Shown here one piece after another: positions 1-64,000 of a stretch of 64,000 nucleotides of DNA. The position numbers and the translations under genes are program-made. Position 1 is the first letter of the stretch. Every line of letters begins with the position of its first letter. The stretch lies in the NCBI GenBank assembly GCA_003388555.1, contig QQVD01000071.1, positions 1 to 64,000 on the forward strand, given 5' to 3'. The notes under the pieces are model-generated. The model worked only from the letters and a program-made list of their open reading frames with translations. It had not been told where the DNA came from and searched no databases. The DNA is from Acidobacteriota bacterium. Its GTDB lineage: Bacteria; Acidobacteriota; Thermoanaerobaculia; Multivoradales; Multivoraceae.

Positions 1-293
1 CGACTGCTCGGGAACGAATCCCAATGGAAGCGAAAACCCAGAACGCCACCTCCAATCAGACGGCGAGTGGGTGGGATTCGGCGGTCACACTCGACGCTGC
101 GCGTCGACTGCTCGGGAACGAATCCCAATGGAAGCGAAAACCCAGAACGCCACCTCCAATCAGACGGCGAGTGGGTGGGATTCGGCGGTCACACTCGACG
201 CTGCGCGTCGACTGCTCGGGAACGAATCCCACAGGAAGCAAGAACCCAGAACGCCAGCCTCCAACCAGACGGCGTGGGGGTGGGATTCGGCGG
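1..293. repeat. 104-bp direct tandem repeat with nested palindromes
   Basis: Two identical 104-bp units occupy 1-104 and 105-208. A third, diverged unit runs from 209 to about 293. Each unit junction carries a nested inverted repeat. The outer arms are TGGGATTCG (72-80, 176-184) and CGAATCCCA (119-127, 223-231). The inner arms are TCGACGC and GCGTCGA around a 3-nt loop (91-107, 195-211). The array begins at the window edge, so its true copy number is unknown. The reading frames across it are simply the repeat translated and resemble no protein. Confidence 0.9.
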
Positions 294-590
294 CGAGCCA
301 GAAGGCCGAGCACGGCCATCCGACTTCCTCCCCCTTCAGGGGGAGGACAGAGGAATGAGCGCCTGCCTTCGCAGGCTCTGGCTTCCGCTCATGCGGCTCA
401 GCTCGCTAACGCTCGCTTCGGCACCGGGGGTGTCTCGTGAAGCGAGTTCCCTTCAGGAGTGTCCCGGAAAGGACTCCACGCCTCGCGAGGCTGTCGGCTC
501 CACGACATCGAACCCGACGAAGATCCGCTCTTCCCTCCCAGACCCCTGACCCCTGACCCCTCTTCCTTCCCTCTTCCCTCTTCCCTCTTC
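294..590. other. Gene-less region with small hairpins
   Basis: No credible gene lies between the tandem repeat and the small membrane protein. A perfect 8-bp hairpin with a TTCA loop (CCTCCCCC/GGGGGAGG) sits at 327-346 and has no following T-run. Several short palindromes such as CCTCGCGAGG lie downstream. The 3' part is low complexity: GACCCCT three times at 541-561 and CTCTTCC three times at 571-591. Confidence 0.6.

Positions 591-591
<1 letters not shown>
541..591. repeat. Two heptamer microsatellites
   Basis: Three copies of GACCCCT (541-561) are followed, after a short pyrimidine stretch, by three copies of CTCTTCC (571-591). The second tract abuts the stop codon of the small minus-strand gene, so slippage here would change only its 3' flank. 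Confidence 0.8.
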
Positions 592-6394
<5,803 letters not shown>

Positions 6395-6398
<4 letters not shown>

Positions 6399-7441
6399 GC
6401 CGAGCCGAGCCGCCGCCCGGGACGACGAGCGCCACCGAGCTGGTGGTGTGCAGCGTCAGCCACGACGACGCGCCGGAGCTCGACGGCTTCGTCGCCGCCC
6501 TGGAGCGCTCGGACGTGCGCTGCCCGCTGGTGCTGGTCGACTGCGCCAGCCGCGACGGCAGCGCCGAGCGTGCCCGCGAGCTGGCACGCCGGCACCCGTG
6601 GATCGAGCCGGTCGCGTTGCGGGAAAATCTCGGCTTCGCCGGCGGCATGAACCAGGCGATCCGCCACGCCCGTCGGTTCGCACCGCAGTGGATCTGGAGT
6701 CTGAACCCCGACACCAGACCGGCACCCGAGGCGGCAAGGACGCTGCTCGACGCCACCAGCGCCCGGCCGATCGACGGCGCGGTCGGCGCGGTGACGCCGC
6801 GCCTGCATCGGATCGATGGCGAGCTGGCCGACGGCCGGCTGGACGCCTGCGGCATGCGGCTGACGCGCAGCTGGCGGCATCTCGACCGCGGCTCCGAGGA
6901 GCCGGACGACGGGCGCTACGGCCTGCGCGAGGAGGTCTTCGGAGGCACCGGCGCGGCGACCCTCTATCGGCTCGACGCACTCGACGACGTCCGCTTCCCG
7001 GGCGGCGATCTCTTCGATTCCCTCTTCCACTCCTACCGCGAGGACGCCGAGCTGGCGTTCCGGCTGCAGCGGCGGCGCTGGCGCACCGTCTACGAGCCGG
7101 CGGCGCGCGTCGGACACCGTCGCCGGGTCACTCCGGCGCGGCGGCGCGACCTGCCGGCCGCGATCAACAGGGCGGCGCTCCGCAATCGCTACCTGCTGCG
7201 CATCTACCACCAGAGCCTGGGCAATGCGCTCGGCCCGGGGGCCCTCGCCTGGGCACGTGATCTCGGCGTGCTCGTCTACGTGCTGACGCGCGAGCGCAGC
7301 TCCCTGGGAGCGTACGTCTGGCTCTGGCAACATCGGGCTCAGCTGCGCGCTCGGCGGCGCTGGCTCGCCGAGCACACCCCCGGCGGCCTGCGTCAGATCG
7401 CCCCCTGGTTCGCCCGCCAGCGCCGTCCGCTCGCCGCCTGA
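6395..7441 (+). CDS. Family 2 glycosyltransferase
   Basis: A 348-residue GT-A fold enzyme. It shows LVLVDCASRDGSAERA, the RENLGFAGGMNQAI signature, a donor/metal site in WSLNPDTRPAPEA and the acceptor-side motif YREDAELAFRLQRR. It resembles the second domain of its upstream neighbour and probably adds one sugar of the same repeat unit at the cytoplasmic membrane. Its ATG overlaps the preceding stop codon (ATGA). The C-terminal ~100 residues contain an aromatic/basic stretch, RNRYLLRIYHQS, common in this family. Confidence 0.9.
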
Positions 7442-7445
7442 GTCG

Positions 7446-8741
7446 GTGGGTCGACCCGGCCGGCACCGGCGAGCCGGCGTCGGCGCCGCGCCGGCTCCTC
7501 GCCGCACCCCGAGAGCTCCTTTCGTGCCCACCGAACCCACACCGGCCGTCGAGCGCGCTGCGGCCGCGGCCCGCAGCGCTGGCGAGGCAGGTGCGTCGTC
7601 ACGAGGCCGCCTGGCGCTGATCGGCAGCCGCGGCATCCCGGCCCGCTACGGCGGTTACGAGACCTTCCTCGAGCGACTGACCCCCCACCTCGTGGAGGCG
7701 GGATTCGAGGTCACCGTCTACTGTCGCTCGCACTACACCCGGCCGGACGAGCGCAGCCATCTCGGAGGTCATCTGAGGAGGCTGCCCACCGTGCGCAGCA
7801 AGTACCTCGACACGCCGATCCACACCCTGCTCTCCTGCTGCGACGCGCTGAGGAGGCGTTTCGACGCCGCCCTGGTGGTCAACGGCATCAACGCCCCCTT
7901 CGTGCCGCTGCTGCGGCTGGTCGGCACGCGGACGGCGCTGCACGTCGACGGCATCGAGAGCCAGCGCGCCAAGTGGGGCCTCATCGGACGCCTCGCCTAC
8001 CGTCTCTGCGAGCGGCTGGCGCCGCGTGTCGCCTCGCGCCTGGTCACCGACGCGGCGGTCATCGAGCGTCACTACCTGGAGCGCTACGGGGCCGGCTCGA
8101 CCATGATCCCCTATGGCTCGACGCTCGAGCCGCCGCCGCCGGGGGAGCCGACGCTGCAGCGCCTGGGACTGCGTCGCAGAGGCTACTTCCTCTACGTCAG
8201 CCGCTTCGAGCCCGAGAACAACCCGCATCGCGTCGTCGCCGCCTACCGCAGCTCGGGCTGCCGGACGCCCCTGGTGATGGTCGGCGACGCGCCCTACGCC
8301 GACGACTTCATCCGCTCCTTCCGTCGAGGCGACGACCCCCGGGTGCTCTTCCCCGGCGCCATCTATGGCGAGGGCTATCGTGCGCTGCAGCACGGCGCTC
8401 TCGCCTACGTGCACGCCACCGAGGTCGGCGGCACCCACCCGGCGCTGGTCGAGGCGATGGGCGCCGCGAACTGCGTCCTGGTCAACGACACTCCGGAGAA
8501 CCGCGAGGTGGCGGGCGACGCCGGGCTCTACTTCCGGGCCGGCGATCCCGAGAGCCTGCGCCAGCTGCTCGAGCGCATCGAGTCGGATCCGGCGGCTGCC
8601 GAGGACCTCGGTCGCCGTGCCGCCCGGCGCGCCGAGGCCGCCTACTCCTGGACCGCCGTGGCGCGGCTCTACGTCGAGCTCTTCGACCAGCTCGTCGCCG
8701 CTCGGGGCGGCACCAGGGCCGCCGCGACGAAAGTCCCGTAG
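7446..8741 (+). CDS. GT4 glycosyltransferase with DUF1972 N-terminus
   Basis: A GT-B fold glycosyltransferase of up to 431 residues. The DUF1972-type N-terminus reads IGSRGIPARYGGYETFLERL, as in rhamnosyltransferases of capsule and S-layer glycan clusters. The GT4 C-terminal half has YVSRFEPENNPHRVV and the EVGGTHPALVEAMG donor-binding loop. It probably transfers a sugar to a lipid-linked acceptor in the same pathway as its neighbours. The GTG at 7446 lies four bases after the preceding stop. A second GTG at 7524 would give 405 residues and cannot be excluded, because neither has a clear ribosome site and the domain begins near residue 41. Confidence 0.9.
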   Translation: MGRPGRHRRAGVGAAPAPRRTPRAPFVPTEPTPAVERAAAAARSAGEAGASSRGRLALIGSRGIPARYGGYETFLERLTPHLVEAGFEVTVYCRSHYTRPDERSHLGGHLRRLPTVRSKYLDTPIHTLLSCCDALRRRFDAALVVNGINAPFVPLLRLVGTRTALHVDGIESQRAKWGLIGRLAYRLCERLAPRVASRLVTDAAVIERHYLERYGAGSTMIPYGSTLEPPPPGEPTLQRLGLRRRGYFLYVSRFEPENNPHRVVAAYRSSGCRTPLVMVGDAPYADDFIRSFRRGDDPRVLFPGAIYGEGYRALQHGALAYVHATEVGGTHPALVEAMGAANCVLVNDTPENREVAGDAGLYFRAGDPESLRQLLERIESDPAAAEDLGRRAARRAEAAYSWTAVARLYVELFDQLVAARGGTRAAATKVP

Positions 8742-8768
8742 ACAGGCTCTTTACCGGCTACGTAGACT
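8739..8768 (+). promoter_or_regulatory. Candidate promoter before the sugar transferase
   Basis: TAGACA (8739-8744) and TAGACT (8763-8768) are separated by 18 bp, five and four matches to the sigma-70 hexamers. It begins on the stop codon of the GT4 gene and would give a leader of about 130 bases before the sugar transferase ATG. The sugar transferase may therefore be expressed independently of the upstream genes. Confidence 0.45.
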
Positions 8769-8905
8769 CTTCATCGAAGGCCGCCACCGCTCGCGAAGCT
8801 CGTTCTCCGACACCGCCGGATCGCGGCGGGCGACATGGAGACGCGGCACCACGATGGTCGGTGTCGCCCCACTGGGGCCGAGAGGGCAGAGAGGGCCGAG
8901 AGTCA

Positions 8906-10363
8906 ATGCTCAAGCAACGAGCACGGTGGATCCACAGCGCGGTGTTCCTCACCGATCTGGCGCTGGTCGTGCTCGCCTTCTGGGTCGCGTACCTGGTGCG
9001 CAACGACCTGCTGCCGCTGTGGCTGCCGCTGTGGTACCCGCGCGAGCTCTATCCGCTGTCGATGTACCTGCCCCTGCTGCCGCTCGGGCTGGTGTGCTGG
9101 GCGGCGTCGCTGTTCGGCAACAGGGTCTACGCCTCCCACCGCACGCTGCCGCTGCGCACCGAGGTCACCATGGTGGTGCGGGTCACCCTGCTCGCCACGG
9201 TGGCCTTCCTGCTGGTGATCTTCGTGCTGCGCCTCGACGCCCTGCTGCTGGGCAGCGATCGCATCTCACGCAGCTGGGTGGTGCTCTTCGGCTCCTTCGG
9301 CTGCCTCTTCCTGCTGGTCGAGAAGCTCGGCCTGCGCCTGGTCTCGCGCTACTTCCGGGCTCAGGGCTTCAACTACCGCACCCTCCTGCTCATCGGCACC
9401 AACCGGCACGCGCGCCGCATCGCCCGCATGGTCGCGGCACACAGCTACTGGGGCTACAAGACGCTCGGCTTCGTCGAGACCCGGCCCGACGGAGAGGCGA
9501 AGGGCGTCGTCGAGGGCGAGCCGGTGCTGGGCCGGCTCGAGGACCTCTCGCGCATCGTGCAGGAGAACGTCGTCGACGACGTGATCTTCGCGGTGAGCCA
9601 TCGCGAGCTCGGCGAGCTGGAGCCCTACTTCCTGCTGCTCCAGGAGCAGGGGATCCGGACGCGCTTCTCGCTCGACCTGATGCCGCACGGCTTCTCCAAG
9701 GTCGAGCTCGAGGAGTTCGACGGCACGCCGCTGCTCAGCTTCGCTCGCACCCCGACCAGCTACCCCCTGATGCTGCTCAAGCGGACGGTCGACGTCGCCG
9801 TCGCCCTGGTCCTGCTGCTGCTCGGGCTCCCCATCATCCTCGCGGTCGCCATGGCCATCAAGGTGACTTCGAGCGGTGCGGTGCTCTACCGCCAGACCCG
9901 CTGCGGCCTCAACGGACGCCAGTTCACGCTCTACAAGTTCCGCACCATGTTCGAGGGAGCGCACGATCGGCGCAGCGAGCTGCAGCACCTCAACGAGATG
10001 GACGGGCCTGCCTTCAAGGTGCGGCGAGATCCGCGGGTCACCCTCTTCGGCCGATTCCTGCGCAAGTTCAGCCTCGACGAGCTGCCACAGCTGTGGAACG
10101 TGCTGCGCGGCGACATGAGCATGGTCGGCCCGAGACCGCCGATCCCCGAGGAGGTGGCGCAGTACGCCCGCTGGCAGCGCCGCCGGCTGTCGATGAAGCC
10201 CGGACTGACCTGTCTGTGGCAGATCAGCGGCCGCAACGATCTCGACTTCAACCGCTGGATGGAGCTCGACCTCGAGTACATCGACTCCTGGTCGCCCCTG
10301 CTCGACCTGAAGATCCTGGTCAAGACGATCCCGGTGGTGCTGTCGGGGCGCGGCGCTTCCTGA
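8906..10363 (+). CDS. Polyprenyl-phosphate sugar phosphotransferase
   Basis: A 485-residue initiating transferase (WbaP/WcaJ class) that loads the first sugar-1-phosphate onto undecaprenyl phosphate. The N-terminal half has four to five membrane helices (about residues 8-135) and a CoA-binding-like domain with LLIGTNRHARR (about 165-285). A further helix (LLKRTVDVAVALVLLLLG) leads to the catalytic Bac_transf domain, which shows KFRTMFEGA, SLDELPQLWNVLRGDMSMVG, PRPP and PGLTCLWQISGRN. Length and order are canonical. ATG at 8906 fits the usual start of the first helix. It closes the plus-strand polysaccharide cluster and is convergent with pdxA. Confidence 0.94.
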   Translation: MLKQRARWIHSAVFLTDLALVVLAFWVAYLVRNDLLPLWLPLWYPRELYPLSMYLPLLPLGLVCWAASLFGNRVYASHRTLPLRTEVTMVVRVTLLATVAFLLVIFVLRLDALLLGSDRISRSWVVLFGSFGCLFLLVEKLGLRLVSRYFRAQGFNYRTLLLIGTNRHARRIARMVAAHSYWGYKTLGFVETRPDGEAKGVVEGEPVLGRLEDLSRIVQENVVDDVIFAVSHRELGELEPYFLLLQEQGIRTRFSLDLMPHGFSKVELEEFDGTPLLSFARTPTSYPLMLLKRTVDVAVALVLLLLGLPIILAVAMAIKVTSSGAVLYRQTRCGLNGRQFTLYKFRTMFEGAHDRRSELQHLNEMDGPAFKVRRDPRVTLFGRFLRKFSLDELPQLWNVLRGDMSMVGPRPPIPEEVAQYARWQRRRLSMKPGLTCLWQISGRNDLDFNRWMELDLEYIDSWSPLLDLKILVKTIPVVLSGRGAS

Positions 10364-10406
10364 GCGCGGCGATCGTCGCCGGGCTTCTCCCGAGTGGGAC
10401 TGCTCG

Positions 10407-11444
10407 TCAGCCGCTCTGCGACCGTGCGGTGAGCATCGCCAGGGTGCGGCCGATCACCTCTCGCATCGGCTCGGACGAGGCGAGGCCGCGTCCGGCGAGC
10501 TCGTACGCGGTGCCGTGATCGGGAGAGGTGCGTAGGTACGGCAGTCCCATCGTCCAGTTGGTGGCGCCGCCGAAGGAGATCGTCTTGACCGCGATCAGGC
10601 CCTGGTCGTGGTAGAGCGCCAGCACCCAGTCGAACTCGCCGCGACGGCAGCGGTGGAACACCGTGTCGGGGCTGACCGGTCCGCTCGCCTCGACTCCTTC
10701 CGCCACCGCACGCATCACCGCCGGACGCACGATCTCGTCGTCCTCGCTCCCCAGCAGACCGTCTTCGCCGGCGTGTGGGTTGAGCCCGGCGACGGCGATG
10801 CGCCGCGCCCCGGACCGGTGCATGCAGCGCAGCGCTTCGACGATGCGGCTCTCCTCCACCCGCTGCAGCGCCTCGCGCAGGGAGATGTGGGTCGAGAGCA
10901 AGGCCACCTGTAGCTCCTGCCCCAGGAAGGCCATCAGGTAGTCGCTGCCGTACTCGCGCAGACCGGCCCGTCGCGCCAGGTAGTCGGTGTGGCCGCGGAA
11001 GGAGGGATCGACGTGCTCGGCGATCAGGCGCTTGCTCAACGGCGCCGTGACCAGCGCCGCCACGTGCCCTCCCTGCGCCAGCTCGAGACCGCGATCGAGC
11101 GCGGCGATCGCTCCTCTGGCGTCCTCGCCGCCCGGTCGACCGGGCCGCACGACGCGGGATCGCGGCGCGGGGTCGATCCACGGCACGGCCCCTCGGGCCG
11201 CCGCGGCGCGGGCCTGCACCAGCGCCTCCGGCCGATCCGCCTCGGCCTCGACGGCGTGCAGACGGGCCCTCAGCCGCGCCACGGCCGGAAGCGCCTCGAG
11301 CGCCTCGAGCGCCGAGCCCTCGCAGATCAGCAGCGGAATCCAGGCGGCGCCGGACGCCCAGTCGGCCAGCACGCCGGCGAGGATCTCGGGACCGACGCCA
11401 GCGGGATCTCCCTGGGTCAGGGCCAGGATCGGCTTGTCGCCCAT
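10407..11444 (-). CDS. pdxA: 4-hydroxythreonine-4-phosphate dehydrogenase
   Basis: A 345-residue NAD-dependent enzyme of the DXP-dependent pyridoxal phosphate pathway. It converts 4-phosphohydroxythreonine, via decarboxylation, to 3-amino-1-hydroxyacetone phosphate. Hallmarks are LTQGDPAGVGPE at the N-terminus and metal-binding histidines in FRGHTDYLA, LLSTHISL and ALYHDQG. AGLNPHAGEDGL and the GLPYLRTSPDHGTAYELAG C-terminal block also match. ATG at 11444 places the family N-terminus at residue 1; the upstream in-frame start adds only low-complexity residues. It is last in the purD-ricT-hfq-pdxA run, 52 bp after the hfq-like gene. Confidence 0.96.
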   Translation of the reverse strand: MGDKPILALTQGDPAGVGPEILAGVLADWASGAAWIPLLICEGSALEALEALPAVARLRARLHAVEAEADRPEALVQARAAAARGAVPWIDPAPRSRVVRPGRPGGEDARGAIAALDRGLELAQGGHVAALVTAPLSKRLIAEHVDPSFRGHTDYLARRAGLREYGSDYLMAFLGQELQVALLSTHISLREALQRVEESRIVEALRCMHRSGARRIAVAGLNPHAGEDGLLGSEDDEIVRPAVMRAVAEGVEASGPVSPDTVFHRCRRGEFDWVLALYHDQGLIAVKTISFGGATNWTMGLPYLRTSPDHGTAYELAGRGLASSEPMREVIGRTLAMLTARSQSG

Positions 11445-11496
11445 GGTCGTCCGCCGGGGTGGGGTCGCCGGCGCGACACCCGCCGGCCGCGCCGCT

Positions 11497-11814
11497 TCAA
11501 CCGCCACGGCGGGCGCGGCGGCGACGCTCCTCTTCCTTGAACAGGTAGCGGATGCTGGTCTTGGGGATCAGCAGGTTCGGACCCTTGGTGCGGGTCAGCT
11601 TGATCGCGCCGCGGTCGTACCACTCGATGGCGCCGATGACCTCCTCGTCGTTGTTGAGGACCACGACCATCTGGGTCTTGGCCGCCATCTGCTTGAGGTA
11701 GTAGTTCTCCTCGGCGTTGGTCTGATCCGGTGGCGCCTGCTTGCGGCGCACCGCTCGCGAGCCGATCTCACGGGTCAGCTCGGCATCGGGCCTGATCAAC
11801 TTCCTGCTGGCCAT
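11497..11814 (-). CDS. hfq: Hfq-like RNA chaperone, divergent form
   Basis: A 105-residue protein with a basic N-terminal extension of about 45 residues and then an Sm-like domain. Sm1 corresponds to TQMVVVLNNDEEVIGAIEWY and the second strand to DRGAIKLTR. Sm2 corresponds to NLLIPKTSIRYLFK, where the classical Lys-His of Hfq is replaced by Lys-Thr. The C-terminus is Arg-rich. Such longer, divergent Hfq proteins occur in acidobacterial lineages (family knowledge). A hexameric ring mediating sRNA-mRNA pairing is the expected role. A GAGG-type ribosome site precedes ATG 11814. It lies between ricT and pdxA. Confidence 0.8.
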   Translation of the reverse strand: MASRKLIRPDAELTREIGSRAVRRKQAPPDQTNAEENYYLKQMAAKTQMVVVLNNDEEVIGAIEWYDRGAIKLTRTKGPNLLIPKTSIRYLFKEEERRRRARRGG

Positions 11815-11918
11815 TTCTCGCTCCTCACCGAATGTTGGGTCGCGTCGGCGGACCCGCAAAGAGCGGCTGCCGGCGTCGGGCCGGGAACCGCCGTCGGCCG
11901 CGGCTCGGCCGAGCTTGC

Positions 11919-12836
11919 TCAACCGATCACTGGCAGCGTCCGCCCGGCCGGATTCGGACGAGGAGCCGGGACCCAGCTCGGATCGACCGCCGGGCTCAGC
12001 TCGGCGCGCCGCGGGTTGCGGCTCGGTCCTTCGCCACCGCCTCCCGCACCGGACTCTTCTCGCCGCCCTGGCTCCTGCGGAGCCCGCGGCCCGCGCGGAC
12101 GCTGTCGGCGGTAGTTGTCGTCCTCGTAAGCCAGGCAGCAGAGCAGACGGCCGCACTGGCCGGAGATCTTCGACGGGTTCAGGCTGAGGCCCTGGCGCTT
12201 CGCCATCGCGATCGAGATCGGGCGGAAGTCGTCGAGCCAGGTGGAGCAGCAGAGGGTCTGTCCACAGACTCCGATGCCGCCGAGGATCCTCGCCTCGTCG
12301 CGGGCCCCCACCTGGATCATCCGCACCCGGGTCGAGAAGCGCTTCGAGATGTCGCGCACCAGCTGCCGGAAGTCGACCCGGGCGTCGGCGGTGAAGAAGA
12401 CCCGCGCGTGGCGCCCGTTGAGGCTGAACTCGACTTTGGAGATCTTCATCTTGAGGTCGAGCTCGCGCGCCCGCTGCTGACAGAAGCGCTTCCCCCGCAC
12501 CTCGTTCTGGCGCTGGCGGTCGAAGGCGGCTCGGTCGGAGGCCTCGGCGCTGCGCAGGATCGCGCGGGCGCTGGACTTCTGGCACGGCTTGAACACCGCC
12601 ATCGGCGAACGCTCCACGGTGCCGAACGCGGGCCCTGTGTCGAGGGCGACGACGACCTCCTCGCCGCGGGCGAAACGCCTGCCGCCGGTCGAGCACAGGG
12701 TGAGGTTCACCTCCTCGGCGAAACGCACCCCGACGAACGTGTCTTCGTGCGCCGTCGACTGGCCGGCGAACTGGCAGCCGCCACATCCCATATCCGTCGC
12801 GTCCTCGCCGCAGAGTTCCGTGGAACCGATCACCAC
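11919..12836 (-). CDS. ricT: PSP1-domain protein RicT/YaaT
   Basis: A 305-residue protein with the cysteine-rich PSP1 domain. The N-terminal part has GCGGCQFAGQ. The core (about residues 55-245) ends in GGIGVCGQTLCCSTWL and SGQCGRLLCCLAYE. The last ~60 residues are Pro/Arg/Gly-rich and probably disordered. In Bacillus the homologue belongs to the RicAFT complex, which carries Fe-S clusters and affects RNase Y-dependent processing; the role in this organism is inferred. Start is a GTG at 12836, possibly the adjacent in-frame GTG. A gap of 244 bp separates it from purD and 104 bp from the hfq-like gene, so all may share transcription. Confidence 0.88.
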   Translation of the reverse strand: MVIGSTELCGEDATDMGCGGCQFAGQSTAHEDTFVGVRFAEEVNLTLCSTGGRRFARGEEVVVALDTGPAFGTVERSPMAVFKPCQKSSARAILRSAEASDRAAFDRQRQNEVRGKRFCQQRARELDLKMKISKVEFSLNGRHARVFFTADARVDFRQLVRDISKRFSTRVRMIQVGARDEARILGGIGVCGQTLCCSTWLDDFRPISIAMAKRQGLSLNPSKISGQCGRLLCCLAYEDDNYRRQRPRGPRAPQEPGRREESGAGGGGEGPSRNPRRAELSPAVDPSWVPAPRPNPAGRTLPVIG

Positions 12837-13080
12837 CGCCGCCGCCGCGCGCCCTCGCCAGGCTGTCCGCGGGCCGGAACTGGTGGCCCGAAGAGTCTAC
12901 ACCTGCGCCTCGGCAACTCTCGCCACCGAGGCCACCGGCACGCTGCAGCCGAGTCGCCCTCCGGCCGCGACCCGGACAGCACGGGCTCCGGGCGCGAAAC
13001 CGCTTCCTGTGTGGCGCCTTCGTGGACACCGCTCCGAGGGCGGCGCCCTGAGCCACGGCTCTTCGGCTCGGCTCTTCGGC

Positions 13081-14439
13081 TCAGCTCCTCGGTGTCTCGT
13101 CCAGCAGCTCACGCGGGATGCGGATCATGCCGGACTGCCGCAGCTCGCCCGCGGCGACGACCTGACGCCCGATGTCAGGACGCATCTGCCGGCCCGGCCA
13201 CGAGATGCGCTCGGCGACACCGTAGGCCTTGCGCAAGGCGTCGCGCAGGCCGGTGCCGACGGCGCACACGTTGAGCACCCGACCGCCGGCGACGCGGAAG
13301 CGGCCTTCGTCGTCCAGGTCCGTGCCGGCGTGGAAGACCTCGACGTCCGCCTCGTTCGAGGATCCCTGCGGGTCGAGTCCCTCGATCACCGCACCGAGCT
13401 CGGGCTCCCCCGGGTATCCCCCGGCGGCGAGCACGATGCAGGCGGAGGCGCCGCTGCGGAAGGAGAGCCGAGAGCGCACGAAGTCTCCCAGTGCCCCCGC
13501 CGCGAGCACGTCGGCGAGGTCGTCCTCGAGACGCAGCAGCAGCGCCTGGGCCTCGGGGTCTCCGAGCCTGGTGTTGAACTCGAGCACCTTGGGACCGTCC
13601 TGGGTGAGCATGATGCCGGCGTAGAGCACGCCGACGAACGGCGTGCCTTCGCTGCGCATCGCTTCGACGGTGGGCTGCAGCACGTTCTCGAAGACGGTGC
13701 GGGCGACCTGACCGGAGACGATCCCGGACGGGCTGTGGGCGCCCATGCCGCCGGTGTTGGGGCCACGATCGTCCTCGTGGATGCGCTTGTAGTCCTTGCT
13801 GGTGGCCATCGGCAGCAGGCGATAGCCGTCGGACAGCGCGATGAACGACACCTCCTGGCCGACGAGGAACTCCTCGACCAGCACCCGGTCGCCGGCCTCG
13901 CCGAAGCGACGCTTCTCGAAGAAGACGGCTGCCGCGTGCTCCAGCTCGCTCTCGTCGTGGGCCAGCAGCACCCCCTTGCCGGCGGCGAGACCGTCGGCCT
14001 TGAGCGCCACCGGCAGTCCGATGCCGCGCGCCGCCGCGACCATCTGCTCGGCGCTCTCGGCGACCTCGGCCCGCGCGGTGGGGATCGCGTTGCGCTGCAT
14101 GAACTGCTTGGCGAAGACCTTCGAGGTCTCGAGCTGTGCCGCCTCGCGGGTGGGCCCGAAGATCGGCAGGCCGCGCTCGACGAAGGCGTCGACGACGCCG
14201 AGCGCCAGCGGCTGCTCCGGGCCGACGATCGTCAGGTCGATCTGCAGCTCGGTGGCGAAGTCGGCCAGCCGCTCGATCTGGTCGACGGGGATCGGCACCC
14301 GGTCGGCGATCGAGCCGATCGCGGCGCTGCCCGGGGCGCAGTAGATCTCCCTCTGCACCCCCTTCTCGCGCGCCGCTCTGCTCAGGTGCCAGCAGATCGC
14401 GTGCTCGCGACCGCCGCTGCCGAGAACGAGGACCTTCAT
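13081..14439 (-). CDS. purD: Phosphoribosylamine-glycine ligase
   Basis: A 452-residue ATP-grasp enzyme (GARS) catalysing the second step of de novo purine synthesis. The N-domain begins with MKVLVLGSGGREHAICWHL and includes VGPEQPLALGVVDAF. The ATP-grasp region has LPVALKADGLAAGKGVLLA, the loop RGPNTGGMGAHSP and metal ligands in FNTRLGDPEAQ. The C-terminal domain includes GGRVLNVCAVG. Full length and intact. ATG at 14439 coincides with the family N-terminus. A TACAAT -10-like box lies on the minus strand at 14504-14509 but lacks a good -35. It heads the minus-strand run to ricT, hfq and pdxA. Confidence 0.97.
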   Translation of the reverse strand: MKVLVLGSGGREHAICWHLSRAAREKGVQREIYCAPGSAAIGSIADRVPIPVDQIERLADFATELQIDLTIVGPEQPLALGVVDAFVERGLPIFGPTREAAQLETSKVFAKQFMQRNAIPTARAEVAESAEQMVAAARGIGLPVALKADGLAAGKGVLLAHDESELEHAAAVFFEKRRFGEAGDRVLVEEFLVGQEVSFIALSDGYRLLPMATSKDYKRIHEDDRGPNTGGMGAHSPSGIVSGQVARTVFENVLQPTVEAMRSEGTPFVGVLYAGIMLTQDGPKVLEFNTRLGDPEAQALLLRLEDDLADVLAAGALGDFVRSRLSFRSGASACIVLAAGGYPGEPELGAVIEGLDPQGSSNEADVEVFHAGTDLDDEGRFRVAGGRVLNVCAVGTGLRDALRKAYGVAERISWPGRQMRPDIGRQVVAAGELRQSGMIRIPRELLDETPRS

Positions 14440-14580
14440 GACGACTCCCAGGGAACCGGCCGCGACCGCGGCCTCGAAGGCAAGGAAAACAGAGGATGGG
14501 CCGATTGTACGTCAGGGTACGCGGCGGGTCGTGGCTCGGAGCCTGACCGGGCGGCATCGGCTCGCGGACGCGGCGGCGGA

Positions 14581-15180
14581 GCGCCCCTCAAGCTCGGTTT
14601 CGGTTGGGCCGGCGACGGGGCGGGCGACGACAGAATCAGCGACTTTCTCAAGCGTTGGGGCGTCAACTCGTACGAGACCGGCGCCCTCGGCCAGTTCGGG
14701 GTGCACAGCACCGTCGGCTGGAACAACGTCGACCTGCAGCTCACCTACGACTTCGACGACGGCTCGCTGGTCGACCACAACCTCTACAACTTCTTCGAGA
14801 ACTTCGCCGGTGGCATCGAGATGCCGAGCCACGCCATGCAGGGCGGCGGCACCACCGGCTGGCGCAACGACGAGGCGATCGTCGACAGGGGAGACTCCGG
14901 CGGCCCGAATCTCATCTACGACCTCACGTCCGGGACCTGGAAAGTGGTGGCGGTCAACTCCTACCGCTACGGCACCCCCCCGAACATTCTCGGCTACACC
15001 GGCACCCCCGACTTCAGAACATCGATCGACTCGACGTTCGGCGAGTACGGCGCCGACGCCGCGGTCACCACCGGCCTGCTGCAGGAGACCCTGGGACTCA
15101 TCCCTCCGTCGACGCCTGGCGTACCCTTCGGCACCGATTCCAAGGGGCCCTTCGGCCCGGGCGGCAATGTCACGCCGTGA
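14581..15180 (+). pseudogene. 5'-truncated trypsin-like serine protease
   Basis: The in-frame stretch encodes about 199 residues matching the C-terminal half of a secreted trypsin-family protease. A LGFGWAGDGAG block is followed by LQLTYDFDDG and the catalytic-serine motif DRGDSGGP (Ser codon 14896-14898), with a downstream VVAVNSYRYG strand. The upstream half that should hold the signal peptide and the catalytic His and Asp is missing. The frame runs back into purD leader sequence with no plausible start. I read it as a deletion remnant. Its final bases overlap the start of the next gene by 14 bp. A functional internal start cannot be formally excluded, but the product would lack two catalytic residues. 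Confidence 0.7.
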
Positions 15181-15949
15181 TCTGGACGGCAGAAGGAGGT
15201 CGGGCTCCGCTCGCCGGCTGGCGGCGAGCGTGACCCTCTGCCTAGCTGCCTCCCTTGCTCTCCCATCCTCAGTGAGCCCGTCGACCGCCCTGCGCGCCTT
15301 CGGGCTCGACCGGGAGTCGGAGCCGGTGGATCCGGGCCTGTGCACCTCCTGCCCGATCGACGATGGCACGGTCGAGCTCGGCATCGGCTTCAACCCCAAT
15401 CCGCCACGCGTCGGCATCGTCGAGCGCTTCGACGGCGAGCGCTTCAAGGAGCGGACGGCGGTCTTCTGCACCTGCTTTTTGATGGCGCCGGCGTTCCCCC
15501 CGCTCACCCGAGATCTCGACTTCACGGTCGTCTTCTATGCGGACCAAGGCGGTCTTCCGGGCTCGCTCCTGGCGTCGGTGGAGGCGCGGATCGAAGAGGT
15601 CCCGGTGCTGCTACCCGGGAAGACGGTCTCGGTGGATCTCAGCGGCGTCACCCACCTGCTGCCCGACGAGGGGCCGCTCTTCGCCGGCGTCGAATGGAAC
15701 GCCTCGACCGCACTGGAGCCATTCGCCGTCTGCATCGACGGTGATTCTTCGGAGCACGGCGGCTTCTCGTTCGTCGTGTCGGGCGAGTGGCGGCGCGTCG
15801 ACGACATCTTCCCCGGCTATGGACGCTTCTTCTTCCGCCTCGAGCCGGAGGCGAGCGTCACCGCCATCCCGACCGTGGGAGGTGTGGGCGCCTCGGTTCT
15901 GGTGCTGGCGCTGGCCGGGCTGGCGCTGGTTCGCCTGAGGCGCAGCTGA
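15167..15949 (+). CDS. Secreted protein with IPTL-type C-terminal anchor, copy 1
   Basis: A 260-residue protein with a Sec-type signal. Basic residues precede a hydrophobic stretch (AASVTLCLAASLALPSSV, about residues 19-36). The exported body (about 45-230) contains LCTSCPIDDGTVELGIGF, a FCTC cysteine pair and a conserved VEWNAS segment; no catalytic motif is recognised. The end has AIPTVGGVGASVLVLALAG and then a basic RLRRS tail. This is the tripartite layout of IPTL-type protein-sorting domains (motif, helix, Arg cluster). ATG 15167 overlaps the protease remnant. The core is nearly identical at DNA level to the next gene, indicating recent tandem duplication or gene conversion. Confidence 0.8.
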   Translation: MSRRDLDGRRRSGSARRLAASVTLCLAASLALPSSVSPSTALRAFGLDRESEPVDPGLCTSCPIDDGTVELGIGFNPNPPRVGIVERFDGERFKERTAVFCTCFLMAPAFPPLTRDLDFTVVFYADQGGLPGSLLASVEARIEEVPVLLPGKTVSVDLSGVTHLLPDEGPLFAGVEWNASTALEPFAVCIDGDSSEHGGFSFVVSGEWRRVDDIFPGYGRFFFRLEPEASVTAIPTVGGVGASVLVLALAGLALVRLRRS

Positions 15950-15967
15950 GGGCGAGCGGGAGGAGAG

Positions 15968-16723
15968 GTGGTGTGCCAGAGGAGCAGAGTCGCCGCGCGC
16001 GCCACCTGCGCGGCTGTTCTCGTCTTCTCGGCCACCGCTGCCACGGCGAGCTCGTCGATCGCTGTGCGCGCCGTCGGTTCAGGCCGGGAGTCGGAGCCGG
16101 TGGATCCGGGCCTGTGCACCTCCTGCCCGATCGACGACGGCACGGTCGAGCTCGGCATCGGCTTCGACCCCAACCCGCCCCGGGTCGGCATCGTCGAGCG
16201 CTTCGACGGCGAACGCTTCAAGGAGCGGCCGGCGGTCTTCTGCACCTGCTTCTTCATGGCGCCGGCGTTCCCTCCGCTCACCCGAGATCTCGACTTCACG
16301 GTCGTCTTCTATGCGGACCAAGGCGGTCTACCGGGCTCGCTCCTGGCGTCGGTGGAGGCACGGATCGAAGAGGTCCCGGTCGACGTGCCGGGCAAGACGG
16401 TCTCGGTGGATCTGAGCAGCGTCACCCACCTGCTGCCCGACGAGGGGCCGCTCTTCGCCGGCGTCGAATGGAACGCCTCGGCCGCCCTCGAGCCCTTCTT
16501 CGTCTGCATCGACGGAGACTCTCCCGAGAGCGCTGGCTACCTCTTCCAGGTCGTCGGTGAGTGGGAGCCGGTGTCGAATTTCCTTCTCGACTACGGACGC
16601 TTCTTCTTCCGTCTCGAGCCGCAGGCGAGCGTCACCGCCATCCCGACCGTGGGAAGTGTGGGCGCCTCGATCCTGGCGCTGGCCCTGGCGGGCCTGGCGC
16701 TGGTTCGCCTGAGGCGCAGCTAG
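15968..16723 (+). CDS. Secreted protein with IPTL-type C-terminal anchor, copy 2
   Basis: A 251-residue paralogue of the gene immediately upstream, 18 bp away. The signal peptide is different in sequence (AARATCAAVLVFSATAAT). From RESEPVDPGLCTSCPIDDG onward the two proteins match almost residue for residue until about residue 180. The loops near the C-terminus then diverge before the shared AIPTV motif, helix and RLRRS tail. Start is GTG at 15968, or the adjacent GTG at 15971, with AGGAG at 15961-15965. The first copy sits directly behind the protease remnant, but a functional link is only speculation. Confidence 0.8.
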   Translation: MVCQRSRVAARATCAAVLVFSATAATASSSIAVRAVGSGRESEPVDPGLCTSCPIDDGTVELGIGFDPNPPRVGIVERFDGERFKERPAVFCTCFFMAPAFPPLTRDLDFTVVFYADQGGLPGSLLASVEARIEEVPVDVPGKTVSVDLSSVTHLLPDEGPLFAGVEWNASAALEPFFVCIDGDSPESAGYLFQVVGEWEPVSNFLLDYGRFFFRLEPQASVTAIPTVGSVGASILALALAGLALVRLRRS

Positions 16724-16888
16724 GGCGTGCCGAGGCGTCGCGGCGTGCCAGAGAGGTAGAGCCGGCGCGTTCGGCCTCACTGCTCTGTCGTCACGGCGTG
16801 GCGCTCGCGGCGGCCTCTGGGGCTCCTTGGGGGCTCGTGCTCGAGGCCTGGGAAGCGTGCGCGTTCGCGTCGCTCGTCGCCAGGAGCC

Positions 16889-17410
16889 TCAGAACATGCC
16901 GAGCTCGAGCTTGGCCGCCTCGCTCATCATGTCGGGGTTCCAGGTCGGATCCCACACCACCTCGACGTCGACCTCGCCGACGCCGGTGACGGTGCGCACC
17001 GCGCGCGCGACGTCGCCGGGGAGGGTCTCGGCGACCGGGCAGTGGGGCGAGGTCAGGGTCATCTTGACGTCGACGTCGGTGCCGCCCGGCCGCGTGGAGC
17101 TGTCGCGCAGCAGCACGCCGTAGATCAGACCGAGCTCGTAGATGTTCACCGGGATCTCGGGATCGTAGACGGTGCTCAGCGCCTCGATCACCCGCTCCTG
17201 GGTCACCGGCTCCGCGGCGCCCACCTCGGCCCCAGCACCTGCGCTCGCCGCCGGTTCGGCCGCGGCTCCGTCGCCGGCGCCTTCACCGGCGGCCACCTCG
17301 GCGTCGGCTACGGCTTTCGCGTCGTCGGCCGCGTCCCCGTCACCGGGCACCTCCGTGGTGTGCACCTCTTCGGGCCGAAGCTCCTCTCTCTTCTTGCTGC
17401 GCCAGAACAT
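16889..17410 (-). CDS. sufT: SufT-like Fe-S maturation factor (DUF59/MIP18)
   Basis: A 173-residue protein. The first ~68 residues are a charged Ala/Gly/Glu-rich linker without predicted structure. The DUF59 domain follows (about 70-173) with VYDPEIPVNIYELGLIY, KMTLTSPHCPVAETL and EVVWDPTWNPDMMSEAAK. The reactive cysteine of the family is present in SPHCP. It is the last gene of the suf operon, 34 bp after sufU, and probably assists Fe-S cluster delivery to client proteins. The long acidic N-terminal extension is unusual compared with the ~100-residue minimal domain. Confidence 0.9.
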   Translation of the reverse strand: MFWRSKKREELRPEEVHTTEVPGDGDAADDAKAVADAEVAAGEGAGDGAAAEPAASAGAGAEVGAAEPVTQERVIEALSTVYDPEIPVNIYELGLIYGVLLRDSSTRPGGTDVDVKMTLTSPHCPVAETLPGDVARAVRTVTGVGEVDVEVVWDPTWNPDMMSEAAKLELGMF

Positions 17411-17444
17411 GGTCTCTCCTCCGACAACAGTACCGGCTCCACCG

Positions 17445-17894
17445 CTATTCGGTGGTCACCGGCTCGTCGCTCTGCTCGAGCGCGGCGCGCAGCGCGTGCC
17501 AGGCCAGGGTGGCGCACTTGATGCGCACCGGGAAGTCGCGCACTCCGGCGAGCACCTCGAGCTTGCCGAGGCCCTCGATGTCGGGCACCTCGTCGCCGGC
17601 GGTGAGCAGGCGGTGGAAGACGCTGTGCATCCGCGCCGCCTCCTCCAGGGTCTTGCCGCTCAAGGCCTCGGTCATCAGCGACGCCGACGCGGTCGAGATG
17701 GCGCAGCCCATGCCCTCGAACGAGACGTCACGGATGACGCCGTCCTCGACCTTTGCGTAGACGGTGATCTGGTCGCCGCACAGCGGGTTGGTGCCCTCGG
17801 CGCGGCGGTTGGCCTCCTCGAGCGCCCCGAAGTGTCGCGGCCGCTTGTAGTGGTCGAGGATGACCTCCTGGTAGAGGGCGCGCAGATCGTCCAT
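17445..17894 (-). CDS. sufU: SufU, zinc-dependent sulfurtransferase
   Basis: A 149-residue IscU-fold protein that accepts persulfide sulfur from SufS for cluster assembly on SufBCD. The zinc/sulfur ligands are visible: Cys and Asp in NPLCGDQITVY, Cys in GMGCAISTASASLMTEAL and Cys in RIKCATLAWHAL. The SufU-type insertion between the second and third cysteines is present, separating it from IscU. Its ATG overlaps the SufS stop codon by one base, so translation is coupled. Confidence 0.95.
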   Translation of the reverse strand: MDDLRALYQEVILDHYKRPRHFGALEEANRRAEGTNPLCGDQITVYAKVEDGVIRDVSFEGMGCAISTASASLMTEALSGKTLEEAARMHSVFHRLLTAGDEVPDIEGLGKLEVLAGVRDFPVRIKCATLAWHALRAALEQSDEPVTTE

Positions 17895-19162
17895 CAGGCG
17901 AAGAACTCCTGGGTCCGCCGCACCGCCTCGACCAGCCGGTCGACCTCCTCCTCGGTGTTGTAGATGCCGAACGAAGCGCGCGTCGTCGAGGCGACGCCGT
18001 AGTGCTGCATCACCGGCTGGGCGCAGTGGTGCCCGGCGCGCACCGCGATCCCGTCGCGGTCGAGCAGGGTGCCGACGTCGTGGGCGTGGATGCCGTCGAG
18101 CAGGAACGAGAGCACGCTGGCGCGGCGCCGCGCATTGCCGATGCGGCGCACCCCCGGCAGGTCGTCGAGCTGGGCGCAGGCGCGCTCGAGCAGCCGTGTC
18201 TCGTGGGCCGAGATCGCCTCCATGCCCCAGCGGTCGACGAAATCGAGCGCCGCCGCGAGACCGACCGCGCCGACGATCTCCGGGGTGCCGGCCTCGAACT
18301 TCGCCGGCAGTGGCGCATAGGTGGTCTGGTCGAAGCGCACCGACTGGATCATCGAGCCGCCGCCCTGCCACGGCGGCATCGCCTCGAGCAGCTCGCGGCG
18401 TCCCCACAGCGCGCCGACGCCGCTCGGGCCGTAGACCTTGTGGGCGGAGAAGGCGAAGAAGTCCGCTCCCATCGCCTGCACGTCGACCTGCTGGTGCGGC
18501 ACCGCCTGGGCGCCGTCGACGACCAGCACCGCACCGGCGTCGTGCACCCGTCGAGCGATCTCGGCGATCGGGTTGATCGTGCCGAGCGCGTTGGAGACCG
18601 CGCCGACCGCGACGATGCGGGTGCGCTCGTCGAGCAGCCGGTCGAGCTCCTCGAGGATCAGCTCGCCGTCGTCGTCCATCGGCAGCACCCGCAGCTCGGC
18701 GCCGCGCTCCTGGCAGAGCATCTGCCAGGGCACGATGTTGGAGTGGTGCTCCATCTCGCTGACCACCATGTTGTCGCCCGCCGACACCTCGGCCCGGCCG
18801 TAGCTCTGCGCCACCAGGTTGATCGCCTCGGTGGTGCCGCGCAGGAAGATCACCTCGCGCGCGTCGGCGGCGCCGAGGAAGCGGCGCACCCGCTCGCGGG
18901 CGCCCTCGTAGGCCTCGGTGGCCTCCTGCGACAGGGTGTGCACTCCGCGGTGCACGTTCGAGTAGGCGTGGGTCTCGAAGTCGCGCTCGGCGTCGAGCAC
19001 CGCCAGCGGCCGCTGGGTGCTCGCGGCGTTGTCGAGATACACGAGCCGCGCCTTCCCGATCAGGCGCTCGAGGATCGGGAACTCCCGCCGCACCGCCTCG
19101 ACGTCGAGGGTCGGGGCGGCGCTCACGGGCTGCGAGCCGTCGATCGTCGGGGTGGCGGTCAC
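17894..19162 (-). CDS. sufS: Cysteine desulfurase SufS
   Basis: A 422-residue PLP enzyme that removes sulfur from cysteine. Recognisable features are VYLDNAASTQRP and YSNVHRGVHTLSQEAT at the N-terminus, and EMEHHSNIVPWQ. The PLP lysine lies in FFAFSAHKVYGPSGVGALW. The active-site cysteine loop is VRAGHHCAQPVMQHY, typical of the short-loop group II enzymes. An N-terminal extension of about 20 residues precedes the family start; a later start is possible. It lies 43 bp after sufD and overlaps sufU by one base. Confidence 0.96.
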   Translation of the reverse strand: MTATPTIDGSQPVSAAPTLDVEAVRREFPILERLIGKARLVYLDNAASTQRPLAVLDAERDFETHAYSNVHRGVHTLSQEATEAYEGARERVRRFLGAADAREVIFLRGTTEAINLVAQSYGRAEVSAGDNMVVSEMEHHSNIVPWQMLCQERGAELRVLPMDDDGELILEELDRLLDERTRIVAVGAVSNALGTINPIAEIARRVHDAGAVLVVDGAQAVPHQQVDVQAMGADFFAFSAHKVYGPSGVGALWGRRELLEAMPPWQGGGSMIQSVRFDQTTYAPLPAKFEAGTPEIVGAVGLAAALDFVDRWGMEAISAHETRLLERACAQLDDLPGVRRIGNARRRASVLSFLLDGIHAHDVGTLLDRDGIAVRAGHHCAQPVMQHYGVASTTRASFGIYNTEEEVDRLVEAVRRTQEFFA

Positions 19163-19205
19163 TGCTTCGGGCCCTCCCCCGGTCGTACCGGAGCGCGTCT
19201 CCAGC

Positions 19206-20552
19206 TCAGACCGCCTGGCGCACGATGTCGCCGCCGGTGAGCCGGGAGAAGAGAAAGTTCTGCAGGTCGCGGCGCAGCGCCTCGACCTCGACCAGGTCGA
19301 CGAACTCGCTGGCGAAGGCGTAGGTCAGCAGGCTGGTGGCGGCGGCCTCGTCGATGCCGCGCGAACGCAGGTAGAAGACCGCCTCCTCCTCGAGGTGACC
19401 GGTGGTCGAGCCGTGGGTGCAGCGCACGTCGTCGGCGAAGATCTCGAGCTGCGGGTTGCTGTGCGCGATCGCCTGATCCGAGAGCAGGAGGTTGCGGTTC
19501 GACTGCTTGGCGTCGGTCTTCTGCGCCTCGCGGTGCACGTAGATGCGGCCGTTGAACACCGTCTTCGCGTTGCCGTCGAGGATGCCCTTGAACAGCTCGT
19601 GCGAGTAGGTGTGGGGCTTCTTGTGCTCGACCCGCATGTGGTTGTCGACCTGCTGCTCGCCGGCGACGACGTAGAGCCCGTTGAGCGTGCACACCGCGCC
19701 CTCGCCGTCGAGCAGGGCACCGACGTCGTTGCGCACCAGCGCGCCGCCGTGGGTGATCGCGTGCGACGAGAAGTTGGTGGCGCGGTCGAGCCGCACCTGG
19801 AAGCTGGCGAGGTGGTTGGCGGCGAGCGACTCCTTCTGCACCTTGAAGTGCTTGCACACCGAGGAGGCCCCGGCGAGCACCTCGGTGACCGGGCAGGTCA
19901 GGGACTCGCCGTCGTCGAGCGATGCATAGGTCTCGATCACCGTGCACTCGCTGCGCTCGCCGAGCACGAACAGGTTGCGCGGGTAGGAAACCGTCGCCTG
20001 GCCGTCGGGCGTCTCGCCGAGGAAGACCAGGTGCAGTGGTTCCTCGAGTCGGGCGCCGGCCTCGACCTCGAGGTAGACGCCGTCGCGGAACAGCGCCGTG
20101 TTCAGAGCCACGAAGGGGTGCTGGTCCGGCGGCAGCAGGCTGCCGATGCGTTCGGCGACGGCCGGCTCCTCGAGCGCTTCGGCGAGGCTGCGCACCGTCA
20201 GGCCCGGCGCGTCCGAGATGTCGAGGTCGGAGAGCTCGCTGACCACCCGCCCGTTGAGCAGCACGACGTTGCGGCAGCCGGCGTAGAGGAACGGAGCCAG
20301 CCGTTCGGCCGCGAGCTCGGGCGGGCGCGGGTCGGGCAGGAACCTCGTGTTGGCGACCCGGCTGACGTCGGTGAACCGCCACTCCTCGAGTCGCGTGGTG
20401 GGGAAGCCGAGGCGGCGGAAGGCCTCGCCGGCGTGTTGGCGCAGAGAGAGCAGCGGCCCCGTCGACCCCTGCTCGCCGAGCGTTTGCATCTCCTCGAGCA
20501 GGGGGCCGAGAGCCGGGCTGTCGCTGATCTGGGTGTCGACCGGTACGGACAT
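19206..20552 (-). CDS. sufD: SufD, Fe-S scaffold subunit
   Basis: A 448-residue SufB/SufD-family protein. The N-terminal helical part has RRLGFPTTRLEEWRFTDVS. The beta-helix core includes the heme/cluster-interacting pattern ending HKKPHTYSHELFKGILDG and FNGRIYVHREAQKTDAKQSN. DVRCTHGSTTGHLEEEAVFY and YLRSRGIDEAAA follow at the C-terminus. It partners SufB and SufC in the assembly scaffold. It begins 17 bp after sufC. Confidence 0.95.
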   Translation of the reverse strand: MSVPVDTQISDSPALGPLLEEMQTLGEQGSTGPLLSLRQHAGEAFRRLGFPTTRLEEWRFTDVSRVANTRFLPDPRPPELAAERLAPFLYAGCRNVVLLNGRVVSELSDLDISDAPGLTVRSLAEALEEPAVAERIGSLLPPDQHPFVALNTALFRDGVYLEVEAGARLEEPLHLVFLGETPDGQATVSYPRNLFVLGERSECTVIETYASLDDGESLTCPVTEVLAGASSVCKHFKVQKESLAANHLASFQVRLDRATNFSSHAITHGGALVRNDVGALLDGEGAVCTLNGLYVVAGEQQVDNHMRVEHKKPHTYSHELFKGILDGNAKTVFNGRIYVHREAQKTDAKQSNRNLLLSDQAIAHSNPQLEIFADDVRCTHGSTTGHLEEEAVFYLRSRGIDEAAATSLLTYAFASEFVDLVEVEALRRDLQNFLFSRLTGGDIVRQAV

Positions 20553-20569
20553 ATCGAGCTTCCTCCGCC

Positions 20570-21325
<756 letters not shown>

Positions 21326-21383
21326 GATCTCTCTCGCTCTCTTCTTCTCTGTCCTCAGACGCTGTCCGTCGGTGTCCTGCGGC

Positions 21384-21441
21384 GTTCCGTCTGGGTTCCG
21401 TCTGGGTTCCGTCTCGGTTCTGTCTGGGTTCTGTCTGGGTT
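21384..21441. repeat. 11-bp tandem repeat between sufB and sufC
   Basis: Five head-to-tail copies of an 11-bp unit (GTTCCGTCTGG, with GTTCTGTCTGG variants) run from 21384 to 21438, followed by a partial sixth. The tract lies in the 259-bp sufB-sufC spacer. In the transcript sense the RNA is A/C-rich (CCAGACGGAAC-like) and therefore poorly structured. Confidence 0.85.
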
Positions 21442-21584
21442 GGATCCGGGATTCGGGCGTTCCTATCTTCCGCGTCCGGTCGCGCCGTGCCTGCGCCCGT
21501 GCCTCGCACGCCGCCTCGCGTCGGGGGCGCCCGGGTCGCTGGCGGCTCGCTCCAGCTCGCGGCTGCGGCGATGGCGACCGCAGG

Positions 21585-23033
<1,449 letters not shown>

Positions 23034-23209
23034 GCGGTCCTCTGCGGGGTCGTTCTACGAGTTCTGCGAAACGGGGCTCGGGAGGTGTCGTCGCGGCGGC
23101 CGGCCGTCGCCAGGGCTTTCGTGGCCGGAGCGGTTCGGATGCGACCCGGTCCGCGCTGCCGCGGCGCCGCGGCGGGTCGGCGGCTGCGAGGAGTACGGCG
23201 CCGACATCT

Positions 23210-23692
23210 TCAGCGCTCCAGGGCGTTCAGCGGTACCAGTCCGGCGCCGTCGCCTGCCGGGCGAGCTGCGCCCGGTGCCGCGACCGGAAGTCCCCTGGCC
23301 ATCTCGTCCAGCGAGATCGACGCCAGGGCGTCGTGCACCGCACGGTTGATCCGCTTCCAGTTGCCCCGGACCCGGCAGGTCGCCTCGTACGAGCACTCTT
23401 CGCTGGACTCCTCGACACACTCGGTGATCGCGATCGGACCCTCGAGCGCCGCGATGACGTCGGCGACGTTCACCGAGTCGGCCGCACGCGCCAGCTCGTA
23501 GCCGCCGTGGGCGCCGCGGCGCGAGGCGAGCAGGCCGGCGTGCACCAGCTGCTTGAGGATCTTCGCCACCATCGGCGCCGGCAGGTGGGTCGCCTCGGCC
23601 AGCTCGGCGGCGTTGCGCCGTCCGCCGCCGTCGGCGGCGAGCTGGCAGAGCAGCACGATCCCGTAGTCGGTCTGGCGAGTGAGGCGGATCAC
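23210..23692 (-). CDS. Rrf2-family regulator of the suf operon
   Basis: A 160-residue transcription factor. The N-terminal winged helix begins IRLTRQTDYGIVLLCQLA and includes AAELAEATHLPAPMVAKILK and RRGAHGGYELARAA. Cluster ligands are Cys92, Cys100 and Cys106 (C-x7-C-x5-C), followed by RVRGNWKRINRAVHDAL. This is the pattern of the SUF-system regulators (TIGR02944 type) rather than E. coli IscR, whose spacing is x5/x5. It should sense Fe-S status and control the operon it heads. GTG at 23692 gives the family N-terminus, with AGAAGAGA upstream as ribosome site. A longer in-frame start would add 35 low-complexity residues. Confidence 0.9.
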   Translation of the reverse strand: MIRLTRQTDYGIVLLCQLAADGGGRRNAAELAEATHLPAPMVAKILKQLVHAGLLASRRGAHGGYELARAADSVNVADVIAALEGPIAITECVEESSEECSYEATCRVRGNWKRINRAVHDALASISLDEMARGLPVAAPGAARPAGDGAGLVPLNALER

Positions 23693-23850
23693 TTTCGTCT
23701 CTTCTCCGAGCGCCGGCACAGAGCTGTTGGCGCCGCACCGTCGGCGGCGAGAAGCGGCTTCCGCGCCGGATGCGGCCGAGCCGGCCAGCGTCCTCATCCG
23801 ACAGGCGGAAAGGCGACGAGCCCGACTGGCGCGGGTTCCGGCTGGGCGGC

Positions 23851-23871
23851 AAAAAGGACCGCCCAGGTCCT
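23851..23871 (-). terminator. Hairpin with T-tail: AI-2E gene terminator or suf operator
   Basis: On the minus strand AGGACC-TGGGC-GGTCCT is followed by TTTTT, a 6-bp stem with a 5-nt loop. It lies 45 bp after the stop of the upstream permease gene and fits a short intrinsic terminator. The same palindrome begins within a few bases of the predicted transcription start of the suf promoter, so it may instead be a regulator-binding site in the early transcribed region. Confidence 0.55.
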
Positions 23872-23872
23872 A

Positions 23873-23901
23873 ATTGTAGGGGAAGACGCTCCGCGACGCA
23901 A
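23873..23901 (-). promoter_or_regulatory. Candidate suf operon promoter
   Basis: On the minus strand TTGCGT (23896-23901) and TACAAT (23873-23878) are spaced exactly 17 bp. The -10 is a five-of-six match. Transcription would start around 23866, inside or next to the AGGACC/GGTCCT palindrome, and leave a leader of about 170 bases before the regulator's GTG. It is the only good promoter-like sequence I found between the permease gene and sufB. Confidence 0.55.
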
Positions 23902-23915
23902 CGAAGACAGCGCCT

Positions 23916-25202
23916 TCAGGCCTCGGCGCGCGACTCGCCCCGCGGCGGCGAGGGCTGCCGCCGCTCGTGACCGTCCATCATCACCGCGATCCAGCGGAAG
24001 TCGCGACTGTTCTCGAGCAGGATCTTGACCACCATCGTCAGCGGCACCGACAGCAGCATGCCCACCGGTCCCCAGACCCACCCCCAGAAGACCAGCGACA
24101 GGAACACCACCAGGGTCGAGAGACCGAGCCGCCTGCCCATGACGTGGGGCTCGATGAAGTTGCCGATGACGACGTTGACCACCAGGTAACCGGCCGCCAC
24201 CAGCAGCGCCAGACCGAAGCCCTGCTGCACCAGCGCCAGCAGGACGGGCGGGATCGCGGCGATGATCGATCCGAGGTTCGGGATGTAGTTCAGCGCGAAC
24301 GCCAGCAGGCCCCACAGCGGCGCGAAGTCGAGCCCGAGGATCGCAACCCAGATGCCCAGGATCATCCCGGTAGCCATGCTGATCGCCGTCTTGACGCTGA
24401 GGTAGCGCCGCAGATCGAACATGATGCGCCCGAAGCGCTCCTCGGCGAGCGAGTTGCCGAACGCCCGCCGCAGCTTCTTCGGGAAGGTCGTCGCCTCGAG
24501 CAGCACGAAGGTGGTGATCAGCAGCACCAGCAGCGCGTTGGTGAGCAGGTTGGCGACGCCGCGTAAAGTCCGGTTCGCAGCGTCGACCAGAGCGCCGATG
24601 TCGAACAGCGTCAGCCAGGGCGCGTCGCTCGCTGCGACGGCTTCGCCTCCCTGCTCGGCGGTGGCGGTGCCGCGACGACGTGGGGAAGCTGGCAGTGCCG
24701 CGGCACGCTGCCGCGGCGCGTCGGCCGGGCTGAGCGACGGCTCGACGTCCTCCGGATCGCCGAAGCGATCGCCGAACCAGTCTTCGGTGGCGATGCCGTG
24801 ATCTTCCAGCCAGGCGCGGGTGTGCGAGACCTGACGTTCGACGCCGGCACGGAACTCCCGGATTCGAGCCTCGTACTTGGCACGCTCGCGCACCAGCTCG
24901 TTGAACGAGTTGCTGACCACGAGCACCAGCGCGAAGAGACAGGCGATGTCGACCGCCATGGTCGCGAAGACCGCGAGGCCCGGCGACAAGCCGCGCTGCC
25001 GCAGGAGGCCGACGAGGGGGAGGCTGAGGGCGGAGATGAAGAGCGCGATGAGCAGCGGCACGATGATGCTCGACGCTGCCTTGAGCCCGGCGACGAGCAC
25101 CACGACGCTCGCCGCGGCGAGCAGATTGCGGGCGCCGCGGGGGGTGCCGCCCTCGGCCTCGCGGGTGACCCGGCGGCTCATCCGCCGCGATTCGTTCATC
25201 AA
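23916..25202 (-). CDS. AI-2E/PerM-family membrane transporter
   Basis: A 428-residue integral membrane protein. Hydrophobic segments near residues 27-45, 47-65 and 72-100 precede a soluble helical stretch. The conserved C-terminal half follows: LLVLLITTFVLLEATTFP, LWGLLAFALNYIPNLGSII, VIGNFIEPHVMGRRLGLST and GMLLSVPLTMVVKI. The family includes TqsA and sodium/proton antiporters, so the substrate cannot be named. Between about residues 148 and 195 there is an extra Pro/Arg/Ala-rich segment not expected in the core family. It lies upstream of, and in the same direction as, the suf operon. Confidence 0.9.
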   Translation of the reverse strand: MMNESRRMSRRVTREAEGGTPRGARNLLAAASVVVLVAGLKAASSIIVPLLIALFISALSLPLVGLLRQRGLSPGLAVFATMAVDIACLFALVLVVSNSFNELVRERAKYEARIREFRAGVERQVSHTRAWLEDHGIATEDWFGDRFGDPEDVEPSLSPADAPRQRAAALPASPRRRGTATAEQGGEAVAASDAPWLTLFDIGALVDAANRTLRGVANLLTNALLVLLITTFVLLEATTFPKKLRRAFGNSLAEERFGRIMFDLRRYLSVKTAISMATGMILGIWVAILGLDFAPLWGLLAFALNYIPNLGSIIAAIPPVLLALVQQGFGLALLVAAGYLVVNVVIGNFIEPHVMGRRLGLSTLVVFLSLVFWGWVWGPVGMLLSVPLTMVVKILLENSRDFRWIAVMMDGHERRQPSPPRGESRAEA

Positions 25203-25248
25203 CCGCTAGCGTACACCGCACACGCCGCGGGGCGCGCGGGGCGAATCG

Positions 25249-27252
<2,004 letters not shown>

Positions 27253-27411
27253 CTCAGCTCCTTCCGACGCCGGTTCGCGCCGCCAGTCGAGCGCCGCCGG
27301 TCGCATGGCGCGCGCCGCACGCCGACTGTAGCGATTGGAGACGGCCGCTGCGCGGTCGCAGGCCCGCCGGCGCGTCGCCGACGGCTGTAGCCGCAGCTCC
27401 CGGACCCGACG

Positions 27412-29073
<1,662 letters not shown>

Positions 29074-29403
29074 CGGTGGAAGGCTCCTGGGGCTGCACAC
29101 CCACGTCCCGTTTCGACCCGTCGCACTGGCGTGGCGGGCGCCGCGGGCCGCGATCGCACACCGATGGGCATCGCGGTGCTCGCAGCCGGAGCGCAGGCTC
29201 GGATCGGTACTGCGAACGGTGGCCGCGGGTACTGCGGACGGTACAGCGGAGTGGGATCTCGCGGTCGATCTGAATTCGTGCGAAGCCGTCGGGTCGGGGG
29301 CGAGATCGACCTCGCGCGACGCCCCTCCGAGGGTTGGACCTCGACGGCGGTGACGGGCTTCCAGGCTAGCGGATCCGGGCGCGAGCGGGAAGCTCCGCGG
29401 GAA
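29074..29403. other. Gene-less spacer upstream of pckA
   Basis: The 330 bp between pckA and tRNA-Asn show no gene. Two CAGTACC-type words and a CTGTACC appear on the minus strand in the middle, but no convincing promoter pair. pckA transcription most likely starts here. Confidence 0.4.
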
Positions 29404-29478
29404 TGGCTCCTCGGGAGGGACTTGAACCCCCAACATTTCGGTTAACAGCCGAACGCTCTACCATTGAGCTACCGAGGA
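29404..29478 (-). tRNA. tRNA-Asn (anticodon GTT)
   Basis: The minus strand folds as a complete cloverleaf. The acceptor is TCCTCGG paired with CCGAGGA. A D-arm begins GCTC, and the anticodon arm has CTGTTAA in its loop with GTT as anticodon. The T-arm carries GTTCAAGTC. Discriminator G and an encoded CCA (29404-29406) complete it. It follows its own promoter at 29557-29586. Confidence 0.96.
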
Positions 29479-29556
29479 ACGGTTCCCGGTCGGGACGCGC
29501 AGGCCCGCGTCGTAGTGAACGGCCTGCGGCCTTCGCACGCGTGGCGCGAAGCCTTG

Positions 29557-29586
29557 ATCCTAGGAAGGCCCGGCGCGATCTGTCAA
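29557..29586 (-). promoter_or_regulatory. tRNA-Asn promoter
   Basis: On the minus strand TTGACA (29581-29586, perfect) and TAGGAT (29557-29562) are separated by 18 bp. Transcription would begin near 29550, about 72 bases before the mature tRNA 5' end. The region holds no gene, so tRNA-Asn is the obvious target. Confidence 0.75.
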
Positions 29587-29642
29587 CGCCGGGCGTTCCT
29601 CGTCGGGTGTCGGCCCCACCCTGGCGCCGGTGGGGTACCCGC

Positions 29643-31445
29643 TCATCGCCGGGCGCCGTGACGGCGCCGTCGCAGCTCGGCCAGCTCAGCGAGGATCTGT
29701 TCGACGCGATCGGCGTCGCCGCGCTCCTGGGCGGCGAACAACTCCGCCTGTAGAGCGCGTTGGCGCACCAGGGCGCCCTTCGCCGCCAAGGTGCCCAGCA
29801 ACGTCAGCGCCTCACCGTCGCGCACGCCCTCCGGCGGCGCTGCGAGAAGCCGCGCCAGCAGCCCCTGTGCGCTCGACGCGGGGGGCAGTCCCTGCTGCAC
29901 CAGCGCTGCATCGAGCGCCGGACCCTGCTCGTCACCGCCGTGCATGCCGTCGGCCTCGACCGCGGCCGCGAAGGCGCGATACAGCTCACGACAGTCGGCG
30001 TCGCCGAACAGATCGGCCGCCGGCAGCTCCCGGGCGCCGAGCGCGTCGCGGCCCAGCCAGAGCAGCAGGTGCAGGATGCGCGCTTCCATCGAGGACCTCG
30101 CCTCCGGCGCGACGTTCGCCTCCGCCGGCTCCGCGGCGCCCTGCCGGACGGCGGACGAGGCGCCGCGACTGCGCCAGAAGACCTCCACCGGCAGCCCAAG
30201 GTGGCGCGCCGCGCGCTCGCCGTACGAGTAGCGCAGCACCGTGTCCGGCACCACTTCGAGCAGCTCCCGCAGCTCGCCAGCGGCGGCGGCCCGCAGCCGC
30301 GGATCCGCGACGGTCTCCGGACCCCGGCGAGCCAGCTCCAGCTCGAGAGCGTCGACCGCACCGTCGACGTAGCCACGCACCGCCTCCGGCCCCTCCTCGA
30401 GGCGCAGCGAGTCGGGATCCTGACCGGCCGGGAAGCGCGCCCGGCGCACCGCGACGCCGCTGCGCAGCAGGATGCGCAGCGCCTTGCGGCTCGCCTCCTC
30501 GCCGGCGCGGTCGCCGTCGTAGCCGAGGATCACCTCCCCGGCGTAGCGCGACAGCAGCTTGGCCTGCTGCTCGGTGAGCGCCGTGCCCATCGACGCGACC
30601 ACCCAGTCGATGCCGCACAGCTGCGCCCCGAGCACGTCGAAGTAGCCCTCGACCAGCAGCACCCTGCCGCTCTCACGGATCTTCGGCCGTGCCCGGTGCA
30701 GGTTGTAGAGCAGCTGGCTCTTGCGGAAGCTGTCGGTCTCGGCGGTGTTGACGTACTTGGCCGGGTCGTCGCCGAGGGTGCGGCCGCCGAAGCCGACCAG
30801 GCGCCCGGAGGTGGAGTGGATCGGGAAGACCAGCCGATGACGGAAGCGGTCGTAGGGACGACCCGACTTCGCCGAGCGCGCCACCAGTCCTGCCGATTCG
30901 AGCAGTTGCTCCGAGAAGCGGCCCTGCAGCGCTCCCAGCAGCTCGCGCCAGGCGTCCGGCGCGTAGCCGACGCCGAGCGCCCGATAGGCCTCGCTGGGCA
31001 CCTGGCGCCGGCGCAGGTACTCGAGCGGAGCGGCGTGGCGGTCGAGCTGGCGGACGAAGAACTCGGCCGCCGCTTCGAGCACCCGGCTCTGCTCCTGGAC
31101 TCCACTCGTGTCGCCACGGCGCTCCGGGATCGGCACTCCGAACCGCCGCGCCAGGGACTCGAGCGCCAGCGGGAAGTCGTCGCCGGTGAGCTGCATGTGG
31201 AAACGAATCGCGTCGCCACCGGCGCCGCAGCCGAAGCAGTAGTAGAGACCACGCTCGGGATCGATCGAGAAGGACGGGGTCTTCTCCTTGTGGAACGGGC
31301 AGAGCCCCTTGTAGCGAGCGCCTCGTTTCTCGACCTGGGTGTAGTCGCGCGCCAGATCCACGAGGTCGACGGCGTCGCGCACCGCCTGCACGAAGCCGTC
31401 ATCGCGTGGGCCGGACTCACGTGGCCCGGAAGGGGGGGCGCTCAC
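29643..31445 (-). CDS. dnaG: DNA primase
   Basis: A 600-residue primase synthesising RNA primers at the replication fork. The N-terminal zinc ribbon is visible as GLCPFHKEKTPSFSID then YYCFGCGAGGDAI (Cys-His-Cys-Cys). The catalytic core has VGFGGRTLGDDPAKYVNTAE, and the Toprim motifs are VLLVEGYFDVLGAQ and GYDGDRAGEEAS. The C-terminal ~200 residues form the helicase-binding region and are Ala/Glu-rich. Start is GTG 31445, overlapping the mutS2 stop (GTGA). The order rpsU-mutS2-dnaG departs from the common rpsU-dnaG-rpoD arrangement; no rpoD follows. Confidence 0.96.
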   Translation of the reverse strand: MSAPPSGPRESGPRDDGFVQAVRDAVDLVDLARDYTQVEKRGARYKGLCPFHKEKTPSFSIDPERGLYYCFGCGAGGDAIRFHMQLTGDDFPLALESLARRFGVPIPERRGDTSGVQEQSRVLEAAAEFFVRQLDRHAAPLEYLRRRQVPSEAYRALGVGYAPDAWRELLGALQGRFSEQLLESAGLVARSAKSGRPYDRFRHRLVFPIHSTSGRLVGFGGRTLGDDPAKYVNTAETDSFRKSQLLYNLHRARPKIRESGRVLLVEGYFDVLGAQLCGIDWVVASMGTALTEQQAKLLSRYAGEVILGYDGDRAGEEASRKALRILLRSGVAVRRARFPAGQDPDSLRLEEGPEAVRGYVDGAVDALELELARRGPETVADPRLRAAAAGELRELLEVVPDTVLRYSYGERAARHLGLPVEVFWRSRGASSAVRQGAAEPAEANVAPEARSSMEARILHLLLWLGRDALGARELPAADLFGDADCRELYRAFAAAVEADGMHGGDEQGPALDAALVQQGLPPASSAQGLLARLLAAPPEGVRDGEALTLLGTLAAKGALVRQRALQAELFAAQERGDADRVEQILAELAELRRRRHGARR

Positions 31446-34249
31446 CCTCCGCTCCTCAGCACCACCCGGGTCGCCCCGTTGCCGCCTTCCTGCGCCGCCG
31501 CGGGGCCGTGCTCGAGCGCCAGCGGGTGCTGCGCCAGATGACGGCGCACCGCCTCGCGCAGGCGACCGCTGCCGTGGCCGTGCACCACCCGTACGCTGTC
31601 GTGCCCGGCGAGCAGGGCGCGGTCGAGGTACTCGTCGAGCCGTTCGAGGGCCGGCTCGACGCGCTGCCCGATGAGGTGGAGCTCCGACGGCACCTGTCCG
31701 CCGAGGTCCACCGTGGCGGCACTGCCCGCGGCACCGCCGGTTCGCCGCGGCCCGGCGACGAACCGGCCCTCGGCGGTCGAACCGCCAACCCGCCGTGCGG
31801 CGCTCGCCGGAGTCTCGCCGACCAGCTCCTCGAGCTTGCAGCGCAGCTTCTTGCCACCAGCAGACACCACCGCATCGCTCCCCTGCAGCGACTCCAGCGT
31901 ACCGCGCCAGCCGAGAGCCCGGTGGCGCACCGTTCCACCCACCTCGATCGGCGCCGCCGAGCTGGTTTCCGGATCCGGCGTGCCGACGGCCAGCTGCCGT
32001 GACAGCTCCTCGGCGACCGGCCCGACGACGCGTTCGACCGCTGAGCCGATCGCGGAGCGTCCGGCCACCGGGCCTCGCTTCGAGGCGCCGCGAGCGCTGC
32101 GCTCGATCTCCTCGTCGAGGCGCCGCTGCAGCTGCTCGACCTCGCGCTCGAGCCGCGACCTCGACTCCTCACGCAGCTCGCGCATCCTCTGGTCGAGGCT
32201 CGATCGCAGGCTGCGGGCCTGCGCGCGCACCTCCTCCTCGCGTTCGGCCAACCGCTGGTTCAGCTTCTCCTGGTCGCTCCGCAGGGTGGCGGCCCGCTCG
32301 GCCTCGCAGCGCGCCGCATCGCGCTGCGATTCGACCTCCGCGATGAGTGCGATCAGGGTCCGGTACTCGTCGCCGAGCCTCTCTTCCGCCGCCGCCAACC
32401 ACTCGGGCGGCAGGCCCAGCCGGCGCGCCAGCGAGATCGCCTGGCTGCCCGACGGCGGGCCGATCTGGAGCCGGAAGCGCGGCTGCTGCGCCACCGGATC
32501 GAACTCCATTCCGGCGCACAGGGCGCCGGGCATCTCGTGCGCCCTGGCCGCCAGCTCGACCAGATGGGTGGTCAGGATGGCGCAGGCTCCGCGCTCCACC
32601 AGCCGCTCCAGCAGCGGTTCGCTGAGCGCCACTCCCTCGTTCGGCGAGGTCCCCGAGCCGATCTCGTCGAGCAGCACCAGCGACCCCGGTTCAGCGGCCT
32701 CCCAGGCCTGGCGCAGGCGCAGGAGCCTGGCGCTGAAGGTCGAGTGGTCGCGCAGCATGTCCTGCTCGTCGCCGACCACCGCGACGATGCGCCGAAAACG
32801 CGGCAACCGACTCGACGGCTCGCAGGGCACCGGCAACCCGAGCGTGTGCAGCAGCGACAGCAGGCCGACCGTCTTGAGCGCCACGGTCTTGCCACCGGCG
32901 TTGGGGCCGGTGACCACCGCCACCCGAGCCTCGCGCAGGCGCAGGTCGAGCGGCACGACCTCGCCCTCGTGGCCGCGTTCGCCGAGACTCCGCTCGCGCA
33001 TCGCGCGCAGAGCCGGGTCGAGCAGCGGATGGCGGGCCTGCACCAGCTCGACGGCCGTCGGCACCTCTTCTGAGGGCGCCTGCCACGACTCGATCCAGCA
33101 TCCGCGCACGGCTCGCCGGAACCGCTCGATAGCCTGCAGCTCGTCGAGGGTGCCCCACAGCTCCCGCGAGGCGCGGAGCGGGTGACGCAGCTGCCAGGCG
33201 GTCTGCGCCAGCTCGGAGAGGATGCGGACGCGCTCGGCAGCCTCCTCGCTACGCGCCTCCTGTGCCTCGTTGTTGGCGTCGACGAGCTCGAGGGGCTCGA
33301 AGTAGAAGCTGCGACCGGTGCTCGACCGGCCGTGGTGCAGGCCCTGGAGCCGACCCCGCCCTCCCGCCGGCAGCAGCGCCGTCAGACGCCCTTCGCGCGC
33401 CGTGAGGGTGTCTTCGGCGAGGTCCTCGCGATGGGCCTCGACGTAGGCCTCGAACTGCCGGTAGAGCGATCGACGTGCCTGCTGCGCACGCTGGCCGAGG
33501 GCGCGCAGCCGAGGCGTAGCGTCGTCCCGCACCTCGCCGCGCTCGTCGAGCTGGCGCAGCACGGTCTCGCTGAACGAGGCGATCGACCCGTCGTCCTGCG
33601 GCCAGTGCGCGAGCAGCTCCTCCAGGGCAGGAGCCGGTTCGGGCGTCGCACGCAGCCGGCGCACCGCGACGCGCACCGCGCGAGCGACCAGCGCCAGCTG
33701 GACCAGCAACGGTCCGTCGAGCGCCGAGGCGCCGCGCGACAGGCCGCGCCGCAGAGGATGGAGGGGATCCCTGCTGACGCGCTGCGCTGCCTGCCCCGGC
33801 TCGGGCGGTCCGTCGGCGCCGGCTTCGCCGAGGCCAGGGGTGCCCAGCTCGTGCACCAGCTCGCCGGCGTCGAAGACCGGCTGCAGCAGCTGTCCGAGCG
33901 CCCGACGCTGGGTGGCGGACAGCCTCATGCCGGCCTTCGTGCCGGCCTTCGCTCCGGCGCCCGGCCCACTGGCGTCGCGGTCGCTCTCGTCCCCGACGCC
34001 GCGGCGGCGAGCCGGCTCTCGGCGGCGGCTGGGCAGCAGCTCGGCGATCCGCTCGCGTCCGAGCTCGGTGCAGGCGAGGCCCTGCAGGAGACTCAGCAGC
34101 CGATCGAGCTCGAGCGCGTGCGCCGTGGCGTCGTCGCAGACCAGCTCGATCGCCTCGTCATCACGGGAGGTGACGTCACGCTCGGGATCTCGGGCACCCT
34201 CTCGCACAGCTCCTCGCTCTACGTCTCGCCCATCGTCCGATGGCGGCAT
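31442..34249 (-). CDS. mutS2: MutS2-type ATPase/endonuclease
   Basis: A 935-residue MutS-family protein without the mismatch-recognition domain. The core and clamp regions contain EGRLTALLPAGGRGRLQG and the GRSFYFEPLELVDANNE motif. The ATPase has Walker A VVTGPNAGGKTVALKTVGLL, LVLLDEIGSGTSPNEGVALS and ILTTHLVELAARAHE. A coiled coil (about 640-760) leads to a KOW-like segment and a C-terminal Smr nuclease domain ending VVHGHGSGRLREAVRRHL. Family members act on recombination intermediates or stalled ribosomes. Between residues ~70 and 110 there is a low-complexity Arg/Gly/Ala insert. Its 3' end overlaps dnaG by 4 bp. Confidence 0.94.
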   Translation of the reverse strand: MPPSDDGRDVERGAVREGARDPERDVTSRDDEAIELVCDDATAHALELDRLLSLLQGLACTELGRERIAELLPSRRREPARRRGVGDESDRDASGPGAGAKAGTKAGMRLSATQRRALGQLLQPVFDAGELVHELGTPGLGEAGADGPPEPGQAAQRVSRDPLHPLRRGLSRGASALDGPLLVQLALVARAVRVAVRRLRATPEPAPALEELLAHWPQDDGSIASFSETVLRQLDERGEVRDDATPRLRALGQRAQQARRSLYRQFEAYVEAHREDLAEDTLTAREGRLTALLPAGGRGRLQGLHHGRSSTGRSFYFEPLELVDANNEAQEARSEEAAERVRILSELAQTAWQLRHPLRASRELWGTLDELQAIERFRRAVRGCWIESWQAPSEEVPTAVELVQARHPLLDPALRAMRERSLGERGHEGEVVPLDLRLREARVAVVTGPNAGGKTVALKTVGLLSLLHTLGLPVPCEPSSRLPRFRRIVAVVGDEQDMLRDHSTFSARLLRLRQAWEAAEPGSLVLLDEIGSGTSPNEGVALSEPLLERLVERGACAILTTHLVELAARAHEMPGALCAGMEFDPVAQQPRFRLQIGPPSGSQAISLARRLGLPPEWLAAAEERLGDEYRTLIALIAEVESQRDAARCEAERAATLRSDQEKLNQRLAEREEEVRAQARSLRSSLDQRMRELREESRSRLEREVEQLQRRLDEEIERSARGASKRGPVAGRSAIGSAVERVVGPVAEELSRQLAVGTPDPETSSAAPIEVGGTVRHRALGWRGTLESLQGSDAVVSAGGKKLRCKLEELVGETPASAARRVGGSTAEGRFVAGPRRTGGAAGSAATVDLGGQVPSELHLIGQRVEPALERLDEYLDRALLAGHDSVRVVHGHGSGRLREAVRRHLAQHPLALEHGPAAAQEGGNGATRVVLRSGG

Positions 34250-34402
34250 GTCAGCGGGCCTCGTGCGTGGAACCGGTGCAGCGGCGACACCGTGGCGGCG
34301 GGAGGTCCGGCGGGTCGGCCGACAGGCCGCTGGCGGCTCCGCCTAAGGCTCGGCGACGCCGAACGGCAACGACGCGACCCGGCCTCCGAGGGCCAGTCGC
34401 CG

Positions 34403-34447
34403 CGCCAAACAAAACGACGCGGCACGGCCGCAGAGGGCCCGTGCCGC
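34403..34447 (-). terminator. Intrinsic terminator after rpsU
   Basis: On the minus strand GCGGCACGG and CCGTGCCGC form a 9-bp stem (34419-34447) around an 11-nt loop. TTTTGTTT follows after four bases (34408-34415). It lies 58 bp past the rpsU stop and 150 bp before the mutS2 start, so it should separate rpsU from the mutS2-dnaG unit. Confidence 0.85.
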
Positions 34448-34505
34448 GCCGTGTACGGATCTCAGCGATCCGAGCAGCTGACGACCACGCGGTCGTCAGC
34501 GCCGA

Positions 34506-34715
34506 TCAGGCGAGGCCCATACGGCGCTCTTCCGCCATCTTGCGGAGGATCTTCTTGCGCGCCTGCATCTCCTTGCGCTTCCTCTTGATCGAGGGCTTCT
34601 CGAAGTGCTGGCGCTTCTTCAGCTCGGTGAGAATTCCTTCCTTCTCGCACTTGCGCTTGAAGCGTCTCAGTGCGTTCTCGAAACTCTCGTCGTCGCGAAC
34701 TTGAACGATCGGCAT
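34506..34715 (-). CDS. rpsU: Ribosomal protein bS21
   Basis: A 69-residue basic protein of the small subunit platform, near the anti-Shine-Dalgarno region of 16S rRNA. It starts [20 protein letters not shown], continues with [20 protein letters not shown] and ends in a Lys/Arg-rich helix, all canonical. GAGGTGA lies upstream of ATG 34715. A strong terminator follows. Confidence 0.97.
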
Positions 34716-35104
34716 GGCCTGACAATCACCTCTTTCCGGCTCTACTGGTGCGGCCTTGGTTCTCTCGATGGACTGGGTGGGGGCTCGATGAGGTCGATGA
34801 GCTACCGGCGGGCGACAGCGTCGAGTCGCGCCGCGGTCCGGCGGGCTCCGGCTTCGCCGGCTCCTAGCCTCCCCACTCCCGCCACGGGCCGGCCACCGCG
34901 GCGAAGGCTGACGTGCTCCGGTCGGGTCGGACAGCGGCCCGGCGGCCGCGGCCGTCGTGCAGGCCCGGACGCAGCTCGCGCACGGCCCGGGCACGCGGAC
35001 GGCCCACGAGTATGCCCGCCACCCGAAGCTGCGTCAAGCACGGCACCGGCCGGCGACGCGGAGCGTGGCGGCGCAGCAAGCCGCCACGGCCCGGTCCCGA
35101 TCGT
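34716..35104. other. Gene-less spacer upstream of rpsU
   Basis: The 389 bp between the lipoprotein gene and rpsU contain only short shadow frames of skewed composition. I see no convincing promoter pair, hairpin terminator or RNA gene. The rpsU leader must lie in the part nearest 34716. Confidence 0.4.
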
Positions 35105-35905
35105 TCACTCGTCCTGAGCTTTGATCGCCTCGTAGTCGAGTGTCTCCACCGTCCATTCGCCTCCCCGGAGACGGAAGTAGACGCCCGCCGCGCCTCCCTC
35201 GGTGTCCGGGTCCTTGCGGTAGAACCACCCGAGGTTGCTGTCGTCGAACTCTCGGATGTTGTTGATGTTGACCGGACCGAGGATCGCGATGACCTCGTCC
35301 TGCGTCATGCCCTTCTCGACCCGCTCGAAGCGCTCCTGGGTGACGAAGCGCATCTCTTCGATCTCGGCCTTCTTGGCGAGCAGGTCCGGATTGTCGGGAT
35401 CGATCGCCAAGGCCCGCTCGACGATGTCCCCGGCGCGCGCCCAGTCACCACCCTTGGCGATGAACTCCTCGGCGATGAGCAGATCCTCGGAGCTCTTCAT
35501 GCGCAGTGCCCCCAGCTGCACCTCCGTCGGCTCGGCACCGACCTCCATCGGATCGTCGTTGATGAAGGCGACCAGGCGCTCGCCGAAGGTCGCCGCCATG
35601 TCGTCGACCTCGCTGGTCAACTGCCGCACCCTCTCCTCGGCCGCGGCGCGCACCTCTTCGATGCTCTCGCCCTCCGCCACCTCGAGCTCGCTCTGCGCCG
35701 TCTCCACGGCTTCGGCCAGGGCCTGCCGCTTCTCGTTCAGCTCGGCTTGCATCGCCTCGATCTGGGCCCACTCCTCGGCGCGCGCCGCCGCGGCCTGTTC
35801 CTCCTGACTGGGACCACACGCGACGAACGTCAGCGCACAGGCCAGGGCCATCGCAGCCAGCACCGCGAGCGGCGTGGGTCGGCGGGATCGGTGGGGGAGT
35901 CGCAT
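35105..35905 (-). CDS. Lipoprotein with coiled coil and BamE/SmpA-like tail
   Basis: A 266-residue protein with a lipoprotein signal: Arg-rich N-terminus, hydrophobic stretch (about 13-29) and lipidation cysteine at residue 30 in LTFVACGPSQ. Residues ~35-130 are an Ala/Glu/Gln-rich helix likely to form a coiled coil. A TPR-like stretch (RAGDIVERALAIDPDNPDLL, about 185-205) follows. The tail has RVEKGMTQDEVIAILGPVN, resembling the start of SmpA/BamE folds that bind envelope partners. A perfect AGGAGG-type ribosome site precedes ATG 35905. I infer an envelope-structural role. No near family name comes to mind. Confidence 0.82.
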   Translation of the reverse strand: MRLPHRSRRPTPLAVLAAMALACALTFVACGPSQEEQAAAARAEEWAQIEAMQAELNEKRQALAEAVETAQSELEVAEGESIEEVRAAAEERVRQLTSEVDDMAATFGERLVAFINDDPMEVGAEPTEVQLGALRMKSSEDLLIAEEFIAKGGDWARAGDIVERALAIDPDNPDLLAKKAEIEEMRFVTQERFERVEKGMTQDEVIAILGPVNINNIREFDDSNLGWFYRKDPDTEGGAAGVYFRLRGGEWTVETLDYEAIKAQDE

Positions 35906-36642
35906 GCTGTACCTCCTGAAGGGTCTTCTCATTCGAGGGGATGATGGGGAGATGGGCTCAGAGCGGATCGATGAACGAGCTGACGGACCCCGCTCCTTCG
36001 ATATCGCGAGCGGCAGGTCGCGTCGGGTGGCCTCGCCGGCTGCAGTTTCGGTGCGTCGAGCGCTGTGGCGGCGGGTCTCCGGATTCGAATCGTGGCTCGG
36101 TCGGCGGTGCATCGCTCGCCAGCGCGTCGCACGAACGAAGCCTCGGCCGTGAGCCCGGCCCGGGCCGGAGCGCGTCGACGGAGACTCCGGGCTCGTGAGG
36201 CTCGAGGGCGGCGAACGGACCGGCTCCATCTGACGCCTGGGACCGCAGCGCCGCAGCCCAGGTCCGAGGGCGAGCACGGCCGGGACGACGATAGCTGACC
36301 GCGATGTGTGAGCAGTCTAGCAGCCCCGGCAGCCCCTGGTGGAACCCTCGCGGGCCCCCCAGGGGAGAGCCGTCGGTCTGGCACTCCCTGGCATCTCGGG
36401 CTCCGTCGACGGCCAGCCGTGAACGCGATCTCTGCGACCCGACCTCGCCGTCACGGGCCGTGCTGCCACGGGCGCGGGTGCGGTTACCGCGTCGGCGGCG
36501 AGGAAGCCGGAAACGCGGTGCCGAGTCGTTGCCGTGTGGTGGCCGAACCGTGCCGAGCCCTGCCGACGAACGGCCCGCGAACCGAGTCGACAGAGCGGCG
36601 CGAAGTCGCTGTGACGACTCCACTTGCGTGGGGAGCGAAGCC
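35906..36642. other. Long gene-less divergent region
   Basis: About 740 bp between the divergent lipoprotein and 922-residue protein genes hold no plausible gene. Frames on both strands are short and Arg/Pro/Ser-rich shadows. The only clear signal is the promoter at its right end (36643-36672). Its length is unusual for this compact window, and an unrecognised small RNA is possible. Confidence 0.45.
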
Positions 36643-36672
36643 TTGACACGTCTGCTTTCCTGTCGCCACAAT
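36643..36672 (+). promoter_or_regulatory. Promoter of the 922-residue protein gene
   Basis: TTGACA (36643-36648, perfect) is followed after 18 bp by CACAAT (36667-36672). Transcription would start near 36679 and leave a leader of about 67 bases, with AGGAGG at 36733-36738 as ribosome site. Confidence 0.65.
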
Positions 36673-36745
36673 CAGCGGTTGCACAACTGCGTATGTCCGC
36701 AAGACGCGAGGCGGCCGCTGCGCCGGTCCGTCCAGGAGGTTGCTT

Positions 36746-39514
36746 ATGCCCCCGATCGATTCCGATTCGCCCGAAGAGCCGCGGCAGGGCGGAGCCTCCC
36801 CCGAATCCGACGACTCCGGGTCGGCGGTGGACGCGGACACGGCGAGCTTCGACGACTCCGAAGCCGACGCCTGGGGAGACACGCACGACGCCGACGGTCC
36901 GGTGGACCTCCAGGGGCTCCAGTTCAAGGACCTGCGGACGCTGATCTCCGGGGAGATCGACGCGCTCGAGACGCGCCTGCTGTCGCTGCTGGCGAGGGTC
37001 ACGATGCCGGAGCCCGAGATCGTCGAGGTCCCGGTGCTCGAAGACGCCAGCGACGAGCCCGCCGCCGTACCTTCGCCGACGCCCGCGGCGCCGACCAGCG
37101 CCGCCGTGCGCGAGGCCCTGCGTCGCCTCGACGAGGCGGACTCGCAGAGCGAAGTGTTGTCCCGGCTGCTCGAGGAGAGCGCCGCGATCGCCAGCTCGTG
37201 CGCTCTTCTCCTGTCGCCCCCCGAAGCGTCGGCGAGCACCGACCGGGTGCGGCTGCAGGTCTGGAACGCCGCAGGCATCGCGGTCGACGTCGCCGGACGC
37301 ACGCTGGAGCTGCCCGAGGAGTGTGGCGGAGCGCTGCGCGGCGAGGACACCCTGACCCTCACCGGCGAGGCGAAGCGCCAGATCGCCGAAGCCCTGAGCA
37401 CCGGCGGCGAGGGCAGCGCCTATCTGGTCCCCTTCATCCTCCGCGACACCACCCGCGCCCTCCTCTACTGCTCCGGCGGCGGCCCCGAGGACGGCTCAGA
37501 CGGTCGAGAGGGTCGATTCGACGTCGACGCGGTACAGATCCTCTGCTTCAGCGCCGCTCAGATCCTCGAGACGCTGCCGCTGCGCAACGTGAGGCCAGCC
37601 GCCACCCTGCTGCCCACGGCGGCAGACTCCGGTACGGCCGCGGAGGCGGACGCAGACGCGACCGAGGAGTCCGCTGCCGCCGCGGTGCCCGGGGCGAGCC
37701 TCGGAGACGTGGAGCTCGAGGACGCCGATGCCTTCGTCGCCGACGCCACCTTCGACGAGCCGGCGGCCGGCGGCGATGAGAGCGCAGACCTGCTGCTCGC
37801 CGACGGTGACGACAGTTTCGACACTGACGCCGGTGACGATGCGACCCTCGCCCTGGAGGACGAGGAGACTGCCGGCTCGGCGAGGCAGGAATCGCAGCTC
37901 TACGCCGATCTCGACGACGAGGCGGCACCTGCCGAGGAGGCCCCTGTCGGCGACGTGCCGCGGGCGGCGGGCGGCCAGGTGCCCGAGGACAGCGGAGTCC
38001 CACAGGTCCCGGAGGTCCCGGAGGTCCCGGAGGTCCCGGAGGTCCCGGAGGTCCCGGAGGTCCCGGAAGACACGGAAGTCCCGGAAGACGCGGAAGTCCC
38101 GGAGTCCCCCGCTGCCTCGGAGATGTCGTCGGATTCCGGGGAACCAGTGGAGGAGCCTGCCGAGGACGCCCTGCACGTCCCTCCCCCGGCTGCGTCCGCA
38201 ACGCCCGCGCCGCCGCCCGACGTCCCGGCGACCGGCCGGTCCGCTGGTGCCACCGCATCCGAGACGGAGAGCGGCGACCTGCGGGGCCGCGAGGCGGAGC
38301 TCGCGTCCGCCGAGTCGGGCGACGAACCGTCGGGGGTCGCTGTGGAGCCCGAGTCCAGCGAGCAGGGTGCCGACGAGCGGTCCGCCGCGACCGCGGGCGC
38401 CACCATGACCATCGAGCACGGCCCGGATCGACTCGCGGAGAGCGCCGATGGCCGGCGGGGAGCGGCCTCTGGATCGCGCTCGGACGATCTGATCGAGAGC
38501 GGCACCTTCGTGCTGGAGGAGATCGAGTCTCCCGACGCCTCGGTGCCGCTCGCCGACGACGAGCCGGCCGAGGACTCGAGCCTCGAGCCGTCGGCTGCCG
38601 AGGCGGACCTCGCTGTCGCCAGCGAGCCCGAGTCCGATGCGGCAGAGCCCGCACGGGCCACGCAGGCTGCCCGGGCCTCCGACGGCACCGCTGCCGCGGC
38701 AGAGCAGTCGCCGGGCGGCGCGCCACCTTCACCTCCTGCGACCACCCGCGACCCGTCGAGTCCGCCGAGTGCCGCGGTTTTCGACTCGCTGCGCACCGTC
38801 GCGATCCCCGGGGCCAGCGCTTTCCAGGCTCTACGCCAACCTCCGCCGGCCACTCCTCCGCCGAGCAGCAGCGACGCCGACGAGCACGGGGCACCGCGCG
38901 AGACCACCCCGGTGCGACCCGTCGACTCCAGCGAGAAATCCGCCCGGGCCGCGGCAGAGGGCCCGGCCACGGCGAGCTCGCCGCCCCCCGCCCCGCCGGC
39001 GCCGCCACCCGCTCCCCATTCCGCCGGCCCGGTGGTGGAGAGCGAGCCCACGACCGACATCTCGGGCGACGCAGCACCACCACCGCCGCCACCGGCAGCG
39101 CCGACTCGCGAGGGTCGAGCCGACCGCGCCACCGACCGCTCCGAAGACGCGGGCTCGAGCCAGGTGGAGCCGCCCGAGGACGTCAGCGGGCCGGGCTGGG
39201 CCTTCCAGGCGCAGCGCGCTGCTGCGGCGAGCCAGGGCGGAGCGGCGCAGGGAGCCGACACCGGCGCGGCGCACGACGAGGCGAAGCGGCTGGCCCGCCT
39301 GCTGGTCTCCGAGATCAAGCTGTACAACGAGGACCAGATCGAGCGGGGCCGCCAGGAGGGCAACATCTACCGCTTGCTGCGAGAGGACATCGACCGCTCC
39401 AAGCGTATGTACGAGGAGCGCATCGAGGCCCAGGTGCTGCGCGGCACGGACTACTTCCGTGACGAGCTGCTGCGCAGCCTGGCGCGCGGCGACGCCTCGG
39501 TCCTCGGCTGCTGA
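36746..39514 (+). CDS. Large acidic, proline-rich protein with VPE repeats, unknown
   Basis: A 922-residue protein with two ordered ends and a disordered middle. An acidic head is followed by a helix around LQFKDLRTLISGEIDALETR. A possible GAF-like domain (about 120-285) contains CALLLSPPEAS, VRLQVWNAAGIAVDV and YLVPFILRDTTRALLYCSGG. Residues ~290-830 are Asp/Glu/Ala and then Pro/Ser-rich. They hold a VPE tripeptide tract (about 421-453) and four spaced segments with ordered-looking hydrophobics. The conserved-looking C-terminal helix (about 845-915) contains EIKLYNEDQIERGRQEGNIY. I recognise no function. Such heads and tails suggest a scaffold or sensor that docks through its C-terminal helix. 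ATG 36746 is preferred to TTG 36740 because of AGGAGG spacing. Confidence 0.8.
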   Translation: MPPIDSDSPEEPRQGGASPESDDSGSAVDADTASFDDSEADAWGDTHDADGPVDLQGLQFKDLRTLISGEIDALETRLLSLLARVTMPEPEIVEVPVLEDASDEPAAVPSPTPAAPTSAAVREALRRLDEADSQSEVLSRLLEESAAIASSCALLLSPPEASASTDRVRLQVWNAAGIAVDVAGRTLELPEECGGALRGEDTLTLTGEAKRQIAEALSTGGEGSAYLVPFILRDTTRALLYCSGGGPEDGSDGREGRFDVDAVQILCFSAAQILETLPLRNVRPAATLLPTAADSGTAAEADADATEESAAAAVPGASLGDVELEDADAFVADATFDEPAAGGDESADLLLADGDDSFDTDAGDDATLALEDEETAGSARQESQLYADLDDEAAPAEEAPVGDVPRAAGGQVPEDSGVPQVPEVPEVPEVPEVPEVPEVPEDTEVPEDAEVPESPAASEMSSDSGEPVEEPAEDALHVPPPAASATPAPPPDVPATGRSAGATASETESGDLRGREAELASAESGDEPSGVAVEPESSEQGADERSAATAGATMTIEHGPDRLAESADGRRGAASGSRSDDLIESGTFVLEEIESPDASVPLADDEPAEDSSLEPSAAEADLAVASEPESDAAEPARATQAARASDGTAAAAEQSPGGAPPSPPATTRDPSSPPSAAVFDSLRTVAIPGASAFQALRQPPPATPPPSSSDADEHGAPRETTPVRPVDSSEKSARAAAEGPATASSPPPAPPAPPPAPHSAGPVVESEPTTDISGDAAPPPPPPAAPTREGRADRATDRSEDAGSSQVEPPEDVSGPGWAFQAQRAAAASQGGAAQGADTGAAHDEAKRLARLLVSEIKLYNEDQIERGRQEGNIYRLLREDIDRSKRMYEERIEAQVLRGTDYFRDELLRSLARGDASVLGC
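38006..38104 (+). repeat. 9-bp coding repeat (VPE tract)
   Basis: Eleven consecutive 9-bp units, six of them exactly GTCCCGGAG and the rest variants such as GACACGGAA, encode Val-Pro-Glu with Asp-Thr-Glu and Asp-Ala-Glu variants. Because the unit is a multiple of three, copy-number change keeps the frame. Confidence 0.9.
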
Positions 39515-39693
39515 CGAGGCGCGCGGGAGCGGCGCCGCGCAGTGACCCGACGAGCACGGTTCGCTCGGATCCGGCGGTGCCGGCGATCGCAAAGAACTAC
39601 CGACGAGGAGCGAGCGCCGCCCTGAGGCCACGACCACGCGGCGGGTGCACAGGCGACCCGCGACCCGTCGCTTCGGCTTCGCCCCATGGGGGG

Positions 39694-39699
39694 TATACT
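39694..39699 (+). promoter_or_regulatory. -10 box before the CAT-anticodon tRNA
   Basis: TATACT matches the -10 consensus at five of six positions. Transcription would start near 39706, 20 bases before the tRNA. Only a weak -35 (CTTCGG or TTCGGC near 39671) is visible, so this is a partial assignment. Confidence 0.5.
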
Positions 39700-39725
39700 C
39701 CCGCGCAGCCCTCCGGGCAGCGTCG

Positions 39726-39798
39726 GGGTCCATAGCTCAGCGGTTAGAGCATCCGGCTCATAACCGGTTGGTCCCTGGTTCAAATCCAGGTGGACCCA
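39726..39798 (+). tRNA. tRNA with CAT anticodon (Met elongator or Ile2)
   Basis: A complete cloverleaf. The acceptor GGGTCCA pairs perfectly with TGGACCC. The D-loop contains AGCGGTTA and the anticodon loop is CTCATAA. The variable loop is TTGGTC-like and the T-loop TTCAAAT. CCA is not encoded. The perfectly paired acceptor and lack of a C-rich anticodon stem exclude initiator tRNA. D-loop and variable loop resemble E. coli tRNA-Ile2, whose C34 is converted to lysidine, more than elongator tRNA-Met. Identity is therefore left open. Confidence 0.92.
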
Positions 39799-39915
39799 CT
39801 CTGCTCGCCGTGCTCACTCAGCATCGGAGATGGGCCCGCTCGCCGAGCGTGCGGCCGACCGCTTCGCTCCGGCGTCCGCTCTCCGGGCCCGCACGTCCTG
39901 CCCGCAAGGAGATTC

Positions 39916-40644
39916 ATGGCACGTCATCTCGACACGTTGGTGGAGCTTCAGGATGTTCTCGTGCGGCTCGCCGACGCCCGCGAGAGACATGCCTCCGTGC
40001 CCGAGCCAGTGGCCGAGCTGCAGCGGGAGAGCGCCGAGCTCGAGGCAGGCATCGCCAGACTTCAGGAGGCGATCGAGACCGCCGACCAGGACAAGCGCAG
40101 CGCCGAGGGGAGTGCCGCGGATGCTCGCGACAAGGCTCAGAAGTACGAGGCACAGATCCCTCGGGTGACGACCCAGAAGGAGTACGGGGCCCTGCTGAGC
40201 GAGATCGACGCCGCCAAGCGATCTCAGGAGGCGGCGGACGACGCGGCGCTGGCCGCGATCGAGCTCGCCGACACTTCGCGCGGCGAGCTGGACGCTCTCG
40301 CAGAGAGACACGGGGAGGTTGCCACGGCACTCGCCGAGGGCCTCGCCGAGTGGGAGTTGCAGCGACCCGAGATCGAACAGACCGTCGCGCAGCTCGAGCA
40401 GCGCGCCGAGGAGCTCCGCCAGCAGCTCACGCCTCAGGTCGCCAGTCTCTTCGAGCGGCTCGTCGAGCGGCACGGCGGCGACCCGCTCGCCCGCATCGTC
40501 GAGATCGAGCGTCCCGGAGCCAACATGTGGCGCTGTGCCGCCTGCAACTACAGCGTCCGGCCGCAGGTCGTGGTGCAGGTGCGCGCCGGCAACGACGTCG
40601 TACTCTGCGACACCTGCCAGCGGGTGTTCTACTTCGACGAGTGA
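39916..40644 (+). CDS. Coiled-coil C4 zinc-ribbon protein (CT398-like)
   Basis: A 242-residue protein. Residues ~5-185 are a long antiparallel coiled coil rich in Glu, Ala, Gln and Arg. QIPRVTTQKEYGALLSEIDA marks the conserved hairpin region. The C-terminal ribbon has WRCAACNYSVRPQ and VVLCDTCQRVFYFDE, two CxxC pairs for zinc. Chlamydial CT398 of this family is known to bind sigma-54 and secretion ATPase components; the role here is unknown. AAGGAG precedes ATG 39916. It lies 117 bp after the tRNA and begins a four-gene plus-strand run. Confidence 0.88.
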   Translation: MARHLDTLVELQDVLVRLADARERHASVPEPVAELQRESAELEAGIARLQEAIETADQDKRSAEGSAADARDKAQKYEAQIPRVTTQKEYGALLSEIDAAKRSQEAADDAALAAIELADTSRGELDALAERHGEVATALAEGLAEWELQRPEIEQTVAQLEQRAEELRQQLTPQVASLFERLVERHGGDPLARIVEIERPGANMWRCAACNYSVRPQVVVQVRAGNDVVLCDTCQRVFYFDE

Positions 40645-40735
40645 CCGCGGACAGTGCCTCGGCAGGCCGTTCGTCGCCACGCCTGCCACCGCTGATCCTG
40701 CAGACCGCCGACCACCTGGAGAGTGAAGACGCCCG

Positions 40736-41455
40736 GTGGACTCGATGAGACAGCAGCCGGCCATCACCGTCGCCGCCTCTCTGCGGGCGATCCGTGAGCG
40801 CATCGCGGCTGCCTGCGTGCGCAGCGCCAGAGAGTACGCCAACGTCGTGCTGATCGGCGCCAGCAAGCGGCAACCGCTCGAGACGCTCGCGGCGGCCCAC
40901 CGAGCCGGCCTGTGCGTCTTCGGCGAGAACCACGTCCAGGAGGCGGAGGAGAAGAGCAGCCGGCTGCCGACGTCGATCGACTGGCACCTGATCGGCCCGT
41001 TGCAGTCGAACAAGGCGAGGCGCGCCGTCGCGCTCTTCGCGGCCGTGCACTCGGTCGACCGGCTGAAGATAGCCCGCAAGCTGGACCGCGAGGCGGATCG
41101 AGCCGGCAGGAGGCTGGACGTCTTCGTGCAGTTCAACCTCGGTGACGAGGAGAGCAAGAGCGGCTTCGCTCCCCACGAGATCGACGCCTGCCTCGAGATC
41201 CTCGGCTATCAGGCGCTGCGGGTGCGTGGCCTGATGACCATCCCCCCGCCGACTCCGACGCCCGAGGGAGCCCGGCCCTGGCTGCGCCAGCTGCGCGAGC
41301 TGCGCGACCGGGTGGCGCAGCGCAGCGAGGATGGTGGTCTCGAGTTCGGTGGTGCACTGTCGATGGGCATGAGCTCCGACTTCGAGATCGCGATCGAGGA
41401 GGGTGCGACGCACGTGCGCGTCGGCAGCGCCCTGTTCGGCGAGCGCCCGGAATGA
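40736..41455 (+). CDS. YggS-type PLP homeostasis protein
   Basis: A 239-residue single-domain TIM-barrel PLP carrier (PLPBP/YggS) that buffers pyridoxal phosphate and affects amino-acid homeostasis. It shows the PLP lysine in IGASKRQPLETLAAAH, then FGENHVQEAEEK, WHLIGPLQSNKARR, RGLMTIPPPT and SMGMSSDFEIAIEEGATHVR. Start could be the GTG at 40736 or the ATG three codons on at 40745; neither has a strong ribosome site. It is 91 bp after the zinc-ribbon gene. Confidence 0.94.
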   Translation: MDSMRQQPAITVAASLRAIRERIAAACVRSAREYANVVLIGASKRQPLETLAAAHRAGLCVFGENHVQEAEEKSSRLPTSIDWHLIGPLQSNKARRAVALFAAVHSVDRLKIARKLDREADRAGRRLDVFVQFNLGDEESKSGFAPHEIDACLEILGYQALRVRGLMTIPPPTPTPEGARPWLRQLRELRDRVAQRSEDGGLEFGGALSMGMSSDFEIAIEEGATHVRVGSALFGERPE

Positions 41456-41532
41456 TCGCCGAGCCGCGCTGAAGGCTGCTGCTCCCGTCCGCTGCGCCCG
41501 GGTCCCGTCAGGCCGTGCGGACGGGTTCCAAG

Positions 41533-41541
41533 TGGTAGGAT
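41533..41541 (+). promoter_or_regulatory. Possible extended -10 before the acyl-CoA ligase
   Basis: TGGTAGGAT matches an extended -10 (TGn plus TAGGAT) in the 183-bp gap before the acyl-CoA ligase gene. No -35 is seen at the expected distance, which extended -10 promoters can tolerate. The leader would be about 90 bases. Confidence 0.3.
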
Positions 41542-41638
41542 TTCGGGTTCGGGCCCTCGCTGGGCGGCCGCTCGGCGGCCCCCCCTCTCCGCCGCCGCGG
41601 CCCCCCCCTTGGACCCTTCCCTCCGGAGCTCTCCTCCT

Positions 41639-43414
41639 ATGCCCATCCGTACGCTGGCGGACCTCGTGTTCGTCATCCGCGACCGCTCCGCGGGCCGGCA
41701 CGACCTGCTCTCGGTGAAGCGCCGCGGACGGCTCGAGGAGGTCTCCACCAGCTCGTTCCTCAGCGACGTGCAGGCGCTGGCCCTGGCGCTGCAGGGCCGC
41801 GGCGCAAACAAGGGCGATCGGGTCGTCATCTTCTCGGAGAACCGGCCTGAGTGGCACGTCGTCGACTTCGCCTGTCAACTCCTCGGGCTGGTCAGCGTGC
41901 CGATCTATCCCACCGTCGCCTCCGACCAGGTGGCGTTCATCCTCAAGAACTGCGGTCCGCGGTGGGCCTTCGTCTCCTCTGCCGAGAAGGCGGCGCAGAT
42001 CGCCGAGATCCGTCCCTCGCTCACCCGCGAGCTCGGGCTGGTCTCCTTCGACGGCGGCGGCGAGGCGACCTCGCTCACCGAGGTCCTCGCCGAGGGGGCT
42101 CCACTGCTGCCCGGGGAGCCCCTCGACCGCATGCGCAACCGGGTCGAGCCCTCCGATCTCGCCAGCCTGATCTACACCTCGGGGACCACCGGCGACCCCA
42201 AGGGAGTGATGCTGACCCACCACAACGTGGTCAGCAACGTGCTGGCCTGCCAGGACCTGTTCGAGCTCGGCCCCGACGACCTGGCGCTGTCGTTCCTGCC
42301 GCTGTCGCACATCTTCGAGCGCATGGTCGACTACCTCTTCTTCCTCAAAGGGGTGGCGATCCACTACGCGCCGTCGATCGAGCGCGTGCCGCCGCTGATG
42401 CTGGAGATACGGCCGACCGTGATGACCTCGGTGCCGCGCCTGTACGAGCGTGCGTTCCTCAAGGTCAACGCCAACGTCAAGAAGGAGTCGCCGACGAAGC
42501 AGAAGCTCTTCGAGTGGGCGATCGGCGTCGGCACACGCTACGCCGCGGCCTCGACGGATCGTTTCGTCGGCCCCCTGCTGGGACTGCAGCGGGCCATCGC
42601 GCACCGACTCGTCTTCCGCAAGATCCACCAGCGCTTCGGTGGCCGCCTGCGCTTCGCGATCTCCGGTGGCGCGCCGCTCGGCGACGAGGTGGCCCAGTTC
42701 TTCGACGCCGTCGGCCTGCAGCTGTACCAGGGCTACGGGCCCACCGAGACCTCGCCGGTGTTGACCGTCAACTCGCCCGGCGCCAAGCGGCGCGGCGCCG
42801 TGGGGCGGGCGGTGCCGGGGGTCGAGCTACGCATCGCCGAGGACGGTGAGATCCTGGCCCGCGGCGCCGGAGTGATGGCGGGTTACTGGGAGAACGAGGA
42901 GGCCACGCGTGAGACCATCGACCCCGATGGCTGGCTTCACACCGGCGACATCGGCCGCCTCGACGACGACGGTTTCCTCTTCATCACCGACCGCAAGAAG
43001 GACCTGCTGATCACCAGCGGCGGCAAGAACGTCGCACCGGCGCCGATCGAGCAGCACCTGGTGGCGCAGTGGGTGATCTCCCAGGCGGTCGTCTTCGGCG
43101 ATCGCTACCCCTTCCTCACCGCCCTGATCGTGCCGCAGTTCGAGGAGCTGCCGGCGGAGATACACGAGCTCGACCGCGAGCGCGCGATCGAGCACCCGAC
43201 GCTGCTCGAGATCGTCGGCCAGGCGGTCAGCACGGTCAACGAGCGGCTCTCCGACCACGAGAGGATCCGCAAGTGGCGCCTGCTGGCGCACGAGCTGACG
43301 ATCGAGAAGGGCGAGATCACCCCGACCCTGAAGGTGCGTCGGCGCCAGGTGCGCGACCGCTACGCCGAGGTGATCGATTCGATGTACCTGAAGACGCAGA
43401 AGGTGGGCTCGTGA
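41639..43414 (+). CDS. Long-chain fatty-acid-CoA ligase
   Basis: A 591-residue AMP-forming ligase activating long-chain fatty acids, of the FadD15/long-chain acyl-CoA synthetase type. Motifs are LIYTSGTTGDPKGVMLTHHN, SFLPLSHIFERMVDYLFFLK, YQGYGPTETSPVLTVN and HTGDIGRLDDDGFLFITDRK. Near the C-terminus ITSGGKNVAPAPIEQHLV follows, with the catalytic lysine region around ITPTLKVRRRQVRDRY. ATG 41639 begins MPIRTLADLVFV, in line with family N-termini. Its stop overlaps the FKBP start (GTGA). Confidence 0.95.
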   Translation: MPIRTLADLVFVIRDRSAGRHDLLSVKRRGRLEEVSTSSFLSDVQALALALQGRGANKGDRVVIFSENRPEWHVVDFACQLLGLVSVPIYPTVASDQVAFILKNCGPRWAFVSSAEKAAQIAEIRPSLTRELGLVSFDGGGEATSLTEVLAEGAPLLPGEPLDRMRNRVEPSDLASLIYTSGTTGDPKGVMLTHHNVVSNVLACQDLFELGPDDLALSFLPLSHIFERMVDYLFFLKGVAIHYAPSIERVPPLMLEIRPTVMTSVPRLYERAFLKVNANVKKESPTKQKLFEWAIGVGTRYAAASTDRFVGPLLGLQRAIAHRLVFRKIHQRFGGRLRFAISGGAPLGDEVAQFFDAVGLQLYQGYGPTETSPVLTVNSPGAKRRGAVGRAVPGVELRIAEDGEILARGAGVMAGYWENEEATRETIDPDGWLHTGDIGRLDDDGFLFITDRKKDLLITSGGKNVAPAPIEQHLVAQWVISQAVVFGDRYPFLTALIVPQFEELPAEIHELDRERAIEHPTLLEIVGQAVSTVNERLSDHERIRKWRLLAHELTIEKGEITPTLKVRRRQVRDRYAEVIDSMYLKTQKVGS

Positions 43415-43932
43415 AGAGGCAGGGACGCCGTTCGGTGGCTGGGCGCTCGATGGGCGGGGCATGCCGTGCGCCACGGAGGTCGGCGCTCGTCGGCGGCCTG
43501 CTCGCAGTCGTCCTCGGCACGGCGATCAGCACGGCGGCCGCCCAGGAGGGCGGCGACGGAGCAGCCTCCGGGAAGGCGGCCGAGGATGCCGTCTGGCAGG
43601 AGCTCAAGCGAGGTCTGCAATACCTCGACGTGCGCGTCGGCGAGGGTGACGAGGCACGCCGAGGAGACGACGTCACCATGCACTACACCGGGTGGCTTCC
43701 CGACGGCACGGAGTTCGACAGCTCGCGCAGTCAGAACCGCACGCTCGTCTTCCGCCTCGGAGAAGGGCAGGTGATCCGGGGCTGGGATCTCGGGGTCCCC
43801 GGCATGCGGGTCGGCGGTGTACGACGACTGCGCATCCCCGCCAAGCTCGCCTATGGCAGGCGCGGGGTGCCAGGGCGGATCCCGCCGGATACCGATCTCG
43901 AGTTCGAGATCGAGCTCCTCGCCGTGCGCTAG
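43411..43932 (+). CDS. Exported FKBP-type peptidyl-prolyl isomerase
   Basis: A 173-residue protein with an Arg-rich, twin-Arg-containing N-terminus and a hydrophobic segment (SALVGGLLAVVLGTAIS, about residues 25-41) ending at AAAQ, so export is likely. The FKBP domain (about 75-173) has DDVTMHYTGWLPDGTEFDSS, GQVIRGWDLGVPGMRVGGV, RRLRIPAKLAYG and PDTDLEFEIELL. It would catalyse proline isomerisation of envelope proteins. GTG 43411 overlaps the ligase stop. The TAG stop (43930-43932) lies within a CTAG that borders a dispersed repeat. Confidence 0.92.
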   Translation: MKRQGRRSVAGRSMGGACRAPRRSALVGGLLAVVLGTAISTAAAQEGGDGAASGKAAEDAVWQELKRGLQYLDVRVGEGDEARRGDDVTMHYTGWLPDGTEFDSSRSQNRTLVFRLGEGQVIRGWDLGVPGMRVGGVRRLRIPAKLAYGRRGVPGRIPPDTDLEFEIELLAVR

Positions 43933-43944
43933 CCCAGAGCCCCG

Positions 43945-43982
43945 GCGCGAGGCTCCACAGGACTTCTTCGGCAACCCCCTAG
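43945..43982 (-). repeat. Dispersed repeat copy (solo element end)
   Basis: Read on the minus strand this copy starts CTAGGGGGTTGCCGAAGAAG and continues through TCCTGTGGAGCCTCGCGC. It is identical except for one base to the left end of the element at 48811. The CTAG at 43979-43982 supplies the pepF stop codon, and another CTAG lies at 43929-43932. No matching right end is seen nearby. Confidence 0.8.
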
Positions 43983-45841
43983 AGCGCCTCGAGGCGACGC
44001 ACCCGCTCCTCGATCAGCCGCACGCCGCCGCGCCAGAACTCGACGTCGGTGGCGTCGACGCCGACCTCGGCGAGGATCTCGGCCGGGCGCCGCGACCCGC
44101 CGTGTGCGAGCAGTCGCAGGTAGCCCGGCTTGAACGCCTCTCCGGTCTCCAGGTAGCGCTGGTAGAGCGCCAGCACCAGGAGCTGGCCGAAGGAGTAGGC
44201 GTAGCAGTAGAAGGGCGTGGCGTAGATGTGGGGGATGGCGACCCACTCGCGGTGGAACTCCTCGCCGACGTCGATCGAGTCGCCGAACTGTTCGGCGAGG
44301 TTGGCGGCGTAGAGCGCATGCAGCTCCTCACCCGAGGCCCCCTCGTGGATCGCCTGGTGGGCCTGCTTCTCGAAGAGCACGAAGTAGGCCTGACGTAGCA
44401 CGGTGGCATAGAGATCGTCGATCAGGGTGCCGAGCAGCTCGCGTTGCGCCGCAGGCTCCGGACGTTCGGCGAGCAGGCGATCGGTGATCAGGATCTCACC
44501 GAACACCGAGGCGGTCTCGGCGAGCGGCAGGCAGGGGTGCTGGGTGAGCGTCGAGTGCTCGGAGGCGAGCAGCGAGTGCACGGCGTGACCCAGCTCGTGC
44601 GCCAGCGTGGCGACGTCGCGTAGCCGGCCCGAGAAGTTGGTCAGCACCCAAGGAGTCAACCGCGGCGAGACGGTGGCGCAGAAGGCGCCGCCCTTCTTGC
44701 CGGGGCGCGGCTGACTGTCGACGTGACCCTCGGCGAAGACCCGCCGCGCCGCGTCTCCCAGGCGCGGGCTGAAGCGGCCGAAGGTCTCGAGCACCAGGTC
44801 GACCGATTCAGCGTACTCGGCACCCGCCGAGGTGGGCGCCAGGGGTGCGTAGAGGTCGTAGCGCCGCAGACGCTCGAGTCCGAGCCGTTCGGCCTTGCCG
44901 CGGAAGTAGCGCTGGAACACCGGCGCGCTCTCGCGCGCGGCGAGCAGCAAGGCTTCCACCGCCTCGTCGGGCACGTCGTTGGCCACGTTGCGCACTGCGA
45001 TCGGAGATGCGTATCCACGCAGTCCGATCTGCTCGGAGCGCCAGTCGCGTACCCGGTGCACGTAGATCTGCGCCAGCACCTTGGCCTGGCGCCCGAAGAC
45101 GCGGTGCAGCTCGACGTAGGCGGCGCGCCGCACCTCGGCATCCGGCGAGTAGGCGTGGGCGAGGAGCTCGTCGCGGGTCAGCGGGCCCTCGACCCCCTCG
45201 ATCTCGGGCTCGTACTGGAACGCGTTGGTGAGCATCGAGTAGACGGTCAACGACCCCTGGATGCCGTCGGCGTCCTTGAGGTTGATCACTCGCTCGACCT
45301 CCTCGTCGAGGCGGTAGCGGGCGGTGCGGCGCAGATCCTCGAGGAAGAAGACGAGGTCGCGGGTGGCGACGTCGTGGTCGCCGTCGCCCGCGCCCGTGGC
45401 CGCCAGCGCGGCGAGCAGCTCGACGGCGCGCCGCTCGTCCAGCCCCTGCCACCACAGGGTGAAGAAGAGGGTGCGGTTCTGCAGGTCGGTGAGCACGGCA
45501 CGGGCGCGGTTCTGGTAGGCCAGCGCTCTCTCGCTCTGAGTGTCTTCGGCGAAGCGCAGGCTGCCGTACGCCGAGAGGCGGCTGGCCTCTTCGACCAGGG
45601 TCTCGTAGAGCGTGACGATCTCGCGCAGTCTCGGCCCATCGATCCCGTCGGCGCCTTGGGCCGCCAGCTCGGCACGGTGGACCTCGAACCTCCGCATCGT
45701 CCGCTCGAGGGCCGCGAACGCTTCCTTCTCCGTCGCCGCGTCGTCGTCGGGCAGGAGCTCGCTGAGGTCCCAACGTCCCAGCGTCCACCGCGGGGCCGCG
45801 GCGTCCTCGGTCGCTCGCCCGGTGTCGATCTCTAGGCTCAT
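43979..45841 (-). CDS. pepF: M3-family oligoendopeptidase
   Basis: A 620-residue zinc metallopeptidase degrading peptides in the cytoplasm, of the PepF-clade type. The helical N-terminal domain includes RWDLSELLPDDDAATEKEAF. The catalytic region has LATLAHELGHAVHSLLASEH with the HExxH zinc site, a downstream glutamate in LPLAETASVFGEILITDRLL, and FHREWVAIPHIYATPFYCYA near the C-terminus. ATG 45841 places MSLEIDTGRA at the start; an upstream in-frame start adds 27 unlikely residues. The stop codon lies within the dispersed-repeat CTAG, so the last residues may have been set by that insertion. Confidence 0.93.
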   Translation of the reverse strand: MSLEIDTGRATEDAAAPRWTLGRWDLSELLPDDDAATEKEAFAALERTMRRFEVHRAELAAQGADGIDGPRLREIVTLYETLVEEASRLSAYGSLRFAEDTQSERALAYQNRARAVLTDLQNRTLFFTLWWQGLDERRAVELLAALAATGAGDGDHDVATRDLVFFLEDLRRTARYRLDEEVERVINLKDADGIQGSLTVYSMLTNAFQYEPEIEGVEGPLTRDELLAHAYSPDAEVRRAAYVELHRVFGRQAKVLAQIYVHRVRDWRSEQIGLRGYASPIAVRNVANDVPDEAVEALLLAARESAPVFQRYFRGKAERLGLERLRRYDLYAPLAPTSAGAEYAESVDLVLETFGRFSPRLGDAARRVFAEGHVDSQPRPGKKGGAFCATVSPRLTPWVLTNFSGRLRDVATLAHELGHAVHSLLASEHSTLTQHPCLPLAETASVFGEILITDRLLAERPEPAAQRELLGTLIDDLYATVLRQAYFVLFEKQAHQAIHEGASGEELHALYAANLAEQFGDSIDVGEEFHREWVAIPHIYATPFYCYAYSFGQLLVLALYQRYLETGEAFKPGYLRLLAHGGSRRPAEILAEVGVDATDVEFWRGGVRLIEERVRRLEAL

Positions 45842-46006
45842 CTCTTCTCGTCCTCTCCGCTCACAGGGGTTGCTGCCGACTGGCGGCGTGCCAGCCGCAG
45901 CCCGGCGGGCCCAGCCGGGCACCGGCCGGCGTCGACCGGTCGCTCCCCAGATCCCGTCTCGTTGCGGTGTCGGGCCCCGACGGCCGTTTCGCGGCAGGCG
46001 CCGTCC

Positions 46007-46297
46007 TCAGTGCACCGTCCGCTCGGGCTCGGGCGCCTCACGGATCTCGCCGTGGGTCTTCTCGTAGCGCTCGAGGTTGGCCTGCAGCGCCCGGATGATG
46101 CGCTTCAGGTGACCCGGGCTGGTGATGATCCTCGCGGACACCACCCCCTGGGGCGGCACCAGGTTGATGAAGTCGAGGATGAACTCCTCGCTGGTGTGGG
46201 CGATCCGCAGGAGATTGGAGTAGGCCCCCTTGAGCTCGTCATCGCCGATCTTGATGTTCACCTCGGCCTGCGGCCGTGGTGTCTGGTCGTCAGCCAT
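46007..46297 (-). CDS. DUF3467 protein
   Basis: A 96-residue protein. It has an NIKIGDDELKGAYSNLLRIA strand-rich start, then SEEFILDFINLVPPQGVVSA and SPGHLKRIIRALQANLERYE. These match the DUF3467 family of small bacterial proteins, whose function is not established. GGAGGAG precedes ATG 46297. The first 8 bases overlap the 3' end of the wzt-like gene, suggesting coupling to ABC export, although the family often occurs elsewhere. Confidence 0.85.
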   Translation of the reverse strand: MADDQTPRPQAEVNIKIGDDELKGAYSNLLRIAHTSEEFILDFINLVPPQGVVSARIITSPGHLKRIIRALQANLERYEKTHGEIREAPEPERTVH

Positions 46298-47744
46298 CGC
46301 GCTCCTCCCCCGTGGACCGGATCGGCGAGCCCTGCGGCTCGTCCTCGGTCGGCTCTTCGCCCCTCGGCTCGGGCTCCGGAGACGCCAGGTCGACGTCGCC
46401 GGAGAAGCTCCAGGCGTGAGGCGGCGCGTAGACGCCGACGCCCCGCGCCTGCGAGTGCACGGTGAACCGGAAGAGCTTGCGTCGGTAGTCGTACGGTGCT
46501 CCGTTGCGGGCATGGACCGCGACGTCGACGTCGTACTCGCCCGGCGCCAGGCACAGTGATGGGCAGTGTACTTCGATCCTCGCCGCGCCGCGCAGTGAGC
46601 GTGACTTGAACCCGGCGAGATCGGTGTTGGTGCCCCAGCACTCGACGCCACGCGGGGTGCTGATCGCGATGCCGAAGACGAAATCGTCGAGCGGTGTCGC
46701 CGCGTCGACCTCGATCTCGATCGAGGCGGGGGAACCGCTGCGCATCACGTAGTCCTCCCGGCCGCCCACCAGGAGCCGGGCCGCAACGATCTCCGCCTGC
46801 CGGGAGCCCCAACGCCGGTCGTCCGGGCTCGACGTCGCCTCGGCTTCGCGCTCGACCGACGCCTCGGTCCGATCGCCTCCTCCGCCGTCGGCGCTGCGCC
46901 GGTCGAGCTCGCGCCGGTGTTCCTCGCCCTCCTGGCGAGCCACCAGCTCGCGGTAGGCGTCGATCACCTTGCGTGGCGAGCCGAGGGCACGCACTTCGCC
47001 GTGCTCGAGCCAGAGCACGCGATCACAGAGGTCCTCGACCAGATCGAGGCTGTGCGAGACGAAGAGGATCGAGCGACCTCTCGCCAGGTGTTCCTCGATC
47101 CGGCGCAGACAGCGGTGCGCGAAGGCCTCGTCGCCCACCGCCAGCACCTCGTCGACCAGAAGCACGTCGGGGTCGGTGTGGATCGCCACCGCGAAGCCCA
47201 GCCGCACGTACATTCCCGACGAGTAGTTCTTGACCGGCTCGTCGATGAAGTCCTCGAGGCCCGAGAATTCGACGATGTCGTCGAAGCGACGCTCGATCTC
47301 GCGCCGCTCGAGGCCGAGCACCGAGCCGTTGATGAAGACGTTCTCGCGGCCCGAGATCTCGGGATGGAAGCCGGCGCCGAGCTCGATCAGCGCCGCCACG
47401 CGCCCCTCGACCTCGACGACTCCGGAGGAGGGACGCACCAGGCCGGCCACCAGCTTGAGCAGCGTCGACTTGCCGGAGCCGTTGCCTCCGATGACCCCGA
47501 ACGCCTCGCCGCGGCCGACCTCGAAGTCGACGTCGCGCAGCGCCCGGATCGACTCCTCCGCGCTCAGCCCGGCGGTGAGCGAGCCCTGCAGCAGGGCGCT
47601 CTTCAGGGTGCGCAGACGGAAGCCCGCGCCCATGCGGCGATAGTTCTTGCTGACCCCGCGCACGCGGATCGCCGGCGCCGTCGCGTCACGATCCTGCGCA
47701 CCGACGACGTCGACCCCGGCAATCCGCGTCGATGCGCCGTTCAC
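46290..47744 (-). CDS. wzt: Wzt-like polysaccharide ABC exporter ATPase
   Basis: A 484-residue ATPase. The nucleotide-binding domain (about residues 25-270) has Walker A VIGGNGSGKSTLLKL, ELGAGFHPEISGRENVFING, signature NYSSGMYVRLGFAVA and Walker B DVLLVDEVLAVGDEAFAHRC. After an acidic/Arg linker (about 270-310), a beta-rich C-terminal domain (about 310-450) resembles the Wzt carbohydrate-recognition domain, with GVECWGTNTDLAGF and LAPGEYDVDVAVHARNG. The domain normally reads the glycan terminus to gate export. The gene overlaps its Wzm partner by 4 bp and the DUF3467 gene by 8 bp. Confidence 0.95.
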   Translation of the reverse strand: MNGASTRIAGVDVVGAQDRDATAPAIRVRGVSKNYRRMGAGFRLRTLKSALLQGSLTAGLSAEESIRALRDVDFEVGRGEAFGVIGGNGSGKSTLLKLVAGLVRPSSGVVEVEGRVAALIELGAGFHPEISGRENVFINGSVLGLERREIERRFDDIVEFSGLEDFIDEPVKNYSSGMYVRLGFAVAIHTDPDVLLVDEVLAVGDEAFAHRCLRRIEEHLARGRSILFVSHSLDLVEDLCDRVLWLEHGEVRALGSPRKVIDAYRELVARQEGEEHRRELDRRSADGGGGDRTEASVEREAEATSSPDDRRWGSRQAEIVAARLLVGGREDYVMRSGSPASIEIEVDAATPLDDFVFGIAISTPRGVECWGTNTDLAGFKSRSLRGAARIEVHCPSLCLAPGEYDVDVAVHARNGAPYDYRRKLFRFTVHSQARGVGVYAPPHAWSFSGDVDLASPEPEPRGEEPTEDEPQGSPIRSTGEERDG

Positions 47745-48628
47745 ACCGCCTCCACCAGGGTGTCCTCGAGCCGACGGAAGAGCGCGCCTCCCAGCACGAA
47801 GCAGACCGCCGCCACGGTGACCATCTGGAGCCAGAGCCCGACTCCCGGGAGATCACCGCGGAAGAGGGTCTCCTGGTAGGCCAGCGCGAACGGGGTGAAC
47901 GGGTTGCAGCGGATCAGCAGCTGCACCGCGCGCACCGGGATGTCGTCGATGGCATAGAGCACCGGGGCGAGGAAGAAGAGCAGCTGGAGCAGGTTGGCCA
48001 GCAGATCGCGGATGTCCTTGAAGTGTACGCACGCCGCGGCGAGCCCGAGGGCCGCGCCGGCCAGCGCCACCAGCTGGAGGGCCACCACCCCGAGCACCGC
48101 GGGCGAGAAGGCGCCGAGCACGTCGTATCCGAGCAGTCGACCGAGGATCAGGGCGCCGAAGAGGACGGGGAGCGCCAACAGGAAGTGCACCAGGTTGGCG
48201 CCGACCGAGACCAGCGGCAGGATCTCGCAGGGGAAGACAGCCTTGCGGATCAGGCCCGCGTTGGCGCTCAGCGACACGGCTCCTTCGAGCAGTGAGGTGC
48301 TGGTCCAGATCCACGGGAACAGCCCGGTGATCAGGAAGAGGGCATACGGGTCCTTGCTCGAGCCGTCGCCGAGTCGGGGCGCCAGGATGGTGCCGAAGAC
48401 CAGGGTGTACACGGCGAGCAGCATCAGCGGGTTGACCAGCGACCAGACGAAGCCCAGCGCGCTGCCGCGATAGCGCGCCTTGAGCTCGCGCACCGTGAGC
48501 ACGCGCAGCAGCTCGCGCCGACGCCAGGCGCCGACGGTCAGGCTGAGAACGCCGCGGCGGGCGGGCAGAGGTTGGCTGGTCGGAGGTGCGGACTGCACGG
48601 CGGGCTCCAATTGTGCTCGATTCCGCAT
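47741..48628 (-). CDS. wzm: Wzm-like polysaccharide ABC exporter permease
   Basis: A 295-residue ABC-2 permease with six predicted helices. The hallmark start of the membrane domain is LKARYRGSALGFVWSLVNPL, followed by LLAVYTLVFGTIL. GLFPWIWTSTSLLEGAVSLS and the C-terminal FALAYQETLFRGDLPGVG are also present. With Wzt it should move an undecaprenyl-linked glycan across the inner membrane, plausibly the product of the 2-10 kb cluster, though no sequence link proves that. The ribosome site is weak. Its 3' end overlaps wzt (ATGA). Confidence 0.94.
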   Translation of the reverse strand: MRNRAQLEPAVQSAPPTSQPLPARRGVLSLTVGAWRRRELLRVLTVRELKARYRGSALGFVWSLVNPLMLLAVYTLVFGTILAPRLGDGSSKDPYALFLITGLFPWIWTSTSLLEGAVSLSANAGLIRKAVFPCEILPLVSVGANLVHFLLALPVLFGALILGRLLGYDVLGAFSPAVLGVVALQLVALAGAALGLAAACVHFKDIRDLLANLLQLLFFLAPVLYAIDDIPVRAVQLLIRCNPFTPFALAYQETLFRGDLPGVGLWLQMVTVAAVCFVLGGALFRRLEDTLVEAV

Positions 48629-48810
48629 CGGTCACCGAGCGGCCGGGCCACCGGCACTGACGCAGCAGGCTTCGGCGCGACTCGTGAGCGGCGCGTGGGT
48701 GGACGCTTGCACGGCCGGCGAGCCGACGCTGGTTCCCGGAAGGCGTGCCACCCTCGGTTGCGGATCCCCCGGCGACGTCGCGGCGCAGGCGCGGTTCCCG
48801 AGCGGGCATT

Positions 48811-49229
48811 CTAGGGGGTTGCTGAAGAAGTCCTGTGGAGCCTCGCGCGGGGATCTGCGTCGTCTGGTCCCCGGCGCGGCCGACGAACTCGATGCGGTGC
48901 CATCGTGGAGGAGGCCCGAGACAGCAGGGCGGCCAGGCGGCGCAAACCCCCGTGCCCTAGGGGTTGTGCCGAACGCGAGCCCCGAGGGGCCCGCGTTCCG
49001 GCGCTTGCGCCCTTGCGGGCGTTCAAGAGCGGCGGCGCACCGCCATCTCCTGCTGTGAGAGAACACCGCCTGCAGGCTGTCGCTGGTCTCTCTCCGTCGC
49101 CTTCGGCTTCGCCTCAGCCTCTGGGTGCGCTCACTATGCCACCGCATTGCCATCGCTCGCACGCCACAGGATCTGGGCGGGGCGGCGCTCGAAACGAGGC
49201 CCACGGTACCTTTTCAGCAAACCCCCTAG
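48811..49229. mobile_element. CTAG-flanked MITE-like or decayed IS element
   Basis: The block is bounded by CTAG at 48811-48814 and 49226-49229. Just inside lie inverted, imperfect ~31-bp ends. The left starts GGGGTTGCTGAAGAAG and the right, on the other strand, GGGGTTTGCTGAAAAGG; both run on to a ..GCCTCG. The ~360 bp between encode no transposase or credible protein. It carries small palindromes and a second CTAGGGG word near 48957. The end sequence and CTAG target resemble IS-type terminal repeats (family-level inference). A third copy of the left end lies at 43945-43982. Confidence 0.6.
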
Positions 49230-49305
49230 GAGCTTCACCCATGGGAATCCCGCCCGGCTCTCCGCAGTGCCGGCCGCCGGGGACGCGCCGCGCTACAGTT
49301 GGCTC

Positions 49306-49644
49306 ATGGGCGACGATCGCCGACACCAAGAGGCCGGGGCGCAGAGCGAAGACACGCCGCTGGCGGTGCGCTGCCCCTGCTGCGAGAGTGAGCTCGAGCT
49401 CGACCGACGCACCGGGGCGATCCTCTCCTCGCGTCGCCGGCAGGCAGCCAAGAAGGACTTCGACGCCCTCCTCCGCGACGTCGAGAACAGCCGCGAGCGG
49501 GCCGAGCGGCGCTTCGACCAGGAGCGCGCCGCGGTGGCAGATCGGGACCGGCTGCTCGACGAGCGCTTCCGCAAGGCGCTCGAAGCGGCCGAGAGTGATG
49601 ACGACGCCGACAGTCGTCCGGTCAGGCCGTTCGACCTCGACTGA
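49306..49644 (+). CDS. Small CPCC-motif protein, unknown
   Basis: A 112-residue protein. Near the N-terminus VRCPCCESELELDRRTGAIL has a CxCC cluster (Cys23, 25, 26) that looks like half a zinc ribbon. A charged helix of about 60 residues follows (KKDFDALLRDVENSRERAER), with an acidic tail. The composition suggests a short coiled coil that might dimerise to complete a metal site. TACAGT at 49294-49299 would place a transcript start at or next to the ATG, so the mRNA may be leaderless. No clear ribosome site is seen. It is convergent with the kinase-glycosidase gene. Confidence 0.7.
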   Translation: MGDDRRHQEAGAQSEDTPLAVRCPCCESELELDRRTGAILSSRRRQAAKKDFDALLRDVENSRERAERRFDQERAAVADRDRLLDERFRKALEAAESDDDADSRPVRPFDLD

Positions 49645-49713
49645 CCACAGCCACCGCGCGACTGCTGCGCTCCACGGCGCGACTGCTGCGCACCACCGCG
49701 CCGACCGCTCCCC

Positions 49714-52029
49714 TCATGCCGGGCCGATCCCCGCCGCCGCGGGACCGGTCCGTGTCTGAGTTGGATCGTCCCGCTCGATCGCCAGCGGCCTCGCCTCGGG
49801 GGCCAGTCGCAGGTAGCGCGGTTGCGGGCCAAGCTGGAGGTGCGCCTGCGAGGGCAGCTCGGCTCCATCACGATCGACCGCGCCGAGCACGTGGCCCGGC
49901 ACCGCGACGTGGCTGTCGCGACCGTCGAGCGTCCAGCCGACCAGCGTCTGGCGGCCGTCCGGCCAGACGAAACGGAACAACCGCTGACGCTCGTTCACCG
50001 TACCGACCGGACCGAGACTGCGGGCTCCCGAGAGCTCGGCCTGCATCTGCTGCAGGGCCCGGAACGAGGGGCGGCGTGCCAGCTCGTCACCGACCGGATC
50101 GATCAGGCCGTAGCCCTTCGACACCAGCTGCCACCAGAACACCTTCTCCACCAGGCCGGTCGAGAGCGCCTGCACGAAGTAGCGCACCAGGTACCCGGCC
50201 TGGGTCGCCTCGTCGACCGCCACGTCGCGTCCCGCCGGCGAGTGCGGTCCCTGCCAGAGGGGCCAGTTGAACTCGGTGATCCAGCTGCGTCCACTGGGGC
50301 AGTTGCGCGAGGTCTCGGCGATGGCCCGCAGCATGCGCAGCTTGCCCTCGAGATCGAGTCCGAGCTGGCGGTTCTCCGGCGCACCGCGACGGTCCACGTA
50401 GAGGAGGCTCGCCAGGGCGTCGAACTCGAGGCCCTCTCGCCGAAGGTTGGCCAGCGCCGCGGTGGCGTAGAGCTCGAAATCGATCACCGCCGGACCGAGC
50501 AGCAGGACGTCGGGTCGCGCCGCGCGCAGCTCGGTCGCCGCCCGGCGGTACAGCTCGACGTACTCCGAGGGTCGCCAGATGCCCCACTTGCTGCGATTCG
50601 GCGCCTGGCCGACCTGGAACGCCCTGCCCAGCGGCGCGAAGCGCCTCGCCAGCTCGCGCACCCTGCGTGTCCACAGGTCGGGATCGCGCACGAGATCGCG
50701 GTTCTGCGGCAACGCGAACGTCAGCGTCACGCCGTCCGCCGCGAGCAGTTCGGCGAGCTCGAGCTCCGCCCCGTTCTCGCTCTGCCAGGGGTGCAGACGC
50801 AGCAGCACCTCGCCGACACCGAGAGCGCGCACCGCGTCGCGCAGTCGCTTCGGGTCGCCGCCCGGCCGCAGTCCGACTCCGACGCCACGGAACTCGCTCG
50901 GCTCGGCGTAGAGGGATTCCTCGAGCTCCTTCATCCGGCGCCGTACCGCGGCCAGGTGCAGGGCCACGCCGCCGAGCGCGAGGGCGTGCTCCGGCAGATC
51001 GCGCAACCGCACGATCAGCTTCTCGCTCCTGGTGGCGTGCTGGTGCGGTTGATCCGACAGGGCGTCCCAGACGATCTTGTCGCGCGACGATGCCCGAGCC
51101 GCGGCCGGCGGGATGTGGGCATGCGGCCGGCGGCGCGGCAGCAGTAGGTCGCCGATCCGGCGACCCAGGCCTCGTACGCCTCGCTTCGAGCGGTTCTTGA
51201 GCAGAAACCCCCTCCGCAACACTTCGTAGACGCCCCGCCACGGGCCGAGCCTCTCACCGGTGGTGCGCTCGTAGCCGTCGAGCAGCGCCTGGCGCTGGTC
51301 GCGCCGTGGCGCCGGCATGCGCGAGAGGTCGCGGACCCGCTGCAGACGGCTCAGCTGTCGGCCGACCCGGGCCCGGTTCAGGTCGAGCAGCAGCAGCGGC
51401 GGAGACGGCTCGGAGGTCTCGGTTCCACCCGGCCGGAAGGCGCGCGGATCGATCAGCACGTTGCCGGCGGTCAGGTCACGGTGCCAGAAGCGGCCGTCGT
51501 GCAGCCGCGCGGCGACTCGGCCGATCTCACGGAAGACGGCCTCGGCATCGATCTGCGGATAGTCGACGTCCGCCGTTCCGGCCTCGAGGGCGCGCACCAG
51601 GTAGCGCGCCTCCAGGCGGTCGGTGGCGAGCCGGCAGACGTAGAAACACGGCCCCGCGAGGTCACTCGAATCGAGGTACGCGATCGGTTCCGGCGTTCCG
51701 ACTCCGATCTCACCGAGACGCAGGGCGTGGCGGAAGCTCAGCTGCGCCTTGCTGCCGCGCTGACGTCGCCGCAGGCGCGCCTTGAAGGTGTCGTTGCGGA
51801 ACTGCTTGACCACCACGGTCGCCGCCGTCGCGCCCTCTCCGAGCCGCGCGCTGTAGAGGTAGTTGCGCCCCCAGTGCAGCGTCTCGAGGGCGGCGGACGG
51901 GTCGACAAGGCGCAGCAGTCGCTCGGCGACCTCGGGGGTCGCGTGGTCCCGCACCACCTCGCCGACGAAGTCGCCGCAGCGGATCGGCGCCGTCGCGGCC
52001 TCGGCGATCTGACGATTCGGCGTGCTCAC
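49714..52029 (-). CDS. WaaP/Kdo-kinase-like domain fused to glycosidase-like barrel
   Basis: A 771-residue two-domain protein. The N-terminal part (about 15-300) is a lipopolysaccharide-kinase fold: ATP-site lysine in TVVVKQFRND (Lys75), catalytic loop FWHRDLTAGNVLID (183-190) and metal-binding LLLLDLNRARVG (Asp216). A basic linker (FLLKNRSKRGVRG, LLLPRRRPHAH) follows. The C-terminal part (about 380-660) looks like a (beta/alpha)8 glycosidase. RLHPWQSENG, QVGQAPNRSKWGIWRP and SWITEFNWPLWQGP supply an acid/base-like position and a possible nucleophile, Glu586. A beta-rich tail (about 675-771) follows. No signal peptide is seen. GTG 52029 lies 78 bp after rng, placing it in the shape operon. 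Substrates are unknown. Confidence 0.85.
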   Translation of the reverse strand: MSTPNRQIAEAATAPIRCGDFVGEVVRDHATPEVAERLLRLVDPSAALETLHWGRNYLYSARLGEGATAATVVVKQFRNDTFKARLRRRQRGSKAQLSFRHALRLGEIGVGTPEPIAYLDSSDLAGPCFYVCRLATDRLEARYLVRALEAGTADVDYPQIDAEAVFREIGRVAARLHDGRFWHRDLTAGNVLIDPRAFRPGGTETSEPSPPLLLLDLNRARVGRQLSRLQRVRDLSRMPAPRRDQRQALLDGYERTTGERLGPWRGVYEVLRRGFLLKNRSKRGVRGLGRRIGDLLLPRRRPHAHIPPAAARASSRDKIVWDALSDQPHQHATRSEKLIVRLRDLPEHALALGGVALHLAAVRRRMKELEESLYAEPSEFRGVGVGLRPGGDPKRLRDAVRALGVGEVLLRLHPWQSENGAELELAELLAADGVTLTFALPQNRDLVRDPDLWTRRVRELARRFAPLGRAFQVGQAPNRSKWGIWRPSEYVELYRRAATELRAARPDVLLLGPAVIDFELYATAALANLRREGLEFDALASLLYVDRRGAPENRQLGLDLEGKLRMLRAIAETSRNCPSGRSWITEFNWPLWQGPHSPAGRDVAVDEATQAGYLVRYFVQALSTGLVEKVFWWQLVSKGYGLIDPVGDELARRPSFRALQQMQAELSGARSLGPVGTVNERQRLFRFVWPDGRQTLVGWTLDGRDSHVAVPGHVLGAVDRDGAELPSQAHLQLGPQPRYLRLAPEARPLAIERDDPTQTRTGPAAAGIGPA

Positions 52030-52106
52030 AACCGCCCCGTGGCCGGGGGCGAGACGGCGCCGCGAGGCCCTCCCTCGCAGCCGTGCGGTATCGAACGGGT
52101 CACGCT

Positions 52107-53612
52107 TCAGGCCTCGGTGAGATCGAACCGTTCGTGATGCAGGTCGGCGTCGCTCTGCAGCAGCACCGGGGCGCCCGACGCGGCGTGCAACTCGTCGAGG
52201 ATCGCCCGCTCCGACGTCTGCAGAGCGCCGGCGACCTCGGGGTGGACACGCAGCAGGATCTCCTGCGGCGGCGGCGTGCGGCGCAGCATCTTCAGCGCCT
52301 CGCGGCGGATGTTGAGACAGATCGTGCGTGTCTTCTTGATCCTCCCCGATCCGTGGCAGTAGGGACACCGTCGGGTCAGGGAACGCTCGAGATTGGCCCG
52401 GCTGCGCTTGCGCGTCACCTCGACCAGCCCGAACTCGGAGATCTTCAGCAGCTTGCTGCGGGCGCGGTCCTTGGCGAGCTCGCCCTCCAGGGCGGCGAAC
52501 ACCTGCTCGCGATGCTCCTGCACCGTCATGTCGATCAGATCGATGATCAGGATGCCGCTGAGATCGCGCAACCGGATCTGGCGCACGATCTCTCCGGCCG
52601 CCTCGAGATTCGTGCGCAGCACCGTGTCCTCGAGGCTGTGCTGACCGACGTAGCGCCCCGTGTTGACGTCGATGGCGACGAGCGCCTCGGTCTGGTTGAT
52701 CACCAGGTAGCCGCCAGACTTGAGCCACACCTTGCTCGACAGAGCCGCTTCGATCTCCTGCTCGATGTTGAAGCTGTCGAAGAGGCCAGCCTCGCGCCTG
52801 TCGAGGCGAACCCGGCCTGCCAGGGCCGGCTGCACCTCGTCGAGGAACTCGACGACACGCTGGTAGATCTCCTCGTCGTCGACCCAGAGAGCCGAGAACT
52901 CGTCGGAGAAGACGTCGCGCACGACCCGCAGCGCCAGGTCCAGATCGCGGTGCAGGAGCACCGGAGCACCAGCCTTTCGGGAGCTCTCCTGGATGCGGGC
53001 CCACAGCTGCGTGAGGTAGCGCGCGTCGCGCTCGAACTCCAGGTCGCTGCGGCCCTCGCCCGCGGTGCGCACGATCAGCCCTCCGCCCGCGGTGCCGATC
53101 TCCTGCAGGATGGTGCGCAACCGCGCCCGCTCGTCCTCCGACTCGACGCGACGCGAGATGCCGATGTGGTCGACCGTCGGCAGCAGGACGAGGTAGCGAC
53201 TCGGAAGCGTCACGTTGGTGGACACCCGGGCGCCCTTGTTGGCGATCGCGTCCTTGGTGACCTGGACCACCACCTCCTGGCCGACCCGGAGAAGCTCCTC
53301 GATCGGGCGTGTGGCTGGTTCTTCACCGCGCTCCACGGCCAGGCCCTGACCGCGCAGCTCCTCGGACTCGCCCTCTTCGAGCTCCACCTGCACCACGTCG
53401 GCGACGTAGAGGAAGGCGTCGCGCTCGAGCCCGATGTCGACGAAGGCGGCTTGCATTCCCGGCAGGACCCGGGTGACCCGCCCCTTGTACAGGTTGCCGA
53501 CCACGCCGCCCTCGCCGCGCGGCTCGATGTAGATCTCGGTGAGCCGATCGGCCTCGAGCACGGCGATTCGCACCTGGTGCGGATCACCTTCGATCAGCAT
53601 CTTCTTGATCAT
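52107..53612 (-). CDS. rng: Ribonuclease G
   Basis: A 501-residue RNase E/G-family endonuclease. The S1-type domain has GNLYKGRVTRVLPGMQAAFV and DIGLERDAFLYVADV. Catalytic aspartates are in LVAIDVNTGRYVG and LSGILIIDLIDM. A zinc-link is CPYCHGSGRI (two Cys, of the CPxC type), and the C-terminus holds a small extra domain. An acidic insert of about 25 residues (EGESEELRGQGLAVERGEEP) lies within the S1 domain. Position behind mrdA-rodA is the classical location, linking rRNA processing and turnover to shape genes. ATG 53612. Confidence 0.95.
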   Translation of the reverse strand: MIKKMLIEGDPHQVRIAVLEADRLTEIYIEPRGEGGVVGNLYKGRVTRVLPGMQAAFVDIGLERDAFLYVADVVQVELEEGESEELRGQGLAVERGEEPATRPIEELLRVGQEVVVQVTKDAIANKGARVSTNVTLPSRYLVLLPTVDHIGISRRVESEDERARLRTILQEIGTAGGGLIVRTAGEGRSDLEFERDARYLTQLWARIQESSRKAGAPVLLHRDLDLALRVVRDVFSDEFSALWVDDEEIYQRVVEFLDEVQPALAGRVRLDRREAGLFDSFNIEQEIEAALSSKVWLKSGGYLVINQTEALVAIDVNTGRYVGQHSLEDTVLRTNLEAAGEIVRQIRLRDLSGILIIDLIDMTVQEHREQVFAALEGELAKDRARSKLLKISEFGLVEVTRKRSRANLERSLTRRCPYCHGSGRIKKTRTICLNIRREALKMLRRTPPPQEILLRVHPEVAGALQTSERAILDELHAASGAPVLLQSDADLHHERFDLTEA

Positions 53613-53750
53613 CTCGATCGGGCTGGCGACCCGCCTCCTGACGGTCGGCTGCGTTGCGTCACGATGCGCTCGCCCGGCGCCGCGCCGGCCTTGTCCGGGC
53701 GCCCCACCCGGTCGGCGCCTGGCCGGGATGGAGGCTACCGCCGCCGGCGC

Positions 53751-54899
53751 TCAGCGTGCTCGGGCTCGGTTCACGTACCGCCGCCGGTCGATTCCAATGA
53801 GCAGACCCGTGGCGGCGAAGCAGAAGAGGGTGAACGAGCCTCCGTAGCTGAGGAAGGGCAGCGGGATGCCGGTCACCGGAACCAGCCCGATGACCATCCC
53901 GGTATTGTAGAGAACGTGCGCCGCGATCGCCGACAGCAGGCCGGCCGCCAGCAGCAGGCCCTGGCGGTCTCGAGCGCGCAGCGCGATGCGTAGCCCGCTC
54001 GCCATCCAGACGCCGTACAGGCCGAGGATAAAGGCGACGCCGAGGAACCCCGACTCCTCGGCGACGACCGCGAACACGAAGTCGGTGTGGCGTGCCGGCA
54101 GGAAGCGTAGCTGGCTCTGGGTGCCCTGCATGTACCCCTTGCCGAGCACCGCTCCCGAGCCGACAGCGATCTTGCTCTGCCGGATCTGGTACCCGGCTCC
54201 GAGTGGATCGTGCTGCGGCGACACGAAGCTGAGGATGCGCTCGCGCTGGTAGTCCTTCATGCCGAAGAAGAAGAGAGCGCCTCCGAGCAGCAGCACGATC
54301 GCGGCGCCACCGACCACGAGCCGCGCCCGCACGCCGGCGACGAACACGATGCCGATCAGGATCGGGCCGAACATCGCGGCACCCCCGAGATCCGGCTGCA
54401 GTGCGATCAGCCCCACCGGCACGCCGACGATCAGCGCCGACACCGCGACATGACGCAGCTCGAGCATCTCGAGACGCACCCCACCGAGGAAGTGGGTGAG
54501 CAGCAGGACGGTGGCCAGCTTGGCGAAGTCCGAGGGCTGCCCCCCGAGCCCGGCTACGCCGACCCAGCTGCGCGCGCCGCCTGCCTCGTGCCCGAAGATC
54601 AGGATCAGGGTCACCGCGACGACACCGACTGCGTACAGCCACACCGCCAGGCGCAGGACGAAGTGGTAGTCGAGCAGCGCCGACACCGCCATCACCACGA
54701 TCCCGAGCAGCACCCAGACAGCCTGCCGCGGCAGGTAGGCGACACCGATCTCTGCCGAGGCGCTGTGGATCGCAGCGGCGCCACTGACCGCGAGCACGAT
54801 CGAGGTCAGGATCAGCGAGCGGATGGCGCCGCTGAGGCGGCGGCCGACGCTCCAGCTGTCAGACGCCCTGGCGACGGGCGACGCGGAAAGCACGCTCAT
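53751..54899 (-). CDS. rodA: RodA, rod-shape SEDS glycosyltransferase
   Basis: A 382-residue SEDS membrane enzyme polymerising lateral-wall peptidoglycan with PBP2. About ten helices. Motifs are ARSWVGVAGLGGQPSDFAKL, LIALQPDLGGAAMFGPILIG, RILSFVSPQHDPLGAGYQIR and QSKIAVGSGAVLGKG. TDFVFAVVAEESGFLGVAFI and VTGIPLPFLSYGGSFTLFCF near the end are typical. ATG 54899 has AGGAAG upstream and lies 41 bp inside the mrdA 3' end, a larger overlap than elsewhere in the operon. Confidence 0.96.
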   Translation of the reverse strand: MSVLSASPVARASDSWSVGRRLSGAIRSLILTSIVLAVSGAAAIHSASAEIGVAYLPRQAVWVLLGIVVMAVSALLDYHFVLRLAVWLYAVGVVAVTLILIFGHEAGGARSWVGVAGLGGQPSDFAKLATVLLLTHFLGGVRLEMLELRHVAVSALIVGVPVGLIALQPDLGGAAMFGPILIGIVFVAGVRARLVVGGAAIVLLLGGALFFFGMKDYQRERILSFVSPQHDPLGAGYQIRQSKIAVGSGAVLGKGYMQGTQSQLRFLPARHTDFVFAVVAEESGFLGVAFILGLYGVWMASGLRIALRARDRQGLLLAAGLLSAIAAHVLYNTGMVIGLVPVTGIPLPFLSYGGSFTLFCFAATGLLIGIDRRRYVNRARAR

Positions 54900-56706
54900 A
54901 GATCTTCCTGGCCAGGGGCGCGGCACTGCGCGAGCCGAGCCCGCCGTGCTCCACGAACACCACGACCACCAGCTCCGGCTCGTCGGCCGGGCCGTACGAG
55001 GCGAACCACGCGTGGTCGCGGTGCTCGAAGGGCAGGGTGTCGGAATCGGTCCAGGTGCGCTGCTCGATCACCTGCGCGGTGCCTGTCTTACCGGCGAGCT
55101 CGATCGTCGGCAGCGCCGCGTTCTGGCCCGAGCCGCGGTCGTTGACCACCGCCTTCAAGGCCTCGTGGACCACCCGCAGGTGCCCTCGGTCGAGCTCGAT
55201 GGGGCGCAGCTCGGGCTCGGTGTGCTCGATCAGGTGCGGCGTCACCAGGTAGCCGCCGTTGGCCACCGCGGCCATCATCACGGCGACCTGCAGCGGCGTC
55301 ACCAGCAGCGGTCCCTGTCCGATCGAGACCGAGATCGTCTCTCCGGGGTACCAGGGTGAGCGCCGGGCCCTCTGGCTCCACTCGCTGCTCGGCACCAGGC
55401 CGGCCCGCTCTCCCGAGAGGTCGATGCCGGATGTCTGGCCGAGACCGAAGCGACGCGCCCACTCGGCGATCGCGTCGACGCCGAGCGCCTGACCGATCTC
55501 GTAGAAGTAGATGTCGCACGAGAACTGCAGCGCCTCGTGCAGATCGACCCGACCGTGCCCGACCCGCTTCCAACACCGTCGGGGGCGCTCCCAGTACCGC
55601 TTCTGGCCAGCGCACCAGACGCTGGTGTCGGGAGTCGCCACGCCGCGCTCGAGCGCCGCCATCGCGACCACGATCTTGAACACCGATCCGGGCGAGTAGG
55701 CGTTGTAGATCGCCCTGTTCTGCAACGGGTCGTGCGGCGCCTCGACCAGCTCCTGCCACTCCCGCGAGTCGAGGCCACGGGCGAAGCGGTTGGGATCGAA
55801 GGACGGAGAGGAGAGCAGGGCGCGCACCGCACCACTGCGCGGGTCGAGAGCGACGACGACGCCGGCGCGGTCGGCGAGCTCCTCGGCGGCGACCTGCTGC
55901 AGCTCGAGATCTAGACTCAGGCGCAGGCGCTGTCCTGGCAGCGCACCGACCCGGCGCACCTGCTCGATGCGACGCCCGCGGCTGTCGACCACAACGACCT
56001 GGCTTCCGTCGCGCCCCCGCAGTCGCTGGTCGTACTGCTCCTCGAGACCGTTGCGCCCCACCAGATCGCCGGAGCGCAGCGCTCCCGCCGCTCGCTCGAG
56101 ATCCGCCTGGGTCACCTGTCCCAGGTAGCCGAGCACGTGCGCGGTCTGCGCACCGTGCCGGTAGAGCCGCCTCTGGGTCACCTCGACCGAGAACTCCGGG
56201 TGCTCCCAGGCAGCCGCCTCGAACCTGGCCACCTGCTCGAGGTCGAGATCCTCCATCAGCACCGCGGGCTCGAAGCGGCTGCCGCCGGCGCTCGCCAGCC
56301 TGACCTCGAGATCGGCGCGGGGTCGACCCAGCACGCTGGCCGCGAAGGCCAGCGATGCGCCGCGATCTCGCAGCTGGTTGCGATCGATCAGCAGGCTGTA
56401 GCTGGGCACGTTCTCGACCAGCAGCCGGCCGCGACGGTCCTCGACCAGACCGCGAGGCGCCTGGATCTCCCGCTCGCGCAGTCGGTTGTTCTCGGCCAGC
56501 TGACGGTAGTGCTCCGCGCGCACCACCTGGTGGTACCAGTAGCCGACGACGACGATCGCGTAAGCGGTCGCACAGAGCGCGCCGGCCGCCTTCAGGCGTG
56601 CCACGAGGACCTCGCGGAACTCGCCGCTGCGCTTCGGAGGTGCCAGACTCCCGAGGGTCACGCCACCGCTCCACGGGGCATCGCGGGAAGGCGGCGGGGC
56701 GAGCAC
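54859..56706 (-). CDS. mrdA: Penicillin-binding protein 2 (transpeptidase)
   Basis: A 615-residue class B PBP. One membrane helix (about residues 42-58) is followed by the pedestal domain with REREIQAPRGLVEDRRGRLL and the transpeptidase. The catalytic serine tetrad is AYSPGSVFKIVVAMAAL (SxxK), the second motif ALQFSCDIYFYEIGQAL (SxN-like SCD) and the third ELAGKTGTAQVIEQR (KTG). It crosslinks peptidoglycan in the elongasome with RodA. Start is GTG 56706; the ribosome site is weak. The cysteine pairs WCAGQKRYW and RRCWKRVG are typical of PBP2. Confidence 0.96.
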   Translation of the reverse strand: MLAPPPSRDAPWSGGVTLGSLAPPKRSGEFREVLVARLKAAGALCATAYAIVVVGYWYHQVVRAEHYRQLAENNRLREREIQAPRGLVEDRRGRLLVENVPSYSLLIDRNQLRDRGASLAFAASVLGRPRADLEVRLASAGGSRFEPAVLMEDLDLEQVARFEAAAWEHPEFSVEVTQRRLYRHGAQTAHVLGYLGQVTQADLERAAGALRSGDLVGRNGLEEQYDQRLRGRDGSQVVVVDSRGRRIEQVRRVGALPGQRLRLSLDLELQQVAAEELADRAGVVVALDPRSGAVRALLSSPSFDPNRFARGLDSREWQELVEAPHDPLQNRAIYNAYSPGSVFKIVVAMAALERGVATPDTSVWCAGQKRYWERPRRCWKRVGHGRVDLHEALQFSCDIYFYEIGQALGVDAIAEWARRFGLGQTSGIDLSGERAGLVPSSEWSQRARRSPWYPGETISVSIGQGPLLVTPLQVAVMMAAVANGGYLVTPHLIEHTEPELRPIELDRGHLRVVHEALKAVVNDRGSGQNAALPTIELAGKTGTAQVIEQRTWTDSDTLPFEHRDHAWFASYGPADEPELVVVVFVEHGGLGSRSAAPLARKIYERAFRVARRQGV

Positions 56707-56795
56707 GCGGAGTGGTCTGTCGTCGCTGTCATCGTGGTTGAGGTCGAGCTGTGCGGGAAGGTGAGTGTGAGCGTCGAGGCGGCCTCTGCGACTGC

Positions 56796-57317
56796 TCAGG
56801 CGTCGAGGCGGATCTTGCGTCGGCGCGACTGGCGTAGCTCCTGCCCCCAGCGCCCCATACGACCGCCGCCCTGGATCAACGCGATACCGAAGACACCGTT
56901 GAGCAGCGCCCGGACGCCCACCCAGGCGGGGTCGAGAGTCGCCGGGCTGGCGTTGAGCAGCATCTGCAGAGCCATCAACAATGCCTCGTGCAGCGCCGCG
57001 GCGAGCGCGAAGAGCAGGCCGAGCACCGGCAGACTGGCGGTCGAGAGCTGACGTGTGGCCTGAGCCACCAGGTAGCCCACCATGGTACCCGCCACACCGT
57101 GCAGACCGAACAGGCTCTCACCCGTGAGAGCGTCCTCGCACCAGCCTCCGACCAGCCCGGCGAGCATCCCCCGCAGCGGATTGGCGGCCAAGCCCTGCAG
57201 CACGATCCAGACCAGGAACGGATCGAGCAGCCTCCCGACCGCCGGCACGAACTGCTGCAGCGCCACGTGCAGGGCGATCATCGCCAGGAGGCCGATCAGA
57301 TTGCGCAGCAGCTTCAC
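56796..57317 (-). CDS. mreD: Rod-shape-determining protein MreD
   Basis: A 173-residue membrane protein with five or six predicted helices and a basic tail (RQSRRRKIRLDA). PFLVWIVLQGLAANPLRGML and GGWCEDALTGESLFGLHGVA match the family, whose members link MreC to the elongasome. Its ATG overlaps the mreC stop by 4 bp. Family sequence conservation is low, so assignment leans on context. Confidence 0.9.
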   Translation of the reverse strand: MKLLRNLIGLLAMIALHVALQQFVPAVGRLLDPFLVWIVLQGLAANPLRGMLAGLVGGWCEDALTGESLFGLHGVAGTMVGYLVAQATRQLSTASLPVLGLLFALAAALHEALLMALQMLLNASPATLDPAWVGVRALLNGVFGIALIQGGGRMGRWGQELRQSRRRKIRLDA

Positions 57318-58195
57318 GGCGACGGGGGCCCTCCCGGCTCGTCCTGCAGCAGGTCCTCGAGGGGAGGTTGGGGCGGCAGCAGGAAGACCCTCTCGAGGCG
57401 GCTCAGATCGACGGTCGGCGTGACCCGGATCTCATGGAAGATCTCGTCTCCCGGCTCCACCCGCACCACGACGCCGACCGGCAGGCCGCGCGGGTAGACG
57501 CCGTCGATGCCAGCGGTGACCAGACGGTCGCCGGGCCGCACATCCTCCTGCAGCGGCACGTACTCGAGCTCCATCTCGCTGCCGGTCGCGCCCTGCAGCA
57601 CGGCCTGCCTCCGGGTGCGCTCGATCATCACTCCGACGCTCGAGGCCCGGTCGGTGATCAGCTGCACGCGGGCCAGCGGAGCCGCGGTCTGCACGATGCG
57701 ACCCACCAGGCCCTGGTGATGCATCACAGGCGCTCCCGCTGCGGGCTGTCGCTGGTCACCCCGCGCCGACGGCACTCGCACCACGACGGTGCTGCGCCAG
57801 GGCCGGTGCTCGGCGTAGATCACCTCCGCCGGAACTGCGCCAGGGATCTCGTCGGGCGCCTGGCCCAGCGCCAGGAGCAGCGACTCGAGCTGCAGCCGGG
57901 CGCCCTCGAGCTCGACGTTGCGCCGCCGCAGCGATTCGACCTCGGTCTCGAGGCGCTCCACCTCCGCCAGCGCCCGGCGACGATCGCGGAGATCTCGGGA
58001 GACGCGAGCGAGGAACGAGTCGACACCCTGCGAAGCTCGAAGCGCCGGGCCGAAGATGCGCAGCGCCGTGCCGGCCAGAAGCGACTGCTCAGACGCCGGG
58101 TCCGAAGCGGCCCAGTCCCGCACCTGCGCGCTCAGGAGGATCAGCTGGCCGAGGATCAGGAACACCAGAACGAGCAGATCCCGCCGGGCGCTCAT
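57314..58195 (-). CDS. mreC: Rod-shape-determining protein MreC
   Basis: A 293-residue bitopic protein. A helix at about residues 8-24 (LLVLVFLILGQLILLSA) is followed by a coiled coil (about 75-110, ALAEVERLETEVESLRRRN). Two beta-barrel lobes face the periplasm, with VMHHQGLVGRIVQTAAPLAR and GDRLVTAGIDGVYPRGLPVG. It dimerises and activates PBP2/RodA. A Pro-rich tail ends the protein. It lies 60 bp after mreB and overlaps mreD. Confidence 0.95.
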   Translation of the reverse strand: MSARRDLLVLVFLILGQLILLSAQVRDWAASDPASEQSLLAGTALRIFGPALRASQGVDSFLARVSRDLRDRRRALAEVERLETEVESLRRRNVELEGARLQLESLLLALGQAPDEIPGAVPAEVIYAEHRPWRSTVVVRVPSARGDQRQPAAGAPVMHHQGLVGRIVQTAAPLARVQLITDRASSVGVMIERTRRQAVLQGATGSEMELEYVPLQEDVRPGDRLVTAGIDGVYPRGLPVGVVVRVEPGDEIFHEIRVTPTVDLSRLERVFLLPPQPPLEDLLQDEPGGPPSP

Positions 58196-58255
58196 GTTCC
58201 GGTTCTCGTCACACCTCTGTCGACCACGGTACGGAGGCGGAGCGCGCGACGCGTC

Positions 58256-59281
58256 TCACAGGATCTGCACCTTGCGCAGCAGGTCGATGTCCTGTAGCAG
58301 CCGACCCGTGCCGAGCACCACGGAGGCGAGGGGATCCTCCGCAGGCACGACCGGCAGCCCGGTCTCCTCGCGCAGCCGCTGATCGAGACCGCGCAGCAAA
58401 GCGCCGCCTCCGGAGAGCACGATGCCCTTGTCCATGATGTCGGCCGAGAGCTCCGGCGGAGTGCGCTCGAGACAGATCCTCACGACTTCAACGATCGTGG
58501 ACACCGGCTCGGCGAGCGCCTCGCGGATCTCGGCGTCGGTGATCACCAGCTCGCGCGGCACGCCCTCGACCAGATCGCGGCCCTTGATCTCCATCTTCAG
58601 CTCGTCCTTGAGCGGATAGGCGGAGCCGATCTCGATCTTGATCTGCTCGGCGGAACGTTCACCGATCAGCAGGTTGTACTTGCGCTTGAGGTACTGGATG
58701 ATCGCTGAGTCCATCTCGTTTCCGGCCACCCGCACCGACTTCGAGTACACCGTGCCGGAGAGCGAGATCACGGCGACGTCGGTCGTGCCGCCTCCGATGT
58801 CCACCACCATGTTGCCCGACGGCTCGGTGATCGGCAGACCGGCGCCTATCGCGGCCATCATCGCCTGCTCGACCAGGAAGACCTCCGACGCGCCGGCGCT
58901 CATCGCAGACTCGCGCACGGCGCGCTTCTCCACCGGCGTGATCTCGGAGGGCACGCCGATGACGATACGCGGACGGGCAGGGAACCGGCGGCCGCCGTGC
59001 GCCTGCTTGATGAAGTACTTGAGCATCTGCTCGGTGACCTCGAAGTCGGCGATGACACCGTCCTTCATCGGCCGCACCGAGATCACGTTGCCCGGAGTGC
59101 GACCGAGCATGTCCTTGGCCTCGCGACCCACCGCCTCGATGCGATTGGTGAGCTTGTTGATCACCACCATCGAAGGCTCGCGCACCACGATCCCACCGGC
59201 GCGGGTGAAGACCAAGGTGTTCGCGGTGCCGAGATCGATCGCCAGGTCGTTGGAGAACCAGCGGAACAGAGAGCTGCGCAT
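58256..59281 (-). CDS. mreB: Rod-shape-determining actin MreB
   Basis: A 341-residue actin-fold protein that forms membrane-bound filaments directing lateral-wall synthesis. ATP-site motifs are LAIDLGTANTLVFTRAGGIV, MVVDIGGGTTDVAVISLSGT and GIVLSGGGALLRGLDQRL. An amphipathic N-terminus (MRSSLFRWFSNDL) fits membrane binding. Length is normal. It heads the mreBCD-mrdA-rodA-rng order. Confidence 0.97.
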   Translation of the reverse strand: MRSSLFRWFSNDLAIDLGTANTLVFTRAGGIVVREPSMVVINKLTNRIEAVGREAKDMLGRTPGNVISVRPMKDGVIADFEVTEQMLKYFIKQAHGGRRFPARPRIVIGVPSEITPVEKRAVRESAMSAGASEVFLVEQAMMAAIGAGLPITEPSGNMVVDIGGGTTDVAVISLSGTVYSKSVRVAGNEMDSAIIQYLKRKYNLLIGERSAEQIKIEIGSAYPLKDELKMEIKGRDLVEGVPRELVITDAEIREALAEPVSTIVEVVRICLERTPPELSADIMDKGIVLSGGGALLRGLDQRLREETGLPVVPAEDPLASVVLGTGRLLQDIDLLRKVQIL

Positions 59282-59400
59282 GCGCGATCACATCCAGGGA
59301 CGAGGGAGCGAAGCCCAGGAGAGGTGTCCCGAGGCCGGATCCGGGGCGTGATCCGGAGACAGGTGACGAAACGGTTCGGGCGACCTCTCGACCGCTGCCG

Positions 59401-60828
59401 TCAGGCCTCGTCGAGATACACCCAGTGTTGCCGCACCGTATCATTGCCGGCGGCGTCTACCGCACGAAAAGTCAAGGGGATGCGGCCGGCACCGAACAAC
59501 CACCGCGTGCTGACGAAGGTGCCGTCGGCGGCCACCGAGATCTCCTCGCCGTTGACCTCGAGAGTCGCCCCCGGTTCGGTGCGTCCCTGCACCAGAGCCA
59601 GGTTGCCGCTGAGGAAGACCTCTACCTCGAGGGCTGGAGGCGAGCGGTCCACCTCGAGCGCCAGGTTGCGGTAGGAGTCCACCCGCAGCCAGCGGGACTC
59701 GCTCCACGGACCCTGGTTGCCGCGGCCGTCGATCGCCGCCACCCGCCAGGCGAAGGTGCCGGGTTCGCGCAGACCCAGGCGGGTCGACGGCCGGCGGCGG
59801 TCGGTGACGTCGACGTAGGTCTCGGCGAACAAACGGCTGCCCGAAACCTGCAGCGCGTAGCGCACCGCTCCCGGCTGCGGGTCCCATTCGAGCACGACGT
59901 CGCGCTGGGCGTCGATGTTGACCCCCTGACCGTCCTCCGGCGCGGTCAGGTCCACCCGTTCCGGCAGGTCGACGGTGGCGCCGAACGTGCCGTCTTGGCG
60001 CAGCTCCACCTTCTGGAGGCCGCCGAGCCGCCGCGACTCGCCGCTGCCGCTCGACCTCGCCGTCGCCTCACCGCTGTCGACCCGGATCTCGGTCGAGCCG
60101 CGCCCCTGCTCGAGGGCGACCGAGGCGCGCGAGTTCTCGGCCACGATCAGATCGGCGGAGCGGGTGCGCACGCCGGTCGAGGTCTCGGAGGTGCTGAGCG
60201 CCACCCAGCCGTACTCCATCTCGCCGAGGGTCTTCTGGCGACCCGCGAGTTGCCGCGTCAGCTTGACCAGCGAGCCGGGCCGCAGGGTGAACACCGCGTC
60301 CTCCTCGCGGAAGTGGATCTCGGCCGACGAGTTGGCGCTCGACATCACGTAGTCGCCGTCCTGCAGCTCGATGCGCGCGAAGGCGCGCTGGAACTCGCCG
60401 CGCTCGCCGCGCCGGAACCGCACGTCTCCCTGAACGCTGCGGAACCAGGCGATGCTGCGCGCCAGCCGCTGCGCCTCGAGGATCCCCGACAACACCTGAT
60501 GCGCGTCGCGGCCGTGGCGCTCCGCGTCGGCGAAGTCTCGCAGCTCGAGAGAGGCGCGGGCGCGCTCCAGCCGGCCCTCGGCGTAGCTCAGCTCCTCGCG
60601 ATAGACCCGCACGTCGCTCTGGGTCTGAGCCTGGCCGAGCAGGGTCTCCGAGCGCGCCACCCAGGCGAAGGCGCTGCGCTCGAGTCGGCGCTCCTGCCAA
60701 TCGAGGTAGCCGAGGTAGCCGACACCCAGCAGGAACAGCGCCAGCGTGCCGCTGAGCCACAGTCGAACGGTGTCGACCGAGATGCTGTACCAATCGCGGA
60801 GCCGACGACGCTCCCTGGTGTTCTCCAC
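59401..60828 (-). CDS. FecR-domain membrane-anchored protein
   Basis: A 475-residue protein with a short cytoplasmic N-terminus and one helix (about residues 20-38, LSGTLALFLLGVGYLGYLDW). A helical stretch with Ala/Glu/Arg repeats follows (about 40-115), then a FecR-like beta domain (about 120-245) around DGDYVMSSANSSAEIHFREE and LRPGSLVKL. The C-terminal half holds fibronectin-III-like strands: VVLEWDPQPGAVRYALQVSG, FAWRVAAIDGRGNQG and a late PGATLEVNGEEISVAADGTF repeat. It may bind envelope or matrix polymers. Start is GTG 60828 with GAGGT upstream. It lies 119 bp ahead of mreB and may be co-transcribed. Confidence 0.82.
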   Translation of the reverse strand: MENTRERRRLRDWYSISVDTVRLWLSGTLALFLLGVGYLGYLDWQERRLERSAFAWVARSETLLGQAQTQSDVRVYREELSYAEGRLERARASLELRDFADAERHGRDAHQVLSGILEAQRLARSIAWFRSVQGDVRFRRGERGEFQRAFARIELQDGDYVMSSANSSAEIHFREEDAVFTLRPGSLVKLTRQLAGRQKTLGEMEYGWVALSTSETSTGVRTRSADLIVAENSRASVALEQGRGSTEIRVDSGEATARSSGSGESRRLGGLQKVELRQDGTFGATVDLPERVDLTAPEDGQGVNIDAQRDVVLEWDPQPGAVRYALQVSGSRLFAETYVDVTDRRRPSTRLGLREPGTFAWRVAAIDGRGNQGPWSESRWLRVDSYRNLALEVDRSPPALEVEVFLSGNLALVQGRTEPGATLEVNGEEISVAADGTFVSTRWLFGAGRIPLTFRAVDAAGNDTVRQHWVYLDEA

Positions 60829-61247
60829 GTGCCTACCTCGCTCGGCGCCGGCTCTGCCCGGCGACGCCCGACGAGCCTCCCGCCACCGCAAGAGCCCCCG
60901 ACGACACCATCCGCTCGCCACCAGCCGACCGGATCGACGGAGCCGAGAGGAAACGCCGACGCGCGCTCGACCCGAGCCTCTGCAAACTCCGCGCCGTGTA
61001 CCCTGCTGAGCCGCAGAAAGTTAGCACGTTCCGCGCCCTCTCCGCCACGGCAGCGGGCGTCGACGGTCGGCAATCGAACGCCGCCGCACGACGGTCCTCC
61101 ACCGCGGCGCACCGGCCCGGCTCCCTCCCTGGTCGTGTGGCGCTGGAGAGGACTTCGGGTGGCTCCCTGCGTTAGACTCCGGGTTTGATCTTCGGTCCGC
61201 GGCCGCGGGCCGGGCGGGCGCAGCGCGCCCCACAGGAGTTTCTCGTC
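60829..61247. other. Gene-less divergent region
   Basis: The 419 bp between the FecR-like and PpiD-like genes contain no gene. TAGACT at 61173-61178 is a likely -10 for the plus-strand gene (leader about 63 bases) without a good -35. An in-frame TTG at 61185 is not used as a start, because the family N-terminus lies at 61248. Confidence 0.4.
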
Positions 61248-63212
61248 ATGCTGAACGTGCTCCGCGACAACGTCCGTCGCCTGTCGCCCCTGCTCTGGCT
61301 GGTCATCGCGGCCTTCGTCATCCTGATGTTCTGGGAGGTCGGCAACACGCAGCCGACCGCCGGCGCCCAGGTCGCCGCCACCGTGGCCGGCAACGAGATC
61401 ACCTTCTCCGAGTTCGAGTCGACGTACCGCAATCTCGAGTCGCGTTTCCGCTCGATCTACGGCGAGGCGTACACCCCGGAGCTCGCCGAGCAGCTCGGCC
61501 TGCCGATGCAGGCGATCGAGAGCCTGGTGCAGCAGAAGCTGGTGGTGCGTGAAGCGAAGAGGATCGGTATCGAGGCCTCGCCACCGGAGGTGCGCCAGGC
61601 GATCTTCGACGTGCCGCAGCTGCAGGACGCCAGCGGCAACTTCATCGGCTACGACGAGTACCGTCGTCTGCTGGCCCTGAACCGCATCCGCGAGGACCGT
61701 TTCGAGGCCGACCTCACCGAGGGAGTGCTGATCGACAAGTTCCAGTCCTTCTTCGGCTCGGCGGTCTTCGTATCGGCGGCCGACGCCGAGCGCTCGGCGA
61801 GGGCCGAGGCCGAGCGCGCCAGCATCCGTTTCCTTCTGCTCGATCCGGCCGAGTACCCGGCTGCGGTGGAGGTCGGCGACGGCGAGCTGGCGAGCTTCTA
61901 CGAGGCCAACTCGTCCGAGTTCCTCACCCCGGAGAAGCGCAGTGTCGCCTACTTCCACGTCAACACCAACGTCCTGCGGGCGGAGCTCGAGATCCCGGCC
62001 GAGGAGCTGCGCCGCTACTACGACGAGAACCAGGCCGAGTTCACCCAGGAGGAGCAGGCGCGGGCGCGTCACATCCTGCTCTTCGTGACTCCCGAGCGCA
62101 GCGCCGAGGAGGCGCGCGAGACGCTCGAGGAGCTGCGGCGGCGCATCGAGGCGGGCGAGGACTTCGCCGCCCTGGCTCGCGAGTTCAGCGAGGACGAGGC
62201 AACCGCCGCGCGCGGCGGCGATCTCGGCTACTTCCCGCGCGGCCGCATGACCGAGGCGTTCGAGGGCGCCGTGTTCGCCGCCGAAACCGGCCAGCTGGTC
62301 GGGCCGGTCGAGAACCAGCTCGGCCCACGCACCGGTTTCCACCTCATCGAGGTGCAGGACCTGCGCGCCGGCGGAGTGCAGGCCTACGATGAGGTCGAGA
62401 ACCGCATCCGCGTGCGCCTGCTCAACGACCGGGCGCGAGAGCAGAGCGAGGAGATCGCTCAGCGCGTGAGCGACGCCTTGAGCGGCCAGACCTACTCCAG
62501 CCGCGGCGACCTCGAGACGCTGGCCGCCTCGATCGACCAGCCCGCGACCTCGCTCGAGGAGGTGCCGCCGTTCGGAGTCGACGACAACCTGCCCGGGATC
62601 GGGCGCTCGACCCCGTTCGCGCGCACCGCCTTCGCCATGGAGGTGGGGGCGTTCTCCGAGCCCGTACGCATCGCCTCCGGTTGGGCGGTGCTCGCTCTGC
62701 TCGACGTCACCGAGGCGGCGGTGCCGCCGCTCGAGGAGGTCTCGGAGCAGGTCCGCGAGGCAGTGCTCGAGGAGAAGCGTGCCGCCGCCGCCGAGCAGCG
62801 TCTGGTCGAGCTCGCCGCCGCGATCGGGGCCGGCGAGACGACACTGGACGAAGCCGCGTCGCAGCTCGGGCTCGAGGTCACCGACGGCGGCGACTTCGAT
62901 CGCAACGGCTCGATCGCCGGTCTGGGCATCGTGCCGGCGATCAACCGCGCGGCGCTGGAGCTCGAGCTGGGCGGGATCGGCGGCCCGATCGAGATCGACC
63001 GCGGGCTGGTCCTCTTCGAGGTGACCGATCGCCAGCACTTCGACCCGGCCTCGTTCGAGAGCGAGCGTGAAGAGGTGATCGAGCGACTCACCCAGGAGCG
63101 CGCCGCGGCGCTGCTGCAGGCGGTGATCGACGAGCGCCGCAACCAGGCCAACGTCACCTACTCCCAGCAGCTGATCCAGAACTTCGACCTCGGGGACGGC
63201 CCCGACACTTGA
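61248..63212 (+). CDS. PpiD-like periplasmic peptidyl-prolyl isomerase
   Basis: A 654-residue chaperone anchored by a single N-terminal helix (SPLLWLVIAAFVILMFW, about residues 13-29). A SurA-like N-domain (about 45-190) contains GNEITFSEFESTYRNLESRF. The parvulin domain (about 280-380) contains RARHILLFVTPERSAEEA, GEDFAALAREFSEDEATAAR and GGDLGYFPRGRMTEAFEGAV. A second, degenerate parvulin-like part follows (about 440-520). It is expected to assist outer-membrane and exported protein folding. CAGGAG precedes ATG 61248. Its stop overlaps the ruvA TTG start. Confidence 0.93.
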   Translation: MLNVLRDNVRRLSPLLWLVIAAFVILMFWEVGNTQPTAGAQVAATVAGNEITFSEFESTYRNLESRFRSIYGEAYTPELAEQLGLPMQAIESLVQQKLVVREAKRIGIEASPPEVRQAIFDVPQLQDASGNFIGYDEYRRLLALNRIREDRFEADLTEGVLIDKFQSFFGSAVFVSAADAERSARAEAERASIRFLLLDPAEYPAAVEVGDGELASFYEANSSEFLTPEKRSVAYFHVNTNVLRAELEIPAEELRRYYDENQAEFTQEEQARARHILLFVTPERSAEEARETLEELRRRIEAGEDFAALAREFSEDEATAARGGDLGYFPRGRMTEAFEGAVFAAETGQLVGPVENQLGPRTGFHLIEVQDLRAGGVQAYDEVENRIRVRLLNDRAREQSEEIAQRVSDALSGQTYSSRGDLETLAASIDQPATSLEEVPPFGVDDNLPGIGRSTPFARTAFAMEVGAFSEPVRIASGWAVLALLDVTEAAVPPLEEVSEQVREAVLEEKRAAAAEQRLVELAAAIGAGETTLDEAASQLGLEVTDGGDFDRNGSIAGLGIVPAINRAALELELGGIGGPIEIDRGLVLFEVTDRQHFDPASFESEREEVIERLTQERAAALLQAVIDERRNQANVTYSQQLIQNFDLGDGPDT

Positions 63213-63868
63213 TCCGTTCGCTGCGTGGTGCCCTGCAGCGCGTCGAGACCGATCAGGTGGTCGTCGACGTGGGCGGCGTCGGCTACGCCGTGCGCACTCC
63301 GCTGTCGACCCTCTACGCCCTCGAGCAGGGCGACGGCGGGCTCGAGCCGGGCCGCGAGGTTGCGCTACTGGTGCACACGCAGGTACGCGACGACGCCATC
63401 GAGCTGTTCGGCTTCGCCAGCGACCTCGAGCTGCGCCTCTTCGAGCTGCTGGTCTCGGTCAGCGGCATCGGCCCGCGGCTGGCCCAGGGGGTGCTCTCGG
63501 GGCTGGCCCCCGACGAGGTCGCCGGCGCTCTCGCCCGCGGCGACGTGCCGCAGCTGGTGCGCATCCCCGGGGTGGGGAAGAAGACGGCCGAGCGCATGGT
63601 GCTCGAGCTGCGCGCCAAGGTGCCCCGGGAGCTCGCCGGGCTGTTGCCGAACGGCGGACGGTCGCAGCCGGTCCAGAGCCAGGCTCAGCAGAGCGGCGGC
63701 GGAGACTCCGTCGCCGATGCGGTCAGCGCCCTGCTCGGGCTCGGTTACCGCGCCAACGAAGCGCGCTCGGCGGTCGATGCCGCCTGGCGCGACGCCGGCG
63801 AAGGGAGCGCCGAGCTCACCCTCCAGGAGCTGCTGCGTGCGGCGCTGCGGCGGCTCGCCAAGGTCTGA
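63209..63868 (+). CDS. ruvA: Holliday junction DNA helicase subunit RuvA
   Basis: A 219-residue protein binding four-way junctions as a tetramer. The N-terminal OB fold begins MIRSLRGALQRVETDQVVVD with GGVGYAV. Two helix-hairpin-helix motifs are SGIGPRLAQGVLSGLAPDE and IPGVGKKTAERMVLELRAK. The C-terminal domain that contacts RuvB has ADAVSALLGLGYRANEARSA. Start is TTG 63209, overlapping the upstream stop (TTGA). It lies 55 bp before ruvB. Confidence 0.96.
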   Translation: MIRSLRGALQRVETDQVVVDVGGVGYAVRTPLSTLYALEQGDGGLEPGREVALLVHTQVRDDAIELFGFASDLELRLFELLVSVSGIGPRLAQGVLSGLAPDEVAGALARGDVPQLVRIPGVGKKTAERMVLELRAKVPRELAGLLPNGGRSQPVQSQAQQSGGGDSVADAVSALLGLGYRANEARSAVDAAWRDAGEGSAELTLQELLRAALRRLAKV

Positions 63869-63923
63869 CTGCAGGGCGCCGGGCACGGCCGGCCATCGCC
63901 GCCGCGACCGATAGACTGCGGCG

Positions 63924-64000
63924 ATGTCGGAGCATCCGATCCTCTCCAGCGACGCCGATGCCGACGACGTCGGCTTCGAGCCGGCACTGCGGCCGCGCAC
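63924..64000 (+). CDS. ruvB: Holliday junction helicase RuvB, 5' part only
   Basis: The window ends 25 codons into this gene. The first residues (MSEHPILSSDADADDVGFEP then ALRPR) match the acidic RuvB lead-in before the conserved RPxxFDEYIGQ region, and position behind ruvA is standard. TAGACT at 63912-63917 is placed so that a transcript could start at the ATG itself. No ribosome site is evident. Confidence 0.85.
   Translation, partial: MSEHPILSSDADADDVGFEPALRPR

Follow-up and report, generated by a model that had tools for sequence, protein, structure and literature searches.

A predicted WaaP-type kinase joined to a glycosidase-derived barrel in Acidobacteriota, with a possible role in lipopolysaccharide-core phosphorylation

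The explanation that we lean towards for the protein described here is a cytoplasmic kinase of lipopolysaccharide (LPS) core sugars, in which a glycosidase-derived barrel binds and positions a lipid-linked glycan and does not cleave it. In the proposed mechanism, the barrel would bind a lipid-linked oligosaccharide at the inner face of the inner membrane, either that of lipid A-core or a different one. A single sugar of this glycan, which may be Kdo or a different sugar of the inner core, would be presented to the kinase for the transfer of phosphate from ATP. From the glycan binding and the presentation to the kinase that we infer, the barrel is therefore read as a former glycosidase that may have turned into a substrate-recognition module, with the acid/base Glu lost and the nucleophile and a near-invariant pocket kept.

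The fused gene for the WaaP-type kinase and the GH39-like barrel is located at 49714..52029 of the window (the whole stretch of 64,000 nucleotides that was analysed) and is read on the minus strand from 52029 to 49714; all features given below lie on the same strand. Translation gives one chain of 771 residues, as the sequence-only reading had proposed. The start codon is a GTG at 52029, 77 nt after the stop of rng, and the reading frame is still open upstream of this start. K75, H183-R184-D185 and N190 of the HRD loop at 183-190, and D216 are found at the positions given in that reading, and the pair 'QVGQAPNRSKWG' and ITEFNWP is present in the C-terminal half of the translated chain. When genome contigs were searched, 167 relatives were found, and the counts were made on the best 80, which are named. 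Both halves stand in a single frame in 70 of these best 80 and are encoded by two adjacent genes in seven, all from Candidatus Aminicenantes; the other three carry the barrel with no detected kinase, and one of the three is cut by the contig start. Because 70 of the 80 kept named relatives are fused, the fusion is real, and an assembly or frame artefact joining two genes was ruled out. No signal peptide or membrane helix was evident by hydropathy (best 19-residue Kyte-Doolittle mean 1.63; 0.84 near the N-terminus), in agreement with the cytoplasmic or peripheral location suggested earlier. A defence system was ruled out, as PADLOC returned no match. No description of the pairing of a kinase with a GH39-like barrel was found among the papers listed in searches of the open-licence PubMed Central literature.

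The kinase domain covers residues 13-296 (51142..51993), with K75, HRD at 183-185, N190, D216 and R219, and was assigned via PF06293, the profile match to 6dfl, invariant residues and the structure model. K75, D185, N190, D216 and R219 are invariant in an alignment of 27 sequences. The PF06293 match reaches 29.4 bits over residues 82-238, above the gathering cut-off of 21.3. This match alone is weak evidence, because PF06293 matches at 22 places in the window's genome, including the fused gene, with the 21 others passing the model too, and the seven of these 21 that were examined are all ordinary protein kinases. The comparison of the kinase profile with solved chains placed WaaP (6dfl) first with an E value of 5.5e-13, followed by TP53RK with 3.3e-7, about six orders behind. 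The HRD and D-L-x-R motifs were aligned to 6dfl, and K75 is matched by motif only. Identity as an ordinary Ser/Thr kinase was ruled out by this best match and by the weak Pkinase E value of 0.067, compared with 6.8e-13 to 4.3e-44 for seven other kinases examined in the window's genome. The NCBIfam equivalog scores are both below their cut-offs (RfaP, 19.9 bits, cut-off 170; Kdo kinase, 27 bits, cut-off 142). The WaaP substrate residue R191 is matched by the invariant R219; Y165 and H168 are unmatched, with T187 and N190 found there instead. For alignment A2, L003, L026 and L041 were left out and L032 and L038 were shortened. As judged from its motifs, the N-terminal half is a WaaP-type kinase with a predicted intact active site, and the family proposed earlier, WaaP/Kdo kinase, is upheld by the profile search.

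The C-terminal half starts with a hairpin and helical cap at residues 305-382 (50884..51117), seen in the models and alignments and bearing a conserved W....DQPH. It is followed by a (beta/alpha)8 barrel at residues 383-668 (50026..50883) and by a C-terminal beta-sandwich at residues 680-745 (49795..49992). The structure of the barrel was modelled with a pLDDT of 92 and a pTM of 0.93. The top Foldseek matches of this model were the P. aeruginosa entry 4zn2, which we take to be PslG (E 2.4e-19), and PslG 5bx9 (E 3.3e-19). Similarly, fold matches were obtained to GH39 5jvk (Z 31.6 over 340 residues), to PslG 9g17 (Z 28.9) and to 7ysh (Z 22.6), presumably a Klotho pseudo-glycosidase entry. At the profile level, hhalign aligned the barrel to ten GH39-like proteins with a probability of 97.2 and E 3.7e-11, to a mixed set with 97.1 and E 5.3e-11, and to the larger GH39 proteins only with 16.2 and E 0.0016. 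A weak sequence match to GH39 extends over the C-terminal part (E 5.9e-4). Pfam GH39 (PF01229) or another glycosidase family was not matched by any of 27 members at E 1, and PF01229 had no match in the window's genome at 1e-5. The Pfam matches that were obtained for these members, to eight unrelated families in one member each (best E 0.0017), and a single NCBIfam match of the barrel (E 0.0073, in 1 of 56) were taken as chance. The model and its fold matches indicate with confidence a GH39/PslG-like (beta/alpha)8 barrel of the GH-A type, and the glycosidase-like barrel that had been proposed by pattern is supported by model and profile.

The catalytic site of the barrel was compared in 104 rows, which comprise the query and 103 distinct strings from 144 fetched stretches, some from the same genome twice and some partial; alignments A3 (63 rows) and A4 (56 rows) are without near-identical rows. 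The N-E-P motif at the end of strand 4, whose Glu is the acid/base, is missing from the barrel. The register at this site depends on the template set. The ten GH39-like proteins, with the best score, place GQAPN on WNEPN and the clan GH-A acid/base position on A476 (codon 50602..50604), whereas the larger-GH39 and mixed sets, with poorer scores, place it on R479 (codon 50593..50595). Position 476 is Ala in 103 of the 104 rows and Thr in one, and position 479 is Arg in all 104, so neither register is acidic in any row. E586 (codon 50272..50274) falls on the Glu of the strand-7 motif, the nucleophile position, in all three hhalign runs, and Glu is found there in 101 of the 102 rows with a residue at this position. 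The spacing of 110 residues between 476 and 586 is near that of PslG E165 and E276 (111). Because the clan GH-A acid/base Glu is replaced by a residue that is never acidic in 104 rows, ordinary retaining hydrolysis by the barrel appears unlikely, and an active hydrolase was set aside as the first choice. The glycosidase fold and the nucleophile E586 of the earlier proposal are retained and the acid/base Glu is not, which argues against the trimming of a glycan that had been suggested.

The barrel pocket is the most conserved part of the protein. Mean identity is 0.60 for the barrel, 0.43 for the kinase and 0.33 for the beta-sandwich, and of the 41 invariant residues in the barrel, 31 cluster where the strands end on the active-site side, a region of 96 of 296 positions (P 1e-9). 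The conservation of E586 would count against a pure binding domain, which would not need the nucleophile Glu. A barrel that is active with altered chemistry is an alternative that we regard as unlikely. E586 would attack a sugar with an acid-independent leaving group, such as a sugar phosphate or a lipid phosphate, or D517, E519 or D546 would be the acid, and the kinase and barrel would carry out two successive steps on one glycan. The near-constant nucleophile, the extreme conservation of the pocket and the higher identity of the barrel than of the kinase are in favor of this explanation. So are D517 and E519, present in 104 of 104 rows, and D546, present in 103 of 104; they follow strands 5 and 6 and might replace the acid that was lost. 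However, neither register puts a Glu or Asp at the acid/base position in any of the 104 rows, and in the reverse-order fusion, L049, the two Glu positions are occupied by Thr and His with the pairing still kept. A more specific version is judged unlikely: a working enzyme of a new kind, with a GH39 fold lacking the usual acid/base, in which the conserved Glu serves to transfer or release a sugar. The donor would be phosphorylated or linked to a lipid phosphate, and the kinase in the same chain would make or mark this donor in LPS-core synthesis.

The genomic neighborhood differs between the fused and the split forms. In the window, rng (ribonuclease E/G family; 52107..53612; Pfam RNase_E_G, 2.1e-100) is directly upstream of the fused gene, and its position behind rng and the mre genes is correct. 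Counted over 64 fused loci, rng lies immediately before the fused gene in 49, and mre genes, pbp2 and rodA usually accompany it if the contig is long enough. In 13 of the 64, rng was not found upstream. The counting rule missed L110, in which rng is the next gene upstream, and in L069 the distance to the upstream rng is some 4 kb. The kinase alone occupies the same place behind rng in G200 (L066). These linkages would fit a protein that acts on lipid II or another elongasome glycan in peptidoglycan elongation. We consider this highly improbable, since rng was not found upstream in the 13 loci, no gene of the window's operon was found beside the split pairs, and most split pairs are surrounded by LPS-core genes. 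The rng/mre linkage is real in most fused loci but not general across the family, and neither the tie to elongation genes nor a cell-shape role finds support.

The split pairs were counted in 20 loci of the phylum, five of them titled Aminicenantes and one, L044, being the source of the queries; several of the contigs end close by. Around most of these pairs, GT9, O-antigen ligase, a PfkB-type (HldE-like) kinase, a GT4-type transferase and a methyltransferase are encoded. Some observations count against an LPS-core role: in the split locus L038, where 7 kb of sequence is available upstream, GT9, ligase and HldE-like genes are all absent, and in the fused class the gene is found for the most part behind rng or next to unrelated genes, outside LPS loci. 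The reverse-order fusion adjoins lipid A acyltransferase and ABC exporter genes. L049, L148, L032 and L039 are outside these split-locus counts. Because fused, split and reverse-fused forms all occur, the data suggest that the kinase and the barrel belong together.

The kinase-barrel pairing is kept in many Acidobacteriota. Among the 48 genomes with a match are G200, G242 and G349, in which the kinase alone was matched, and the set of 47 genomes with a barrel match includes two weak matches, G394 and G045, the latter an ordinary GH39-like frame with the N-E-P motif. In a kinase tree of 81 rows, made without near-identical rows, the 15 split rows group together, opposite the 61 fused rows. The order of fusion and splitting is not fixed by this tree, because it is rooted by midpoint and has long branches for the kinase-only rows.

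Transporter genes are also found near the fused gene. In the window, an ABC-2 type permease (47741..48628; PF01061, 2.6e-17) and an ABC ATPase with a Wzt C-terminal domain (46290..47744; PF14524, 2.6e-25) are encoded, and 23 of 43 fused loci have a homologue of this ATPase no more than 8 kb downstream. In the split loci, the methyltransferase is the next gene after the pair in 17 of 20. Both points agree with a WbdD-like capping or timing of the length of an exported polysaccharide, in which the kinase would mark the chain end, the barrel would read the chain and the nearby ABC transporter would export it. This explanation is quite improbable in our judgement. Among solved structures the kinase is closest to WaaP, with WbdD absent among the 60 matches listed; examination of split loci, whose flanks vary, did not reveal the ABC pair; and a single query with the split-locus methyltransferase found no homologue in the window's genome, an empty result that shows little.

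LPS genes were compared across genomes. In favor of the LPS-core kinase, a Kdo transferase was found in 23 of 23 other genomes examined from the window's order, all of which bear the barrel. Against it, the window's own genome gave no Kdo transferase match, and its two GT9 places have no LPS-core cluster around them, as judged by eye from frame starts. An HldE-like match at 1e-20 is missing from 11 of 12 genomes examined from the window's family (10 of these 11 are from one genus) and is present in the window's genome; the curated HldE-like cut-off is passed by none of 60 genomes. Heptose as the substrate in the window's family seems doubtful, because those 11 genomes lack the HldE-like match though a Kdo transferase is present in all 11. 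The GT4-type gene of the split locus L044 matches nine of 20 chosen genomes, weakly (best 2.2e-16) except in its own genome, and the matches in other genomes are probably generic.

If the favored explanation is correct, the protein shows how the choice of sugar by an LPS-core kinase can rest on a disarmed glycosidase, and a domain of about 450 residues that matches no Pfam model gains a meaning. Core phosphorylation in Acidobacteriota would be open to direct test. It would also caution that a barrel-shaped 'glycosidase' encoded in an envelope locus may bind and not cut.

Among known systems, WaaP (RfaP; LPS core heptose(I) kinase, PF06293, 6dfl) is the best solved relative by profile, and the HRD and D-L-x-R motifs are common to both. 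WaaP is described in passages of PMC6147952 as a soluble cytoplasmic protein. Unlike WaaP, the fused protein has no equivalents of Y165 and H168, carries the extra barrel half and scores below the NCBIfam equivalog cut-offs. PslG, the P. aeruginosa hydrolase of exopolysaccharide Psl synthesis (5bx9, 9g17), is the closest fold by Foldseek and shares the nucleophile position. Passages of PMC9075953 describe PslG as working with glycan synthesis at the inner membrane, and that paper and PMC6813494 give E165 and E276 as key residues for PslG activity and for the production of Psl. A passage of PMC6813494 assigns PslG a signal peptide, whereas none is evident in the fused protein, and the equivalent of E165 in the fused protein is non-acidic. 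The GH39 and clan GH-A retaining glycosidases (5jvk) have the same barrel and C-terminal beta-sandwich, but the fused protein has no Pfam GH39 match and no N-E-P motif. WbdD of E. coli O9a is presented in PMC3482155 as a glycan kinase-methyltransferase, with both activities in one protein, in an ABC-transporter-dependent pathway. In contrast, no methyltransferase family is found in the 771-residue chain, and the methyltransferase is a neighboring gene in the split loci only. To our knowledge, WbdD is without such a barrel. In the Klotho pseudo-glycosidases, glycosidase barrels that are disarmed serve for binding next to a kinase system; they are eukaryotic, of the GH1 type, serve as protein receptors and are not known to be fused to a kinase. 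The proposed use of a disarmed glycosidase barrel for binding would be alike in both, while the fused protein is bacterial and GH39-like and carries its kinase in the same chain.

The kinase-barrel fusion gene lies on the minus strand at 52029-49714 and encodes 771 residues. It follows rng by 77 nt and closes the mreBCD-pbp2-rodA-rng cluster, the position claimed in the sequence-only reading. Translation placed every kinase residue and both barrel motifs where that reading had named them, and no hydrophobic signal or membrane helix was prominent in the protein, in line with the claimed absence of a signal peptide. Of 64 fused loci with enough flank, 49 had rng immediately upstream. The window's Wzt_C-bearing ATPase had a homologue no more than 8 kb downstream in 23 of 43 fused loci. 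Upstream of mreB in the window, a 506-residue protein with a Glucodextran_B-like C-terminal domain is encoded (59401-60921, minus strand), and its homologues precede mreB in many compared loci. In another genome of the phylum, a Kdo/WaaP-family kinase without a barrel (L066:7460-8206, G200) takes the place immediately after rng that closes the mre cluster.

The kinase-barrel pairing is real and widespread. When 396 genomes from the phylum were searched with the full protein sequence, 48 matched, three of them through the kinase only. The barrel profile matched 47 of the 396, two of them weakly, and one weak match was an ordinary GH39-like frame. Among named genomes, arrangements were counted in the best 80 of 167 relatives. 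These 80 were mostly Acidobacteriota, chiefly Thermoanaerobaculia, Holophagae, and Candidatus Aminicenantes, with three labelled "uncultured bacterium" and one labelled Deltaproteobacteria. Both halves occupied a single frame in 70 of the 80, which verifies the fused state. Seven, all Aminicenantes, carried adjacent kinase and barrel genes with overlapping open frames (the split pair), and three had a barrel with no kinase detected. In a distant genome (G148), one 732-residue frame has the reversed order, barrel then kinase (L049:7449-9647). The occurrence of fused, split, and reversed forms argues that the two parts serve a single function. Some relatives of the same class had the barrel gene with no kinase detected next to it (L144:9956-11335 and L039:4238-5605).

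The fusion protein matched the Kdo/WaaP family of Pfam (E 6.6e-7). This match is weak evidence of an LPS kinase on its own, because 22 places in the window's genome pass this model, and the seven other places examined proved to be ordinary protein kinases (Pkinase E between 6.8e-13 and 4.3e-44). The fusion protein itself was ruled out as an ordinary protein kinase, with a Pkinase E of 0.067. When a profile of 27 relatives was compared with all solved chains, WaaP (6dfl) ranked first (E 5.5e-13) and TP53RK second (3.3e-7). Residues K75, D185, N190, D216, and R219 were unchanged in all 27 aligned sequences. PMC6147952 reports that alteration of K51, D163, D188, or R191 in WaaP abolished growth. 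The last three align with D185, D216, and R219 of the fusion protein, and K51 corresponds to K75 by motif only. In contrast, the further WaaP substrate residues Y165 and H168 are not conserved, and the protein scored below the NCBIfam cut-offs for both Kdo kinase and heptose kinase; the substrate sugar is therefore left unnamed. Taken broadly, the kinase half is a member of the WaaP/Kdo family, as had been proposed.

For the barrel, no Pfam glycosidase family was matched in any of the 27 members, and NCBIfam gave nothing credible. AlphaFold2 modeled a (beta/alpha)8 barrel followed by a beta-sandwich (pLDDT 92, pTM 0.93). Foldseek with this model ranked P. aeruginosa 4zn2 (E 2.4e-19) and PslG 5bx9 (E 3.3e-19) first. 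VIA-align gave Z 31.6 against the GH39 enzyme 5jvk (rmsd 2.6 over 340 residues) and Z 28.9 against PslG 9g17 (rmsd 3.0 over 353 residues). The barrel profile aligned by hhalign to ten GH39-like proteins of the phylum with a probability of 97.2 (E 3.7e-11) and to a mixed set with 97.1, but to larger GH39 proteins with only 16.2. The glycosidase fold suspected from pattern is supported by these results, as a barrel of the GH39/PslG plan. The full-length model was also confident (pLDDT 90.9, pTM 0.89), and suggests that kinase and barrel sit in a fixed mutual arrangement.

In the best-scoring hhalign alignment, GQAPN fell on WNEPN and ITEFNW on LTEFGF of the GH39-like proteins, which puts A476 at the place of the GH39 acid/base Glu and E586 at that of the nucleophile. 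The two other runs, with the mixed set and the larger GH39 proteins, kept E586 on the nucleophile and placed R479 on the acid/base. We prefer A476, because its templates are closer, the motif comes right after strand 4 of the model, and the spacing is PslG-like: 110 residues from 476 to 586, compared with 111 from E165 to E276 of PslG (PMC9075953). The acid/base is missing in either register, since of 104 rows 103 have Ala at the A476 position and one (L049) has Thr, while all 104 have Arg at the R479 position. Glu occupies the E586 position in 101 of the 102 rows having a residue there. The exception is the reverse fusion L049, which has His in place of this Glu in addition to Thr in place of the acid/base Glu.

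By what is established for clan GH-A, ordinary retaining hydrolysis by the barrel is unlikely, because the acid/base place is never acidic in these rows; the earlier proposal of a glycan-trimming barrel was not borne out. The pocket is nevertheless under strong constraint, despite its disarmed site. The active-site strand ends (96 of 296 positions) hold 31 of the 41 invariant barrel residues (hypergeometric P 1e-9), and the opposite face (86 positions counted) holds one. Averaged over pairs of the 47 fused rows, identity reached 0.60 in the barrel, compared with 0.43 in the kinase and 0.33 in the C-terminal sandwich.

By Pfam, the split pair at L044 neighbours a GT4-type glycosyltransferase and a class I methyltransferase (L044:7099-7797), and the divergent genes of this locus encode a GT9 heptosyltransferase, an O-antigen ligase, a PHP-domain protein, and a PfkB-type (HldE-like) kinase. 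Searching by tblastn from the L044 genes over 20 split loci, L044 included, with several contigs ending nearby, recovered the methyltransferase after the split pair in 17, GT9 in 14, the O-antigen ligase in 12, and the HldE-like gene in 10. All four were present in L137 and L146 (named Aminicenantes), and L038 had the methyltransferase alone, though 7 kb upstream was covered. One query with the methyltransferase found no homologue in the window's genome. Within this LPS-core locus, the PHP-domain gene (L044:13538-14761 and equivalents in other split loci) separates the O-antigen ligase gene from that of the HldE-like kinase. The reverse fusion adjoins a lipid A acyltransferase, an ABC exporter, and glycosyltransferases. 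PMT-family membrane glycosyltransferases directly adjoin a fused gene (L135, 11335-12924) and a kinase-only gene (L050, 9511-11127), and occur within some kilobases at L067:4098-5816 and L040:5028-6989. The kinase of L067 makes up only part of a 753-residue frame.

Kdo transferase (PF04413) was detected in 363 of the 396 phylum genomes, including every one of the 23 others from the window's order. The genome of the window itself gave no PF04413 match, through either an assembly gap or a real loss. An HldE-like match was missing in 11 of the 12 genomes of the window's family, 10 of the 11 being one genus. This is mild evidence that the substrate in this family is Kdo or another sugar instead of heptose.

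Sequence comparison and modelling establish the kinase motifs, a GH39-like barrel without an acidic acid/base, its conserved pocket, and the LPS-core setting of the split pair. In the mechanism we propose, the barrel would hold a lipid-linked core glycan, and the kinase would phosphorylate one of its sugars at the cytoplasmic face before export. Among open-licence papers, no literature on a kinase-barrel pairing was found. The barrel shares the build of the GH39/PslG family but fails one of its defining features, and is therefore not classed as a glycosidase; the kinase is, broadly, of the known WaaP/Kdo family.
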